Positions 1-64,000 of a DNA stretch of 64,000 nt are shown here, piece after piece. Under the pieces are notes generated by a model. The model searched no databases. It was not told the DNA's origin and saw only the letters and a program-made list of their open reading frames with translations. How positions within the stretch are numbered: the stretch's first letter is position 1; each line of letters opens with the position of its first letter. The translations under genes were made by a program, and so were the position numbers. This DNA comes from Darksidea phi (lineage: Eukaryota; Ascomycota; Dothideomycetes; Pleosporales; Lentitheciaceae). The stretch is taken from assembly GCA_030770425.1 (NCBI GenBank), contig JASJFT010000165.1, positions 1-64,000 on the forward strand, given 5' to 3'.

Positions 1-569
1 CAAACCAACCCACCCCACCATCTCCACCTCCATCTCTCCCCTCTCCGCCCATCACATCAGCACCTCCGGGCCCTCCCCAACCCACCCCCCCCCCCCCACC
101 CCCCCCCCCACCCCCAGCACCCCCCCCCCCCCCCCCCCCCCTTCACCCAATTTTCTTTTTTGCATTTTTTTTTAAATTTGCACAATGGTTCGATTCCGGG
201 ACATAGCACATGCTAACATATATGCGCAGATTTCCTTTTTGTGCATACAACACTGGTCTATACGGCAAGCTCTCTATTTGGCACATTTATGCTCCCTATC
301 TAATAGCGCGCAGCTTTATGCTCCGCAAGGCCCACGACCCGAGGGCAGAGGATGCTGAGGGAGGGCGCATTTGAAGCAAGCAGTGAGCAGCGCCTTAAGA
401 CTACGACTAGCATATGTGCCATACTGCTGGCACCTAAAGCGCCGATGAATCATCGCACGAAACTCGGCGACGACCCTCCCAAGGACACCAGCGGACTACT
501 CAAAACACTGCGCAGGGCCTGCTCAATGCCCAAGCATCCGCGCACCCTCATCTCGACAAGTTCACGCGC
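1..569. other. Non-coding, C-rich low-complexity tract
   Basis: The first ~145 bases are pyrimidine-rich with several long C runs (about 88-140), followed by T-rich sequence. It is not a telomeric CCCTAA array. No supported gene lies between here and the stop codon of the flavin-reductase-like gene at 570; the reading frames on the + strand from 352 are shadows of that gene. Confidence 0.6.
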
Positions 570-1653
570 TCACATTCTCAACCCCGTACCAGCCTCGATC
601 TCCTCCGCCTCACCACCCTTCGCCCCTTCTATCTCGCGCTCTTTTTGCATCTGCCTATTTCCCCTGATACTCCCCTCTAGCCCTGCAAACCGCTTCGGAT
701 CATCTCCCGGAGGCCGCATCTCAAAAACCTCCCGCACAGCCGCGTACTGAAAGTACCCACATCGCGCAATTGGCACCGTCTTCTTGACATCGATCCGCCC
801 ATCTGTCAGCACACCGTCATCGATATGAATCCCAATAACGCGTCCAATGACAACAGACACAGACCCCATCGGCGGATTCCCCGGCAGCCGTATCGTCGAG
901 TAATACGTGCACTCGAATTTGATCGGACTACTCTTCACCATAGGCACCCTCTTCTTCTCGCCCTGCACCAAAACCTCTACGATGGTACTCTCCACCTTTT
1001 CTAGCCCCGCGCGCTCGAATTCGTCGACCGACTCGTCCACCTGCTCCGAAGATACATTGACCGCCTCCCGCAACTCGTACGTAGCGAGGTTCCAGCAAAA
1101 CACACCCGTGGCTTCGACGTTGACGGTGGTGTCCTTTTGCGTGTCCGACTGCGTTTGGTTGGCGGCGAACATTATGTACGGCGGGTCGAAGGTTAGGTTG
1201 TTGAATTGGGAGTAGGGCGCTAGATTGGGCGTGCCGGCCACGGAGAGGGTGGATACCCAGCCTATGGGGCGAGGAATCACACAGGCCTAATAGCCATTAG
1301 AAGGGGCTGTGAAGTTGGGCATTGGGAGGTAGGAAGACAATGGAATGAGATAGGCCGTAGGATGCAACACGGAGAGGAGAACGCGGGAAGATGAGCGAAG
1401 AACAAAGCTGCGTGCGTAATCTGGCGAGCTGAATGAAAAAGGCCCAGAGGGCAGGGATGAGATATCATGAGATGGGTAAGTGGATATCCAAGCGTCCTAA
1501 AAGCTGACACATAGGATGAAGGCACCTGCCATACAAGTAATTCAGGTGCACAGGAAATATGGTGTTTGCGTTCGAACACGACAAGGCCATCAAACGCACC
1601 TTGAACGGATCATTTGGAAGTCCATGATCTGTTTTTCCAGGCTCGTAGAACAT
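570..1653 (-). CDS. Flavin-reductase-like FMN-binding split-barrel protein
   Basis: Two exons, 1653-1600 and 1286-570, give a 256-aa protein. The first exon (18 codons) opens with the MFYEPGKTDHGLPNDPFK start typical of this family. The intron has a GTGCGT donor at 1599 and ends in TTAG; exon 2 then reads ACVIPRPIGWVSTL, the conserved PRPIGW(V/I)ST block. Further family features are SQFNNLTFDPPYIMFA and WNLATYELREAVN. Members (DIM6/NTAB-type flavin reductase domain) bind FMN on a split barrel and act with or without a partner oxygenase; the substrate cannot be told here. The Lys/Glu-rich C-terminus (about the last 45 residues) is probably disordered. No signal peptide is visible, so a cytosolic location is inferred. 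Confidence 0.85.
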
Positions 1654-2068
1654 CTTGCTTCGACGGTTTCAATCTCTGTACTTCCGCGCCGACTTCAATC
1701 TTTATGAAGATACAGCAATGACTTTTGGGAAGCTGCCCAAAAGATGGGAATTGGAGTCACGGCATTTTCAATGTTGACAAGTGTGACGTCTCGAGTACCC
1801 CACATTGCGGGGAACCAATCCAGATCCTGAGATCAGTTATCGATTGTCAAAGATGCGCTAATGCACACCTCGATGCAGCAACGCGGTCCGAGTACCAGTT
1901 CAGGCATAGTTTCCCGTTAGTTTTCTTTGCTGGAGACTGGTCGTATTTCGCATTGTGTACGTCACGATGCTTGAAGATCGCTGGATGTCTGCGACATCGT
2001 TTTATGTTGTCGATTTCTGATAGTAGATTTAAATTAAGAGGTCTGTAGACAATTTCGGCACTCTCACG
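1654..2068. other. Intergenic, upstream of flavin-reductase-like gene
   Basis: About 415 bases without a supported gene. The open frame 1725-2048 (+) has no recognisable domain and no coding-like codon pattern. This stretch should hold the promoter of the minus-strand gene. Confidence 0.4.
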
Positions 2069-2470
2069 ATGGCATCTGAATAAGCGGTTCTGGTCACGGA
2101 TGCAGCCTCAGGCCTTGGCCTCGCATTCTTATACCGCTACGCCTTACAGCCATCAACCAGAACAAGCCGGAATTGGCATCACCCCTCTCCCCTCATATTC
2201 AACATAACATCAGATCCCGCCTCAACACCCTCGTTACCAAGCTAACCTCGATACTAATCCACCTCCTCATCCACAGCGCGGGCGTCCGCGGCCTCGTCCC
2301 CTCCGTCGTAGCCCGGCACAAAAGCGATGCAAATGATGCCGCTGCGGCCGATACTTGGGCCGTAATGACCACCTGACGATGGTGAAACCGCTCGAGATAA
2401 CCAATGGGACACATTCAACGTCACCAAGACCTTTCTCCCAAGCCCGCAAAACGCGGAAATGGTTACATAA
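2069..2470 (+). pseudogene. Decayed short-chain dehydrogenase/reductase, N-terminal part
   Basis: Starting at ATG 2069 the sequence reads MASE-stop-AVLVTDAASGLGLAF, the TGxxxGxG Rossmann motif of an SDR with a TAA as fifth codon. Downstream, in other frames, come LIHSAGVRGLVPS (the NAG motif region) and DTFNVTKTFLP (the helix before the active-site strand). At least one stop and two frameshifts separate these pieces, so no functional protein can be made. The matching C-terminal half with the YxxxK motif may be the fragment at 3936-4042. The gap between them holds the repeat array. Confidence 0.75.
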
Positions 2471-2799
2471 CCACCTCGCGTTGCGGTCACATAATCGCCA
2501 GTCACAGTCGTTTGGTCTGTGGGGATTGGAGTAGGAGGGCTATGGCAGCTAGGGTAGTTTGTAATTAAGAATGCGGAGACAGCCAGTTCTTACTCAGCTC
2601 CGTCTGGACCGTGCGGCCTCTAAGTACATATAAAGAGCTTATAGTTGTTGTAATTCTCTTTCTTTCCTACACATTCTTCATGCCTATTCTCTAAAAAGGC
2701 TAGGCGTCCAGCGTATGTGAAGGACGTCTAAAATCCGATTCAAGTGTGCACAATGTGGAAACTCGGCGCAGGCAGAATCGAAAGGAACAAGACCTATGG
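2471..2799. other. Non-coding, between SDR remnant and repeat array
   Basis: About 330 bases between the SDR fragment and the first clear repeat unit. Frames in all directions are broken by stops. Nothing else recognisable. Confidence 0.4.
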
Positions 2800-3640
2800 C
2801 ATAGGGTCTGCTTTTACGCCGAATAATTCGAAGCCGCCCTATGTATGTGGTCTGCTTCTGCGCTTCGAAAGGTTTAACCGCGACTTCGATGGCGGCCTGC
2901 CTTTGCGCTTTAAAAACTTTGAAGGCCCCATCGAATGGAGTCTGCTTTTGCGCCCAAAAAAGTTATTGGGATTACCTATCCATGGGATTCTGACTTTTGC
3001 GCTCTAAAATTCCCGAAGCACAAAATGATGGTTCTAGTCCTGTGGGGCAAGCCTCTGGCCCGATGGAAGGAGCCGCTGAAGGTAAACCCCGGCAAGGATG
3101 AAAGGCTGCCTGCTCACGGCTACACGGCATTCCTCCGCCGACATGGCCAATCTGGATTCAGGCGAACGGGCGTATAGTACGCTTTGGACAGGCATACGAC
3201 TGTCTGTCTCTAGAGTACATCGTCAAAGGCACCCATAATGAGGCCCAGGTCGAGGCCTATACGTCGCATACACTCGCCAACCTTTCCGCCATGCTTGCTC
3301 GGGTTTGGGACGGCGGTGAGTTGGGCGACATCTCCTCGCACCAAGGCTGGCTCCTCTATGAAAACAAGCTCTTCCATAAAGACGCCCCTGCTGCTTTTGG
3401 GCTTTAAAAACAGTTCAAGCCATACCGTATGGCGTCTGCTTTTGCGCCCTTTCACCCCACCGACAAAAAAATTAATTTACAAAAACATCTTGACCACCTT
3501 TTCATGGGGTGTGCTTCTGCGCTTCTAAACCAATTCGAAACCGGCTCGATGGAGTTCTTGTTTTGCGCTTTTTAAAAACAAAACCCCCCTAAGGATTGCC
3601 TTGATGTAAAAGTTCTACTTTTACATTTTAAAATAACAAA
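2800..3640. repeat. Degenerate ~45-bp tandem repeat array in two blocks
   Basis: Copies of a unit with core TCTGCTTTTGCGC, followed by an A-rich stretch (ctttaaaaa) and a TTCGAAG/ATCGATGG-like end. Block 1 has cores at 2807, 2851, 2896, 2941 and 2988, spaced 44, 45, 45 and 47 nt. Block 2 has cores near 3389, 3435, 3510, 3555 and 3613, with spacings of 45-75. Because 45 is a multiple of three, block 1 stays open in one frame and encodes repeats of ~15 residues such as GLLLRFERFNRDFDG and GLPLRFKNFEGPIEW. The blocks are separated by a non-repetitive, coding-like stretch. It could be a decayed minisatellite or an expanded fragment of a repeat-containing gene. Confidence 0.75.
3140..3407 (+). pseudogene. 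Coding-like fragment of unknown origin inside the repeat array
   Basis: Between the two repeat blocks one + frame is open from about 3140 to the TAA at 3405-3407 and has strongly coding-like third positions (for example GTC GAG GCC TAT ACG TCG). It reads QAYDCLSLEYIVKGTHNEAQ and later LSAMLARVWDGGELGD. No start codon or family is recognised. A neighbouring frame (about 3024-3177) may be its upstream part after a frameshift. It may be carried-in gene debris; function unknown. Confidence 0.35.
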
Positions 3641-3935
3641 ATCTCGATGCATGCGCCCGCCGCTATGCTTTCAAAGAGCCATCCCGCAAATAATTATGTG
3701 AGAGCGCGTGTACCGGTTGTTGTCTGCGGACTTGGGGGGAAAGGAGCGGGAAGTTGTACTTACTACTACGAGTATGCGAGAAAAAATTTATTCCGTCAAG
3801 ACTTATGGCTTTTGTACTGCGGGTGGGTTGGGGATGTGGCTCCTCCCATCTTGGCACATTTCGATTTGGCACACTTGCGGCTGCATCTTTGCCCGTTAGA
3901 GGGTAACTTAAAGTCATTATTTTGTCGTCGCGGAT

Positions 3936-4042
3936 GGGAGGTCGCTGAGTGCGAAACGGTGGTGGGAGGCGGGCATGCGTATGGAGCGAGTAAGGCGGGT
4001 TTGGATGCTATTATGAAGAGTTTTAGTATCGATCGATGTTAA
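3936..4042 (+). pseudogene. SDR C-terminal fragment with YxxSK motif
   Basis: The frame reads VVGGGHAYGASKAGLDAIMK then SFSIDRC and a stop at 4042. AYGASKAGLDAIMKSF is the classical SDR active-site Y-x-x-x-K helix. There is no start codon of its own and no Rossmann fold directly upstream. Together with the N-terminal SDR remnant at 2069-2470 it looks like one gene interrupted by ~1.45 kb, including the repeat array; this link is inference from order and orientation. Confidence 0.55.
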
Positions 4043-4349
4043 GGAGGTGGCGGGTTTGTTGTTGCATGTTGGGAGAGTAGAGATGAGGCTTGTGGGGTGG
4101 AAGGGAGTTTGGGGGATCGTTTTTGGAGGTGATTGAGAGGGTGGAGGTGGGAGGTCAAGGGGGGATTGGAACTGTTGTGTTTGTGGATAGATTTGAGGAG
4201 GGGATAGAAGGTGTGAAGAAATGCAATGTTTAGTAATAGATGAAATGATTTTTTTTTTTTCCCTACAGTGGACTTTTCCATGTGTACGCTGCTTCCATTA
4301 ATCTCGCAGAAACGCGACTCTTTTCTAGAAGCTAGCAACCCTAGCAACC
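4043..4349. other. Intergenic with a T tract
   Basis: Downstream of the tannase-family stop codon. Contains a run of 12 T (4248-4259). No supported gene. Confidence 0.4.
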
Positions 4350-6001
4350 TCATCTTTCCACACACTTCCATCCGTCCTCATCCTTCCCGTTTCCCTCGCG
4401 CTTATAAACACCAACTCTCGGGTGCTTACAATGCTTCCTCGAGAAATCCACCCCCTTGATGGGATCATCACCCTTCCATTTCACCCCTCTCAAAGTCTCC
4501 GGCTGGACTCCACTTTCGACCCAAGCCACCATAGCTAATAGAACGTTGTTGTCTGCAATCTCATCCGTCTTCCCGAGTGCATGCCGACCGATGAAGTGTG
4601 CACCAGGGCCGCCGCCACAGTGCTCCGTACCGGAGAGCCGGAAGTAGCGGTACCAGTCGTCGAGAGCGGATGTATCGGTGGCATTGGGAGAAGTGATATT
4701 GAGAACGAGATCATAGTAGTAATCAGAGTTTGAGATGGAGATGTGGGTATCGGATTGTCCGTGCCAGTGTAATATCTTCCCACCGCGGTCACGGAAAGAG
4801 CCTAAGTCGGGATTGAAGGTGTATAGTTTCCCCGGATTCGCAATAATACTGCGTGACCCGTCTACGCTTTCAAAGTTTTCGAGTTCCCAATCGAGGTCTC
4901 CAGAGAAGATGTAGCGGCACCATTCCGTGACTGCATTCTTTGCCGCACCGCCGTACAACAGCTCTGCGAGAGCGATTTCATTACCATGCGTAGCGCCAGG
5001 ATGTAAGAAGTAATCGCCGTGCTTGAAAGGGAGGAATATCTGCTCCATAGCAAAAATCTGCTGATAGGTTAAACCGTCCGGGGACCGGCCGCTCCAGCAG
5101 TACAGCCGGCTGGTATCGAGTTTGCACGCCCGTGCATCTTCCAGTATACCGTCGGTTGCGCCATCGAGACCGTCGCATTGTCGGATCACTTCATCGTAGA
5201 TGAGTTCCCAGTCCTGCAGGCGAAGGTATGTGGAAGACGACTCATCCAGGCCGAGCGTAGCAAGTGCATGTGCGTACCACATAGCGAGCATATCAGTATT
5301 GATAACCGGGGCCCCAGAAATGATGCCGTCGAAGAGGTCTGGATGCGACTGCGCAGCTCGAAACCCCTGACGGCCGCCATCACCACGGCCCATATGGTAA
5401 GACTTGAAGTTTTGTTGGGAATGTTCGTAAAAGTAGGCTGTGAGCGCTTTACCGACTACGGCACTGAGCCACATAGGACGCCAGGAGAAGTCTTTAAGGA
5501 CTTCAGGTTGCTTAGAGAGAGGAGATAGAGAGGTTCCGTTGAAACCGTTGTTATGGGCTACTGATGCGAAACCCAGGGAGGCGCCGTAGGCTAGTTGGGG
5601 GTAGTCGATGCCTGTATCATAGATCAGCAATTGCTCTTACAAAATTACTAGGAGCTATACTCACAGCCGCCGACCCTATTGCCCATTTGAAGAAATCTCT
5701 TTTCCCAAAGCTCCGGTAGCCAGGCCTCCGTAGTCACCGAGCTCATCGTGGAAGTCGTCATTCTAAGGCAGACACGACAGACCTTACTCGACACGGTTGG
5801 AGGCGAATCGGAAGTGCATGTCTTGTGGACATATGCTTTAAGGTCAATAGCTGACCCTGTAGGGAGGTACTCCGCGTATGTCACCGCGATCGAAGTGTCT
5901 GCAAAGCGCACGTTGGCTATGCCGTTGCATTTTCCTTCAAAGTCAGTAGTGGCTCCAAGTGTGAGAACGGGGAGGATCAAGGAGAAAAGATGGGACGTCA
6001 T
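4350..6001 (-). CDS. Tannase/feruloyl-esterase family protein lacking the catalytic Cys-Ser
   Basis: Exons 6001-5665 and 5611-4350 give 532 aa; the intron has GTGAGT/ACAG ends. A signal peptide (about residues 1-17) marks a secreted protein. RFLQMGNRVGGCIDYPQLAYG is split by the intron and is typical of the tannase family (PF07519), whose members hydrolyse gallate or feruloyl esters of plant polymers. The acid and base are present: D400 in HWHGQSDTHIS and H443-C444 in SGTEHCGGG. The nucleophile elbow is not: the family G-C-S-x-G-G is G-R-G-D-G-G at residues 187-192, so both the Ser and the Cys that normally bonds to C444 are gone. The rest, including the DGLDGATDGILED calcium-loop region, is intact. 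A secreted pseudoenzyme or a recently inactivated gene are both possible. Confidence 0.9.
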
Positions 6002-6472
6002 TGATGCGAGTTCAAATTTGATGTTGTTGGATAGAGAAGGAGTAGGTGATACAACGCTTGATGTTGTCTATATGTAGAAGATGGAAGCGAAAGAAGTGAT
6101 GAGCGGCGTAAAGGCTGGCTGCAACAAATGAGTGGTGAGAACAGAGATGAGGCGGAGTTGCAGGTTTGACAGATGTGTAAAATCGCCAATTGCATTTCTA
6201 ACGTCTTTCTCTATCAGCCTGCCAATGAAAGACTAGGGAGTCGATAGAGCAAACAACGGAGCCGCGTTGTGGATTGTTGGTCTGCGTAACGTGAATCATG
6301 ACTAATTACTCCAGACTGAGCATGATACTTCCATGATGGCTTGTGAGCGGTGTATGATATTCCGCTCGCGGGATGCAGACCGCAATATACCTCATTGACG
6401 ACCTCTGCCCAGACCCGCACACCTTACGCCAATGAATGCACGATCTTTTCGCTCGAGATGGATAGAGACCAT
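6002..6472. other. Intergenic upstream of the tannase-family gene
   Basis: About 470 bases between two minus-strand genes. The short frames here have no recognisable content. The proximal part should hold the tannase-family promoter. Confidence 0.4.
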
Positions 6473-7348
6473 TTAGGGTTCTACTCGACTGCCCCGTCTC
6501 GATCCTCCGGTCTCTTCGGTGTGTATAGCCGTCTGCCCCGACTCTTTAACCTCGTCTTCCCGTCCGGAGATCTTGCCGGCTACCTCCAAACTTCCTTCAA
6601 GTCCTTTTACTAGCCCGTCTAGCGCCTCGAATATGTCTCCTTGGCTCCTTTCCTGGGCCTCTCTAAGCTTGCTCTCCCCAGCCTGCCCCTTCGCCTTTCC
6701 CTTGTTCTTGCCAGGCACCTCTAAGCCTTCGACTTTCAGCATGTATCCCCGGTTTGGTGCTCCTTCCTCAAAGGAGGGAGCAGTCCGTATATTCGCATTT
6801 GTGATTTGCCAGTCTGGAGACATGGATTGCGCGCCAACGATTGTGTGTCCGTCGGCTGCGATGTCGATGATCAAGAAACGTTCCTTGCTGCCTACGATGG
6901 GCGGTGGCAGCGGAGACTCGACGCCTGGATCATGGTCATCCCCCCCTTCTTCGTCCTGGGTTTGTTCATTTTCTTCTACGTTTGGTTTTGGCAGGTATTT
7001 TGTGTCGTCTAACCCGAGGCTCCGCATGGCCGCCGCCGTTACTATTACCGGATCGTCATCGGCAAAGACATAATGCACAAAGGGGTGATAATGCTCGCCG
7101 GTCGTGGTATCCTCCACTATGGTAAAGAAGGGATTGAAGTTCGGCGGCGGTAGGAGGGTGTGTTCGGAGCTAGGCTCAGGGTATGGTATGTCATCGACAT
7201 CGATGGCGGCAGCTTCGGTCTGATGTGAGTCGGGATGCTCGTTCTGCGTATCGGGAGGGTCTTCGAAGTGTGGGACGGACGGTGGCGGCGGCGAGTGTGC
7301 ATTCGGCGGGACCGGCGAACGTTTTGAAGGGGTTGGACTTGTGGACAT
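6473..7348 (-). CDS. Conserved-looking protein of unknown function (291 aa)
   Basis: Single exon from ATG 7348. Residues 1-65 are Pro/Ser/His-rich and low complexity. A compact segment follows, FNPFFTIVEDTTTGEHYHPF and then VHYVFADDDP, which looks like the folded core. A second ordered stretch reads KERFLIIDIAADGHTIVGAQ with SPDWQITNANI. The C-terminus is Lys/Glu-rich and may form a helix or coil. No catalytic motif, signal peptide or membrane segment is visible. It lies tail-to-head with APC11 on the same strand, 345 bp downstream of it. I do not recognise a named family; nuclear or cytosolic location is only a guess. Confidence 0.75.
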   Translation of the reverse strand: MSTSPTPSKRSPVPPNAHSPPPPSVPHFEDPPDTQNEHPDSHQTEAAAIDVDDIPYPEPSSEHTLLPPPNFNPFFTIVEDTTTGEHYHPFVHYVFADDDPVIVTAAAMRSLGLDDTKYLPKPNVEENEQTQDEEGGDDHDPGVESPLPPPIVGSKERFLIIDIAADGHTIVGAQSMSPDWQITNANIRTAPSFEEGAPNRGYMLKVEGLEVPGKNKGKAKGQAGESKLREAQERSQGDIFEALDGLVKGLEGSLEVAGKISGREDEVKESGQTAIHTEETGGSRRGSRVEP

Positions 7349-7693
7349 GGCTAGGGTTGTGGATGTGGAGGGGGTAGGGATGGGATTGCGGAGCTTTGGG
7401 AGCTTGGACCCGGCGTTATCGATAGACAGGGATTCACGTGTCGCGTATCAAGGCCGAGGCTACCACGCGACAGAGGAAAAGTGCAGTGGATGCAGAGAGC
7501 CTCGCCTTATCTTCTATAGAACATACGGAAAATTCAGCAGAGTACCAAAGGCTTCAAAGGGTATTTCCCAAACGCCGTTATGCCGAGTATGGAACGCCAC
7601 CTTCCACGCCACAACTTCCGCCCCACTCCAGCAAAGTTCCCGCACCGTATAGCAATATCTCGATGCCCTCATGGGTTTCGTATAACTCGTCGG

Positions 7694-8156
7694 TCATAGG
7701 GGACTCGTGTCGGGTTGGGCAGCTTCGGTTTCGGCCCCGGCGGCGGCAGCTTCCTGGTTTTTGCTCTTGAACGCTGTCGCACATTAGCATGGACATTCCA
7801 TGACAGCGGTCAAATACACATACGCTGGCGACACATGGGGCATTTCTCTTGCGCGGCTTCTTGTCGCAGCCATGAGAAGATGCAGTGCTGGGGTTCGTTA
7901 GCCATGATCAGATCGCAAACGAAGGCTCGTGTACCATGTGAAATGAGTGATTGCACTCGCCGAGCACTGCATCGCGTCAGCAATCCGTTCACATCTCCAG
8001 ACCTGTTGACATACACAAGGGACAGTCATCGCCCGGGTACTTGCACTTAGAGCAAGTGCTGTCGTAGGGATTGCGGCAGATACCGCAGACGTCATCGTCA
8101 GGCATGTCCCACCGCCACGCAGCGACGGCGTTCCACTCCTTGATCGTCACCTTCAT
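7694..8156 (-). CDS. APC11: Anaphase-promoting complex subunit 11 (RING-H2)
   Basis: Four exons: 8156-8015, 7966-7935, 7887-7824 and 7773-7694, 105 aa. The protein starts MKVTIKEWNAVAAWRWDMP, the conserved APC11 N-terminus, followed by [35 protein letters not shown] and EKCPMCRQPFK, the full RING-H2 ligand set. APC11 is the catalytic RING subunit of the anaphase-promoting complex, an E3 ubiquitin ligase that drives mitotic exit with APC2. Exons 2 and 3 are only 32 and 64 nt, and introns are about 50 nt; the last intron has a GCTAAT branch site. The C-terminus carries an Ala/Glu-rich extension of ~22 residues beyond the usual end. It is divergently placed to the sulfurtransferase gene. Confidence 0.95.
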
Positions 8157-8584
8157 CTTGGCTCGGTCGTGGTGCTGGTGGTCGCGTGGGATGGGATGGG
8201 AGGAAAATAAACGAGTCAATGTTAGCGCGGATCGGCGGAGGAGGGGCGCCCAAGCTTTCCCCGAGCGCGATAGCTCCCCGCTTTTCTGGATGACGGATTT
8301 CGTTGCTAAGACAGCTGACATTCACCGCTGGATATCAACCCGCCGGCTATCTCTCAAACACTGATGCTCGGAATGGGAGCGTAAAGCTACAGTTGACGGG
8401 TGAGTGCAGTTTGATACCCGGAACCAAGGATTTGGCGCCGGCAAAGCAAACGGAGCGGAGGTGCCGCCGATCTGCATCTGTCGCGCTTCCAAGTGCGGAG
8501 TAAAAGAAGCAGTTTACGCGCGCCAGCTCTGTCTCCGCCTCAGCTTCGCGACTCAACAGTCGGTAACCTTTGACAGCGTCCACG
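8157..8584. promoter_or_regulatory. Shared divergent promoter region, APC11 / TUM1-like gene
   Basis: 428 bases separate the APC11 start (minus strand) from the sulfurtransferase start (plus strand), so both promoters must lie here. No TATA box or conserved operator was identified. The APC11 frame stays open upstream of its ATG, but the conserved start MKVTIKEW argues against a longer protein. Confidence 0.6.
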
Positions 8585-9649
8585 ATGATTCTCACGAGCT
8601 ATCGTTGCGTCTTCCGTCCCCTATCCTCCCTCCCAATCGCCCGTCCACTGGGAATTGGCAGACGGGCCATGTCCAAATACACCCTCAGTACGTACCTCGT
8701 CACGCCCGCCGAGCTGGATTCTGGCCTCCGGAAGAATGTGCATAGCAAGCTGTCGACGGCGCCCAAGATTGTCCCGCTATGCGCTTCGTGGTTTCTTCCA
8801 AACGACGGTCGGAGCGGCATCGATACCTTCAAGGAATGCCGCATTCCCCATGCTCGCTTCTTCGACCTAGACGAGGTCAAGGACCCACATTCTCTATACC
8901 CACACATGCTTCCTTCCGCCCAAGACTTTGCAAAGGCAATGGGCCGGTTGGGCATTCGACGGGATGATAGCGTGGTGGTATACGACTCCAAAGAGCTGGG
9001 CATCTTCTCTGCGCCGAGGGTGGCATGGACACTGCAGGTTTTTGGCCATCCGGACGTACACATACTGAATAACTTCCGCAAGTGGTGTGACGAGGGTTAT
9101 CCGACCGACAGCGGATTGCCCGACGATGTACAATCAGTCGCCTATCCTGTGCCCGAGCTCGACCAGAGCAAAGTCGTGGCGTTTGAAGAGGTGAAGGAGC
9201 TGGTAAAGGAGCTAGACCACGAGGGTGCCGAAGAGGTCCAAATCCTGGACGCGAGGAGCCTGGGTCGCTGGAAAGGAACAGACCCAGAACCTAGAGAAGG
9301 TAGGCATCTCTCACCTCCAATTTTCAACTTGTGAACCTGACTTCATACAGGTATCTCATCCGGCCACATTCCCCACTCCATCTCCGTACCAATTTCAGAC
9401 CTCCTCGATCCAAACGACAAAACCCTCCTTCCCGCCTCAGAGCTCAAAGCAGTCTTTGAGTCCAAAGGCATTGACCCATCGAAACCCGTCATCAGCAGCT
9501 GCGGCACCGGCGTCACCGCCACCGTCATCGATGCCGCTCTTACCGAAGCCGGCTTCCCCATTGAAAACAGAAGAGTCTATGATGGTAGCTGGACCGAGTG
9601 GGCGCAGCGCGTCAAGCCCACGGACAATCTCATCCGCAAGTCGGACTAG
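8585..9649 (+). CDS. TUM1: Thiosulfate/3-mercaptopyruvate sulfurtransferase (two rhodanese domains)
   Basis: Exons 8585-9299 and 9351-9649, 337 aa; intron GTAGGC...ACAG. The N-terminus (MILTSYRCVFRPLSSLPIAR) is Arg/Ser/Leu-rich without acids and looks like a mitochondrial presequence. The first rhodanese domain spans about residues 30-170 (IPHARFFDLDEVKDPHSLYP, DSVVVYDSKELGIFSAPRV); the second, from ~200, ends in the active-site loop SSCGTGVTA with catalytic Cys at ~289. This domain pair and loop are those of mercaptopyruvate sulfurtransferase. Yeast Tum1 passes sulfur from Nfs1 to Uba4 for tRNA thiolation and Moco biosynthesis; an orthologous role is inferred. ATG 8585 is the first ATG of the frame and precedes the presequence directly. 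Confidence 0.93.
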
Positions 9650-10200
9650 TCATGTCGAAAGATTGCGGCGAGTCACTGTACCAACACCCTTTTATTCGCT
9701 TGTTCATGTTTACCATGCGATGACAAACTGTAGCATATTTCTTGAGCCATTAAACGAACCTTATTTGTCATTCCCGTCTACAGATCGAGGTGTGAGACTA
9801 GTAAAGCCGACCCGAGGAGTGCCTAACTACCTCGCGACCGCGACGCCGTTCGTACCTGAGTTGCGTGCTCCTTGCCTTTACCCCCTTGGACTATTACCCA
9901 ATGCCCCTTAGCTCTTTAGTCATAGGGCCTTCCGGCATGACCAATCATAAGATGAGGTGGGTGAGATCAATGAGTTTCAGCAATCTTTTACTTGAACTCC
10001 AACTAGCCAACCAGTTCCGCTTGACGTATACTTGGCGGCATGTTTGGCCTGGCGTCAATGGTAACGAATTTGCAGCGATTCTGATGATGTACACCCAAGG
10101 TCAAACCAGCCTTAAAAAGCATGGAAGAATGCCGTCTATGGAGATACGGTTCAACGTTAATGGTGCTCTCTCCCGTAATTGCAAATATTCGGGTGCCCAC
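9650..10200. other. Non-coding stretch 3' of the sulfurtransferase gene
   Basis: 3' flank of the TUM1-like gene and 5' part of a weakly supported open frame (9865-10482 +). No recognisable motif before ~10260. Confidence 0.35.
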
Positions 10201-10259
10201 AACAGCGGCTGTCAACGTAGTCGTCGATCTCGTTCCCAAGCACCAAGACCTCTTCGAGG

Positions 10260-10482
10260 GTATTGCCCCAAGCCTGGCGGCATGAACGTGCCCCTCGATA
10301 TTCGCACCTGGTTGTGGAATGCCAAGGCATCGAAAGAAGGCCATCTCCATATCCTCGCTGTGTGCGACTACGATGGCCAGCTTCTTGCCTTCATCGAGAA
10401 CGCCGATGCCTACTTCGGAGGTGCATACGGTGTTTGCAAGCGTCAGGCAGCGACGCCTCCAGTATTAAACAATACGCACTGA
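10260..10482 (+). pseudogene. Possible GlcG/HbpS-like (DUF336) fragment
   Basis: The last ~70 codons of an open frame ending in TGA at 10482 have strongly coding-like third positions and read GMNVPLDIRTWLWNAKASKE, then HLHILAVCDYDGQLLAFIE and FGGAYGVCKRQAA. The order helix, strand (xxIAVCDxxGxLLAF), then a Lys-containing helix resembles the heme-binding-like GlcG/HbpS (DUF336) fold. Only about half of that domain is present and the upstream part of the frame looks non-coding, so this is probably a remnant. The opposite strand also has an open frame (10350-10003) with no recognised content. Weak call. Confidence 0.3.
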
Positions 10483-11030
10483 CACCCCTCTGAATCAGCG
10501 TTACTAACTGCCTACTCGACGTCCGCCGCCTTCAGGTTCTTGTTGCGTAGCTGCATGAGGCTAGGAACATTGTAGATAAACAACGCTGCCGCGAACTCCT
10601 CCTTCGAAGGACTTGACGGGCGGCGAGAGGGGTTGTCCGGAGAGAGGGCTGCGTCGGAGAAGCCGGTGGAAGATCTCCGGGGGAGCGAGTGTTTGCTGCA
10701 AGTGAATCAGACTGGAAGCTACCAGGACCACCATGCCTTCCGTTTTCAGGAGGTAAAAGTGTGCGATTTTCTCACCTCAATCTCACCTTCGCACTCTACC
10801 GCACACACACGCACTGCAATCTATTAAACTCGCAATGGCAAAGTGAGTGAAAGCTTCTAGACGCAAGGCTTGGAGTCTGACTCTGAATCTGACTCCGGCG
10901 AAGGCTGTGAGAACTCCCTGAAGGTAAGTTACATGGCGTTTTGGTATGACGTATGTATGGGAGCTAGTACGTATGATAGACGAGGAGATGCGATAGATTG
11001 AAGGTGTTTCTACGCGCATCAACATACCCA
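10483..11030. other. Intergenic, 3' of the kinase gene
   Basis: About 550 bases. A TTACTAACT sequence near 10500 looks like an intron branch point but no flanking exons could be joined. Nothing else supported. Confidence 0.35.
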
Positions 11031-12151
11031 TTATTCGTCGTCCTCCCACCACCCATCATCTAGCAGCTCCTTCGCAGTTGGACGATCTCTCCAGTCGAGC
11101 ATCATCATCTTCGAAATAAAGTCCTTGTCCTTCTTAATCACTTCCCTCTCAGTTGTCATAGAAAATGGTGTAGTTTTCTCTTTAGGGATTTCCTGCATCA
11201 AATACAAAATCGACCTGACGGTTTCGGGACTAGCAATCTCCTCAAACTTCGCGGGGAACGGGGCAAAGTAGCGGAACTGTTCCATAAGAACCCCCAGTAG
11301 GTATTCGTCATGATCGCGATCTATCCCTTTAGGCCGGAAAAGATTGAAGTTCCCGCCGTAGATCAAACTTATAAGCTAGGTTGAACGGTATTAGCATACG
11401 TTCTGAGCAGTGCATGGCTCGAGAAGGGAATAATGAGATGATGAACACGCACCACGGTACCGAACGACCATATATCAGTTGCCGTGTTCCATGGCATTTC
11501 TAGGATGATCTCCGGACTTGACCAGATCGGGGCTCCGACCATTGTTCCGGATGTGGCCCATTCCGAATCGACAGGGTAACATCCGCCTAAATCTCCAAGC
11601 TGGACGTCGGAAAATCGATTGTCACCTTCTTGGAAGTTGACAAAAATGTTATCAAGTTTGACATCTCCAGCCTCAATTAGCCAAGCATCAAGATCAAGAC
11701 GGCATACTGTCGTACCTGTATGCACATAACCATCCTCGTGGAGCACCTTTAAAGCTTCTAGGATCCTTCGAGAAACGTACTTAAGTTCTTTTCGATTCAA
11801 AGTTTTCCTAATCGATGCATCCAAAAGATCACTCTCAAGATACCTCAGAGCAATGGTTACAGGAGCAGAAGGCTCCTCGATCTCGTCAACCAAGGGCCGA
11901 AGGTAGTGGGTGCGATGTTGGAACCGTCGGAGGACATCGCGTTCGTTTTCCACCCTTGGATGACCTTGAACGCTTTTGATGACTACGGTTTCTTGCACTT
12001 GATTTCTAGGGACTGTCAGATTTCGGATAGTCAAATTCGTTTCTGATTCGGCTCACTTCGCAAACCAAACAGTCTCTTGAACCTGTTTCGTAACGGTGTA
12101 GCTCCCTATTCTACCTTTGAGAACTTGTCCAATTCGAAAGAGAGATGACAT
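11031..12151 (-). CDS. Small protein kinase (eukaryotic fold, HTD/DLG variant)
   Basis: Four exons 12151-12057, 12005-11716, 11664-11453 and 11375-11031, 313 aa; three introns of 51, 51 and 77 nt with GTGAGC, GTACGA and GTGCGT donors. The beta-3 lysine is K42 in ETVVIKSVQGHPRVENERDV. The catalytic loop is HTDVKLDN (residues 127-134), with Thr in place of the usual Arg of HRD. The metal motif is DLG (153-155) instead of DFG. APIWSSPEI is the APE-like segment, and the C-lobe ends in DWRDRPTAKELLDDGWW. This fits the large fungal group of short kinases, sometimes called RHS or crinkler-associated kinases; the substrate is unknown. The frame continues upstream of ATG 12151, but MSSLFRIGQVLKGRIGSYTV is the likely conserved start. 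Confidence 0.87.
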
Positions 12152-12433
12152 AGATTTAAAGGTAGTGGAGGAAGGAAAGAGGGTGGAAGAGGAGGGCGGA
12201 AGAAAGGAGGATGGTTGGACGGAAGTAACGAGGGTGGCACGACGGAAGAAGAGGCGGTCGCGCCAAGACGCTAAAGCTATGACCAAGCCTCAAACAAATC
12301 TCGCTTCGGCGTACATAGCGATAAACACCAACACCAAGACGATACAAAAAACCATCACCTCATACATATCCTCCATCCGCTAAGAGTTGTTCCGTATACC
12401 TCCATACATTCGTCAATTTTAGGATGCACCCGA

Positions 12434-12806
12434 CTAAGTCCTCTTGACGGGTATGTGGATAGTTGTCCCTTTGTTGTTTGAATCAATGCATACTGCAGTG
12501 ATATGGTCGCGCTTATCAGCGTCACTCTTATGAACTGATTCTCTGTACACTAATATTAGCCTCTATCAAGGTAGTAGCGTCGGTAAATTAACGTTCTTAC
12601 CTGGAGCAGACTTCCTTTGTGCCTTCAGGAAGCTTCCCGCCCCAGCTTGGGAGTGATTCTGCCAAAACATCGCCGACTTTCTCGGCTATGTCCTCGGCGC
12701 GCTTCCAGTGTAAGGTTTCGGTTGCAGCGGAGACCACGATAGGCTGTCCATCTTTAACAATGGTGGAGATAACCTTCTTCGAAACAATTTTGTTGATGGC
12801 GGCCAT
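12434..12806 (-). CDS. Unknown 104-aa protein
   Basis: Exons 12806-12601 and 12542-12434; intron GTAAGA...TACAG, joining KEVCS-R-ESVHKSDADKRDHI. The product starts MAAINKIVSKKVISTIVKDG and has a mixed charged composition; Cys occurs in KEVCSRES and TAVCIDSN. No signal peptide, membrane segment or known motif is seen. The codon phase fits exactly across the splice and ends at TAG 12434, which supports the model. Function unknown. Confidence 0.65.
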
Positions 12807-13461
12807 GATGAATGAGAACTGTTTTCAGAGGGTGGGGAAAAAATACGCTTTGCAGAAGAATGAGAAACCGGCAAGGATATTGTGGATAAGTTTCGGGTAA
12901 CTGTTGGACTCTAAATGATCTAATGAAGAAATGAGTGACTCTTTATATCCTGCTAACTACGCCTCATGGCCATGATCTATATTCTATTCGTCCCAGCAGC
13001 CAAGGAGACCAACCCTTTTCCGTTAACGTCCGCCAATCAATAGTAGAACCAACTATAGCTGATGTCCGGAAGAGCTGTTGCCGCGCGCTCTAATGATTTT
13101 ATCCAATGTATATCTATGGTGAGAGAGTCACGAGTGCTTAAGCGCGGACTGTGCCGCGAAGCATCTAACACTGCGGCGTAGCAGAGCGTCAAATGGTAGG
13201 CTATTATGCGTTCAAAATGTTAATTCTGAGCAAAGAAGTTAACTAGTATTATTAGGCGGAGTACCCCGCCGACCGTAATCTGGGTGAGCTCTACGCAACA
13301 GCCTTAGAATATAATACTACGACGCTGACCACTCGCGGGCGTTGTATTTTGAGCCTCTATTAGTATCAGTTTCTGACGGATGGTAGAACACAACGTGAAA
13401 GGAGTGTTGAGTAGCTTAGCTATTACGAATGGGCGTCTTTATAATACCTAAAAGTCCCCTA
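12807..13461. other. Intergenic with first copy of a local direct repeat
   Basis: About 650 bases of non-coding DNA. It holds the sequence TGCGTTCAAAATGTTAATTC at 13207 and GAGCTCTACGCAACAGCCT at 13285, both repeated around 13722-13772. Confidence 0.45.
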
Positions 13462-13772
13462 CGAACTTACGCCTATCCTCTATCAACTCCGTAAACCCGG
13501 TAGTGCACCCGATCGTGTCAATTCTAGAGGCTATATACTCAACCACGGGCCGCCGAAGTACATCGATGGTGCCATCTAAGTGTCGCACCGGCATGTTGTC
13601 GTCGCAATAGACGTATCGGGCGACCTCGAGATAACGTGAGGTCCATTTGGATTAGTGACAACCAGAGCCAGTCAATTGAAGTTGCGCTGGGTATTGAGGC
13701 GAAATTTCACCTGGGCCATCATGCGTTCAAAATGTGAATTCAGAGCAAAGAAGAGCTCTACGCAACAGCCTC
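13207..13772. repeat. Pair of direct repeats flanking a decayed BTB-gene copy
   Basis: Copy 1: TGCGTTCAAAATGT...GAGCAAAGAAG at 13207-13238, then GAGCTCTACGCAACAGCCT at 13285-13303, with 46 extra bases between. Copy 2: the same two blocks run directly together at 13722-13772. They are in the same orientation ~515 bp apart and enclose the BTB pseudogene fragment. They could be the ends of a duplicated segment. Confidence 0.6.
13462..13640 (-). pseudogene. Decayed partial copy of the neighbouring BTB gene
   Basis: On the minus strand the sequence reads ARYVYCDDNMPVRHLDGTID then RRPVVEYIASRIDTIG. It matches ARYAYDHNLDRKEDGTIDEL and VVEYIAREIDIIG near the C-terminus of the intact gene at 13923-14862. 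Only this ~55-residue stretch is recognisable, without a start codon or BTB core, so it is a truncated and diverged duplicate. Confidence 0.75.
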
Positions 13773-13922
13773 AAGATTGTTTAGTCGTACTCTTGCACCG
13801 CGACGACGCACTTCAGTAGCTACAAGTCCGAGCGTAGAAAATCAAATCACAACGGCATTGTAGACGACTGCTACTGGAAATTCGAAAATGGCCTAGTGTA
13901 ACCTCCGCGTTGGAGGCCCCAC

Positions 13923-14862
13923 TCAACCTATATTCCGCTCATCTCTTAAAACGCGCCAGAAGTCAACCACGAATTCCCCTCCCTCTTCGATTAGCGCTTC
14001 CCATTCCTTACTCCGCCCAATAATATCAATTTCACGTGCGATGTATTCAACCACAAGTTCTCTCAGCTCATCAATAGTGCCATCCTCCTTCCTATCCAGA
14101 TTGTGATCGTACGCGTACCTTGCTAGTTCGATGATATCGCCAATACGTGCGTAGAAAAGTTGAAAACTCATCAGTGTTTGGTGCAGCTTGTGCAATGCTA
14201 GCTGCTTCAACGGATACACTAATTGCATGTCTGCAAAGGTGTACATTCGAGCGTGAGCAAGGAAGATCGGTTTGAAGTCCTGATTAGAATCGCCGTTGGA
14301 TTGCGGAATAAACCCGCGCAAAATGGCATCCCTGGGATCGCCGTCGGAGAGGTAATTCCGGCAATCGAATCGCCTCTGTGGCGAGCTCTGTGGCGAGGGA
14401 ACACTTTTCTTTTTGCCCTTTTTGAGCTTGCTGGACGAAACACCCCAAGATTCCTGCACCTCCGGCGCCGCTGCAGGCATAACTTCAACCGGTTCATCGT
14501 ATGGATGCGGCGAGTCACTGACAAACGTTTCCTCAGGTATCTCCTTGATTGGCTCATCGATGTTCCAGGAGGGGATAGTGTAGTCGCCTCGCATCGCGAA
14601 TTCGTAATATCGGTCGAAGTCTTCAGTCATGACGCCTTCAAGCTCAGCGCTACGGGTGCCAGACTCCAACATGCCTCCCTCGATCAAAGCCCGCATCTTG
14701 TCAGACGTAGCTGCGATAGCCTTCGAGTAAGTTTGTCTTGCATCTTTCTTCTCGCCAGTGCCGACATAAAACGTGAAGAGGTCTGATTGAATGATTCTAC
14801 TCAAAGTCAGCCTTGACTCGCTAGTTATGGATGGGTGCTTACTCTGCGAATGGAACAGCCAT
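13923..14862 (-). CDS. BTB/POZ-like domain protein
   Basis: Exon 1 is only 20 nt (14862-14843); exon 2 is 14799-13923; 298 aa. The join gives MAVPFADRIIQSDLFTFYVG, a fungal BTB start in which the first strand (FTFYVG) mimics the usual F.V.VG of BTB domains. Residues ~1-80 with the SKAIAATSDKMRALIEGGML helix would be the BTB core; a Pro/Ser/Lys-rich linker follows (about 90-150, including KLKKGKKK). A C-terminal helical region contains ARMYTFADMQLVYPLKQLAL, the BACK-like segment seen in many fungal BTB proteins. Such proteins usually act as protein-interaction or CUL3 adaptor subunits; the partner is unknown. A decayed copy of its C-terminus lies ~280 bp beyond its stop codon. Confidence 0.82.
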
Positions 14863-15646
14863 AATAGTGCTCACCTGTATGGGATGGGAGTTCAATGGGG
14901 AACGGCAAGGGAAAGGCTGGCTATATGCATGTATTTATACCTTCATGAGCTCTGAGCATGAGAGAGCAGGCTAGACACGTAAGGCAGCTACTGCATGTTC
15001 CATTTGAGCCATGACTGGTGGAGAGGGTCACAGCACAGAATTGACTTCTCCAAGGCGTCCAACCAGCTTTGGAAAAGGTGCGTTTGCCGCTGCCCCGCCG
15101 TGGGGTGCTGCATCGAGCAACGAAAACCAGTTAATTACCGCGAGGCTATGCGGCATGATAGGAAGACAGCTCATCTGTACTATGCCTAATACCCTATGGC
15201 GTGAGGAAGAAGGAACAGAGACAGACTTCTCTGGATCTCGGAGACTGAAGGCAGAAGTGAAAGTTACAAGCGGAGGCAGTTTAGAGCATTCGAGGTTAAG
15301 GTCACGTGCCGTCGTCCCAATCAGGAAATCCCTTCGTCCTCTAGTCCTGCATCATGACGCCACACCCAACAGCCACGACGCCTCTGACATGACGATCATC
15401 ACCGCCGTTAAACAGGCTATCCTTGCGAAGCCGTTGTATGACGGTTGGCCCGGATCCTTTCACGCGTCACAGCCGCTATAACTTCATACGTCATCGGCGT
15501 ACTACCAAGCCTGGAGATGGAAAGGTATATCTGACACTTTCGCATATTCTTTGCTCAGAATCACACTAAGTTCCCTATCGTGATCACTCGAATCCAGCTT
15601 TTGCATACCGCGACCTGCAGTTGAACCTACTTGCGTGCTGTTATGA
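14863..15646. other. Intergenic between BTB and DUF1989 genes (divergent)
   Basis: 784 bases between divergently oriented genes, so both promoters should lie here. An open frame 15011-15481 (+) exists but has no domain or coding-like pattern. Confidence 0.4.
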
Positions 15647-17667
15647 ATGGCACAACGCCCTCCATCCTTCAAGTTCTCCACGCGCCGCGCCGTCGCGTCC
15701 CTCGCTCTCGTCTCTGTAATCTCCGCCATCGAGAACCAGCGCAAGGCGAAGAGCCAACAGCCCGGAGAGGAAGGCTTCGCATCGCAAGATATGTCGGGCG
15801 AGCTGCAGACGATCCCGGCGCGGCATGGCGTGGCCACGTTCGTGCCGAGGGGAAGGACGATCAAGATTATAAATACGTATGGGAAACAGGTTGTTAGTAC
15901 ATGGGCGTTTAGCCTACATGCGCCGCCTGAGGAGGGTGGCGATGATGACGACGTTGGGGAGGAAGAAGTTGAGGATATTGAGGAGAAGGCAGAGGAGTTG
16001 AGGGAGGGGCTGAAGAAGGAGGAAGGTGACAATGCAGGAAAAGAACGCCGTAAAGAAGAGGTTGAGAAGGAGATCAAAGAAGAGATTGAACAACCAAAGG
16101 AGGACGCAAAGAAAGAGGGCAGGTCAAAAGACGAACCTCAACCTAACAACGACAAGGTGAAAAGCACAACCAGTGAGAAGTTGTCTCAAGGTACTTCAGA
16201 GGACCCACCCGAACAAGCGCCCGACATTACCGACCGAACCGCCGCCTCAGAGAAAAAGAGTGAAAAGCGTACCTGGGCCTCCTACCTCCCTTCCATTCCT
16301 TATCGCAGCAAGAACCAAGCGGCCGACAAAACCGACGGTAAATCGACATCAAAGGCCGATCCTAAATCAGAGAAAGAGAAGAACGAGGCTACCTCCAAGG
16401 CCTGGTCTTCGTATATCCCTACCGGCAAAGGTTTCTCCAGCTACGTACCCAACATGCAGTTGCCGGACTCGCAAGGTGTTGTGAGTGCGTTCAAGTCGAG
16501 TCATTACAGAGATCCAAATAAGAGCTACGCGGAGCAACTGTATGATTTTTCGAAGACGCCAGTCGGGGCAGGGAGTATTGCTGGTACGTCTTTGCCTAGA
16601 TCTGAACCAAGTGTGCTAATATAGATACAGCGGCGACCGGCTCTGGCACCGCATCTTCCATCTATGCTGCATACTCCGCCTACACCAAGATGAAACCCTC
16701 CAGAGACTCACAACCTCCTATGGAGTATCTCTCCCTTCCTCACACCCGCGCCTCAACGCACCGCCTCGTCCCCGCCGTCAATGACACTTTACTGACCAAC
16801 CTACGTAACCCTATTATTACACTCGTTGAAGATACTTCACCAGGCGCACACGATACACTGACCGCTGCATGCGACGCGAATCAATATGCAGCCCTTGGCG
16901 TCGACACACCCGAAGAACATGGTAGCTGCGCGGAAAACCTAGTCCTCGCCCTCAAGGAGCTGAACGAAAAGGCTGGGCTGAAAGGCACGAAAGCCGTCGG
17001 CGCAGATATCACAGTCAATATCGCGCCAACACCTCTCCACCTCTTCATGAACGCCCCCATCGAACTCGACTCATCCGTCCAAAACGAAGGTGCCGGAGCC
17101 AAAGGCGCAACGCTTAAAATCGCTGAGCCTCAAGGCAAGAAGCGAAGCTACGTCCGCTTTCGCGCAGAGCGTGATATCGTTGTTGTTCTGAGCGCTTGCC
17201 CTATGGATGTAGGCTCTCAGAACGGGGGGAAATGCATGGCTGCGAACTTTGTGGTCGAAGAAGCCGTGGAGGAAATGGAGGGATCGAAGGCTTCGCTTAA
17301 AAAGGCGGCAGGCGCGTCAAGGAGGGGAACGCCAAAAAAACTGAACGGCAAGAAGGAGGAAGGAACCACCGGTGACAAGAAAAAAGAAGGTGAAATGAAA
17401 CCACCCAACCTTCGAGGAGGTCCGCGCAAACCCGCTGCCGTAAAGGCATCCGCCGAGAGGCGAGATAGCGGTTCCGGCGATCCGCCTGAATCTGGGTTGC
17501 CTGAAGAAGAGAAGAAGGAACAAGCGAAGCAAAAAGTGAAAGAAGAGCCTAAAGCGGAGAAGAAGCAGCCAAAACAAGACGGGGAAGAGCCCAAGACCAA
17601 AAAGAAGCCCAAGAAGCTCGAGCGACGGGGTGCAAGTACAACCGCTTCCGCAAAGAGCGAGTCATAA
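15647..17667 (+). CDS. DUF1989 (urea-carboxylase-associated) domain protein with large insertions
   Basis: Exons 15647-16583 and 16631-17667, 657 aa; intron GTACGT...TACAG. The domain is split. Residues ~55-90 hold PARHGVATFVPRGRTIKIIN and KQVVSTWAF. After a ~240-residue charged insertion it resumes at ~350 with MEYLSLPHTRASTHRLVPAV, AACDANQYAALGV, HGSCAENLVLALKELN and ADITVNIAPTPLHLFMNAPI, ending near RFRAERDIVVVLSACPMDV. DUF1989 proteins accompany urea carboxylase or aminomethyltransferase-type pathways in bacteria; in fungi the reaction is not established. The ~130-residue C-terminal tail is Lys/Glu/Pro-rich and probably disordered. A hydrophobic stretch near residues 14-28 could be a short membrane anchor. 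Confidence 0.85.
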
Positions 17668-18426
17668 GCAACCATACTAGCGTGACGAATACGACGGCAA
17701 CGCATACCGCATCAATACAAATCAATTCTTTCTTCTCTTCCAGCAGAACGAGGTCAACAGCAAGGATACTACTAATACGAGCATCGTGGTCGAGACGACG
17801 CCTTTCCCGTAGGCTAAAGTACTCTACCCCCGGCTCCAACGGCTGCACGCTGCTCGTATGCACTGTCTGCATGCAGGTGCGATCTTTCCTACTCCCGGTC
17901 TGAGCACATGCAGGGTATTTTATTTAATCATTTTTTCTTATCCCGGATGGGAAAGCTGTTATTATTAGTTTTGGCCAGATTTGCGGGGCCGAGGTCTCAT
18001 GTGCTTCATTTTTCGGATGGCGGGGTGCCAGTTTTCATGAACGAAGCCCCCCCCCTTTTTTTTTCAGTTGCGGGTGGCGGGCTTTTCGATTGTTGTACTG
18101 TAGCAAAATTGGCCAAGTACCTGTACCGGTTTATGTGTCTCAATAGTAAGAGAAATGGGATTTGGAGCTCACCATGTATGTGTCGATGGTGTCGTGTATA
18201 TGGGTCATCAGGAGATTCATGTGCAGGTGTAGGCGGGTATGGAAACTTGTAATAGCAATGAAAAATTTTGATTTGCAGCGAGTGTTGACTACAGTAGCGA
18301 GTATCCATCTCACATACACTTTGACAAGAGAAAATACATCATTCCGTCACCTCGAGTGTCAAACGCTGGTATCATGCCATCTCATCTCATCCTAAACTAC
18401 TCCAATCCACTAAAACACACAACCGC
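17668..18426. other. Intergenic between two convergent genes
   Basis: About 760 bases of 3' flank from the DUF1989 gene and the secreted precursor gene, which converge here. Contains a C9 then T10 run near 18048-18063. No gene supported. Confidence 0.45.
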
Positions 18427-20441
18427 TTAAGCGCTGCAATCGTGCCACGGCACACAAGTATAGGTCGGACACCCCGCCGCCACCGTCTTGGTAACAGCCG
18501 TGGAACACCCATCAACGATCGGCTTACTAGGCGTAGGTGGGATAATTACAGTGGGCTTTAGCACCGTTGTCTCGACTTCCACAACCCTCTTCTCCACCAC
18601 CACATCTCTCTTCACAACATTGTCTACCGCACACGCCACGGAATCGTGAGGGCAGATCGGCGCAACGCATGGCGGCACAACTGTGCGGGTGACGGTGGGG
18701 CAGGATGGAGGAATGGAGGTTGGGAGTGGGACCGACTTTGTGATGGTGGGCGGGTGAGGTGGCTTAGTGGGATATGGCTTCGTTGTTGTGACCGGTTTAG
18801 TTGACTTGGTTGATTTGGTTGGCAGGATGGAGAGGAAGGTAGTTGGGCACGCGCATGACGGACACTTGTTGGTAGCTGTTTTGACAATGGGGCAGCGAAT
18901 GTCGGTGTGATCTGGATCATAGGGAGGGTCGGGAACGGGCTCGAAAAGCTCAGGCGTGTAGATGCAAGGGGGGCTGCAACCAATGCGCGGACAAGGCCTT
19001 ATGCTTGAGACTGTGGTTGAGGAGCCACAGGTGAATTGCGGGGCGCGAGCGTCGACATCGACGAGCTCGGGTGCGGCAGTAGGTTCTGGGGAGGCGTCGC
19101 GTTTGAGCCAGGAGATGTAGCCTGGACCAGTGTAGATTGGTATGGCGGGCAAAGTAGGCTTGGGAAGATTAGTTGGCCAGATGACGCCCCAACTGTCCGT
19201 TTGAGCCTCTGCTTCGGCTTCGGCTTCACGCTTGCCCCAGGTCACGGTCGCGGTGGGCTTTGGGAATGTTGGCCAAACAAAAGTATAAGTTGGTTTGCCG
19301 AGTCCAAAAGTTGGCGGAGGTGCTTCGACACCGTCGCGCTTCCCCCACGTAATTGTAGCCGTAGGAGGGTTCAAGGTTATCTCATCGCTAGGCTTGGGGA
19401 TAGGAGGGACTTCATCTGTAGGCTCATCCTCATGTTCGCTTGTAGGGATTGGTTCCGGCTCTTCTGTGGTGGTTGGCTTGGGATTTTTTGTAGTCGTCGG
19501 CTTAGGTTTTTTCGTAGTCGTAGGTTTAGGTTTTTTCGTAGTTGTGGGTTTGGGTGTTTTGGTAGTCTTGTATTGTTCTTCGACCTCGCGCCTGTTCCAC
19601 GTGATCGTAGCTGTGGGAGGGTTGAAGGTGATCTCATCGCTTGGGTCCGGCTGCTGGGGAGGGCCGATATCAGTAGGTTCCTCGTCAGGAGGGGCGATTT
19701 CCGTAGGTTCCTCTTCATCTTGACGCTTGTCCCATGAGACATATCCAGTAGTCTTTGGCGGTTTTGGCCACTTGACGGTCGCAGTCGGCTTGCCTAGCCA
19801 AAAGGTTGGCGGCGGCGGTTTAGCTTCACGTTTTCCCCAAGTCATTGTCGCCTTGGGCGGCTGGATGCCAATGCTATCTTTTCCCGTAGGAAAGGAAGGA
19901 ACATCAGGTTCACCGGGCATTTCTGGGTCCGTCTCCGGCTCTCCTGGGAGATCAGTCGGATGAGGATCATAATCGAATTGTCTCTTGTTCCAGGTCACGG
20001 TTGCAGTCACGGCCGGCTTTGTGGAAGTCTTTTTCGTAGGCCTTGGTCTTGGTGGCCAACCAGGAAAGCCAGGCTTCTCGGTCGTGGTGGGAAGGGGAGG
20101 GTCCCATGAAACCGTGAAAGAAGGGGGAGACAAGCTGATCTCATCAGTCGGCTTGGGTGGTTGCGGCACTGGGTCTTCAGGATCATCGTCTGGGTCTTCC
20201 GGTTCTGGGTCCCCGATGACCGGAGGCTCGGTTGGTGCAGGCGGCTGAATGTCCCAGCTGACCGAATATGACGGTGGGTTCAACTCAATCTGCCTAGCAG
20301 CAACATCTAATTCTGGCGCCGCCGCAGGAATAGCTCGGATGCTGACAACTGTCAGTATCCAATAAACATAGTGTATGGGGCGGCAACGTACCTAGCCACA
20401 AGGCCTAGTAAGACTAGCACGCTCTGACGGGAGGGTGCCAT
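18427..20441 (-). CDS. Secreted Pro-rich precursor with repeated Trp-x-Lys-Arg sites (kexin-processed peptide candidate)
   Basis: Exons 20441-20392 and 20341-18427, 654 aa; intron GTACGT...TCAG. A signal peptide is encoded across the splice (MAPSRQSVLVLLGLVASIRA). About a dozen copies of a short motif ending in Trp follow (SYSVSW, SFTVSW, TATVTW, KATMTW, TATVKW, GYVSW, TATITW twice, TYTFVW, TATVTW, GYISW). Seven have one residue and then a dibasic site: WNKR, WGKR, WDKR, WNRR, WGKR, WGKR, WLKR (second basic residue at 137, 188, 223, 268, 352, 388, 431). Cutting there would free peptides of ~33-82 residues. One site is followed by EAEAEAEA. A 9-residue KPTTTKKPK repeat fills one spacer (DNA 19465-19569). 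The last ~220 residues are Cys-rich (CPSCACP, CPTYTCVPWHDC) with two further KR sites. Known fungal precursors of this style include RiPP, alpha-factor-like and repellent proteins; which applies is unknown. Confidence 0.85.
19465..19569 (-). repeat. 27-bp tandem repeat encoding KPTTTKKPK units
   Basis: Inside the secreted-precursor gene, nearly four copies of a 27-nt unit encode Lys-Pro-Thr-Thr-Thr-Lys repeats. The copies are similar at the DNA level, as expected of recent slippage. The Thr/Pro-rich spacer is a likely O-glycosylation region. Confidence 0.8.
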
Positions 20442-21371
20442 AGTGAAGACTAGTCCAGCGAGACGAGGTTCTCGAAAAGATTGGACTGAGGCCGCTGGAT
20501 GGTTGTGCAAACTTAGCGAAAGACTGCGATGATATATGACGTCCCTCCGTCACCACCACCTGGGTCACACAACCAGGTGCACTATGCACAAATGAAAGAT
20601 ACGGTAGCCAGCACTATCGCCGTCGTACCTCTCCCTTCCTTTTCACGTGTCTCATATTGAAAACCTGCATTTGCAGACCGCGGGGTGGCAAGCGACGTTG
20701 TCCAGGTTCTAGGTCGCACCTGCACGATGCAAAATGCATTCCAAGAAAGCTTGCTTTCCAGTAAACCAAGCTCAACGTCAATAGTGGCATGATTGGCAAA
20801 GCTATTAATAGCAGTCTAGAGCAAAGAGGCGGGGAAAATATAGAAGGTGATTTGGCGAAAGAGGGAGGAAATTTGGGAAAATAGAGTAGAGGTTGTATAC
20901 GTAGATTGCTGTATTCCGGTGGCAGCCGAATGCAGCCGTAGTATATGCATGGGTGTAGGCGTAGGCGAGTCCCTTGCATACTGTTTGCGGGATGCTGGGC
21001 CGCATCGAAGACCAACATGACTTCGCGAAGCCAATAACGTTTTCCACGAATTCCTTTCACCCTCGTATGATCGGTCTAGAAGCCAATAGTCTTACCATCC
21101 CGAGCTTACAGAAATTTCGTCATTGAACGAAGGTGCCGTATTGAGCAACTTTCCATTATTTTGACAGCTGTCCCAGAGACCTGATTAACTTGGGCCGCCG
21201 GTTGTGTTCCGGATTTGCACATCTATGACGCTGTTTTCGGAGCTCTAAATGGCTGGTATGCGTATACAGAAAAGTCTCCACCAGTAGTGAGGGGCGTTTG
21301 GTGATGGCAACGAGCCCGTGCGTAGCTCCAAGTCGTCCTTGCGAAGCGATTTGCATTCTGCAGGGTCATCT
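20442..21371. other. Intergenic, upstream of secreted-precursor gene and 3' of QRI7
   Basis: 930 bases. The proximal ~300 bases upstream of 20441 should be the promoter of the precursor gene; a pyrimidine-rich opposite strand is seen near 20820-20890. No supported gene. Confidence 0.4.
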
Positions 21372-23215
21372 TCATGAAGCAGAATTCGACGGCGTACTGA
21401 AGCGAGATGTCTTTTCGAGAGGCGGAGAGAGCAGCTGATCAAGTGGCCACTTGCGCACAGCTCTGATACTGAGCCGATCTCTAGCACCATCCTGGAACAT
21501 TTCAAGCCCAGCCCAGGCGATCATGGCTGCGTTATCGCAACAGAGGCTTGGAGGAGGAAAAACAATCTCTACATTCTCGTACCCGTTCGCGCAGAGAGTG
21601 CATGCAAGTCTAAAGAGCCGTTAGCATAGTTCAGACATGCATAGTTCACCCGTACATATATCTAAGGTACGAGTTCGCAGCAACACCCCCGGCCATGACA
21701 ACGGTGGTGGCCGGACTGTGCTGCAGGCCTAATACGACGCGGCCAGCGAGGTGCCTAAAAGGAGACTCAATATTAGCATACATCTCAAAATTAAAGATGC
21801 AGACCTCGAAGGAATAAGAAGTCACTACACCTCCGGTGCGGCATCGACATGTGCTCTAGGCATGCAGGCTCTGATACGTGTATTGTTTCCACTTACTCGA
21901 AGGCTGCACGCATTGCGTGGTGGGCAAGATCCTTTCTCTCCTCAATGGGGATATCTTCGGGCTGTCTTTCTGTTTTCGTCAGTTTGTGATTGTGTGGATC
22001 AAGTTGGTACTTGACAACGCGCTCAACGGCGGTCATCAAGCCTGAGAAACTCATTTCCATGCTTTTACTCTTGAGACCGCCCTGTGCATTGGACAGTGGC
22101 TGGTTGAAACCCCAGCCCCACTTGGACACATTCCTCTTCAGGGCCTCTTCCTGATTCTTCGGTACGTTATATGTGTGGTCTGCTTCATACTTGTCACGAT
22201 ACTCTGCAGCGGTGCAGTTTTCTAGGACAAAGGTCGGCTTCGTTGGTGGCGCTGGCGCTGAAGATGCTAGTAAGGGCAACCACCGACTGAAGAGATTCGG
22301 CTCGTCCTGGACGGCATTGTCAGGAGGCAGCTCGTGCTCCTTTTCCAGCGTTTCCTGCTGTGGGAACACGAAGCTTTCAAGCAACGCTCCATACATGGTG
22401 TTGCCAGCCTTCTGTAGCACCTTGGCTGGCAGTACAATGCGTGCTATCTTGTCCAGACATTCCCCTATGGCAATGTCGCTTGTACTCGCCATGATCTCGT
22501 GGTCGGTGAGTGAGGCGGAGTGGATCAGGAGGGTGTGTCCGCCGGAAGCAAGGACAGAGAGAAATGGGAAGTCGGGCTCGACGTTGATGCGATGGATAGA
22601 TTCCTCGGGCACTATGTCGTTCTTTCTCATCGCTCCAAAGGTTTGCAGCGCGTCGACCAGGCGGGGCGTCAGGGCATGGGCCTGCATATGATGGACCCCG
22701 ACCAGTGGTTTCTGCCATGCTACAGCGAGACCCTTTGCCGTGTCGAGTCCAGTGAAGAGGTTTGAACGCATACCTGGACCTCGTGTCACCGAGATGAAGT
22801 CCGGCAGCCGCCTCGTAGAGATGCTGTGCCTATCTACCACCTCATTCAGTGTCTCCTTGCCGAGCTCATCTTCGCCAATTGCCCCACTGTCAAGCGCCTC
22901 GCCAAGTTGGCTGGGAGGAAGATGCTCTATGGCTTCTGCGAGGAGCTTTGCCAGATTCTCTTGATGCGACTCGAGCGCTACGAGGGGGTGGACGCCGTTG
23001 AAAGCCGCATTGTTGGAGGTCTTCTTCTTATGGAAGTATAGCTTCGCGGCCGTTCGGCGTGTGGTTGGGCAGGTTGTCTTTTCGAGGAGGGCGACGCTCG
23101 TGTCATCACACGATGTCTCGATCGCCAAGGTCAAGAGAAACCGCGGAAGCGGTCGAGGGCATGATGCCAGTCTGGGGCGGAGGAGGCCATGGAGAGCAAC
23201 GGGTCGTACGCGCAT
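21372..23215 (-). CDS. QRI7: Mitochondrial tRNA N6-threonylcarbamoyladenosine synthase (Kae1/TsaD family)
   Basis: Exons 23215-21897, 21754-21656 and 21609-21372, 551 aa. The Arg/Pro-rich N-terminus (MRVRPVALHGLLRPRLASCP) is a probable mitochondrial presequence, directly followed by LLTLAIETSCDDTSVALLE, the TsaD N-terminal motif. VGVHHMQAHALTPRL carries the HxxxH metal ligands; SVLASGGHTLLIHSASLTDH and AGGVAANSYLRY are further conserved blocks. C-terminal ENVEIVFPPPSLCCDNAAMI contains the DNAAMIA signature, seen only when exon 3 is joined. The enzyme transfers the threonylcarbamoyl group from TC-AMP to A37 of ANN-decoding tRNAs in mitochondria. It diverges from the patatin gene with a 226-bp gap. 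Confidence 0.94.
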
Positions 23216-23441
23216 AGTTCACATGCTCGGGACTTTTGTGGCGATGGCAGTGGCAGACGGGAAGGTTCAATGGTGCATCGGGCCAGGGGCTGCGGCCCGA
23301 GTGGTGGCTTGTGGGGCCGTGACATCACATGTTGAGGCACCTGGAGGATTCAGCACCGTGGATCACACCCTCAAACACCCATCCCAACCACCCGGACCGC
23401 CCCGACCGCCATGCACGACTGTCGCCTCTCTCTGCATCTCC
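23216..23441. promoter_or_regulatory. Short divergent promoter, QRI7 / patatin lipase
   Basis: Only 226 bases separate the two start codons. The + frame stays open through this region (to 22998), but the first part overlaps the QRI7 exon in antisense and has no conserved content, so the start at 23442 is preferred. Confidence 0.6.
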
Positions 23442-26111
23442 ATGGCTGACGTCAAGAAAGAGACCGACGGCCCAGAGCCCTACTCTCCCAACGCCTTCGA
23501 CCTCACCTTACTCCCCGACTACGACAATGACTTCGTCCGTGAGGAGGATATCGCCGAATTCGCAAAGGCACTGCAGGCCCCTGAACTCTCGCCGTCCGCC
23601 GAAGACCTCACTCTCCCGGAGCCTACACAGGGCAGATTCATCACCGCATTGAACGACTGGAGACCGATACGTCAGCGCGTGCGGCGGCGGCGGAAGCATA
23701 AGAAACCGCCGCGGCGTGGCAAGGACGAGACGCGCGAGGGGCACTGGTACGGGCTGGTGAAGTGGCCGTTGCTTGTCGGCATCACGTTGTATATAGCGTG
23801 CATCGGCATCGGCTATATTCTTACACGCTTCTATGTCTACATGTACGAGCATTGGTGGTCATGGCGGGGGAGGAGACAACGCCTGCGCGCCCAGCTGCAG
23901 CGCGCAAGGACGTATGAAGACTGGATTAAGGCTGCGAAGGAGTTGGATACATACCTGGGCAATGACGAGTGGAAAGATAAACCCGATTACGCCTACTACG
24001 ACTACAAGACGATTCGGAAGGTCCACCATCAGATGGCCAAGCTGCGGCAGCGGGCAGAGGCTGACGAACGGGGGGCTTCGGGCGGGCAAGCCCCCACAGA
24101 TCACAAGGCTGCCGAGGATCTCCGCGCGCTGCTCGAAGCTTGCATGAAGAACAACTTTGTCGGTTTCGAGAATCCCAGGCTATACAGCGAGACGTACTAT
24201 GGGACGAAAAATCAGGTTCAGGAATTCATAGACGAAGCGGAGAAGTCGCTCTCTTTCCTTGTCCGCACGACGCAGCTCGATTCAGACGCCAAACGCGCTT
24301 TCTTTAAGCATGTTAGCACGAATTTCGGTCGCACGGCATTGTGTCTCTCCGGAGGTGCTACCTTTGCATACTACCATTTCGGCCTGGCAAAGGCTCTCCT
24401 GGATGCCGATCTCCTGCCGGATGTCATTACCGGGACGTCGGGCGGGGCGCTTGTTGCAGCCTTGCTGGGCACGAGAACGAACGAGGAGCTGAAGAAGCTC
24501 TTGGTACCGGCCCTTGCCCATCGCATCACGGCATGCCACGATGACATACTCACCTGGACGACGAGGTTTTACCGTACCGGGGCGCGTTTTGACAGCGTCG
24601 ATTGGGCCGCCAGAAGCGCTTGGTTCACTCGAGGAAGCATGACCTTCAAGGAAGCATACCAGCGCACAGGACGTATTCTGAATGTGTCATGCGTTCCATC
24701 CGACCCTCATTCGCCTACCATTCTTGCAAATTACATCACTGCACCAGACTGCGTCATCTGGTCTGCGGTTCTGGCCTCCGCTGCTGTGCCTGGGATCCTG
24801 AACCCAGTCGTGCTGATGAAGAAGAACAAGGACGGTACACTAGAGCCCTACTCATTTGGTCATAAATGGAAAGACGGTAGTTTGCGGACGGACATTCCGC
24901 TGAAAGCGCTCAGTATACATTTCAATGTTCGCTTCTCCATTGTCAGTCAAGTCAACCCCCACATCAACATATTCTTCTTCTCTTCGCGCGGATCCGTAGG
25001 CCGTCCAGTCACGCATCGCCGTGGTCGAGGCTGGCGAGGTGGCTTCCTCGGCTCAGCCCTGGAGCAGTATTTCAAGCTAGAGCTCACCAAGTGCCTCAAA
25101 GTACTTCGCCATCTAGAGCTCATTCCTCGCTTATTAGGTCAAGACTGGAGCGAGATATGGCTGCAGCGCTTCAGCGGTACTGTCACTATCTGGCCAAAAA
25201 CCATCTGGTCAGATTTCTGGTATATCCTGACTGATCCAACACCTGAGCGTCTGGCACGCATGATCCATGTCGGCCAGCAGTCCGCCTTCTCCAAGCTCAA
25301 GTTCATCGCCAATCGCGCTAAGCTCGAGCGCGCGATTCAAAATGGCCGAGTCCAGTCCCGGCCACGCACCGTGGCAGAAGGCGGCTTAGCGAATGTCATG
25401 TCCGATGAAGATCTTCGCGGCCTCTTACAGCGCACCAGGAGCGACCGCTTAGAATATGGCGGTATCCCATACCCACTGTCAAGCTCCGATTCCTCTTCGT
25501 CAGCAGGACCATCGCGTTCAACCTCACCCATCGACGCAAAAACTGGCTTCTCTTTCACCACGCGGCAAAGGCCAGCGCCGCGCCTAAATACCCAACCCGC
25601 GCAAACCTCCTCCGACCAACCAGTCCCAGACAGCCCATCACTAAGTCAACGCCTTTCCGGCTGGTGGTCGTCCAAACCACGACAGGCCATTCCTTCACAA
25701 GGCGGCAAGATAATCTACCCGCCCCCCGCATCATCACCGCACCTCAACTCCCGCCCCAACTCCATGTTCGAGCTCCGCCCATCGACCCGTCTTCTCGACA
25801 CAGAAACGCCTACTAGGACGCCGCCGCCGGGAATCTCACCCAGCCGCGCTGGCAGTTTCTTTCAAGAGCTGAGGAGGCAGAGTAGTGTTTTTGTAGATGA
25901 TGACTCTGATGACGATGACGATGGGATCGCTAACTATGGCGACGCAGGGAAGCGGTACGATACCGTTGATGGTGCTAAGGCGAATATTGGCGGTGACGGT
26001 GCTGATGCGAATGGAGGCGCTGAGGATTATGTGGAGGGCTTTGGCGACGATGAGGATGAGGGGCAGGGTGAGATTCAGAGTGTTGGGGCTGGTTTGGGGT
26101 TGGAGGGCTGA
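23442..26111 (+). CDS. Patatin-like phospholipase/triacylglycerol lipase, membrane-anchored (TGL3/4/5 type)
   Basis: Single exon, 889 aa from MADVKKETDGPEPYSPNAFD. A hydrophobic segment WPLLVGITLYIACIGIGYIL (about 107-126) is a likely membrane anchor, followed by an amphipathic DUF3336-like region. The patatin core has the oxyanion loop LCLSGGATFAYYHFG, the nucleophile elbow TGTSGGALVAALLGT and the catalytic Asp in KWKDGSLRTDIP; DGS instead of DGG is usual in this subfamily. Blocks NPHINIFFFSSRGSVGRPVT and GQDWSEIWLQRFSGTVTIWP complete the fold. Yeast relatives Tgl3-Tgl5 hydrolyse triacylglycerol on lipid droplets; the same role is inferred. The final ~250 residues are Ser/Pro-rich and then acidic (DDDSDDDDDG), probably disordered and regulatory. 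Confidence 0.93.
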   Translation: MADVKKETDGPEPYSPNAFDLTLLPDYDNDFVREEDIAEFAKALQAPELSPSAEDLTLPEPTQGRFITALNDWRPIRQRVRRRRKHKKPPRRGKDETREGHWYGLVKWPLLVGITLYIACIGIGYILTRFYVYMYEHWWSWRGRRQRLRAQLQRARTYEDWIKAAKELDTYLGNDEWKDKPDYAYYDYKTIRKVHHQMAKLRQRAEADERGASGGQAPTDHKAAEDLRALLEACMKNNFVGFENPRLYSETYYGTKNQVQEFIDEAEKSLSFLVRTTQLDSDAKRAFFKHVSTNFGRTALCLSGGATFAYYHFGLAKALLDADLLPDVITGTSGGALVAALLGTRTNEELKKLLVPALAHRITACHDDILTWTTRFYRTGARFDSVDWAARSAWFTRGSMTFKEAYQRTGRILNVSCVPSDPHSPTILANYITAPDCVIWSAVLASAAVPGILNPVVLMKKNKDGTLEPYSFGHKWKDGSLRTDIPLKALSIHFNVRFSIVSQVNPHINIFFFSSRGSVGRPVTHRRGRGWRGGFLGSALEQYFKLELTKCLKVLRHLELIPRLLGQDWSEIWLQRFSGTVTIWPKTIWSDFWYILTDPTPERLARMIHVGQQSAFSKLKFIANRAKLERAIQNGRVQSRPRTVAEGGLANVMSDEDLRGLLQRTRSDRLEYGGIPYPLSSSDSSSSAGPSRSTSPIDAKTGFSFTTRQRPAPRLNTQPAQTSSDQPVPDSPSLSQRLSGWWSSKPRQAIPSQGGKIIYPPPASSPHLNSRPNSMFELRPSTRLLDTETPTRTPPPGISPSRAGSFFQELRRQSSVFVDDDSDDDDDGIANYGDAGKRYDTVDGAKANIGGDGADANGGAEDYVEGFGDDEDEGQGEIQSVGAGLGLEG

Positions 26112-27429
26112 GCGGTGGTGAACAGCCAAGGTAGAGGTTTGTAGAGTATAGCGTGTATCGTTAAGCGTTTCCTTTCAGCGAAGATTTGCTTTTCATGCTG
26201 CGGCATGCTGTTGCGGTTGAACATGGAGGTGGGCGTCAGTCTAGAAGGAGCATTTAGAATCGCGGCGTGCGCGGGCTTTAGCTAGAGTTTAGAAGGTGAT
26301 CGTATCGAATACATTTTGGATTCGTCTAAATATTACCATCTAATGGCCGAGTCAACTCTTTTTAGCGATGTCTCAACTTTCTGGCATCTGAGCCGTACAG
26401 TAATGGTACTGATGCTGACTTTGGTGTCGCATCTTCAACTCCCGACTTGGAATGATAGGGCAAAAGCCTGTGTACAGTGTCGTACATGAGGGAAAAAAAA
26501 AACACTGCCACTTATTAAGAGCTATGTAGCTCTCGTATGCGCTATAGATCCTGATAGCCTTTAATATAGAATACCAACTAAAGCTCCTCAATGTTCGATA
26601 TTCGAAACATCGCCTCGTCGGTATTACTGTGTACAGCTCCACAGCTCTATTACTGTGTATAAGGTGTGGGTGTCGCATCTCTACTGTGTACAAACTCCTA
26701 CTGTGTTTTGTGCGGACCTTACAAAAGAGACTTGCACTATGAAAGGTCAAACTAATGTAGGAGCAATAGAGAAGGGAAGTGTTGCAATATGTTGACCAGG
26801 GTAATAATCAGTTTCGAATCTGTCTAGTCTAGAATGCGGCTGGGCATCTCCTAAAGGCTAATCTTATAGAAGTATTTTAAATAAGCCCTCCATGAACTCT
26901 CAACCGCGTATATTTCCTAGCCACGAGCTATGTTTTAGCCGTGGTGTTCTCAAAAGTTATTATACTATTGGCCTAGGACCATGGTATTTCCTTCACTGCG
27001 CTGGAGGGTGGGTCCACATGCGGGCTGGCAAAAGCAACACGCCAAGTTTTCCACGACTTTCACGATACCAGACATAGAAGTCTCTCGTTAAAATAGTCAT
27101 AGCGCATAGGAAAATCCCTCCGCATGTTCCAACTATGCGCCTTTGTACGCTGTTTTGGATGCCGGTTCATCCAAGCGCAGCGACACGAAGCGCTCGTCAC
27201 GCCCATGGCGCCTTTTCGCATCGATTGGTGTGGTGTGAGTCTCCCCGCCGGCACGCAAGCGCCATAACAAGATCAGGCCGTACTCGTCGTGTTGTGGCTT
27301 GGTCTCGTTCGTTGGCCGTCTCTCACCGGCTGTGCGCGCGCGGGCTTGGGGGCTGAGCGGGCGCATCCTTCGTGCCCTCTTCCCAGTTCTGCTCATTTCC
27401 TCAGCGACACTCCGCTCAAGGATGCGAAA
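26112..27429. other. Intergenic 1.3 kb with a dispersed-repeat copy
   Basis: Between two + strand genes. Holds repeat copy A at 26621-26752 and a run of 9 A near 26500. The open frames here, such as 27711-27133 (-), are shadows of the next gene or lack any motif. Confidence 0.45.
26621..26752 (+). repeat. Dispersed repeat, copy A
   Basis: Contains several TACTGTGTA words and the block CTACTGTGTTTTGTGCGGAC then CTTACAAAAGAGACT. The same block occurs inverted at 45713-45812 and within an intron at 63724-63795. TATAAGGTGTGGGT and CATCTCTACTGTGT are shared with the 45.7-kb copy. No coding capacity or terminal inverted repeats are evident; it could be a small non-autonomous element or an LTR fragment. 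Confidence 0.75.
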
Positions 27430-28705
27430 ATGCCTGAGATAACGTTCATATTCGGCCCGCACAACAGCTTTTTCTTTGATTGTCCAAAGGCATGGAAGTT
27501 GTGAGTGATCCGCGGCGAGGAGGAACGGAGGAAGGGTGTGCTGACGCAGGCCTAGCCACAACATCCCGCAGACGCTGCGGCAACTCTTCAACTCGTCTAT
27601 GAGCCCGCCGTACCGAGTTGCGCAGCCGTACTGTCTCGCCCTTGCGCCGCAGATTGGGTCCGCGGAACCGGTGTGGTATATTGCCTGTAAAGTGCTGTCG
27701 GGAGAGGACAAAATATGTGAGGAGTTCCCCGCTCGCTACCGTCCCACTGTTACTGCCTCGTCGAAACGAAACACACCGAAGGACTGCGCTGACCATCTGC
27801 CATTGCAGTCTATTCGCAGACGTACTTCGACGCCAACTACCCCGATTTAAGCCGCTTCACGAAGGCGGTGCCGAACGCGCCGCGATCATGTTTCGTCACG
27901 TTCGGAGCGGGCTACAGTTACTACGCGAGCGCGCCGGGCCGCGGGTCAATATGGGCAGGAATCCCCTCGGAGCTGAGTGATAAGATACAAAAAGCGTACG
28001 ATACGCCGTGCTGCGTGGCGCTGGGGAAGGATAATGCGTGGTTTGTCATGTGGCCGGATGGATACTATGCTTGGAAGTTCTACGGGCACTACGGCGGGCT
28101 GGACAAGATCTTGACAGATGCTGAGCCGCGAACAGTATCTGTGAGTCTCTAGGACAAGCGACGCTGAATGGCTGAAGCTGACTTGGATGCAGTACCTCGC
28201 CATCTCGCCGTACAACAAGGAGCACTATTTCGTAGCCTTCCGCGACCGAACGATAAAATACAACTTCACTGGGGCCCCGGTGGAATGGATGCAGCAGATG
28301 CAAGAAGTCTTCTACCAATGGCAGGCCGAAAACGCGCAAAGAACACAAGCACGTCCTCAATCTTTCGTGTCACAGAACATGGCACCGTACGCGCCGCAGC
28401 CCCAGCAACGGAATCAACTTCCTGCGCAGCCGGCCCTTCCACAGGCCGGATACGCATCCCCGCAATTACTGCCGAATTCACCCATGCCCGCCTATTCAAA
28501 TACCAGCCCGCCTCCAATGTCCCCAAGCTCCCCGGTCGTATTTGCGCATCATGCGTCGGCACCTCAGTTCGCACCCGTTGAGATGATGGGAGATGTACCG
28601 CAAAGGTCGCCGGCGGGGGGTATGCTGGCGGTGCCGGTGCAACCGCCTGTACAGAGAACATCGTCGGATGTAGGTTTGAGTTCTGTCCCAGTAGCTCTTT
28701 CTTGA
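27430..28705 (+). CDS. Conserved-looking protein of unknown function (358 aa)
   Basis: Exons 27430-27500, 27556-27716, 27809-28140 and 28193-28705. All three introns have clean GTGAG-type donors and phases join exactly. The folded part, about residues 1-240, includes MPEITFIFGPHNSFFFDCPK, RVAQPYCLALAPQ, WYIACKVLSGEDKIFYSQTY, SIWAGIPSELSDKIQKAYDT and YLAISPYNKEHYFVAFRD. Repeated W-F/Y-rich strands (NAWFVMWPDGYYAWKFYG) suggest a beta-rich repeat fold. The C-terminus is Pro/Gln/Ser-rich and disordered. No signal peptide, membrane segment or catalytic motif is seen. I believe homologs are common in Dothideomycetes but cannot name a function. Confidence 0.82.
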
Positions 28706-29339
28706 TGCTGACGATGCGTAGAAGAAGAAGAGGTTCCTTTCCAAAATGTTCAGCTGATGGCGACGACCAGCTATTTTCATCCAGTGATACCTTCCAGCGT
28801 CGCATATGCGAGAGCGAGCCTTGTTTTGGTCGTGTCCCGCTTGCCTTGGGTCGTCATTTGCAATTTATTCTAATTCAGTATTAACGTAGGCGTGGTGAGC
28901 GGAAACCATCGGTTATTGACTGTGGATATGGCGGGAAGTCAATGCGTAGGTTTATACCCAAGTTTATAGGTCTAATCTAGGTTCCTTAGTGGGCTCCTTT
29001 GAGTTCCTAGCGTCTTCATCCCGTCGAAGCATCTGCAGACGTGAGCCATGAAACATCTGGAAATGACGTCAAGTCCGAGGAAGCCTGCGAAAGCGGAGGG
29101 AAGGTGGAAAATGGACCATAGCACCTTCCTATTTCGGCACAGCGTGGCGTGGTACCTGCAGAGGCGGAGATGATGCTGCAACCCCAACCACCGCAAAAGA
29201 CAACCGGCTCCATGGCGGAATAGATTACATGACCCGAGGACCGGACCCGGCCTGGTAGCCAAGTACAAGAGCGACGCGGGTCCGCCTCGCTTCCGAACCT
29301 GTATCGTACCTCGCGTTAGTACTATTCTCAATCATTGTA
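28706..29339. other. Intergenic upstream of carboxylesterase gene
   Basis: 634 bases with no supported gene; should contain the carboxylesterase promoter. The minus-strand frame 29331-28972 has no recognisable motif. Confidence 0.4.
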
Positions 29340-31079
29340 ATGGAGTCTCGGGGCAGAGCATGGCAAGTTTACCTGTGGGCAACCTGGCTATTTGCGACAG
29401 TCACTGTAGCCGACCCTCTGGTCTCCGTACGCAATGGAACATACCAAGGCCTCTACCTCCCCACGTTCGACCAGGACGTCTTCCTTGGAATCCCCTACGC
29501 GCAAGACACTGGCGGCCAGAACCGTTTTCTCATCCCACAGTCACTTGACGAGACATGGAACGGCACCCGCGCGGCCAAACGGTACGGCCACGCCTGTCCC
29601 GATAACCAGCCCTCGACTCCAGCCAGCTACGGCATGAGCGAGGACTGCCTCAACATCAACATAGTTCGGCCAGCCTCGATTCCCGCAAATACTTCCTTGC
29701 CCGTCGTTGTATGGATACACGGCGGTTCGTATCAAGTTGGGACTAGCTCGCTTCCGAACTACAACTTGACGTATCTTGTGCAAAGAAGCGTCGAGATTGG
29801 GAAGCCTATCATTGCAACGAGTATCAATTATAGGAAGGGCGGCTGGGGCATGCTGTATTCGAGGGAGGTGCAGGGCAGTGGGAATGCTAATCTTTCGCTG
29901 CGGGATATGCGAAAGGCGCTTGCCTGGATATCGGAGAATATTGGGGCTTTCGGTGGGGATAAGGGGAGTGTGACGATTTGGGGGGAGAGCGCTGGTAGTT
30001 TTGCCGTGGTAAGTACTAGGTCTTGGGTGGTGACAAGGCGGCGTGTTGATCGTCTACAGGGCCAACTTCTCATGACCTACGGCGGGCGAACAGATGGCTT
30101 ATTTCACCGCAGCATACAGGAATCTGGCTCAGCGGCCACAGCTTGGTACAACGGATCGGACTGGTATCAGCCTATCTACGACAAGATAGTGCAGCAGACT
30201 AATTGCACCGACTGGCCGGATACCCTCGAGTGCTTGCGCACGATCCCCTTTGAAACAATCTTCCCGTTCCTCGACAGCTCGAAAGTGGGAGGGCCAGGCT
30301 TCTACCCAACGGTCGACGGTGACATCATGCCCAACTATCCGACTGAGCTCCTGCACTCTGGCCGCTTCGCCCACATTCCAAATCTTTATGGGAGTAATAG
30401 CGACGAAGGCACCGACAACGCACCACCGGGCGTCATCAACACAGACCAGGATCTCTACGACTACCTTCTCGGCAGCACAGGCTACGACTTTCCGCCTTCC
30501 GTCGTTAGCAAGATTATGGAACTCTACCCAGACGACCCTGCTTTGGGTATCCCCCTGAACACGGGCACAGAGCGCTTTGCAGAACAAGGATACCAATTCA
30601 AACGTGCCGCCGCCATCATCGGCGATGTCTTCTACCACGCACCCCGCCTCGACGACGCGCGGCACTACTCCGAACACGCGCCCACATACATATACCGCTT
30701 CAATACGCGCCCCTTCCTCAACGCCACAAACGCCACTTACACCGATCTCGTAGGCTCACTAGCACCAGCGTACAAAGGCGTCCAGCACTTCAGCGAAGTC
30801 GCTTTCGTGTTTGCGAATCCGCAGTTCGTGGGGCCGTGGCCGGAATACAAGGTGCTCAGCGATGTTATGAGTGCGCAATGGATCCATTTCATCTGCGGGG
30901 GCGATCCGAACGCGAAGGGACTGCCGGTGTGGCCACGATACAATGAAAGCTCGCAAGGACTGAATCTTGTTCTGCAGGCAGATGGCAGGGGATATAATGG
31001 GAGCTATGTCGAGGAGGACACGTGGAGGTTGGAGGGGAGAGAGTTTCTCACAGAGTGGGCAAGACGGAGACATGTGTGA
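29340..31079 (+). CDS. Secreted type-B carboxylesterase/lipase
   Basis: Exons 29340-30008 and 30060-31079, 562 aa. A signal peptide covers about residues 1-24. Family landmarks are FLGIPYAQ, the disulfide pair around C86 and C103 (SEDCLNINI), VVVWIHGGSYQVG for the oxyanion hole, and TIWGESAGS with nucleophile S217. The acid is Glu in GSNSDEGTDN and the base His in GVQHFSEVAFVF. Several N-x-S/T sites fit a secreted glycoprotein. The intron (30009-30059, GTAAGT...ACAG) is 51 nt, a multiple of three with no stop, so its retention would add 17 residues right after the nucleophile elbow; splicing restores the normal SFAVGQLLMTYGG spacing. The substrate is unknown. Confidence 0.92.
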   Translation: MESRGRAWQVYLWATWLFATVTVADPLVSVRNGTYQGLYLPTFDQDVFLGIPYAQDTGGQNRFLIPQSLDETWNGTRAAKRYGHACPDNQPSTPASYGMSEDCLNINIVRPASIPANTSLPVVVWIHGGSYQVGTSSLPNYNLTYLVQRSVEIGKPIIATSINYRKGGWGMLYSREVQGSGNANLSLRDMRKALAWISENIGAFGGDKGSVTIWGESAGSFAVVSTRSWVVTRRRVDRLQGQLLMTYGGRTDGLFHRSIQESGSAATAWYNGSDWYQPIYDKIVQQTNCTDWPDTLECLRTIPFETIFPFLDSSKVGGPGFYPTVDGDIMPNYPTELLHSGRFAHIPNLYGSNSDEGTDNAPPGVINTDQDLYDYLLGSTGYDFPPSVVSKIMELYPDDPALGIPLNTGTERFAEQGYQFKRAAAIIGDVFYHAPRLDDARHYSEHAPTYIYRFNTRPFLNATNATYTDLVGSLAPAYKGVQHFSEVAFVFANPQFVGPWPEYKVLSDVMSAQWIHFICGGDPNAKGLPVWPRYNESSQGLNLVLQADGRGYNGSYVEEDTWRLEGREFLTEWARRRHV

Positions 31080-31440
31080 TTATGATCGGGGTCGTTGCAG
31101 GACTGACTCGGCTGGGAAGGAACGAAGGCCACTAGCGTCCTAGCGTCCGTGCTGTTTCACTTGGTCCCAACGCTTCGCTCACGTCCTCTTATTTATGCTC
31201 GCTCCTCTCTCTCCACAGTACCCGCGTCTCACACTCAGGCGCTACTACGCACTCCCGACCCATTGACAGCGAGCGAGCTTCAATAGCCGCACGTAAGCAC
31301 ACAACGCAGCCAGTCATGACCCAGGCACTTACAGATTAAAATGCTCGGCCGCGATATTTCTGTATCAATCCAAGGAAGGCTATTCTGTACTTATGATCTA
31401 CGCTAACAATATCGCAAAAGAACGCACGGACTCACGCCCA
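31080..31440. other. Intergenic between convergent genes
   Basis: 361 bases of 3' flanks; a CT-rich stretch is present near 31185-31215. Nothing else seen. Confidence 0.4.
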
Positions 31441-33207
31441 TCACCGACGCTGCCGCTTCACTTCCCTGCCCCCAATAATCGAAAGCGACCTGCTCTCGAA
31501 AATCTCGCGATCACGGCGACCTAGCACATAAAGCCCAATATCTCCGGCTTCCGGGTCTTGCTCCACCTGCGGTCCAGCACTAGGCGTCTCCTTATCCGTG
31601 GCTGAGGCGTGGAGGTCCACCTCCATAGTCCGTTCGCCGGTATCCAGCACCCACGTTGCGTTCTCGACCTCCTTATCCTCATAGTCGTCCGAGTCGGAGT
31701 CTGATTCAAATTCACAGCCAGGATCACTATTAAGGTTGATCTTTTCTAAGGCGGTTCGCGCAAATTGTGGGGACTGAAGCCGGGGCGATCGACTACGCAT
31801 GCCATTCTCCTCACCGTCTCTTACGCCCACTGGACTGAGGCTTGCATCAGAGCCACTGTCAGAATCGCTGTCAGAGTCGCTTTCCGATTCCGAATCAGAA
31901 TCCTGTATAGGAGCCAGAACCGTCTGTCGGCCACCGGGTCCGAAGTTGTTGTTCGGCAACTGGTCTTCCTCTTCGGACTCATCTTGATCGGCCAGTCCGA
32001 ATTCCCAGAAGAACTCTTCGTTCTTGAAACTAGTATCGGCCCAGCCATCTTTGGAAGGACAAGCGTGGCGACCGCGGGAGTATTTCGCCGAAGGACGAAA
32101 GAATTTTGAAGAAAAACGCTTTTCGCCTTCGAAAACACCTTCCGCGAACATTACTTGCTTCTTTCGGTGAAGTGGACTCTGGGGCGGCGACACAGGCAAC
32201 GAAGAACTAGACCCTAGGGCTTCTGAAGGCACGTATTCAGAGGAAGAGGAACGTTCGTGTTCAGACGACCCTAAGAGCGGAAACTTTGGAGAGGTTGGAG
32301 GCGACAACGCTTGAAGCGGGGCATGTGATGAAGACGGACTTACTGACTGCTCTATAGATAGCAACGCTGGTGCGGTCTTCTCTGGACCTATGATCGCCCA
32401 GTCGGGTGGGAGAGGCGGCGAGCTGGGCATGAGCGGTGGCGATGCAAACATAGACGACTGCGGCGACAGAGGAAGCGTAACCGTATCGCGTACTAGAGGC
32501 TTCCAGGCTTGACGTGTCAAAGGCTGGCATGGTTCGAAAATGGCGTCGTGCCCGTCCAGCTTTACCGGATTCATCGTCCAAGCGACCTGCAATGCTGCCC
32601 TGCACGACTGTGCGTTGTTCAGCTCCTCAAAAGTATACTCTCCCTTCTGCATCCGCGAATCTTCCCACGCTTCCTCGTGTTCAGCCAACTCTCCGTACCT
32701 AACGATCAGATTGGACCATCGTTGTTTCTCGACGCGCCACAACGCTTTGAGTTTGTGGTACAGGTCTTCATCTTCCGGAGCCCTGTATCTTCTATTCGGC
32801 GCACCCACCGTCTCCCAGACTTTCCATATCCTCGTTAACGCCTCGATGCACTGTCGCATGACGCATACCGGACAAGCTTCGACGGCCATGGTATCGTTAC
32901 CGGGATGAATAGGGTGCCGGCAGCTTGTCGCTATCGCGAGTGAAGTGGCCGGTTCAGGATGCGGCGGGTATAGCTCTCCGTGCAGCCTCAGCCAGTTCAT
33001 GAAGGTCTTGTAGACCATCGGACTCGGCAATCCACCTTGCGGACATTGGTCCAGGCAATCTCGCAAGAGTTCCCAGTCCTTGCCGTAATAATAGATCTTG
33101 TCGACGTCGTTAATGTTTGCTTGCCAATAAATGAACTGTCGATAATGCTCGTCACCGAAGATAGAAAAAGCGGCTTGCGCGGAAGTGAGGGGCCATCGGC
33201 GGGGCAT
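31441..33207 (-). CDS. Unknown protein with HPG...CxxC motif, paralog 1 (588 aa)
   Basis: Single exon. The N-terminal third is ordered: DEHYRQFIYWQANINDVDKI, then CRHPIHPGNDTMAVEACPVC, a His/CxxC arrangement that may bind a metal, followed by a Trp/Glu-rich helical segment (LKALWRVEKQRWSNLIVRYG). The middle is Ser/Pro-rich. A conserved box VMFAEGVFEGEKRFSSKFFR ... DTSFKNEEFFWEFG precedes an Asp/Ser run (DSESESDSDSDSDSGSD) and an acidic tail. The HPG...CPxC motif and the VxFxEG...DTSFxNE box are both shared with the next gene (33387-34364), in the same order and on the same strand: a tandem duplicate. No named domain is recognised; the acidic Ser tracts resemble those of nuclear or CK2-phosphorylated proteins. 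Confidence 0.8.
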   Translation of the reverse strand: MPRRWPLTSAQAAFSIFGDEHYRQFIYWQANINDVDKIYYYGKDWELLRDCLDQCPQGGLPSPMVYKTFMNWLRLHGELYPPHPEPATSLAIATSCRHPIHPGNDTMAVEACPVCVMRQCIEALTRIWKVWETVGAPNRRYRAPEDEDLYHKLKALWRVEKQRWSNLIVRYGELAEHEEAWEDSRMQKGEYTFEELNNAQSCRAALQVAWTMNPVKLDGHDAIFEPCQPLTRQAWKPLVRDTVTLPLSPQSSMFASPPLMPSSPPLPPDWAIIGPEKTAPALLSIEQSVSPSSSHAPLQALSPPTSPKFPLLGSSEHERSSSSEYVPSEALGSSSSLPVSPPQSPLHRKKQVMFAEGVFEGEKRFSSKFFRPSAKYSRGRHACPSKDGWADTSFKNEEFFWEFGLADQDESEEEDQLPNNNFGPGGRQTVLAPIQDSDSESESDSDSDSDSGSDASLSPVGVRDGEENGMRSRSPRLQSPQFARTALEKINLNSDPGCEFESDSDSDDYEDKEVENATWVLDTGERTMEVDLHASATDKETPSAGPQVEQDPEAGDIGLYVLGRRDREIFESRSLSIIGGREVKRQRR

Positions 33208-33386
33208 GTTTGTGGGTTGACGCGGGCGCGGGAGGGGATTTGAACGAGACAGAGTAAGGGCGAGAGGACTGGGTGAGATTTAAGGTAAACAGCGTGGAAG
33301 CGCTTTCACCGTTGCTATGGGGGCGCGCTTGCTTGCAACCGTGCTAGTACATTTCTTTCACTAGATATGGTGCATTTTTCTCTCAC

Positions 33387-34364
33387 TCATATCTCAGACG
33401 AAGCGTTGATGGCGGCGTCTGGAGAGAGATCCTGCCAGGACCTGTCTGTCCAAACTGAACTCAAGCCCGTTAGCGTAAACACGTTATCACCCCTTCCTTG
33501 GACGCTTCGCTCTCTTTCCGCATCGGAGTCAGCGGCATGCGATGCGATGACCTCACTGCACAAGACAGTGCTCTGATGGCAGCTCATCTCGTTTTGTTCT
33601 TGCTCCCACCACTCGTCCATTGCTTTCTCAAACTCCAATGTACCGTAGCGAACCTCGTTAACAAAGGAGGTGTTGAGGTACGCTTCCCGCTCTGGAGGGG
33701 CCCAGTTTCCTGGTATGTACTCCCCCGATACTCGCCAGAAAGCTTCACGGTTGCGCTTTGGCCGTTCAACGATGCCTTCTCGGAAACGAACGCGCTTGAA
33801 TCCTGCATTGTGCCGTCTTTTCATTTCCAGCTCTGCATCTGTATCCGCCCACTCGAGATAGGGCGTGTTTCTTCTCGCCAGCTTCAACGCCTTGGACGCG
33901 CTTTCGATCTGTCGTTCCGTCCCTTCCAGCGCGCCGGGATGTTCCTGCTCCCACCGTCTTTCCCGTTCCGCCCACGCTTCAAGGTAGCCCACGTACTTGA
34001 CCAAGTAAGCCTTCTCGGTGTGCCATGCTTTGCAAACCTTCCAGTAGTGTATGTCCTTGTCAGAAAGTTCTGTACACAAGGGCCCACCCCGCCGCTCCCA
34101 AAGCGTAGTCATGGCGTGGAGATCGCCCAGGCGTTGGGTCACCTTGCAGGTTGGGCAGAGGATTTCGGTCTGAGGCGTGCCCGGGTGAAGGAAATGCTTG
34201 CAGTAGGCTGCTACATTGGGCGCGTACAATGGCGCTTTGTTGCTCCGGAGCTGCACGAGTGCTGTTCTGGCTTGAGCGAGGGATACGCATGGGATGAGGG
34301 TGGTTTCTATGCTTGTGTGGCTGTCTTGGTCGAGCTGGAAAATGGAATCGAAGAGTAGGAGCAT
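33387..34364 (-). CDS. Unknown protein with HPG...CxxC motif, paralog 2 (~325 aa)
   Basis: Chosen start ATG 34364 (MLLLFDSIFQLDQDSHTSIE). The frame is open to 34628, but that extra part looks non-coding and starts at a non-ATG codon. Shared with paralog 1: HPGTPQTEILCPTC, a charged Trp-rich helical region (EAWAERERRWEQEHPG) and RVRFREGIVERPKRNREAFW ... YLNTSFVNEVRYGTLEFEKA. It lacks the long Ser/Pro and Asp/Ser regions. It lies 179 bp upstream of paralog 1, head-to-tail. Function unknown; a metal-binding CxxC/His site is inferred only from the spacing. Confidence 0.75.
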   Translation of the reverse strand: MLLLFDSIFQLDQDSHTSIETTLIPCVSLAQARTALVQLRSNKAPLYAPNVAAYCKHFLHPGTPQTEILCPTCKVTQRLGDLHAMTTLWERRGGPLCTELSDKDIHYWKVCKAWHTEKAYLVKYVGYLEAWAERERRWEQEHPGALEGTERQIESASKALKLARRNTPYLEWADTDAELEMKRRHNAGFKRVRFREGIVERPKRNREAFWRVSGEYIPGNWAPPEREAYLNTSFVNEVRYGTLEFEKAMDEWWEQEQNEMSCHQSTVLCSEVIASHAADSDAERERSVQGRGDNVFTLTGLSSVWTDRSWQDLSPDAAINASSEI

Positions 34365-34801
34365 GATGTAATTGTTTTGTTGGTGAAAGGCTTTTTCTTT
34401 TTTCTTGACTTGAGTCTGCAAGCGCTGAAAGCGGGTGTCGTGGTGGTTGACCGAGGGTACTGGGACGTCTTGGGCTGCGAGCTCTGTTGCTGTGAGCCGC
34501 TGCCGCGTGCCTTGAAGGTGGATGGGGGAAAAAACACTTTTGTGGAAAGTTGGACATGGCTCTTTGGCCCGCGTCTTGAACGTGGTTCTAGGATGCGTAT
34601 ACTTGTGGGTGAAAGACTCGTTAACCACGGTTGTGTTGGCGCCTGCAGGGCACCTTTCACCACAGGTTGAAGTGTTCGAGACCTCGAAACGTGAGATTTC
34701 ACAGACATGATAGAGTCATCTACCGTGACTGGGGCCTTTACCCACCATTCGAGCATGCGATTCGGAAAGTGTGCAGGCTAGCTGGCAGCCCACTTCTACC
34801 G
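34365..34801. other. Intergenic between paralog 2 and aminotransferase
   Basis: About 440 bases. Open frames on both strands (34377-34670 +, 34756-34307 -) have no recognisable content. Should contain the promoter of paralog 2. Confidence 0.4.
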
Positions 34802-36233
34802 TCAGACCTTCACTTGGTCTTGATGCCTTTGCAAAAAGCCGTCTACGCAATTCACAAACCTCTCCAGCTCCTCCCACGGCGTTCCAAGAATCAGAGCAAT
34901 ACTCCCCCGCTTGGTAATCCAGAAACCATCCTCCATCATCTCGAACCAGAACAGCTCGCGCAGCTCAACCTCGTCTTTGCGATCCCTAAAGCTCTTCAGC
35001 TCCTTTTTGCCGTCCGCGAGGAAGTGGATGCCCAAAATAGTGCCTCTTCCCGTCACCGTAATCTTGGTGCCTTGACTGAGTTCCTGCAACTTCTCTCGAA
35101 GCTTGTCACCCATGGCGTTGAAGTCGTGCGCCACGTCAGGAGTGTAGACTTGCGACATACCGGTGTAACCAGCCGCCATGCCAAGCGTGTTGTTGTTGAA
35201 GGTACCAGAATGGCCGAGCGCGTTACCGTCTCGAGGATCGTAGACACGCATGATGTCTCCGCGGCCACCAAAGCAACCAAAAGTAATACCTCCGCCGAGA
35301 TATTTCCCCATGGTCGTGAGATCAGGCTGCAGACCTTCCAGTTTCTGCAAGCCGCCTGAAGAAAGACGGCTCGTCATCACTTCGTCCAGGATGAACACGG
35401 CGCCAACCTTGCGCGCCGACTCCTGCACTTGATGCAGGAAGTCATGGCTACCAACAAGACACGGCCCATGGCCCTGCATGCCCTCCACAAGCACAGCAGC
35501 CACATCCCCACTCCCTTCAATCTTCCTCTTCGCATCTCCAATATCGTTGTACTCGGCAACAATCCACTCATCCCTATCGACACAATTCTCCGCCGGCACA
35601 TCTTTCGGAAAATTAAAGCAACCGCCATGATACCCGCCCGTAAAAACCACCACTTTGCGCTTACCAGTAAAGCGCTTGGCGCCCTGGATAGCGTGCAGAT
35701 TCGCTTCGGTGCCGGAGTTGGTAAAGCGGACGAGGGCGAGATTGAAGCGGGAACAGAGGAGGGAGGCATGCTGCGCTTCGAGTTTAGTGGTGCCGCCGAG
35801 GTTGAGCCCGATTTCGCGGATGGCGGTAACGAGGGCGTTTTGGATTAGGGGCTGCGAGTGGCCGAAGAGGCAGGCTGTCATTTCGCCGACGAAATCCGTG
35901 TAGCTGGCATGATTGTGAGCTTGGGGACGAGGAGGGAATAGCGGAATTGTTTGAATGCAATGCTTACACATGGCCGTCTTCTGAGGTAATTTGGTAGCCT
36001 TCACCCTTCTTGATGAATACGGGGAAAGGCGCCGTATGTAAGAGACTTCTTGTGTTCCCGCCTGGCAGGCTCTTTGCAGCTTCTTCGTGCAGCTTCAGAC
36101 TCGTCGCGTTCTTCTCGACGAAGCGTGCTTTCGCCGCTTCAAGAGCTTCACCCAGCGTCGCATGTCCGGTCTTCACGCGGTTCTTAATATCCGCGACCGA
36201 GGCTGGTAGAGGCGAGATGATGGATGGAGACAT
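34802..36233 (-). CDS. Class III PLP aminotransferase, glutamate-1-semialdehyde aminomutase-like
   Basis: Exons 36233-35968 and 35903-34802, 455 aa; the splice (GTAAGC...CCAG) joins YQITSEDGH-V-YTDFVGEMTA. Features of fold-type I class III enzymes: SLPGGNTRSLLHTAPFPVFI near residue 55-75, FTNSGTEANLHAI (about 150-162) for phosphate binding, VFTGGYHGG, AVFILDEVMTSR with D263, and the PLP lysine K289 in TTMGKYLGGGITFGCFGG. HSGTFNNNTLGMAAGYTGM also matches the GSAM branch. Fungi do not make tetrapyrroles by the C5 route, so the substrate is probably another amino acid or amino ketone; it cannot be told here. No targeting signal is clear. No biosynthetic partner genes lie next to it. Confidence 0.9.
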
Positions 36234-37273
36234 GATGAAAGTGCCATGAGAAGTTATGCTTGTTTCATTCCTACAATTCAGTTTACTCCCCTTTGCCCCC
36301 CTCCCATCCTTTTATAGATGCAACGGAGACTTTTCTCCGCGTTGAACGCACCGACGCACTTACTATGCGCGGTTGCATCGCGTGTCGAGCGTCAAATAAG
36401 ACGGTGAGGTTGAGGACCCCGCTTTTCCTTTTCCGCCGGCCTTTTCCGGCATCCATCTCTGATTAGCTCTTCCATTTGACCAAATATCAGTGAGAGCCTT
36501 TCTTTCTGGGCGCACTTGCGGTCGCGGACACAGAGTACATCCACTCAATGTTGTTGCCGCATAGGCTGTCGTTTGGTAATCATATCTGAGCACGAACCAC
36601 ACTAGGAAAAGTTTTCCGTCTTACCAGGCATCGCCAAGGATATCCGGTCTTGTGATGGGACGCTTACAGTCACGCCCTGTACAGTCAACTACTGCAGGAC
36701 ATCATGGCCATAGCTACATCGCCCATGTAGTGGATGCAGAGAAGCAGGCTGCAAACGTAGACACCGAGGTGCTAGACCATTGTCACGGTGAGAACGGTGG
36801 AATGCTGTCGGGAAGCTCCAGTAACCTGCAGTCCGCTTTCGCGGCCCGAGATCAGGAATGACACGTTGAAGGCATCACCTACGGCTGCACAGGTGGTAAG
36901 CAATACTATTTGCGCTATGGCAAAAGCTGAATATCGCTCAAAGTTCGCTTCGGGTTTGCCGTCTCACTGACGACTCGTTACGCCTAATCTGTCGGCCAAC
37001 TAGATCCCTTATATATAGGTGACGCAAAACATGCCCTAAGAACATGACCGATACGGTCTGGTCTGCTGACTATTGCCTTCGTACAGACTGTGTCACGGGT
37101 AGCTAGCCTGACGTAACAAATGGAAAGGTGAGTTCATTGTATTTACCATAATAGGGTAAAGCTAAATATACGTGTAGAGCATGAGCCCCAGATGACAAAG
37201 ATAAGCTATTAGAGCCAAGCTGCGATAGGCTTAGCTGTCTTTTTCTTTTTTTCTTTTTATTTTTTTTTTTAGC
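36234..37273. other. Intergenic 1 kb, AT-richer toward the end
   Basis: Upstream of the aminotransferase gene and downstream to an SDR pseudogene. A polypyrimidine T-rich tract (37240-37272) precedes the pseudogene. Frames at 36652-36861 and 36788-36970 (+) have no motif. Confidence 0.4.
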
Positions 37274-38012
37274 CAAGAGCACATCAGATCCCTTCGCAAA
37301 AAACTTCGGTGACTGGAAAGCCGTCAAAAGTTAGGCCGAGAAATTGATGAAAGAAGAAAACAGGCTTGATATCCTTGTCAATAATAGTGCCATATGGCCC
37401 CCTCAACTGGACTTAAACGAGTTCGATGTAGCAACCAACATGGCCGTGAACCATGTAGGCCACTTCCTCTTAACCAAGACCCTCCTTCCACTTCTTACGC
37501 CAACCGCTCTCGCCGACACAAGAACACTGTCCGCATCGTGAACGTATCCGGCATAGCGCACAACCTCGTTCCCCCGACATCAACCTTCACCACCCTTGCA
37601 AGCTGGAACGACGACTACGGGGCGCGCTGAAAACCCGCGAGCAGCCTGGCTCCGCTACGGATACACCAAAACTGCCAATATCCTTTTCACGTCTGAATTA
37701 CAGCGGAGGCTGGCCAAGGAGGGGATTCCAATTATTGTTACCGCGCCACATCCGGGCAGTGTGAGGACTGCGGCGGCGGGAAGGGCACTGGAGTATAGCG
37801 AGCGTTGGAAACAAGGGTTGACGCCCTATGAGGGGGCACTAACGCCGCTATGGTGTGCGGTGAGTTTGGAGGTTGGAACAGAGTTTAAAGAGAAGTATGT
37901 CATGCCTGATGGGGGATTGGGGGAAACGAGTGCGTTAGCGGCGAGTGAGGAGGAAGCATGTGGTTTGTGGAAGGCTAGCGAAGAGGTTTTGAGTGCGGCA
38001 GGGTTACTTTAG
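37274..38012 (+). pseudogene. Short-chain dehydrogenase pseudogene (retinol-dehydrogenase-like)
   Basis: Recognisable pieces in order: DPFAKNFGDWKAVKS-stop-AEKLMKEENRLDILVNNSAI (TAG at 37334), VNHVGHFLLTKTLLPLL, then after a frameshift near 37530 VRIVNVSGIAHNLVPP and WNDDYGAR, and after another near 37625 AAWLRYGYTKTANILFTSEL, IVTAPHPGSVRT and a normal C-terminus. The Ser-Tyr-Lys triad region (NVSG, YGYTK) is intact in sequence, but one stop and two frameshifts break it. The N-terminal Rossmann GxxxGIG segment is missing, cut off at a T-rich tract. Confidence 0.88.
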
Positions 38013-38880
38013 TGTACCGAAAGAGGAGGGGAGAGGTGATGGTATCATCACTGCATCAATCGGCCTTGGCGTTCAGCTGCAACGGAAGCGTCTAGTCTGG
38101 TGATGATGAGTCGATATTGCCTAAGATTTTCCCGCTGCAGTAGGAGGAGCCTACTATTGCGACTCTACAACCTCTCTTAAGCCTCTATAGTACTTCTTTA
38201 ACAAAGTCACTAGACTTGTATATAAAGAATGGGGTCAAATAAAGTTTTTATAATATTCTATACCCAGACGGTCATATTAAAAACTACGAGTCTGAAAAGC
38301 TTCAGCAAAAAGATCCATTCAAGGAAAAGATTAGACAAATAAGAAAATCGCAACTTTACTAATTATTTCGTTCGTTCAATTCCATCGTTCCGTCTTGCAA
38401 TCGCTCTAACCGAATCCAGGCAATGGTCATCCATCCACCACGCTAACCCAATCCAGTATCCCCTTCCAAAATTAAACACGATGCCGTAAGGTTTTCGCAC
38501 AGACAGCCACCCGCACGGCCAACGTACGCCCGGAGTTCTCGCAACTTTCTGCTTCGAGTAAAAAGTCGTGGTGAGCGGGACAAAGTGTTGATTGCTGCAA
38601 CTAGCATTTTCTGTTTTGGGCGAGGTGGATGGGATTCGGGTGTCAAATGCGATTGCGGCAACGGGGCGAGACGGGAGGATCGCTGCGTACGAGGGAGTTT
38701 GTAGAAACCCGGAATCTTTTATTGGAGGATATGGAAAGTGGTAGAGTCTTCGTGTCCGCTATGTAAAGATGTGCGATCCCCATTGGGAATAGATAATAAT
38801 ACATGAGATAGGAAACAGAGCTTACCGAACATATTGCCGTAGTAACAAAAAAAACGTATAGTATAGTCCGTTGAAGTTTT
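38013..38880. other. Intergenic, AT-rich
   Basis: About 870 bases between the SDR pseudogene and the next gene (minus strand). AT-rich at 38160-38380. No supported gene. Confidence 0.4.
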
Positions 38881-40293
38881 CTAGATTTCCCGATAGGGTG
38901 CCCGGAATTCCAACGTCTCCACGTCTCTTTCAAGCCTGCGCCTCCCTCTACCTCTACTCGGTCCCAGACTCACACTCCTTCTGCTGCCGGAGCCATATCC
39001 GGAGCCAACTCCGCTATCCCTTCTTCTCCCAACAGACTTTTCGACCACTTCGGCCACATCTTCTTCCAGCTTCAGCTCGCTGACATCATGGTCCATCCAG
39101 ACATGTCGAATCAGGGCCCTGACATCACCGCAGACGGTATCAACGCTTCCGCTTCGCGAACATAAAACGCAAGAATACCCTCCGTCGACACTGTTGCGAT
39201 GGCACTTCACCACGAAGCGGTTCTGGATCCGGAAACAGCGTTCAATACCATCGTCATCTTTGGATATCTCCCATGATTTGCCTGGCGAAAGAGACAAAGT
39301 TCGTTTGCAATACGGGCAATACGGGGATGGATCCGACGTTATACTTGCTGAGAGTGGTTGGGATCGGTGTCGCTGAAGATCGAGCGCGTAGAGGCAGTAG
39401 AGAGTGTGGGGTGCAGATTCTGTACCGTAAGAGGTCGGACCTGAGAACGATGTAGATTCCGTATCTGATCTTGGGATCGTGGGCCTACTGTAAATAGTGG
39501 TGTTTGCGGGGTACACATCATCCTCACGCTCATGGCGAGACTTTACAAGCGCCGTCGATGTTGACCTTGAAGTCGAAACCGAAGTGACAGGATAAGGAAG
39601 AACTTGTGCATCGCCAATTCGTACATTAGATGATCTTCTTGATCGAGGGTTAGACGGTAGTGCCGCCACTTGTCGTTGCTGCTGAGCTGCTAGTGTATCG
39701 ACTGCAGCAGCCCCCGATGCCCTTGAAGCTGCGACGAGGCTGGAGAGATGGTGTGATATAGGCTCTGGTGACGTAGGCCCGTAGAGAAAGGTGGTGATAA
39801 TCACCGACTGCAGAGTGATGATTTGGGACTGAAGCGCTGTTTGAGTAATTACTGGTAGTAGTCAGCCTTTTCTGTTCGTTACTTTTGAGGGCATGCCGGC
39901 TGCGCAACGTGAACAAGCGAGCTGTAGTCGAATATGAGGAACATACCATCTCCTACAGCAAACTGTGCTCCGACGTCTTGGAAACCAATCTCGAATTGTC
40001 GCGTGACGGCCGCCTTGTCCATGACCAGAGACTCATCACCACTGGCATCCTCGTCGTCCACATAGTCAAACTTCCTTCCACTTGGGTATCCTCTTGATCG
40101 AAGACTCTGCTCGTAGTCTCTCTTCTCCTTGGCTCTTAGCGTCTGGTAGAGATCCCGAGATGCATCGAAGACATCCAGTAAGGTGTATACAAGAGCTTGC
40201 ACCACATTTGCTGGATCGACGGTCGGATTCTGTAGCTGTCAGGCCTATTTCAAACCTAAATTAACAAGCCGCAAAACGTACAGCTATACCCAT
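38881..40293 (-). CDS. Unknown Cys/His-rich protein (421 aa), possible zinc binder
   Basis: Exons 40293-40282 (12 nt, MGIA), 40229-39947 and 39851-38881. The joins give MGIANPTVDPANVVQALVYT and GDVITQTALQSQIITLQS in exact phase. N-terminal part is helical (LLDVFDASRDLYQTLRAKEK). The C-terminal half has a Cys/His set: SPYCPYCKRTLSL, FVVKCHRNSVDGGYSCVLCS, TVCGDVRALIRHVWMDHDV, like two CxxC pairs plus a C-x8-H-x4-H end, which suggests zinc binding. A Ser/Gly/Arg-rich tail follows (RRRDSGVGSGYGSGSRRSVS). No signal peptide. Family not recognised; regulatory or nucleic-acid-related function would be a guess. The four-codon first exon is unusual and rests on splice consensus and phase only. Confidence 0.75.
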
Positions 40294-41353
40294 CTTTGAG
40301 CAACCAGGATTTATTGCTATCACAATCGGTCCTACAAAAGATAAGCAGATTCCGTATCCTTTAAAGGCGCAAGGCCCCCCACGCTCCCCACGAAAGCCGT
40401 TCCGCAGGCGCAGAATAAGCACACCACTCAAATCTGACTTTGATGATGGGTCCAATATGGAATGGTGCGCTTGTACAGCTGGCAGAGTCCAATTGGTGAT
40501 GGTGTGCCGCGCGCGCTTTTTTGATTGGGTTAGCAGCGGCTGTGCGCCGCATTAGAGCGACGCAGACGCGGTTGCAAGGATGGATGACGTCGCCGAGGTC
40601 AATAACAAGGTACACAGAAGCAGAAAACAGCGCATTTGGTGTGTTGTTACCCACGCTACGGCATTGTACTTTCTTCTTTGGGATGTACATGTCGCAACGA
40701 AACCTCGTTCGGGTGGTCAGGGTGTCTGTGGCGCAAACCTCCAGTCGGACCGTGTAGCAATGGACCAAGCGCAGGAATATTCTTCCTGAATCGTATCCTG
40801 GACACGGTATGAAGCGGTACTGAAGATGAGGCCCTCGGGTCCGTTTGAGTATGGATAACTTCCTTCACTGTGTTGCGATGACGATAATGCCGGTTGAACG
40901 GCCTGTGCGGTCAACGTCATCGTGCATTGCACGACTCACATGGCCTCAGGAAACAGCGGGAGTCTCTACAATCATAGGAGCCTGTGCTGGAAGCGTTTCG
41001 ATGCTGTGCTTACTTTCAGGTGGGTCGAAGTTGTAATACGCTAAATAGGCTGACGCCAGCCAGAGCGGACTGCGTAGGAGGTAAAGGGATAAAACTAATA
41101 CAAAAACTAAAGACAAGCTTTTATAAATATTATATATAAAATAAACGTGGTTGTGGGGATATGGTTGTTTACAGTTAGAAGGGTGGATGAAATTCTGGCG
41201 TTGGTTGGGGCGTCGGGGCAGACACGAACTAGTGCAGTGCCTGTGTGAACAAGTTATACAGAGCAGTACAACAGGCACATCGTATGAATTAATTAAATTA
41301 TGAAAAGTAACTAAGAAGTCGTCGAAATAGTTTCTGCGTAGATGCATTCTGAG
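40294..41353. other. Intergenic 1.06 kb
   Basis: Upstream of the Cys/His-rich gene and 3' of the ankyrin gene. An AT-rich part lies at 41085-41150. The frames near 40361-40932 lack recognisable content. Confidence 0.4.
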
Positions 41354-41611
41354 CTACTGGACTTTTCCCTTTGGGGCTGCTGAACTTTGGCCCACTGGAT
41401 TCGGGTTCGCAAGCCCTGGATTTTGTATCGCTCCATTCTGTACTACTGAGCTTTGAGATACCCCCAGAGGTTGGACTGCTGCATTCTGTGCAGCCGGAAC
41501 CTGCGCCTAAGATGTTGGTGCTTGAGGCCTTGGGTTCTGTGTTGCTGGAATTTGAGGGGATGGAGCCTGAGGTGCTGGATTCGGTGCTGCTGGAACTTAG
41601 GGCCCTGGAGC
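41354..41611 (-). pseudogene. Decayed Pro/Ala/Gln-rich tail of the ankyrin protein
   Basis: Reading on in the ankyrin frame beyond its TGA (41614-41612), after a TAA at 41599-41597, gives VPAAPNPAPQAPSPQIPATQ, a TAG at 41509-41507, then AQVPAAQNAAVQPLGVSQSS and on to a TAG at 41356. The composition is strikingly biased to Pro, Ala, Gln and Asn and fits a former disordered C-terminal extension of the ankyrin protein cut by three nonsense codons. Another minus frame here (41615-41298) is also open, but Ser/Thr-rich and out of phase. Confidence 0.6.
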
Positions 41612-43465
41612 TCATGTTGCTGCATTCGTGGCTAATGCGAGTGCAGCTTTCAGTACACCTTGGGTTGACCTATGACAGTTGATCCCTGCGTACTTCATAG
41701 CAGTAAAACCAATGCTGTCCTTGGCTTCGATGTTCGCACCATGATTGATCAACAAGCTCACTACCTTGTCGTGTCCGTCATTTGCAGCCCATATGAGTGC
41801 TGTCCGCTCCATCTTGTCCTTTGCGTTTACTTCTGCCCCACCATCTAGAAACAATTTCACAAGATATTCGTTCCCACCTCGTGCGGCTGCCATTAACACA
41901 GTGAACTCCCTTTTATCTGAGACGGCTTTCGCGCCCTTTCCCAGCAGGAGGTGTACTATTTCGTAGTATCCGCCTTTCGCAGCGTACATTAGTGGTGTCC
42001 ACCCGTTCTTGTCTGCTGCATCTATATTTGCACCGTTTTCCAGGAGAAGTTTCACAACTCCCACGCCGCCACCATCCGAAGCCCACATCAGAGGTGTTAC
42101 ACCATTGCTATCCGCCGCGTCAATTTCCGGTTCTGGGCTCAATAGCGACAGCAACAGCTTCACTACTGGTTGAGAACCCTTCCCCGCAGCCAGTGACAGT
42201 GGCGTCCGGTTGTTACCACTTCTTGGGTAGGGCGGTACCATTTTAGTCATCTTGATTAGAGTCAATGCAACTGCCCTATGCCCTTCCTGTGCCGCCCACA
42301 ATAACGGCGTCTGGCCTTTGTTATCTGCCAAGTCCGCGTTCGCCTGCCCATCTGAGAGCAGAAGCTCTGTCACGTCGCTATGACCGCCTGCCGCGGCCCA
42401 CGACAACGGTGTCCGGCCCTCGTTATCAGGGAGATTCACTGAAGCTTTGCTGTCGGCGAGAAGCCGCTTTAGCACCTTGTAATGACCGTATCGCGCGGCG
42501 AATAAAACTGGAGTGTGGCTGTTACGGTCTTGGGCGTCCCCAAGTGGTTGTGACTTCGGGCGTGCGTTAGGCCCTCCTGGTTGCGTTTTTCGCAGTTTTT
42601 TCTCTCTTTCGAATAACAGCCCCACCACCTTTATATGTCCACCTTGTGCTGCCCACGAGAGCGGCGTGCGATCCGTTACATCCTTCGATCGGATATCAGC
42701 GTCTTTATCCAGCAGCATTTTCACGGTCTGCCTTCGTCCGTTGCCTGCGGCCCATGACAGTGGGGTCCTCCCGTTCTCATCTGGAGAATCCAAGGAGGTC
42801 TTACTCTTGTCTTTTCCAAAGATCATCTCCTCTTTTCTAAGGATCATCTCCATTATCGCTCTATGTTCCTTATGCCCTTTAGCTGACGCCAGTAAGAATG
42901 GAGTTTGACGATATATATCCTCCGCGTTAACCTCGATATCCTCCAGAGAGAGCAGTACTTCGACGACAACTTTGTGGCCATTCGCGGCAGCCCATGACAA
43001 AGGTGTCCGGCCTTTTATATCTTTGGAGTTGACATCAACTATTCCACCCTTTGCAGGGCTGAAGAACTTGTGCGGCCAAAATAAATGCTCAAAAGCCGGG
43101 GCTCTGCCTTCTCGACCACTCGCAAGCAGTAGCTTCACCACTTTGGTATGGCCATTTCCTGCCGCCCATGACAGTGGCGTCGAGTTGCAGTCATCCTTGG
43201 AGTCAGGATTGACATGTTCGTTGGCAAGCAGGAGCTTCACCACTCTCGTATGACCTCGACCGGCCGCCCAAGAAAGCGGTGTTCGATCATGTTCATCATC
43301 CATGTCCGGGTCTCCTCTCCCTCTTTCAATCAATAGTTTCACGACCTTGCGGTGTCCATTGCGTGCGGCGAGGGACAATGGTCGCCGGATGATCTTCATA
43401 TCGCCGGTCAGCATTCTCTTCACAGCCCTCTTATCTCCGCGGGATGCAGCAGTCTGAATATCCAT
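41612..43465 (-). CDS. Ankyrin-repeat protein (617 aa, ~16 repeats)
   Basis: Single exon from ATG 43465 (MDIQTAASRGDKRAVKRMLT); the longer open frame starts at a non-ATG codon. The whole protein is built of ~33-residue ankyrin units, many with the very similar RTPLSWAAGNGH core, e.g. DRTPLSWAAGRGHTRVVKLL and GRTPLSWAAAGGHSDVTELL; the last ones run WTPLMYAAKGGYYEIVHLLL and TALIWAANDGHDKVVSLLIN. There is no NACHT, kinase or other effector domain. Repeats this alike are typical of recombining fungal recognition proteins and of NLR C-termini, which could suggest a partial NLR; direct evidence is lacking. Beyond the stop the frame continues as a low-complexity tail with further stops, so the protein may once have been longer. 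Confidence 0.9.
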   Translation of the reverse strand: MDIQTAASRGDKRAVKRMLTGDMKIIRRPLSLAARNGHRKVVKLLIERGRGDPDMDDEHDRTPLSWAAGRGHTRVVKLLLANEHVNPDSKDDCNSTPLSWAAGNGHTKVVKLLLASGREGRAPAFEHLFWPHKFFSPAKGGIVDVNSKDIKGRTPLSWAAANGHKVVVEVLLSLEDIEVNAEDIYRQTPFLLASAKGHKEHRAIMEMILRKEEMIFGKDKSKTSLDSPDENGRTPLSWAAGNGRRQTVKMLLDKDADIRSKDVTDRTPLSWAAQGGHIKVVGLLFEREKKLRKTQPGGPNARPKSQPLGDAQDRNSHTPVLFAARYGHYKVLKRLLADSKASVNLPDNEGRTPLSWAAAGGHSDVTELLLSDGQANADLADNKGQTPLLWAAQEGHRAVALTLIKMTKMVPPYPRSGNNRTPLSLAAGKGSQPVVKLLLSLLSPEPEIDAADSNGVTPLMWASDGGGVGVVKLLLENGANIDAADKNGWTPLMYAAKGGYYEIVHLLLGKGAKAVSDKREFTVLMAAARGGNEYLVKLFLDGGAEVNAKDKMERTALIWAANDGHDKVVSLLINHGANIEAKDSIGFTAMKYAGINCHRSTQGVLKAALALATNAAT

Positions 43466-43940
43466 TGTCGGGAATGTACAAGTTTTCGAGTCGACCGTCC
43501 GAGGAGGTATGCGAAAGTGACAGTTACGCCTCGGGCTGTCAGACAAGCGGTATCAGCCGAGCTCGCACGGACTCCATCGCATCCTGCTTATATTACGCGG
43601 TAGGCTGGGTCACGTGAAGTGATGTGCCGAGGACACCCTGATCGCGCTTCAGTGAACCCCCGGAATGCCTTCTTGGGAATATTGTATCCATTCGTCTGGA
43701 GTTAGGCCGCTGAAAAGGCAGCGTGTCGAGTAATTTGATGATCAACCAAAGCCGTGATTCTAATTGCACGATATTTGAACAAAATCACCGGCGACTGACT
43801 TGGCCCAAAGATCTGCTCTGGCTGGACCTCAGCCTTTTCATGTCCGGCAACTTCGCCATCGGCATTTACTCCGTGATGTTTTTATAGCGGCTTTACGGAG
43901 ACGGGAATTTCTCCTAGGACGATCTAAGTATACGTAATGT
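43466..43940. other. Intergenic between two minus-strand genes
   Basis: 475 bases; promoter side of the ankyrin gene and 3' flank of the DUF6594 gene. Nothing else recognised. Confidence 0.4.
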
Positions 43941-44930
43941 TCATGTCGGCCCTCCCACTCCTGCTTGCAAGAAGACTACCAGTACGGCTGAATATGCCGC
44001 CGTGGCTGCCAAAGCCTCGTATGTTCGGCAGCTTGTGATAGACAATGCCGTGAAGAAGACTATTATAAAGCCTGATATGACCGCCAACCTATTCCCCATC
44101 GACTTTATGTAGGCCAACGCCCAGATAGGTCCAACTAACATAGCCAGTCCAGTGACAGAGATCACGAACGAAGTGAGTTCCTCCATTCTCCGATCGTTCG
44201 GCCACACAGTTTCCTCGTTCTTTAGGGATACGATGTCTTCTGGAGCTTCTCTCGAGAGCCAATTTCTCAAAAAGGGTACTCCCTGCGGAAGCCATCGAAA
44301 ACCACCAGCGGCCAAACCAAAGGTCATTTTCTCCAGAAACCTACGACCGGAAGATCGGGTGATGGGATGAACGGAAATCAGATCATCGTCGTGGTCGATA
44401 TATTCTGACTCTCGTTCATCAATCGCTGTGGGTCGAACGATCCTAAGCCAAGTACGCACGCGCGCTATATCAGCGGGCTTACAGGATCGGCCAGAGGCAA
44501 GTTGTGAGTAGCCACTCACGAACGAGTCTACAACGAAGTAAGAATGTTTTCGCAATCTCTCCAAAAAGATAAATATATACATACTGTATTTCGCGAGCTT
44601 CTCAGGGAGTACATCCCTGATCAAAGTTTGTCGATCATCGTCGCCACAAAAGGGCTCATCTCGAAACGTCCCGTTATGAGCATCTGGTGTATCTCTGTTA
44701 CTGTACGTCTTGTCCATGTAATCCAATTTCTCCTCCAGCTGTACGATTTCGTCTTGGAGTGATAAGGCTACGCGCACATTCAAAGTCGCGAATCGGCGCA
44801 CGACAAAGAACGATGGGTCTGATGCTATCCATCTTGAAAAGACTTTGTAACCGATATATTTCCATGGTTTTTCTTTCTGTTCTTTCGTACTGACGCTTGC
44901 CGCGCTTGAAGGTCGATGCGGACTGTCCAT
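43941..44930 (-). CDS. DUF6594 family membrane protein
   Basis: Two-exon model 44930-44585 and 44527-43941, 310 aa. The start of the domain reads GYKVFSRWIASDPSFFVVRR FATLNVRVALSLQDEIVQLEEKL in two adjoining blocks, the DUF6594 signature (P-F-x-x-R-R-F and LQDE...LEE). Three hydrophobic segments close the protein (TSFVISVTGLAMLVGPIWAL, AVISGFIIVFFTALSI, AATAAYSAVLVVFLQAGVG), as is usual in this family of fungal membrane proteins of unknown function. The 57-nt intron (GTATGT...TGTAG) is a multiple of three without a stop, so the unspliced frame stays open; splicing restores KLAKYNSFVSGYSQLA, which fits the family better. Confidence 0.85.
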   Translation of the reverse strand: MDSPHRPSSAASVSTKEQKEKPWKYIGYKVFSRWIASDPSFFVVRRFATLNVRVALSLQDEIVQLEEKLDYMDKTYSNRDTPDAHNGTFRDEPFCGDDDRQTLIRDVLPEKLAKYSMYIFIFLERLRKHSYFVVDSFVSGYSQLASGRSCKPADIARVRTWLRIVRPTAIDERESEYIDHDDDLISVHPITRSSGRRFLEKMTFGLAAGGFRWLPQGVPFLRNWLSREAPEDIVSLKNEETVWPNDRRMEELTSFVISVTGLAMLVGPIWALAYIKSMGNRLAVISGFIIVFFTALSITSCRTYEALAATAAYSAVLVVFLQAGVGGPT

Positions 44931-46639
44931 AACGGTCTTGGTTCGGATTGAACCTGCAACACTTAGGTCGGAGAGCGATATATCTATAGGCTGAGCTCAC
45001 ATATGAGTTCCCGGTGTAGCGACTTGCGGCTGAGAATGTGTGCCGACGCCGCCACATTCGTCAACAAAACGATGATTGGTTGGCTAATATGAAGGCGCTT
45101 CGCAGCCGTATGTCGCCCCACCAGGGCAGCCAATCGTCGTAGACCACGTGGGCGATGTCAGAAGATATGGGTGTGCCACTCCCCAGTTGTATTGGACGTT
45201 GGTGCCTGAGGCTGCAGATCGGCTGAGGTTCCGCTAATTCCCGTTCCTTGAGTGCAATGATCGTTGAAAATATAAACCGTTCTCGAGGGGACACGGGCAG
45301 ATCACGGGCATGTCTAAACGGATCTGCAACACAACTACAATTATTCTTTTGAAGGAGGCCGAGTCTGTAATGGAAGCGTCATGGGCAGTTCCAGAAGCAG
45401 GGCGCAGTTCCTTGCTAAGCGCTCCAGGCAGCCGGGGTAGCTCTAAGCCCCCTCTCGCCGAGTCACAAGCGACGATACCTCGTTGCCTTCATTGCGCATG
45501 GGGCAGTGTATCAAAACATGCAAGGCACCGTAGACCCTCTAGTGTAGAATACAAGTATCTAGACTCTTGCACCGCGTTATCCACAGCTTCCTCAGTCGGC
45601 TACATTGCAGCGATTAGTTGGTCGAATACCGTAAAATCTCGGCTATTTGGTCTGTCACCCGTTGGGATTTAGCCATTCCTAGAAAACGCACGGATAGTAT
45701 TAGAGGGTTATTGGTTTGGATTTTCATAGTGGGAGTCTCTTTTGTAAGGTCCACACAGTAGAGGTACTATACTCACACCTTATGCAGGATAATGCTATAC
45801 ACAGTACTGTCGATCGTGTAAGATGTTCACGACGGACGAGGTGACGTTTCAAACACTGACAGACGGGATGTATTATATATTCTCAAATACCCAGGATTAA
45901 GCACTAGTGATTAATTTTATATCGTTGTTAGTTTAGGGTATGCCATCCTAGTTTCGTCACAGCTATATACCTCCTACTTTAGTGCAACGCTCGGCTAAAG
46001 AAGAAGGTTTTATGGGACGTTGAGCAGGCAGCAGGTCACGTTTCTGCTGCTCTCGAGTCTAGTAGACTACTATCGCTACCGCTCAACATCATAGCACGCG
46101 CTACGCGCCCTTTTATGAGGCTTGGGCCGTTACCCTCGTAGTTATACTATAACGTGAGCATTGGGTAATAGCTATAACTAACAACCTTATATTTTAAAGT
46201 ATCCGGGACAAAATATCTTTTTACATTACCTTTTTAGGTTATTACGCGAGTTTGGCGACGCGACGGCTACTACGTATTCGATATGCATTTTCGGACCCGA
46301 TGCACTTCATCCGGTGAACAAACTTTTATTTTCCGCGTTTATTACCGGAAAAGAGGGGGAACAGACTACCCCCACCCCCCAACAATACTTATTAGTAACT
46401 GTAGACAGTCATACGTAGGCACTTGCGTTACACTTATGGGTACATAGGTATGAACTGGAATGAGATTATTGGTTAATACAATAGATACTCTACTCCCTGC
46501 TATATTCAACTAGTCATGAGCCCGGAGATCGAACCAAACGCCGACAACTCTTTCGCTCGGTCATTGCACCCAGGAAACCGAAGGGAAAGTAAAGCACATG
46601 CCGTTCAGGACCTGACCACGTCAATGGAGAGCCATCCCC
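44931..46639. other. Intergenic 1.7 kb, AT-rich, with dispersed-repeat copy
   Basis: No supported gene. Contains the inverted repeat copy B (45713-45812) and a C-rich run near 46368-46380. Frames at 45061-45672 lack recognisable content. Much of 45880-46520 is AT-rich with scattered stops in all frames, typical of decayed repetitive DNA. Confidence 0.45.
45713..45812 (-). repeat. Dispersed repeat, copy B
   Basis: On the minus strand it reads CATAAGGTGTGAGTATAGTA, CCTCTACTGTGTGGACCTTA, CAAAAGAGACTCCCACTATG and AAAATCCAAAC. It lines up with copy A (26621-26752) and with copy C in the intron at 63724-63795. Copies B and C also share the CTCCCACT-TG-AAATCCAAAC end. Confidence 0.75.
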
Positions 46640-47411
46640 GGATGGGTTGGATGATGAATCATATATGTCGGACACCCTAACCCAACCAAGAATTTCCGCG
46701 GACAGAGCCGGCTGGAGAATCTTCTCTACGCGACCATCGAGGCTCGTCCATCTACAGTAATCGGAGTCGTTTGTACTGTACCCAAGCTTGCCTACTTGGT
46801 CTAATCCATGGACGCCTGTTGGATGACGACTGCCCGAATGTTTCGCATCATCGTGGCGAACGGCACCGCGACCGTCGAGATCGCCCCATAACCCACGAGA
46901 CCTGGTTGCGGCTTCTCAACGAACAGCTTATCCGAACATTGGGCGAGGGCATCGTCCATCTTGAGAAGCAAGGTGCACGAGAGGTACTGTTCTAGGATAC
47001 CCTGAACACGTACGGCTACGCCATCGTTGCTAAGGAACAGTTTTTGCTTTTCTAAAGGACCTTCGGCATAAGGCCATCATGGACCAGCGGCTCCAGGAGC
47101 TCCAATGCGTTTGTGTTCCAGATTGCTTGGGAGCGCCGGATCTCGCTCGCACATATTACTATGACTTCCGAGTTTACACTATCCACATGATGTTTCTCTG
47201 GTGGGCAGAAGACGGCGTACTGGACGAGGATGTAGTAGAGGATGATCGCCTGAAGCGGTGTGAGAAGTTGGTGCGCTCGGTCCATGCAATCCACCAGGCA
47301 GGAGTAATACACGGAGATGTGCGAGCGCCCAACGCGCTCTGGAATGACGAGGTTCCGTGGGTTATGCCTATAGACTTTGAGCGGTCCGTCCTGGCGAACC
47401 ACGTCACCTAG
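46640..47411 (+). pseudogene. Decayed small protein-kinase-like gene
   Basis: In order: CPNVSHHRGERHRDR, THETWLRLLNEQLIRTLGEG, HLEKQGAREVLF-stop-DTLNTYGYAIVAK, a frameshift near 47060, then MDQRLQELQCVCVPDCLGAP, RTYYYDFRVYTIHMMFLWWA, EKLVRSVHAIHQAGVIHGDV and RAPNALWNDEVPWVMPIDFE. The HGDV-R-x-P-N-x-LW and IDFE parts are the catalytic and metal loops of a common fungal kinase-like family. Two in-frame stops and at least one frameshift make it non-functional. The 5' end is blurred. Confidence 0.8.
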
Positions 47412-47732
47412 ACTCTAAGAGTACTCATCTGAAGGAAGATCCCGCAATGAGAATAGAGGTGTGATCAGCTCAGTGTATGCTTAGTTAGACGACAACAGAT
47501 TGTTGTTTTGCGTTCGAGTAGGTGGTAGCCAATCGAATAGTCATACAAAGCAAGATCTTACAACAAGGATAGTGGTGTTGACGCCTCAGAGAATGTCTCG
47601 TTCGTCAACAAATAGATTATAGGTTTCACTCGATATTATATTTTCCAACCTTTTTCTCGTCTAGAGAGGCACTTGGTCCTTCAGTGGTTCACCAACCTTA
47701 TAATGGTGAATTTAAAGTATACTTAAAAATTA
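47412..47732. other. Non-coding, AT-rich
   Basis: About 320 bases between the kinase pseudogene and the RING remnant; AT-rich toward 47700-47750. Nothing recognised. Confidence 0.4.
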
Positions 47733-48223
47733 TTATATACTACTTTGAACTTTCCGACAAAGCCAAGCATATCGATCCCGCTCCCCGACCCAGACGGTGC
47801 TCATTCTAGTCAGATCAGCGACTGTGTTGGACTCTTCCGTGATCAGGCAGGCGCTTGTGGTGTCGAAGACGGATAGGAAAAGGCGAGCAACAAAATCTCG
47901 CGCATGGATGCTATTGACTCTGTCCAAGGATGGAATGAAGGAACGGGAGGAGTACTGGATTGGAACCATTGCGTCCTGCACATTGGGTAACGGTTATGAT
48001 TGGTATGGAAGGTTTGAATTTGTTGCATAAAGCAACCACTTCCAAAGATGTGGGAGCAGCCGAAAATGTGGGCGACTCTGACCTGAGAGGTCTGGTGCAT
48101 GGTTTCGCGTGGTGTCCCATAGCAAACTGAACATTCAGTTTCGTCTTCCGCAGGGATATGCGGATGGAGATGGTTATCATACAAGAAGTCTCCGACGGCA
48201 AGCAGGACGGAAATTAGTTGCAT
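47733..48223 (-). pseudogene. RING-finger gene with frameshift and lost zinc ligand
   Basis: From ATG 48223 the frame reads MQLISVLLAVGDFLYDNHLH, ECSVCYGTPRE, HIFGCSHIFGSGCFMQQIQ, NRYPMCRTQWF: a RING layout CxxC...CxH...C...(C)xxC. The seventh ligand is Tyr (TAC) where CPMC would need Cys (TGC), a single G-to-A change. Around 47950-47960 the coding frame shifts: the downstream part with coding-like codons continues as DRVNSIHARDFVARLFLSVF ... WVGERDRYAWLCRKVQSSI to a stop at 47733. The frame from the ATG instead ends at 47843. It is probably a recently decayed E3-ligase-type protein; a sequencing indel could explain the shift but not the lost Cys. Confidence 0.7.
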
Positions 48224-48609
48224 ATATTATTAGGGTAGTAAGTATTGGCCTTTGAAGACGCCATAATTGAGTCAAACGGCCATATGGTAGCAAAGATATG
48301 GAAGCTGAGAGGAAATACGTATTCTCCGTTAGTCAGAGAACTGCTTAGTTGTTGTCTGGCGACTGACATGTCAGTGGTGGAGGACAAAGATGCGTATTTG
48401 TGCCCATTCTGTATAGCACGGTTGTCTTCCCAGGCAACCGCAACCTAGAAGCCGGAGTGAAAGAAGCTTTCTCTCTACAGAAATTTTAATTTTAATCTTA
48501 TAAATACAAGCTCTTACACTCCACTTACCACGAACAGACTTTCGACATCCACCTAGGTCTACCTATACCTACACGCCGGCTAGCCTTCTATTCTTTCTAT
48601 CACTTCTAA
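48224..48609. other. Divergent intergenic region
   Basis: 386 bases between the RING remnant (minus) and the CxxC-family gene (plus). A 67-codon frame (48245-48448 +) contains CPFC but has no other support. Confidence 0.4.
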
Positions 48610-49668
48610 ATGTCACAGCTAGCGGGTGTGAAGAAGCCGGTAGAGCCAATAGGCGTAGCAAAATCGAAGCCGATAGCAGAGAGCCGCGCGAAAAAGGCTC
48701 CATGGAAGCCTCGCTGCGAGATGTGCAACACCACCTTCGCCTATTTTGACCCCACGCTGCCTATGCGCTGCAACCCATGCGCCCAGCTAATCACCGACTG
48801 GGACGAAGCACCTACGTGGCCGCATCTCCTTCTCTACAACCGCGAATTCATCGAAGGCGGCCGCTCTACAACACCTTACTCCAAGTTTCCCCTCTACACG
48901 GACAAAACACTCCACCCGGGCCTTCTGCGCCTGCACGACTATGGAATCCTGGTGATCGACGCGCAGCCTGAATACCACAAAGTCGGACAAGAGGAGAATG
49001 GGAAGTGGTTCGAGTTGAAAGAGCGCGCTTACCTCCGCTGTGTGGTCCCGACCGAATTTAGCGACATCTGCGCCACAAAGGTGGAAGCAATGCTGGAGGC
49101 GCTCATATCCAACCGGCGTCTCGAGACCGTCATGTTTTATGAATATGCCGACTACTTTGCTGGTAGTGATCTTCCCGAGCTAGGATACCGTTCCGCGCCT
49201 CCGATCTGCGCCCGCAAAATGGAACTCGGTCAAATTCCCCGACATCAATTCTTTCGTTCTTCAGTAGGGCCGTCGCTCGTGGGACGCACGGTTACAAAAC
49301 ACCGGTGTGCGGAATCAAAGGAGGAGTTGAAGTGGACAAAGTGGAAGCGGTGCAAGCACAATCGGCTGCCGGTTGTAACTGAAAGGGACTTGCCGTGGGG
49401 TACGAAGGGGTCTAGGGCGTTTGGGCGCGAGAGCAAATTGACGATCGAGCTGAAGCCTGTTGTGTTCATGATTGCGGTCAGGGATTGGACGGACACGGGT
49501 GTGGATCTGGCTGCAATCGTGGTAGATGCGTGTACCGCAGCGGGGTTGGAGCCGATCTTTGAAGGTTTGGAGGAATTGGAGGATATGGAAGAGGAGGGTG
49601 AGGGTGAGGAGGATGAGGAGGATGGTGAAGGGTTGCCGGTGATGCTCAGTGAGCTCTCTGTGGACTGA
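48610..49668 (+). CDS. Unknown CxxC-containing protein (352 aa)
   Basis: Single exon from ATG 48610. A Lys-rich N-terminus is followed by a probable zinc ribbon, KPRCEMCNTTFAYFDPTLPM then RCNPCAQL (residues ~38-62, two CxxC pairs). The body contains LHPGLLRLHDYGILVIDAQP, KWFELKERAYLRCVVP, KVEAMLEALISNRRLETVMF and YEYADYFAGSDLPELGYRS. The C-terminus ends in an acidic Glu/Asp tract (EEEGEGEEDEEDGEG). A decayed paralog follows directly downstream (50118-51000). No signal peptide or membrane segment. Family and function not recognised. Confidence 0.8.
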   Translation: MSQLAGVKKPVEPIGVAKSKPIAESRAKKAPWKPRCEMCNTTFAYFDPTLPMRCNPCAQLITDWDEAPTWPHLLLYNREFIEGGRSTTPYSKFPLYTDKTLHPGLLRLHDYGILVIDAQPEYHKVGQEENGKWFELKERAYLRCVVPTEFSDICATKVEAMLEALISNRRLETVMFYEYADYFAGSDLPELGYRSAPPICARKMELGQIPRHQFFRSSVGPSLVGRTVTKHRCAESKEELKWTKWKRCKHNRLPVVTERDLPWGTKGSRAFGRESKLTIELKPVVFMIAVRDWTDTGVDLAAIVVDACTAAGLEPIFEGLEELEDMEEEGEGEEDEEDGEGLPVMLSELSVD

Positions 49669-50117
49669 GAGCTTCATGGCGCGTGCCCAATGGTGAAAAG
49701 GTCGGAACCTGTGGGCAACGACTGCGCAGGTCTATATCCACGGGAGGTTTCAATGTAAAGGTATTTCGACAAGGAGGTAGAAAAATACTATAGTTGCACG
49801 ACACGATGTTGGATGAAGAGACTTTCTCATATCTCGTTGTGATGTTCAAGAACGCCGAGATTTTGAGGTCCTGGCATAGCTAGGCAAAAGGTAATGCAAT
49901 CGAGTTATGATGGTCCATTTGTTACTTCCGGAAAGGGTCAGTCGTGCCTGTCCCCGTGGACAATGTATCATACCTTCCTGGACAGACTTGGACGTTGGCA
50001 TCCCGGCTTACGCCCGCTCCGTAGCTAAAACGCTCAGACATCACTGCCTATCCGCAGCCATTTGTAACAGAACATCTTTTCAATATGACAAACTCTGATA
50101 TCCTACGTCTTCATTGA
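49669..50117. other. Intergenic between CxxC gene and its decayed paralog
   Basis: 449 bases, no supported gene. Confidence 0.4.
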
Positions 50118-51000
50118 GATGTTCGGATTGTCTGGCGCTGGAGAGAGTGCCGACTGGTGGCGAGACCTCCGCAAGGAGATGGTGTCTCCCATGCCGAGCT
50201 GAGCGGAACCGTGTCATCGCAGAGTGGCATGTTGCACCCGGTTGGAACTATCGCCTCCGTCTCAACAAAGAGTAACCCCTCGGCCATTCAAATGAGGTGC
50301 CTTGCGATGCGGGTCCTTGGATGCAGGGGGCGGCCTCTGAACCGCGACTGGGGTCTTTTGCGCTTGCACGAGTATGGTGTGTTGTCTTTAAGGTCCCAAC
50401 CCGGGCGCGAAAAGACATTCGTCCGCCCTACAACACACGGCGTTGACTGGTTCGGCATCAGCGAGTGGCCTTTTCCCCAAATTCTTGATCCCCACCTGTC
50501 ATCCAGTGATACCTTCGGGGAGGATGGAGGCAGGCATTCAAGCCATCTTGAACAACGACGTACAAGCCGTCATCTACTCCGAGTTTGATGAATACACCGA
50601 AAGGGGGTTTCCGTTTGCTCTATACATCCATCATTTGTATTGGTTCAGATCTATGGTTACGAGAGGAAAGACAACTTTGATCGCCTACAGAACCGCCCCG
50701 TCGCCGCAAGAGCTGCCTGTTACTCGATGGAGATGTTGCATTAAGCATGACTTTATCCGATGTGGCAGGTTTGCCGCGTAAAGACGATACCACCAGCCCT
50801 TTCAGCCGGGAAGGCTATAGAAGGGTTCCAGCGATTTTTACGACGCGACCGCTCAACGTTTCCATATGATCCGTCTAATGACGACCGGGGAGCGGTGCAA
50901 AAGATCTTCAGAAGTTGGTGGAGGAGCTTTAGGGACCAGGGCATAGAATATGGCGATACAGTAGGGGTTTGAGGTGGCACGGCCATGGGGAATGAAGTCC
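50118..51000 (+). pseudogene. Decayed paralog of the CxxC-family gene
   Basis: Pieces matching the intact gene at 48610-49668, in order: SDCLALERVPTGGETSARRW then CLPCRAERNRVIAEWHVAPG (the two CxxC pairs), GLLRLHEYGVLSLRSQPG (cf. GLLRLHDYGILVIDAQPE), and after a frameshift near 50470 PKFLIPTCHPVIPSGRMEAG, IQAILNNDVQAVIYSEFDEY and WRCCIKHD. Multiple frameshifts and stops, no usable start. The original gene was evidently duplicated in tandem and one copy lost. Confidence 0.75.
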
Positions 51001-51234
51001 ACGATCCTCGCGTGAGATCTGGAATGAAGTAGCTGGAGCTTGGACCAAGCGGCGTTTTGCTAATTATTGCCGACGACGGTTTTGACAACCATCCCCTCTG
51101 CCCTCACCAGATAGCTCTTGCGGGAGCTCTCGGCTGCTCGCAACGCCAGAGGAAACCTTAGAGCCGTTCGAGATGGCCATGCTCATTATCTCGCTTTCAA
51201 TTGATCGCCATCTACCACCGCACGCGCCTCCAGA

Positions 51235-51570
51235 TCCTCCGTAGCGGAATGGCTCGTATTACCCACGTCGTAGCCGACCAAATCAGCGCCGTGCACCGAA
51301 ACGTACCCGTCCCACAACCCTCAGTAGCCTGACAGCTACTAGAAGACGCAGGTTCGAAATGAGCTCAGATTGTGCTCTTTTCCCCGGCGTTCGTTCACCG
51401 ACAAAGCGGAGCTTGAGCCTTTCTTCGAACATGGCGATGTTACGACGGAGGAAAACACGCGGGCTATCTTGATAAGGCGAAAGAGCTGGGGGTAGACATA
51501 TCCATTGGGTTCGCCGAGGTGACGGATGGAGGTATGCATTACAACGCCTGCGTGTACTACCACACCAAGT
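51235..51570 (+). pseudogene. Decayed N-carbamoyl-D-amino-acid-hydrolase-like gene (N-terminal part)
   Basis: Begins near MARITHVVADQISAVHRNVP, then QLLEDAGSK-stop-AQIVLFSPAF, in the next frame RRSFTDKAELEPFFEHGDVT and TEENTRAI, and back in the first YLDKAKELGVDISIGFAEVT and DGGMHYNACVYYH. This is the layout of nitrilase-superfamily D-carbamoylases (VFPE region, AELxxFFE, A-ELGxxxxxGFAE). The C-terminal half with the catalytic Lys and Cys is missing: the sequence runs straight into a racemase fragment. Stops and frameshifts make it non-functional. Family assignment rests on this motif order. Confidence 0.65.
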
Positions 51571-52101
51571 CGGCTTCACGATGCCTTCCTCATAGCCTGC
51601 TACAGCGACCACGCATTGATCAAGATGCTTCGTGAGGAGTTCACAACACCGGTCATTGGAGTCATGGAAGCCTCACTGTTCGCTGCCCCACATTAGGCTG
51701 TCGTTTTGGTATCATCGCCACCTCTCGCAGATCCAAATTTACATCGGAAGACTCAGTGAAGCATTACGGCCTCGAAGGTTTCTGTGCAGGCGTCAGGGAC
51801 TGTGAATTAGGTTGGCTGGAGCTTGAATCAAAGTCTGAGGAGGTGATAGGTATCATGTGCGAAGTAGGGAAGAAGCTAGTTGAAGACGGCTGATGTGCTC
51901 ACGCTTGGATGCGCTGCCATGACAAATATGAAAGCTGCTGTTGAAAATACGGTGGGTAAAGACGTACAAGTTATCGATGGTATTGTAGCGGATGTGCATC
52001 ATCAAGTAGGTTTAGGTAGGATGGAGACGAGGATAGCGAAGAGGGGAATGTATCGTAGTTCAGCTGAGCAGAGAAAGCTTCGGGGGCAGGATTGGTATTG
52101 A
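51571..52101 (+). pseudogene. Decayed Asp/Glu/hydantoin racemase
   Basis: Reads DAFLIACYSDHALIKMLREE, FTTPVIGVMEASLFAAPH, then RFGIIATSRRSKFTSEDSVK, HYGLEGFCAGVRDCELGWLE, GIMCEVGKKLVEDG and after another shift ADVLTLGCAAMTNMKAAVEN with DVQVIDGIVADVHHQVG, ending GMYRSSAEQRKLRGQDWY at 52101. Both Cys-containing active-site segments (ACYSDHA and LGCAAM) of the hydantoin/allantoin racemase family (Dcg1-like) are present in sequence, but frameshifts break the frame and the N-terminus is missing at the junction with the carbamoylase remnant. Confidence 0.82.
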
Positions 52102-52439
52102 AGTATGTCTTTTTTCTCTATGATCAAACAAATCTTACCACTCATAGATAGCGTCCTGACATAGATCTCGATCTTCAACTGTCACAAGCAGGCAACATAA
52201 CAAATTAGTCTTACTTCATGTACATTTTGCATCTCTCGATTTTGCGTTGGGATCAACGCTCTCAGACTTCTCCAATATCTAGAAATGCTTACATACTCGC
52301 AGCCATCATACTAACAGCAAATATGTGTCTTGCAGCAACGCTCACGATGATCATCGACAAAAGGTTACCCTCTTTGCCGAGAACCGGTACGCGCTAACAC
52401 GCTTTTGGACGCTCGCGAAGTCGCTAACAAACTACAGAT
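52102..52439. other. Non-coding between racemase and amidase remnants
   Basis: About 340 bases of broken frames. It may hold the lost N-terminal part of the amidase but nothing is readable. Confidence 0.35.
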
Positions 52440-53650
52440 CAAAATGTGGAGATCCCTTCCCTCCGTAGTATAACTTTAAACGGAATACTGAAGGCATATA
52501 GTAATGCTTGCCAAAACGAACACACTTGCAGTTCCTTCACCCTTGTTGGCGCAAAGCCATCAAAAGAATTAGATGTCGCCACAGTACTGAGAACTGCTGG
52601 TGTGATCATCCTAGGAAAATGTGGCATAATGCTCCGGATTTCGCTCGACTAACGACTGTCGCGGGCGGAGTACAAGAGGTGGGTGGTGTATATGATCGTT
52701 TGGGAAGCGAACGAAGGCAAGTAGGAGTAGTAGCGGAAGCGTAGTTGCGACGGGTTTAGGGACTGAGGTACGTATTAACCAATTAGGGAGGTGTGCTAAT
52801 ACGGGCTCTAGACATGTTATAGTACCGTGAGCCCTGCTGAGAGAAGCAGTATTGTAGGGTTTAAACCGACAAGAGGGGTGTTGATCCCTTCTGATAGCCT
52901 CATTTTCACATCCGAGAGGCTAGATACTGCAGGCTTACTCATGCGTACTATCACAGATGCAGCAAAGATTGATCAAGAAATCATTCGTCAATCTAGGGAT
53001 GGTAGCCAGCGTAAGGAGCGAGATTTGTCAAGACAAATTCTCAACCTCTCCATCTCTAACACCGATCTGAGCAGCTTTCATGTCAGTATTCCCTCCAACC
53101 CTGCGGAGCTCAAGAACATCCATCCCGCCAAGCATCTAGCGTTCAGAGACGCAATGTATTTCTTCGAGGCTGTAGGCGCGGATATGGTGCAAGGCATCGA
53201 TGCTCTCGAAATGGAAGAGTATAACATTCTGCCGTCAGCATCCAAGAACATTCACTAGACACCCGATGTGAGACTCGAAATAAACAACTATCTCGCCGAC
53301 TTGTCCACAAATCCACAGAATATCCACAACCTCAAAGATCTTATCGCTTTCACAAAAGCACATCCAGAAGAAGAATATCCGCAGAGGAACGTTGCAGTCC
53401 TTGATCATGCATTAGCTATGGACCAGACCATAAGCTATACAACAGGATGCTGGCTAAGGATGAGTGGTGCGAGGGCGAAGGTGGCATTGAAGGGGCGCTA
53501 AAGCGTGTTGCGCCGACATTTTTGTGTCCAGGCATTCGATGTATGTGTTCGGCGGAGTTGGGGGAGATGCCAATGCGTTAAAGTTGGCGTATGTGTTTGA
53601 GAAGTTGGGAAAGATTAGGGAGGGTTTGAAGATGTACAGGGTACCGTAGG
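52440..53650 (+). pseudogene. Decayed amidase (amidase-signature family)
   Basis: Recognisable: PSLRSITLNGIL, KELDVATVLRTAGVIILGKC, then in another frame SRSSSGSVVATGLGTE (the Ser/Gly amidase signature), SPAERSSIVGFKPTRGVLIP, SDSLIFTSERLDTAGLLMRT and ITDAAKI, EINNYLADLSTNPQNIHNLK, HPEEEYPQRNVAVLD and finally pieces near 53500-53640. Several frameshifts and stops. The order and signature are those of fungal amidases. It follows the carbamoylase and racemase remnants on the same strand. Confidence 0.85.
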
Positions 53651-53960
53651 AAGACTTGAGTGATATTGTGAGTTGATCGAGGTACGTAAGTCTGCATGAC
53701 ACCCCTAGAAATTTCCCTGGTGAACAGCTGAAAGGATGCTAGGGTATCTTTGCTAGCCTGAAACGGTGAATGGTTTCATATCTTTATCATCCTCTTCTCC
53801 CTCGCCGCCATCATTAATGTTTTCATGAACCACAGTTCGAGATTTCAAATCTAGAACCATAAACGAACATTTTATATATGAATCGCCTATCGAACCCGTA
53901 ACGTCAACGAGTTTCCCGTTTTAACAAACATTCACCGACCAATTCCGCCTTCCGAACCTA
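53651..53960. other. Intergenic
   Basis: About 310 bases of 3' flank between the amidase remnant and the next gene (convergent). Nothing seen. Confidence 0.4.
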
Positions 53961-54774
53961 CTACGCCTCCGCCGTCCTTACGACTCTCTCCGTCCCCGAC
54001 CTAACCGGAGCCGTAACCCTCCATTTTATCTCTGCTGCTGGCACTCGCCTCGTTACATGCAGCCTCGTAGTCCCCTGCGCATCCTTATCCACAACCTCTC
54101 TTAGTCGGCTCAGAAACAAATCCCAAACCCCCCGATTCTGCCTAGCCGCATTGCTATCTCCAGTATACTCAGCTTGCAACTCGAAATCTTCGATGCAGCG
54201 CCATCCGCCGTGGGGGAGGCGAACTCTGGTAGATGCAGCGAGTCCGAAGTTGACGAAGCGGAGTGTGTAGAGGGAAGGATTGTTGATGGATTGGTAGACC
54301 TGGACTTCTGCTGAGCGGGGTTAGTTAAGATAGCTGCGATTTCACGGGAAGGGGAAAAAGGGTGGAGAGGGTGTAACGTACACTCGGTACAGGGTATGAA
54401 GTGTGTGATAGCAGGGTGAGAGTTTGAGGGTCGATGATCGGAGTAGATGACTGGGGAATGCCTTCTGATTACGATGATTCCTTCGCCGACGCCATCGTGG
54501 TGGACGTTCATTGCGAATTCGTCGGCTAGGACATATTAGTTCAGATCTAGGGATTTGGAAAAGAGGTTGCATACTTACCGGTGGTTGCGTCGCCGCGGTA
54601 CGACTCCAGAGGTGTGAGAGGGCTGTCCTGCTCCTCGGCAAGTTGCTTCTCGCCTGCTTTTGAAGTAGCTTCGGTCAGCCGGTTTTCTGGAGGTGTGGTG
54701 GTTTGCTTACCTTTGCCTTTGAGTACGGCACTAATTTCTAGTAGCCCGGCGGTTGTTATAGATGGGCGCGCCAT
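53961..54774 (-). CDS. Unknown protein (210 aa, four exons)
   Basis: Exons 54774-54711, 54653-54579, 54525-54382 and 54310-53961; donors GTAAGC, GTAAGT, GTACGT, and all phases join to a frame ending at TAG 53961. It begins MARPSITTAGLLEISAVLKG and continues DEFAMNVHHDGVGEGIIVIR, SDHRPSNSHPAITHFIPCTE, YQSINNPSLYTLRFVNFGLA and TRVRLPHGGWRCIEDFELQA. The mix of short strands suggests a small beta-rich fold. The first intron is 57 nt and stopless, so retention would insert 19 residues. The C-terminus is Arg/Val-rich. No known domain, signal peptide or membrane segment; function unknown. Confidence 0.75.
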
Positions 54775-55343
54775 TGGGTAGGTGGTTAGGAATATTTAGA
54801 AAGTTTAAGCTCATGATAGTGTGCGGAGGAATCCGGTATGTCAGAAAGGAATGTTTCCCAAGCTTGCTCACTCATCTAGCATTTCACCAGCAAGCGCTGC
54901 ACGACAAATCTTATGGTTATTTGAGATCTGCCTGGAAGTAATCGGAAAATGCTAAGAATTTAGTCTTTATTGCCCGTAAATACGGTATGCGGACCCTGTG
55001 GTTGCCCCGGCAAATACATTTGTATGTCACCAGCAAAAGGCAGCTGCGCATACATCTAAGGCTGATGTGACTCACGCTTTGACTGAAGTGACCACATGAT
55101 GAAATTGTTGCTAAGAAGGCATTCCCAATAATTAGACTGCTTGAGTAACTGTACTTGAAAACGGGATCAGTATCCCGCCTTGACCTGAACCGGCGTACCC
55201 TGGAAAGATGTGCCGGCGACAGCTACACAAATGTGGCGAAAAGCCGCATAACAAGATGACGTAACTGAAAGATCGTCCGTTATTCGTGAACGAACCAAAG
55301 GCCAAAGCTTCCGAACCACCCGCGAATCAAAGCAGTCAGATGG
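54775..55343. other. Intergenic
   Basis: About 570 bases between two minus-strand genes, should contain the promoter of the 210-aa gene. No supported gene or RNA. Confidence 0.4.
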
Positions 55344-55805
55344 TTACTCCCCATCCGTATCCTCTCCGCTCCAGTCAGACATTAGCCTATCGGGCACATA
55401 TCCCAACACGTAGACATTCTTGATCTTCCCATTTCTCACACCGTTCTTAACCGTTTTCCCTAATCGCCTCAAATCCACAGTCGCAAGGTAGATCCTGAAC
55501 TCATCGCCGTCCTGTTTCTCCTGCGCCCCTTGGGGTGGTAGGGAAGGGCTATTTAGGGGTACCCTGATATCCACTTTCGTTCTGCAGTCCTTTATGGGAA
55601 TCTCAATGTGGTCTGTGCAGTACTTAGAGATATATTCTTAAGGGATACGTGAGGTTTGCTTACGTTCGCTCTCGAGCGCTTTCAAGGAGCCTTGGAAAAG
55701 AGTTCGATTTAACGGATCGTACATTATTGCACAGTCGTCATTGAACTCGACATTTCGTGGCCGATTGACACTCTGCATGCCCTTGCTTATCGTGCGTGTT
55801 AACAT
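55344..55805 (-). CDS. Unknown protein (136 aa)
   Basis: Exons 55805-55664 and 55612-55344; GTAAGC donor, CACAG acceptor. Starts MLTRTISKGMQSVNRPRNVE, then DDCAIMYDPLNRTLFQGSLK and, after the splice, HIEIPIKDCRTKVDIRVPLN. A basic segment VDLRRLGKTVKNGVRNGKIK precedes VYVLGYVPDRLMSDWSGEDT and an acidic end. No motif known to me. The exact phase and coherent sequence over the intron support a real gene. Confidence 0.65.
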
Positions 55806-57307
55806 TTGTTTTAAATGCTAAAAGTAAAACGATATCGGTTCTGAGATCGGATCTAACGGAGAGTGGTGCGCGAGCGAGACGATGAGTTAAGGATGGGCTA
55901 ACGTATGCTAAGATCTGAATTGTTACAGAAGATTTTGGTGTTGAGTCGAGAAGGATATTGCAGCCAGCTAGCAGGCTTATAAGGTGGCAGAGGATGCCAC
56001 CAGGCTGAGGTTTCTACCTCGTGGGAAGCCGGTGTGGCAGGTCATTTCAGCCCCAGTTCCGGAACTGTATGCATATGTCTGGGGCACTTGATTGGATTAT
56101 ACGACGGGGGTTTCTCGCGACCAAATCCGTCTCAGATAGTCCGAGCGCTAATTACCGCCTTCTCCCCTCGTGGCCCCACGAAGATCATGAGACGTATTGA
56201 GCGCTTTGATACGCAGAGACAAAGCCACATCAAGGCGTAGTGGCGCAGGTGGAAATGGTGGTGGCCATGCAGACACGCGAGGCCACCATGTGATGCTACC
56301 TTAGCAGCCTAGATCATCAAGTTCGTACGTCACAATCCCCGGCGTGAAACGTTTAACATCTTGTGCTCTGACTTACTTGGTCTTCTTAACAACTGATAGA
56401 AGGTATGCGTTCAGTTTATGCGAGGGAGGCTCTCGCTTACCAAAATTCCACTGCCATATTTTCGGGGCGCAGTGCACGTCGCTGTAGCCTGAGTACGTAG
56501 TATATTACTTTAGTCAAGGGTTAGCGAGATGGCGAAGTTCAATTAGAAATCCTCTCTTTCTATGCATTGCCGCAGGGGTTAGCGATGTCCTAGTCCGCTC
56601 AGCTGAGTGTTCAGCTCCTCAGCCTGGCAGCCACGGCGCTTTCTGCAACCACGTTTGATAATAGGAGAGGTCCGATAGACGAATTACAAGGGAGGTAGTT
56701 CAATGATATGACCGGTTGACTGCGGGCTCAAGTGAAGCTGATGCAGTCATACCGCAAGCCCAATTATCAGAAGGACCGCCACTTGGCGTGCGACAGCTCT
56801 TCGTACAAGGCTGTCGGCTGGATGCTGGTTGGATTTTCTAGATGCGTCTCGCTGTACCGGAATGTGCTAATTAATCTCACGTATCATTTCTCCTAACTCA
56901 TCCGTATTGCGAGTCAAGAGTTGAAAACACTGATAATATTGCCTGGCTTAGTTGTCGCACGTCATGATGGTTCCAATGGTAGACCGAGGGACCATCTCGC
57001 ATCCTAAAGTTTGACTGTGTGGCGCAAGGCTGTGAACCATATCTAGGCAGCTACCGTGGAGGCGCAATTTTTCCATAGCCTGATCCGGCGACTGTACTTG
57101 AACATGGAGGGGGAAGGCTGAAGTTCAGTCGAACTCCTACAGGGGGCGGAAAGTAGCGAAATATGCGGCTCCATGGGCTCATACCATTCTTGCCGTCAGC
57201 CTTGGGCCGGGTAGGATGTTCATATAGCTGCCCGCTTCCCGCATCTACGTTGAACCATAATCGGGAACTTTATTGCTATATTGGAGACCGAGACACGACT
57301 ACAAGTC
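55806..57307. other. Intergenic 1.5 kb
   Basis: No supported gene on either strand. It separates divergent genes and should hold both promoters. The frame 56034-56240 (+) has no recognisable content. Confidence 0.4.
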
Positions 57308-59250
57308 ATGGCTAGCTCACCTGCAACCACGAGCGCTATTGAGAGAACGCCTCAAGTCAGTCCCGAGACAAGGCCGGCAGTAGACGAGCCGCGGCACGGG
57401 ATATTGCGACGGCCGACAGTTCAGTTCGAGAATGCGGACGGTCCAGCGCACCACCCTACAGACGAAAACCCGCAAGGGATGCCGGGATCGCCGATATTTC
57501 CCATCAGAGACAGAACCGGCACGTCAGAAACCGAAGTTTCGAGGGCTTCCTCGAAGCTCGAAGAACGTTGGAGGAAACAAACAGTTCTGTCGTTTGGTGA
57601 GTAATGGCATTATCATTGCGTTCTCCTCCACTGACTTTTTAATAGACGGCGGGGGAATCCGAGGATACTCCAGCCTGTTAATTTTGAGTGAGATCATGAG
57701 AGTGGTTGAGGAAATCGAAAAACAAGAAGATGCTGCAGCGGACTCTAGCTTCCACCCAGAAGATTATGTTCCTTCTCATAATAAAAAGCACCCTCCCGCA
57801 CCGGAGAAGAAAAGGTTTGATCCTGGGCAAGGTCAAAAAGCCGACGGATCTTGTCGTTATCTTCCCTGCCATTACTTTGATTACATTGGCGGAACGAGCA
57901 CAGGGTGAGTTTGCTAAACATGGCAAGTTTCTCTAGCTAACGGTCAAGGGGCCTTATTGCTATAATGCTTGGAAGGTTGAGAATGGGCATTGATCAATGT
58001 CTGGAGGAGTATGAGACCTTCGGTGGCGAAATATTTGGGCATCCAAGGTGGTTTTCAATGAGAGGTCCATTACCGTCGTTCAAAGAGAAATACAATGGCA
58101 AAAGGTTACGGAAGGCCGTGGAAGCTGTAGTGGAGAATCGATCTTCCCCAGAACAGAAAGCTGTCGGAGCCGGTTATTTCGGCTCTGCAAAAGAGCTGTG
58201 TAAGACGTAAGCATATCCATGACACGAGCGTGGCAATCACTAACCAGTAGCAGTATAGTTGTAGCCTATCGTTGGACAGACGAATCCTCGGCCCCTAGGT
58301 ACGGTAACGAGGTATTGGATGGCATCGCCGTCCCGGATACACCCCAGGCCGCTCCTACAGAATCTGGCGCGTACCTTTTCAGAAGCTACGACCATTGGGG
58401 AACGCCCAGTAAGAACGGGAGGCGCAGGAATATCTTCGAGCGTAATCCGGGGCCTGCAGACAACATTCCCATATGGCAGGTGGCGCGGGCTACGACGGCA
58501 GCGCCGACATACTTCGATCCCATTCCCATCCAAAACAATACATTTGGAGACGGCGGGCTCGGGTCGAATAACCCCGTCCAAGAGATATTTTGGGAGGTTG
58601 CTACCATGCACGGTAACAATGGCTCAGTCGTTGATTTGATCGTCACCATTGGCACTGGACAGGCTGACCCTGTTAAGCTTCACTCTTCAGGGCCGAAGAA
58701 AATCTTTTCGTACCTCAATGCCACGAAAGCACTCGCAACAGATTCCGAGCAGAAACACGCAGATATGGAAGCTTTGATAGAGAACATTCCAGGCTTGGAA
58801 ACTGTACATTATCAGCGATTCAACCTTCCGAGGGAGCAAGGGCTGAAGAATATGAAACTAGATGAGTGGACAACCGTTGGAGAGCGTAAGATGACAAGAA
58901 GGGGGATCCAGCGTCGGAAAGAGAGCACCCTTGGAAAGATCAGACGTCTGACCCAAGAATATTGTTCAAAAGACGAAGTTGCGGAGGAAATCCGCAAGGT
59001 GGCGCGGAAATTGGTGGATCATCGGCGGGCGCGGTGCTTTGACGAGCGGAAATGGGAACTGTGGGCAACAGGGATCCGCTATCGGTGCACAGTGAAGAGG
59101 TGTGACAAGAGTCAGAAGCTCAGGCCGTCAAAAGAAGATCTCCAATATCATATCGAGAAGGTCCATCCTGGCTGCTTCCGGGGGAAGACGCCTGACCAAA
59201 AGTGGAAGTTGCTAGAAGAGATGATTAGAAAAGGCACTTGCCCCTATTGA
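57308..59250 (+). CDS. Patatin-like phospholipase (iPLA2 type) with C-terminal zinc-finger-like segment
   Basis: Exons 57308-57596, 57646-57904, 57949-58206 and 58248-59250, 602 aa; ATG 57308 is the first in frame. After a ~90-residue disordered lead, the splice restores LSFDGGGIRGYSSLLILSEI, the oxyanion loop (residues 97-103). The next splice restores the nucleophile elbow YIGGTSTGGLIAIMLGRLRM with S181. ATTAAPTYFDPI and TFGDGGLGSNNPVQE give the catalytic Asp-Gly-Gly. This is the fungal iPLA2/patatin architecture common next to ankyrin or NB-ARC modules; here there is none. The C-terminal ~80 residues include YRCTVKRCDKSQKLRPSKED then LQYHIEKVHPGCF, a C2H2-like C-x4-C...H-x4-H arrangement. 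Acyl hydrolase activity is predicted; role unknown. Confidence 0.9.
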
Positions 59251-59475
59251 TCACAACATGGTATCGGAGTTTGGCTTCTACTGTTTTACTATGTAGGATT
59301 ACATACCTGAATATCGTAGCGAGATATTACACTGGGTTATCCCTGAAATGACGTCACATTGTTACATGTCGCTTTTGGAGGGGATAGGAACGTTAGTAGG
59401 CATCCGAAGGTATGTAGGGTATTCAGTCTGTTAGGGTCGATAGGAATATCTAAGGCTTCCCAGAGACATGCTTCT

Positions 59476-62284
59476 CTACCGGATGATCACCTCCACAGCA
59501 ACTTCGTTGCTCCACCCAGCGTGCGAGTCCGTCTCGTGCCATGCTCTTACGGTATCAATCTCGAGAATGTTCTCATTGGCTTTGTTGACCTTCACACAGT
59601 CAAGCGAAACAGGACGCCCGAAGATGACCGCCATGAAGTCATTTTCGAGTGAGCGCTTCTTGAGGTCTGAGACGTAAAGACCTTCGAACAACTAAGCAAT
59701 CACTTCATTGTAGCGACAGACAAGAACCTACCATATGTGCCGAGAACCTTCAACGACGTCCAGATTCGAAGCCTTCCGGTCTCGCGATCGACATAACTGT
59801 CGGTGTTGATTATGCCAGCAGCACCACTCATTTTGCCCAGCAGACCTAGGTTAGCAATGGAGATGTTGACGGGGCCTTCTGCATGATTCTGTCGCTCTAG
59901 CTTGAAGGAATGCAGCGGGAAAGCGGACAATATCTCCCATCCTTGAAAGGGGAGTTCGAGGTGCACAAAGGCCTGGCCCTCCCGTACACTAGTAGGCTCG
60001 GTGACCTGACCTGTGGTGTGGTTTCTGACAATGTAAGTGCCCTGTTCTGCGCCAGGAAATTGATGGAGCCCGATTAGCTCTGTAACGGAGTGCTGAGTGC
60101 AGTTGAATACGCCGAGGATGCTAACTCCGGTACGGGCCATCCCCACGTAGGTAGCGACTTTAAGTAAGACTTTGTCATCGTACGAGTTGTAAGCGGACGT
60201 GCTCTTACCGACCGTATGAGGTCGAAGGGTGACGGTGTCTCCTCTTGGAGTGTTCCCGGTCATTTGGAAGATTAAGTCAACATCGTGCTTGCCTGGGACG
60301 TCCGTGATGTATATCGGACCACCAGACACACAACGAGCTGCAGCATGGAACGATGCCCATTCATGCGAAGTCTGAAACATATCCCAGTCCGGTAGTATGT
60401 TCAAGTACTGATTCAAGATGGCATTGTGCGCATTGCAAAATATGTGCCACGGATGCGACGCTGGCACTTCAGGGAAAAAGTCGTCCGAGTTTCGTAAAAG
60501 AATTCTAGGTTTGTTGGTAGGGAGCTGTGAATGGAAGATGATCTGTGGAGTTTGTGACATGCAAGAGATGGCTTTCCCAGAGAAGAATCGCAACTGATTG
60601 ACGCTCCAAGCATCCTGGTATGCACGGGTGAGCTGCCGACGATCAGTCGCATCGTCGAGTTCATCGACGAAGAATTGCGCGTCCGTCTTGACCGAATCGA
60701 CACCTGCCGAGCTGAGAAATTGGTAGAAGTCGTGATAGAAGCGGTTAACGTCCTCCTCTGCTATCACTAGCATAGTCCCCCCAGAAACTCCATTTCTCTT
60801 GCGTACGGTCGTGGTCTTGTACTCTTTCGCAAGTTTACCACTTGGCGCGATACCACCCCAGTATCCGAACTACTTATAAATCAGTCTAATTTTAAAATAG
60901 AGCTGCCCGATGACGTACCAAAGCATGCCAAACGGCGATGTGCTTGATGTTCTTATGCTTGCTCCGAATGTCTGTGACGGCAGCTTTAAGGCCCCGGGGA
61001 AACCCAATTTTGGTTGCCTCAAATTCTACCCAGGCGTTATGGAACTGAGAGCCACCCTCGTGGTCTAGTGACTGCCAGTTGTCATCGATGATTAGGTTTG
61101 AAATGTTGATGTTGTTCTTTTCCAATGAGGCAAGAGCCTCGAAGACTTTCTTTTCCTCAAGCTTCTGTCCCAAGCCGTTCCAAGTGCAATATGAGAGCCC
61201 ATCATACCAGTTCTCGAGCCATTGAGGTTTGAAGCCGTCCATCAACGCCTTTTCTTCTGCTGCTGCCTCTCCACTTGCCGTCTCATACTTTAGAACCAGC
61301 TTACGGGCGTAATACATGGTGGCAGCTATCGCAGACTCCAGAGAGTTACCGGTGGCGATGGCTAGTCTAGCGATGCCGTCCTCTTCGTTGTCATTCCTTG
61401 AGTCAATAGTAACATTGCCTGTGCCGTCATGATGGAGAGTGGTCAAGACATCGTCCACTCCGCTGACTGCAAGCAACACCAGATGAGATCCGTCTTCTCG
61501 TTCGAATGCTGCAAGTACAGTGTCTTTGTCAGGCTCAAACTTGTCTTTGCCTTGGCGGGGGGCCAACCAGGGCGACCAAAGACGAACTAAGGCGAACCAG
61601 CGGGAGAAATCTTTTGGTCTACCGAGCCTATTGTTCGAATAACCGGAAATTTTGCCAGAGGCTGCATTGACGGGGCTGGTAACCGACCAAAGAGCTGTAT
61701 CTGGAGAGTCACTCGTTTCCTTCTCTATTTGTAGATATGGAGGCAAGCCATCGACATAGTGTGAGAGGTCGTCATTGGGAAGGTTAGATGATTGATAGAT
61801 GATATGGCCGTCTGAGGTGGAAAACTGCTCATTAACCCACTTCCATGGCTCATCTTTAGTCCCTCTGAATGTGATCGTAAAGGAGATTGAGCTTCCATGT
61901 GCTGGCAATCCTTTTAAATCGATTGAAAACCATTGGCGAACAATTGATTTGTTGTCGCCATGTCGATTTACCACAATCTTCAAGCGTCAGCTGGGGAGAA
62001 TATGGCGCTGGGTGTCCATACTACAGATGGAGGCTGCGCGACAGATGTTAGACTCAAGCTGGTCCACTTCCCACGGCTTTCGAAGTTCGACCACAGCGCA
62101 ACGTCCCATGGTTTCTCCGCAGAGCTCTCAATCACGACTGTAAATTTGACCTGTTGTTGTTAGTGCCAGTCGCCGATGCGCTCCAGAAATCTCAATGCGG
62201 ACATTCGACACGTACGGACTTCTGATGAGACGGAACGATAGTAGTCTGCCCCAGAGGGGGATTGCATGTGAGCGTCGCATACAT
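59476..62284 (-). CDS. GH36 raffinose-synthase/alkaline alpha-galactosidase-like protein
   Basis: Five-exon model 62284-62216, 62150-62022, 61977-60919, 60869-59732 and 59681-59476, 866 aa and an exact multiple of three. Start MYATLTCNPPLGQTTIVPSH matches the family beginning (PPLGQ). Later blocks are WVNEQFSTSDGHII, WLENWYDGLSYCTWNGLG, ISNLIIDDNWQSLD, KHIAVWHALFGYWGGIAPSG, GVDSVKTDAQFF with the probable nucleophile D482, and ILPDWDMFQTSHEWASFHAA. Plant relatives transfer or release galactose from galactinol/raffinose; fungal members are intracellular and little studied. The junction of exons 2 and 3 is uncertain: the model uses a 44-nt intron with a CTGAC branch site, while the alternative is a +1 frameshift at 61983. 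No signal peptide. Confidence 0.85.
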
Positions 62285-62545
62285 AGTGTCAAAAGTGGAA
62301 GAGAGAAAGGAGAGATGTATATGATCTCAACCCAGAAAGTAATTTCTGGGAGCTTTTACCGGCGTCTTGTGACCAAGGCGGTGGAGCGAGCTGCAGAAGC
62401 ACCGTGACGTGTGCGGAGAAGGTTCGGGGAAGAAGCAGGTCCGGGCGCCGACCAATCAGCGGTCAAATTGCCCGCGAACTTTTTGGGATGGATTGAGACG
62501 AACTTCGACACCCCGTGGCGCTCTGCCCTGACGCCAAAGCGTGCA
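62285..62545. promoter_or_regulatory. Short divergent promoter, GH36 / mitochondrial TyrRS
   Basis: 261 bases separate the two divergent start codons. The + frame of the synthetase stays open upstream to 62411 without an ATG, so the start at 62546 is preferred. No specific elements identified. Confidence 0.5.
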
Positions 62546-64000
62546 ATGCCGCTGCTAACACGCCTGACACGCCCGCGGCCGTATATATGCCAACAATGCG
62601 TCCGAAGACAGCAGCTCCCGCGCCACGGATTACGGACGAAGACGGCATGGGCCGGTGAAGACCCAGATCCGAATGCGCGAGCGGCGCAATGGGAAGAACA
62701 GGCCGCAAGAATACGATCAGGCGTGCAATCGAGTATGCTTCGTGTCCTCGAAGAGCGGGGCTTCGTCAAAGACATCGCTGGGTGGGTTTGGCCGTCGCTA
62801 TCGGAGAAGGAAGCTCACAGTCCCTAGCCCCCGCGAGTCGCTCGACTGGCTCTTGACGCGAAAACGAATCGGCGCATACGTTGGCGTGGACCCTACGGCG
62901 CCCTCGCTTCATGTAGGACATCTCCTCCCGTTAATGGCGCTGTACTGGATGTACCTCCACGGCTACTACACGATCACGCTGGTGAGAGCCCCGACCCGAG
63001 ACAGCCCGGCGGCTGGTTGATAATGGATAGCTAGGTGGGGGCACAGTGCAAATTGGAGATCCTTCGGGGAGGACTACTGCTCGCTCGCGTCAAGCAGCAG
63101 ACGTGCAGTCGATGAACATTGAGAGCATGCATAGGCAATTGGATAAGCTCTGGACCCATGTGAAGTGTCTGGGAATCAAGCACAAGTTCCCAGAACACAT
63201 TAGTCGAAAGAAAGACCTCTTGAACAACAGGGCGTGGTTGGAGAAGCTCAGCGCTGTCGAGTTGATGCGAGACTTGGGATCAGGCATGAGACTGGGCAGC
63301 ATGCTCGCCCGCGACTCGTGAGTGCCCTTCCCATAATAACATGAATATGCGACTAACCTAATTATAGTGTCAAAGTGCGGATGGAGAATGGTGACGGCAT
63401 GGCCATCTCGGAGTTCTCCTACCCCCTCTTCCAAGCTTACGACTGGTGGAGCATGTACTGCAAGCAAGGCGTTCAGCTTCAAGTGGGCGGCTCGGACCAA
63501 TATGGAAATCTATGCGCCGGCATGGACGCCGTAAGCCATATGCGCAAGATCAAACAGATGGCCACCGGCAACGAGGATGCTGACAACGACCCCTTGACAG
63601 CCACCTTTGGCCTCGCCACACCGCTGTTGACGACGGCTTCTGGTGAAAAGTTTGGGAAGAGTGCTGGTAATGCTGTGTGGCTGGATAAGCAGATGCTAAA
63701 CTCCTTCGATTTGTACCAGGTATGCCCTCTACAACTCCTACTGTGTTTCGTGCGGACCTTGCAAAAGAGACTCCCACTGTGCAAATCCAAACGAAAAAAA
63801 TGCCTTCTACGAAAACATCTTATTGTGGAACTAACGAGCCCGCAAATAGTACTTTCTACGCACCGCCGACGATGATGTGGCCCGCTACCTAAAACTCTTT
63901 ACATTCCTGCCGCTGCCCCAGATTGAGGCCGTTATGACCCATCACGCTCAGAACGAATCGAAGCGTGTTGCTCAACATCTGCTCGCCAAGGAGGTTGTGG
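62546..64000 (+). CDS. MSY1: Mitochondrial tyrosyl-tRNA synthetase (3' part beyond the window)
   Basis: Exons 62546-62781, 62828-62981, 63031-63317, 63368-63719 and 63850 to beyond 64000. An Arg-rich presequence ([20 protein letters not shown]) targets mitochondria. The class I catalytic core follows: [28 protein letters not shown] (variant HIGH motif HVGH), [20 protein letters not shown] across the second splice, [15 protein letters not shown], and the KMSKS-equivalent [15 protein letters not shown]. The enzyme charges mitochondrial tRNA-Tyr. The acceptor at 63030 (GATAG) rather than 63034 is needed to keep frame. Intron 4 is 130 nt against 46-50 for the other three and contains a dispersed-repeat copy. 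The anticodon-binding and S4-like domains lie outside the window. Confidence 0.93.
63724..63795 (+). repeat. Dispersed repeat, copy C, inside a TyrRS intron
   Basis: Within intron 4 (63720-63849): CTACTGTGTTTCGTGCGGAC, CTTGCAAAAGAGACTCCCAC and TGTGCAAATCCAAACG, closely matching copies A (26.6 kb) and B (45.7 kb, inverted). It starts directly after the GTATGC donor and accounts for the extra ~80 nt of this intron. Confidence 0.8.

Follow-up and report, generated by a model that had tools for sequence, protein, structure and literature searches.

A putative family of secreted, Kex2-processed repeat precursors with Trp-x peptide ends in Darksidea phi and other Dothideomycetes

Introduction

The closest described systems to the gene reported here are the KEX2-processed repeat proteins (KEPs) of fungi. 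As the surveys of Le Marquer (2019, PMC6339444) and Umemura (2020, PMC7329392) describe them, KEPs have an ER signal peptide, at least three repeats separated by KR or RR and, in part, Ste13-type signatures. In its description of KEPs one further source calls their functions largely unknown (PMC9769878). The methods given in the 2020 survey exclude proteins with a separated sequence of over 100 aa (PMC7329392). This 100-aa filter is an extra step of that survey and not part of the general KEP definition.

Three other kinds of precursor share parts of this plan. Rep1 and Hum3 of Ustilago maydis are described as carrying imperfect amphipathic repeats of 31–55 aa with Kex2 sites, followed in Hum3 by a Cys-rich (hydrophobin) domain (PMC4617103). 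Ascomycete alpha-factor precursors have Kex2 sites and some Ste13-type sites. The precursors of the dikaritins (ustiloxin, phomopsin, asperipin) also show a Kex2-repeat layout.

Here we analyse a gene with a signal-peptide-like start and KR/RR-separated repeats in Darksidea phi. It lies in a stretch of 64,000 nucleotides, which we call the window. An earlier note on this DNA had proposed that the gene founds a family of secreted precursors, cut by Kex2 into peptides that end in [VIM][ST]-W-x.

Results

Gene model and Trp motifs

The gene lies on the minus strand at 18427–20441 and has two exons. Exon 1 (20392..20441) begins with the ATG at 20441, encodes the putative signal-peptide core MAPSRQSVLVLLGLVA and matches the start of the relatives P0002, P0004 and P0011. 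A 50-nt intron (20342..20391, GTACGT...CTGAC...TTGTCAG) follows, and its acceptor restores the relatives' SIRA[IL]PAA. Exon 2 (18427..20341) holds the repeat region and the Cys-rich tail, with the stop codon at 18427–18429. Two of the acceptors that we tried keep the frame, giving proteins of 654 aa and 638 aa. We prefer the 654-aa model because it yields MAPSRQSVLVLLGLVASIRAIPAAAPE, which agrees with the start of relative P0002, MAPSRNTVLALLSLVASIRALPAALPE. The N-terminus is hydrophobic by eye, a feature seen also in relatives such as P0002, P0004, P0011 and P0015–P0017, and with this signal-peptide-like start the protein looks secreted.

The window protein contains 16 Trp and nine dibasic sites. 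Seven of the nine are W-x-[KR]R (WNKR, WGKR, WDKR, WNRR, WGKR, WGKR and WLKR), each preceded by [VIM][TS]. When the residues were shuffled 20,000 times, W-x-[KR]R occurred 0.05 times on average and never more than twice. Given nine sites and 16 Trp, the binomial probability of seven such sites is about 2e-10. Nine of the 16 Trp end a [VIM][ST]W motif and three more stand in KW, VW or IW. Two N-terminal Trp motifs, SVSWDI and TVSWDP, have no dibasic site. The earlier note had the coordinates, the strand and the 654-aa length right and listed the same seven sites; its "about a dozen" Trp motifs is a fair count.

A Pfam scan of the whole protein gave no match up to E 10. A search of PDB sequences with a profile of the long family described below gave none up to E 0.1.

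Elsewhere in the window, on the plus strand at 15647–17667, a DUF1989 match is split over two adjoining open frames (profile positions 2–42 and 39–168). These frames are probably one gene with an intron. Raffinose-synthase matches fall in two frames at 59700–61983 on the minus strand, probably exons of one glycosidase gene.

Predicted fragments

Cleavage at the seven sites would divide the protein as follows, all on the minus strand. The predicted N-terminal fragment (aa 22–135, 114 aa, 19987..20328) ends VTWN before KR. Two W-D units would stay uncut, IELNPPSYSVSWD at 20251..20289 and ISLSPPSFTVSWD at 20101..20139; both are read directly from the sequence, and their class is defined over the family. 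Then would come the peptides aa 138–186 (49 aa, 19834..19980), ending MTWG before KR, and aa 189–221 (33 aa, 19729..19827), which reads EAKPPPPTFWLGKPTATVKW...YVSWD before KR and holds the WLGKPT core of a paralogue described below. The next predicted peptide, aa 224–266 (43 aa, 19594..19722), ends ITWN and is followed by RR. The longest, aa 269–350 (82 aa, 19342..19587), ends ITWG before KR and includes a KPKPTTTK tandem repeat. The last two would be aa 353–386 (34 aa, 19234..19335), with VTWG before KR, and aa 389–429 (41 aa, 19105..19227), with an EAEAEAEA start like a Ste13-type leader and an ISWL end before KR. The C-terminal tail (aa 432–654, 18430..19098) has 16 Cys in four four-Cys modules and two further KR sites.

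The tandem repeat in the 82-aa peptide is a 24-bp unit in 3.9 copies at 19475–19567 of the window. It encodes the eight-residue Lys/Pro/Thr spacer KPKPTTTK, and the length probably varies here.

Relatives of the long form

A protein search that scored 7,987 candidates gave at least 19 long relatives at E ≤ 0.001. This family size is a lower bound; both long-form searches scored about 7,990 candidates sharing most words. A further search with the long alignment added one protein, P0036, a 351-aa fragment left out of all counts. By eye, the gene models of P0001, P0005, P0006, P0008, P0010, P0012 and P0013 have no start. Eleven of the relatives are named: Kalmusia, Periconia, Karstenula, Paraconiothyrium, Melanomma, Paraphaeosphaeria, Neocucurbitaria, Byssothecium, Bimuria, Lophiotrema and Delitschia. 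A taxonomy look-up places Delitschia and Melanomma in the Pleosporales, and we take the other nine genera to belong there as well.

Over the 20 long forms (the window protein and its 19 relatives) W-x-[KR]R makes up 146 of the 186 dibasics, and x is Gly in 118 of these 146 sites. At eight further sites W-G-R-(D/N)A replaces W-G-K-R (one in P0005, five in P0008, two in P0018); these are possibly monobasic cleavage sites or decayed sites.

The residue after Trp goes together with the presence of KR. When [VIMF][STIK]W is followed by Gly, KR comes after it 110 times and is missing 20 times. With Asp or Glu the counts are 7 and 70, and with any other residue 19 and 20. Sites in related proteins depend on each other, so that a Fisher value for this association is only descriptive. 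Of the 20 long forms, 18 have W-D/E units. If units are filtered by the core score introduced below, the W-D units precede the first W-x-KR unit in all 18 proteins that have them. Without this filter 13 of 68 W-D/E sites, in seven of the 18 proteins, come after the first W-x-KR, six of them in P0019.

The score comes from a matrix built on 55 distinct cores (of 78) of the short forms described below. It covers the 11 residues before Trp and thus leaves out W-x-KR itself. The 99th percentile of the score at 11,810 background positions is exceeded by 43% of the 146 long W-x-KR sites and by 62% of the 76 W-[DE] sites, whereas shuffled cores exceed it in 2% of cases and 170 other Trp sites in 14%. 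A single unit thus seems to occur in two states, W-D and W-G-KR.

Conservation of the Trp-dibasic end

Conservation was counted over ordered pairs in three alignment sets, which hold 13 of the 20 long forms and were chosen for relatedness. Among 352 ungapped aligned W-x-KR units 304 keep both Trp and dibasic, 26 keep the Trp only, 15 the dibasic only and 7 neither; a further 36 are gapped. At ungapped positions of sets 1–3 the identity of Trp is 0.96, 1.00 and 0.92 and that of KR 1.00, 0.92 and 0.70. The six residues before Trp reach 0.79, 0.41 and 0.39 and the spacers 0.71, 0.47 and 0.41, so these six residues beat the spacers in one of the three sets only. The five residues before those six (0.77, 0.53, 0.55) lie above the spacers in all three. 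The gap fraction of the spacers is 0.23, 0.30 and 0.32, versus 0.10, 0.09 and 0.13 for the six residues before Trp.

By these identities Trp and KR vary least, and the other core residues are better conserved than the spacers only in part. The earlier note had named homologs that keep the Trp motifs and lose the dibasics as evidence against its proposal. Such cases exist to some extent, as 26 of the 352 units and as the dibasic-free N-terminal Trp class.

A short paralogue in the same genome

A search of the D. phi genome (51.4 Mb, 477 contigs) gave a second gene, on contig C334. Its two exons encode 261 aa; other acceptors give 259 or 255 aa. A signal-peptide-like start is followed by units of the form I-x-I-G-K-P-S-T-E-[IV]-T-W-G-KR with eight dibasic cuts, and the last unit reads ...TEVGWN and then stops. 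Judged by its sequence, the paralogue looks like a textbook Kex2-repeat precursor built from the W-G-KR unit of the window gene. Its core also occurs in the window gene, as FWLGKPTATVKW in the window and FWLGKPTSTIIW in the paralogue. A profile-profile comparison of the long and the short family gave a probability of 99.1, a kind of score that repeats and low complexity can inflate.

The codon pattern for WGK(R/S)-D/E has 33 matches in the whole genome, three in the window gene, five in the paralogue and 25 unclustered, against 22 for a backward control. Among the unclustered matches contigs C290 and C440 have two each, about 80–100 kb apart, and C334 has one more, far from the paralogue. As these 25 matches are scattered, the exact motif is clustered in no third gene.

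The paralogue has 16 relatives. Eight are named: Alternaria (2), Bipolaris (4), Boeremia and Patellaria, the last of which a taxonomy look-up places in the Dothideomycetes outside the Pleosporales.

The C-termini of the 17 short forms are W-S in 10, W-N in one, WGKE in three and otherwise in three; P0021–P0024, among those ending in W-S, are close relatives and not independent. The protein hence stops at W-x in 11 of 17 short precursors, without a following dibasic. No other observation speaks as strongly for W-x as the mature end. The three proteins that stop at WGKE are P0026, P0028 and P0029. Internal sites of the paralogue (L004, 3920–4624) and of other relatives read WGKEKR, which suggests WGKE as a second mature end, the same as WGKEKR minus KR.

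If the precursor were never cut, the window gene would encode a Pro/Thr-rich cell-wall protein, its Trp motifs and Cys tail serving the intact protein and its dibasics incidental. This explanation suits the Trp motifs that lack a dibasic, present in 18 of 20 long forms, and the conserved Cys tail with its near-fixed spacing. Incidental dibasics would not be expected exactly two residues after Trp in 146 of 186 cases, nor KR after W-G in 110 of 130 cases while W-D/E lacks it in 70 of 77. The paralogue has little beyond its signal-peptide-like start and its units, and it stops at W-x. In addition, no confident fold is predicted for the repeat block (see below). We regard an uncut wall protein as improbable.

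The W-x end also bears on amidation. Gly is the classical amidation donor position. With Gly at x in 118 of 146 long sites, the peptides could resemble animal Wamides, W-G-KR becoming W-NH2. However, the amidating enzyme PAM is reported as missing throughout fungi (PMC6529398), and natural W-S and W-N ends have no Gly donor. On these two grounds we reject amidation, the least probable of all the readings considered here. PF01082 and PF03712 gave no match in the genome, as did their controls. With the enzyme reported missing, W-G most likely ends as a free acid.

Another reading takes the released peptides for ligands rather than wall material: signals like hormones or pheromones, whose Trp-x end is recognised by a receptor. 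In its favour, the units of the short forms are closely similar, their fragments have a median of 23 aa, and their W-x ends are natural. Some sites have Ste13-type leaders as described for alpha-factor (PMC6339444). Nonsynonymous differences in the core are also fewer than synonymous ones: between units within a gene, pS is 0.61 and pN 0.18 in the paralogue (pN/pS 0.30) and 0.72 and 0.41 in the window gene (pN/pS 0.56), rough values near saturation. Against a ligand, the long-form units vary widely in length and sequence, and W and KR are their most constant residues. We find a ligand role rather unlikely for the peptides overall; it fits the short form better.

The Cys-rich tail

In 17 of 20 long forms Cys is confined to the tail. 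Nine long forms have 16 Cys, nine have eight, one has 13 and one 18. The four modules of the window tail have the spacings 11-4-3, 9-2-1, 10-4-6 and 11-4-5, and those of the family are near-fixed, mostly 11-4-3, 9-2-1, 10-4-6/7 and 11-4-5. The eight-Cys tails correspond to the last two modules of the 16-Cys tails. A genome search for the tail gave no copy except itself.

A hydrophobin has an eight-Cys pattern with CC doublets. A CC pair is absent from 19 of the 20 tails, including that of the window protein, whose last spacings are 10-4-6...11-4-5. Pfam gave no hydrophobin on the window protein and nine tails, and the nine tails had one chance-level match. Hence, the tail does not look like the hydrophobin domain of Hum3.

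AlphaFold2 on the tail alone (9 sequences) reached a mean pLDDT of 37.9, which is useless. The whole protein (20 sequences) reached 44.8, with no confident fold for the repeat block. The last tail modules (aa 571–590 and 641–654) have block means of 79–90 in this whole-protein run only, one of two predictions. Foldseek against the PDB gave 0 matches.

Processing enzymes and peptide chemistry

The genome has a kexin open frame with Peptidase_S8 and P_proprotein domains. Candidates for Ste13 and Kex1 are four DPPIV_N and 22 Peptidase_S10 (carboxypeptidase-S10) matches, a number of which are parts of a single gene. A residue pair xA or xP comes right after KR at 41 of 146 long sites and at 13 of 54 short ones; at the majority, KR precedes something else.

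The window protein contains KREAEAEAEA, and such a leader would fit an alpha-type mating pheromone of the source fungus. The KEP survey text gives PYG[LM]P[IV]G as the pheromone of the Pleosporales (PMC6339444). This motif is absent from the window protein. When the genome was searched for its pattern, the single match had no listed own-strand open frame of at least 30 aa. The alpha-factor precursors are alike in their Kex2 sites and some Ste13-type sites, and the last unit of most short forms ends at the stop codon. Unlike them, the precursors here have no PYG[LM]P[IV]G or two-Cys peptide, and the long form has a Cys tail. A mating pheromone is highly unlikely.

The plan of signal peptide, repeats and Kex2 sites is equally that of a dikaritin-type cyclic RiPP precursor, a reading that the earlier note had argued against. 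Its argument holds: the genome has 31 UstYa (DUF3328) and 27 tyrosinase matches, but none lies on the window contig (C74) or on the paralogue's contig, and unlike dikaritin cores those found here have no constant Tyr. A Pfam scan of 19 window ORFs, out of 41 listed with 150 aa or more, gave no P450. We see very little chance of a dikaritin. The 31 and 27 matches on other contigs, which include exons of a single gene counted separately, may mean that the genome has real dikaritin-type RiPP clusters elsewhere.

The predicted long-form peptides have on average a strongly acidic, Pro-rich head and neutral, beta-prone last 13 residues, although single peptides vary. Over 131 long fragments the mean charge per residue is −0.196 in the heads and +0.032 in the last 13 residues; over 35 short fragments it is −0.188 and −0.040. 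The predicted peptide aa 189–221 has no acidic head.

Discussion

We propose, with a probability of roughly 0.75, that the window gene encodes a secreted, KEX2-processed repeat protein. That it is a processed precursor is very probable. The family claimed by the earlier note, with [VIM][ST]-W-x ends, is supported by at least 19 long and 16 short relatives; the Kex2-repeat reading is also backed by the paralogue in the same genome, by natural W-x C-termini and by KR-EA-type sites. The profile match of the two families, the lower share of nonsynonymous differences between units, the kexin frame and the lack of a confident fold in the repeat block also count in its favour.

The precursor would work as follows. 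After the signal-peptide-like start come an N-terminal block of uncut W-D units, the W-x-KR block and the tail of four-Cys modules. Going by known enzymes, kexin would cut after KR or RR, a Kex1-type carboxypeptidase would strip K and R from the cut ends, and a Ste13-type dipeptidase could trim KR-EA and KR-DA starts. The products would be linear, unmodified peptides, six internal fragments of 33–82 residues after the N-terminal one of 114, mostly with acidic Pro-rich heads and a neutral, beta-prone [VIM][ST]-W-x end. The disulfide-rich tail would be released along with them. At the hyphal surface the peptides might act as amphipathic, self-assembling wall peptides like Rep1 and Hum3 of Ustilago maydis, which is a weaker inference than the processing.

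Given processing, a surface role of the peptides is possible, though somewhat short of an even chance. A surface-active, repellent or Hum3-like role is our similarly tentative first guess, and a signalling peptide the second. The long form resembles Rep1 and Hum3, as those are described, in its imperfect repeats and Cys-rich end domain, a likeness of plan and not of membership. Peptides of a Rep1-type repellent form surface-active, amyloid-like fibrils; for the peptides here the computation gives an amphipathic layout. In contrast to Rep1 and Hum3, the long form has a Cys spacing that is not hydrophobin-like, the Trp stamp and a class of uncut units. Against our reading, the fragments of the window type are long and uneven, unlike compact KEPs, and the near-identical copies in the short form are more ligand-like.

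On its sequence features, the best reading is that of a KEP family with two unusual traits, a unit with uncut W-D and cut W-G-KR states and a tail of four-Cys modules. The window protein has seven W-x-[KR]R units, where KEPs need three repeats between KR/RR. With its first 20 residues trimmed in place of the signal peptide, it also has separated sequences of 117 aa at the N-terminus and 164 aa between two KR, beyond the 100-aa filter. A stretch of more than 100 aa occurs in all 20 long forms if terminal stretches count and in 10 of 20, the window protein included, between dibasics only; it occurs in two of 17 short forms. The length filter given in the 2020 survey would thus seem to leave out long precursors with a Cys tail.

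The family is apparently unnamed. In the passages of the two KEP surveys covered here, W-x-KR is not among the named motifs (PMC6339444, PMC7329392). The nearest motif named there, YVW[GA][GS] (PMC6339444), also contains W-G. Literature searches by motif strings gave no paper on fungal precursors by title, and none for WGKR, Kex2 and fungal together. The survey tables may already list the short form as a KEP type that has a number and no name; the three Pfam names listed for type G-9 (PMC7329392) occur in none of the 17 short forms, a weak test of identity with that type.

Tentatively, at slightly less than even odds, we suggest that linear, Trp-tipped secreted peptides form a widespread and unnamed system in the Dothideomycetes, made from precursors of two types. 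In the long type the residue after Trp would set the state of a single repeat unit: W-D/E would stay uncut, mostly at the N-terminus, and W-G-KR would be cut. This type would largely escape the KEP survey through the length filter.

What our analysis adds is a family with a simple, Gly-biased signature, W-x-KR, and two types of precursor in one genome. The natural W-x end predicts where the peptides end, which makes the prediction directly testable by peptidomics. If the surface role is true, the ascomycetes would have in these peptides a counterpart to the repellents of smuts.
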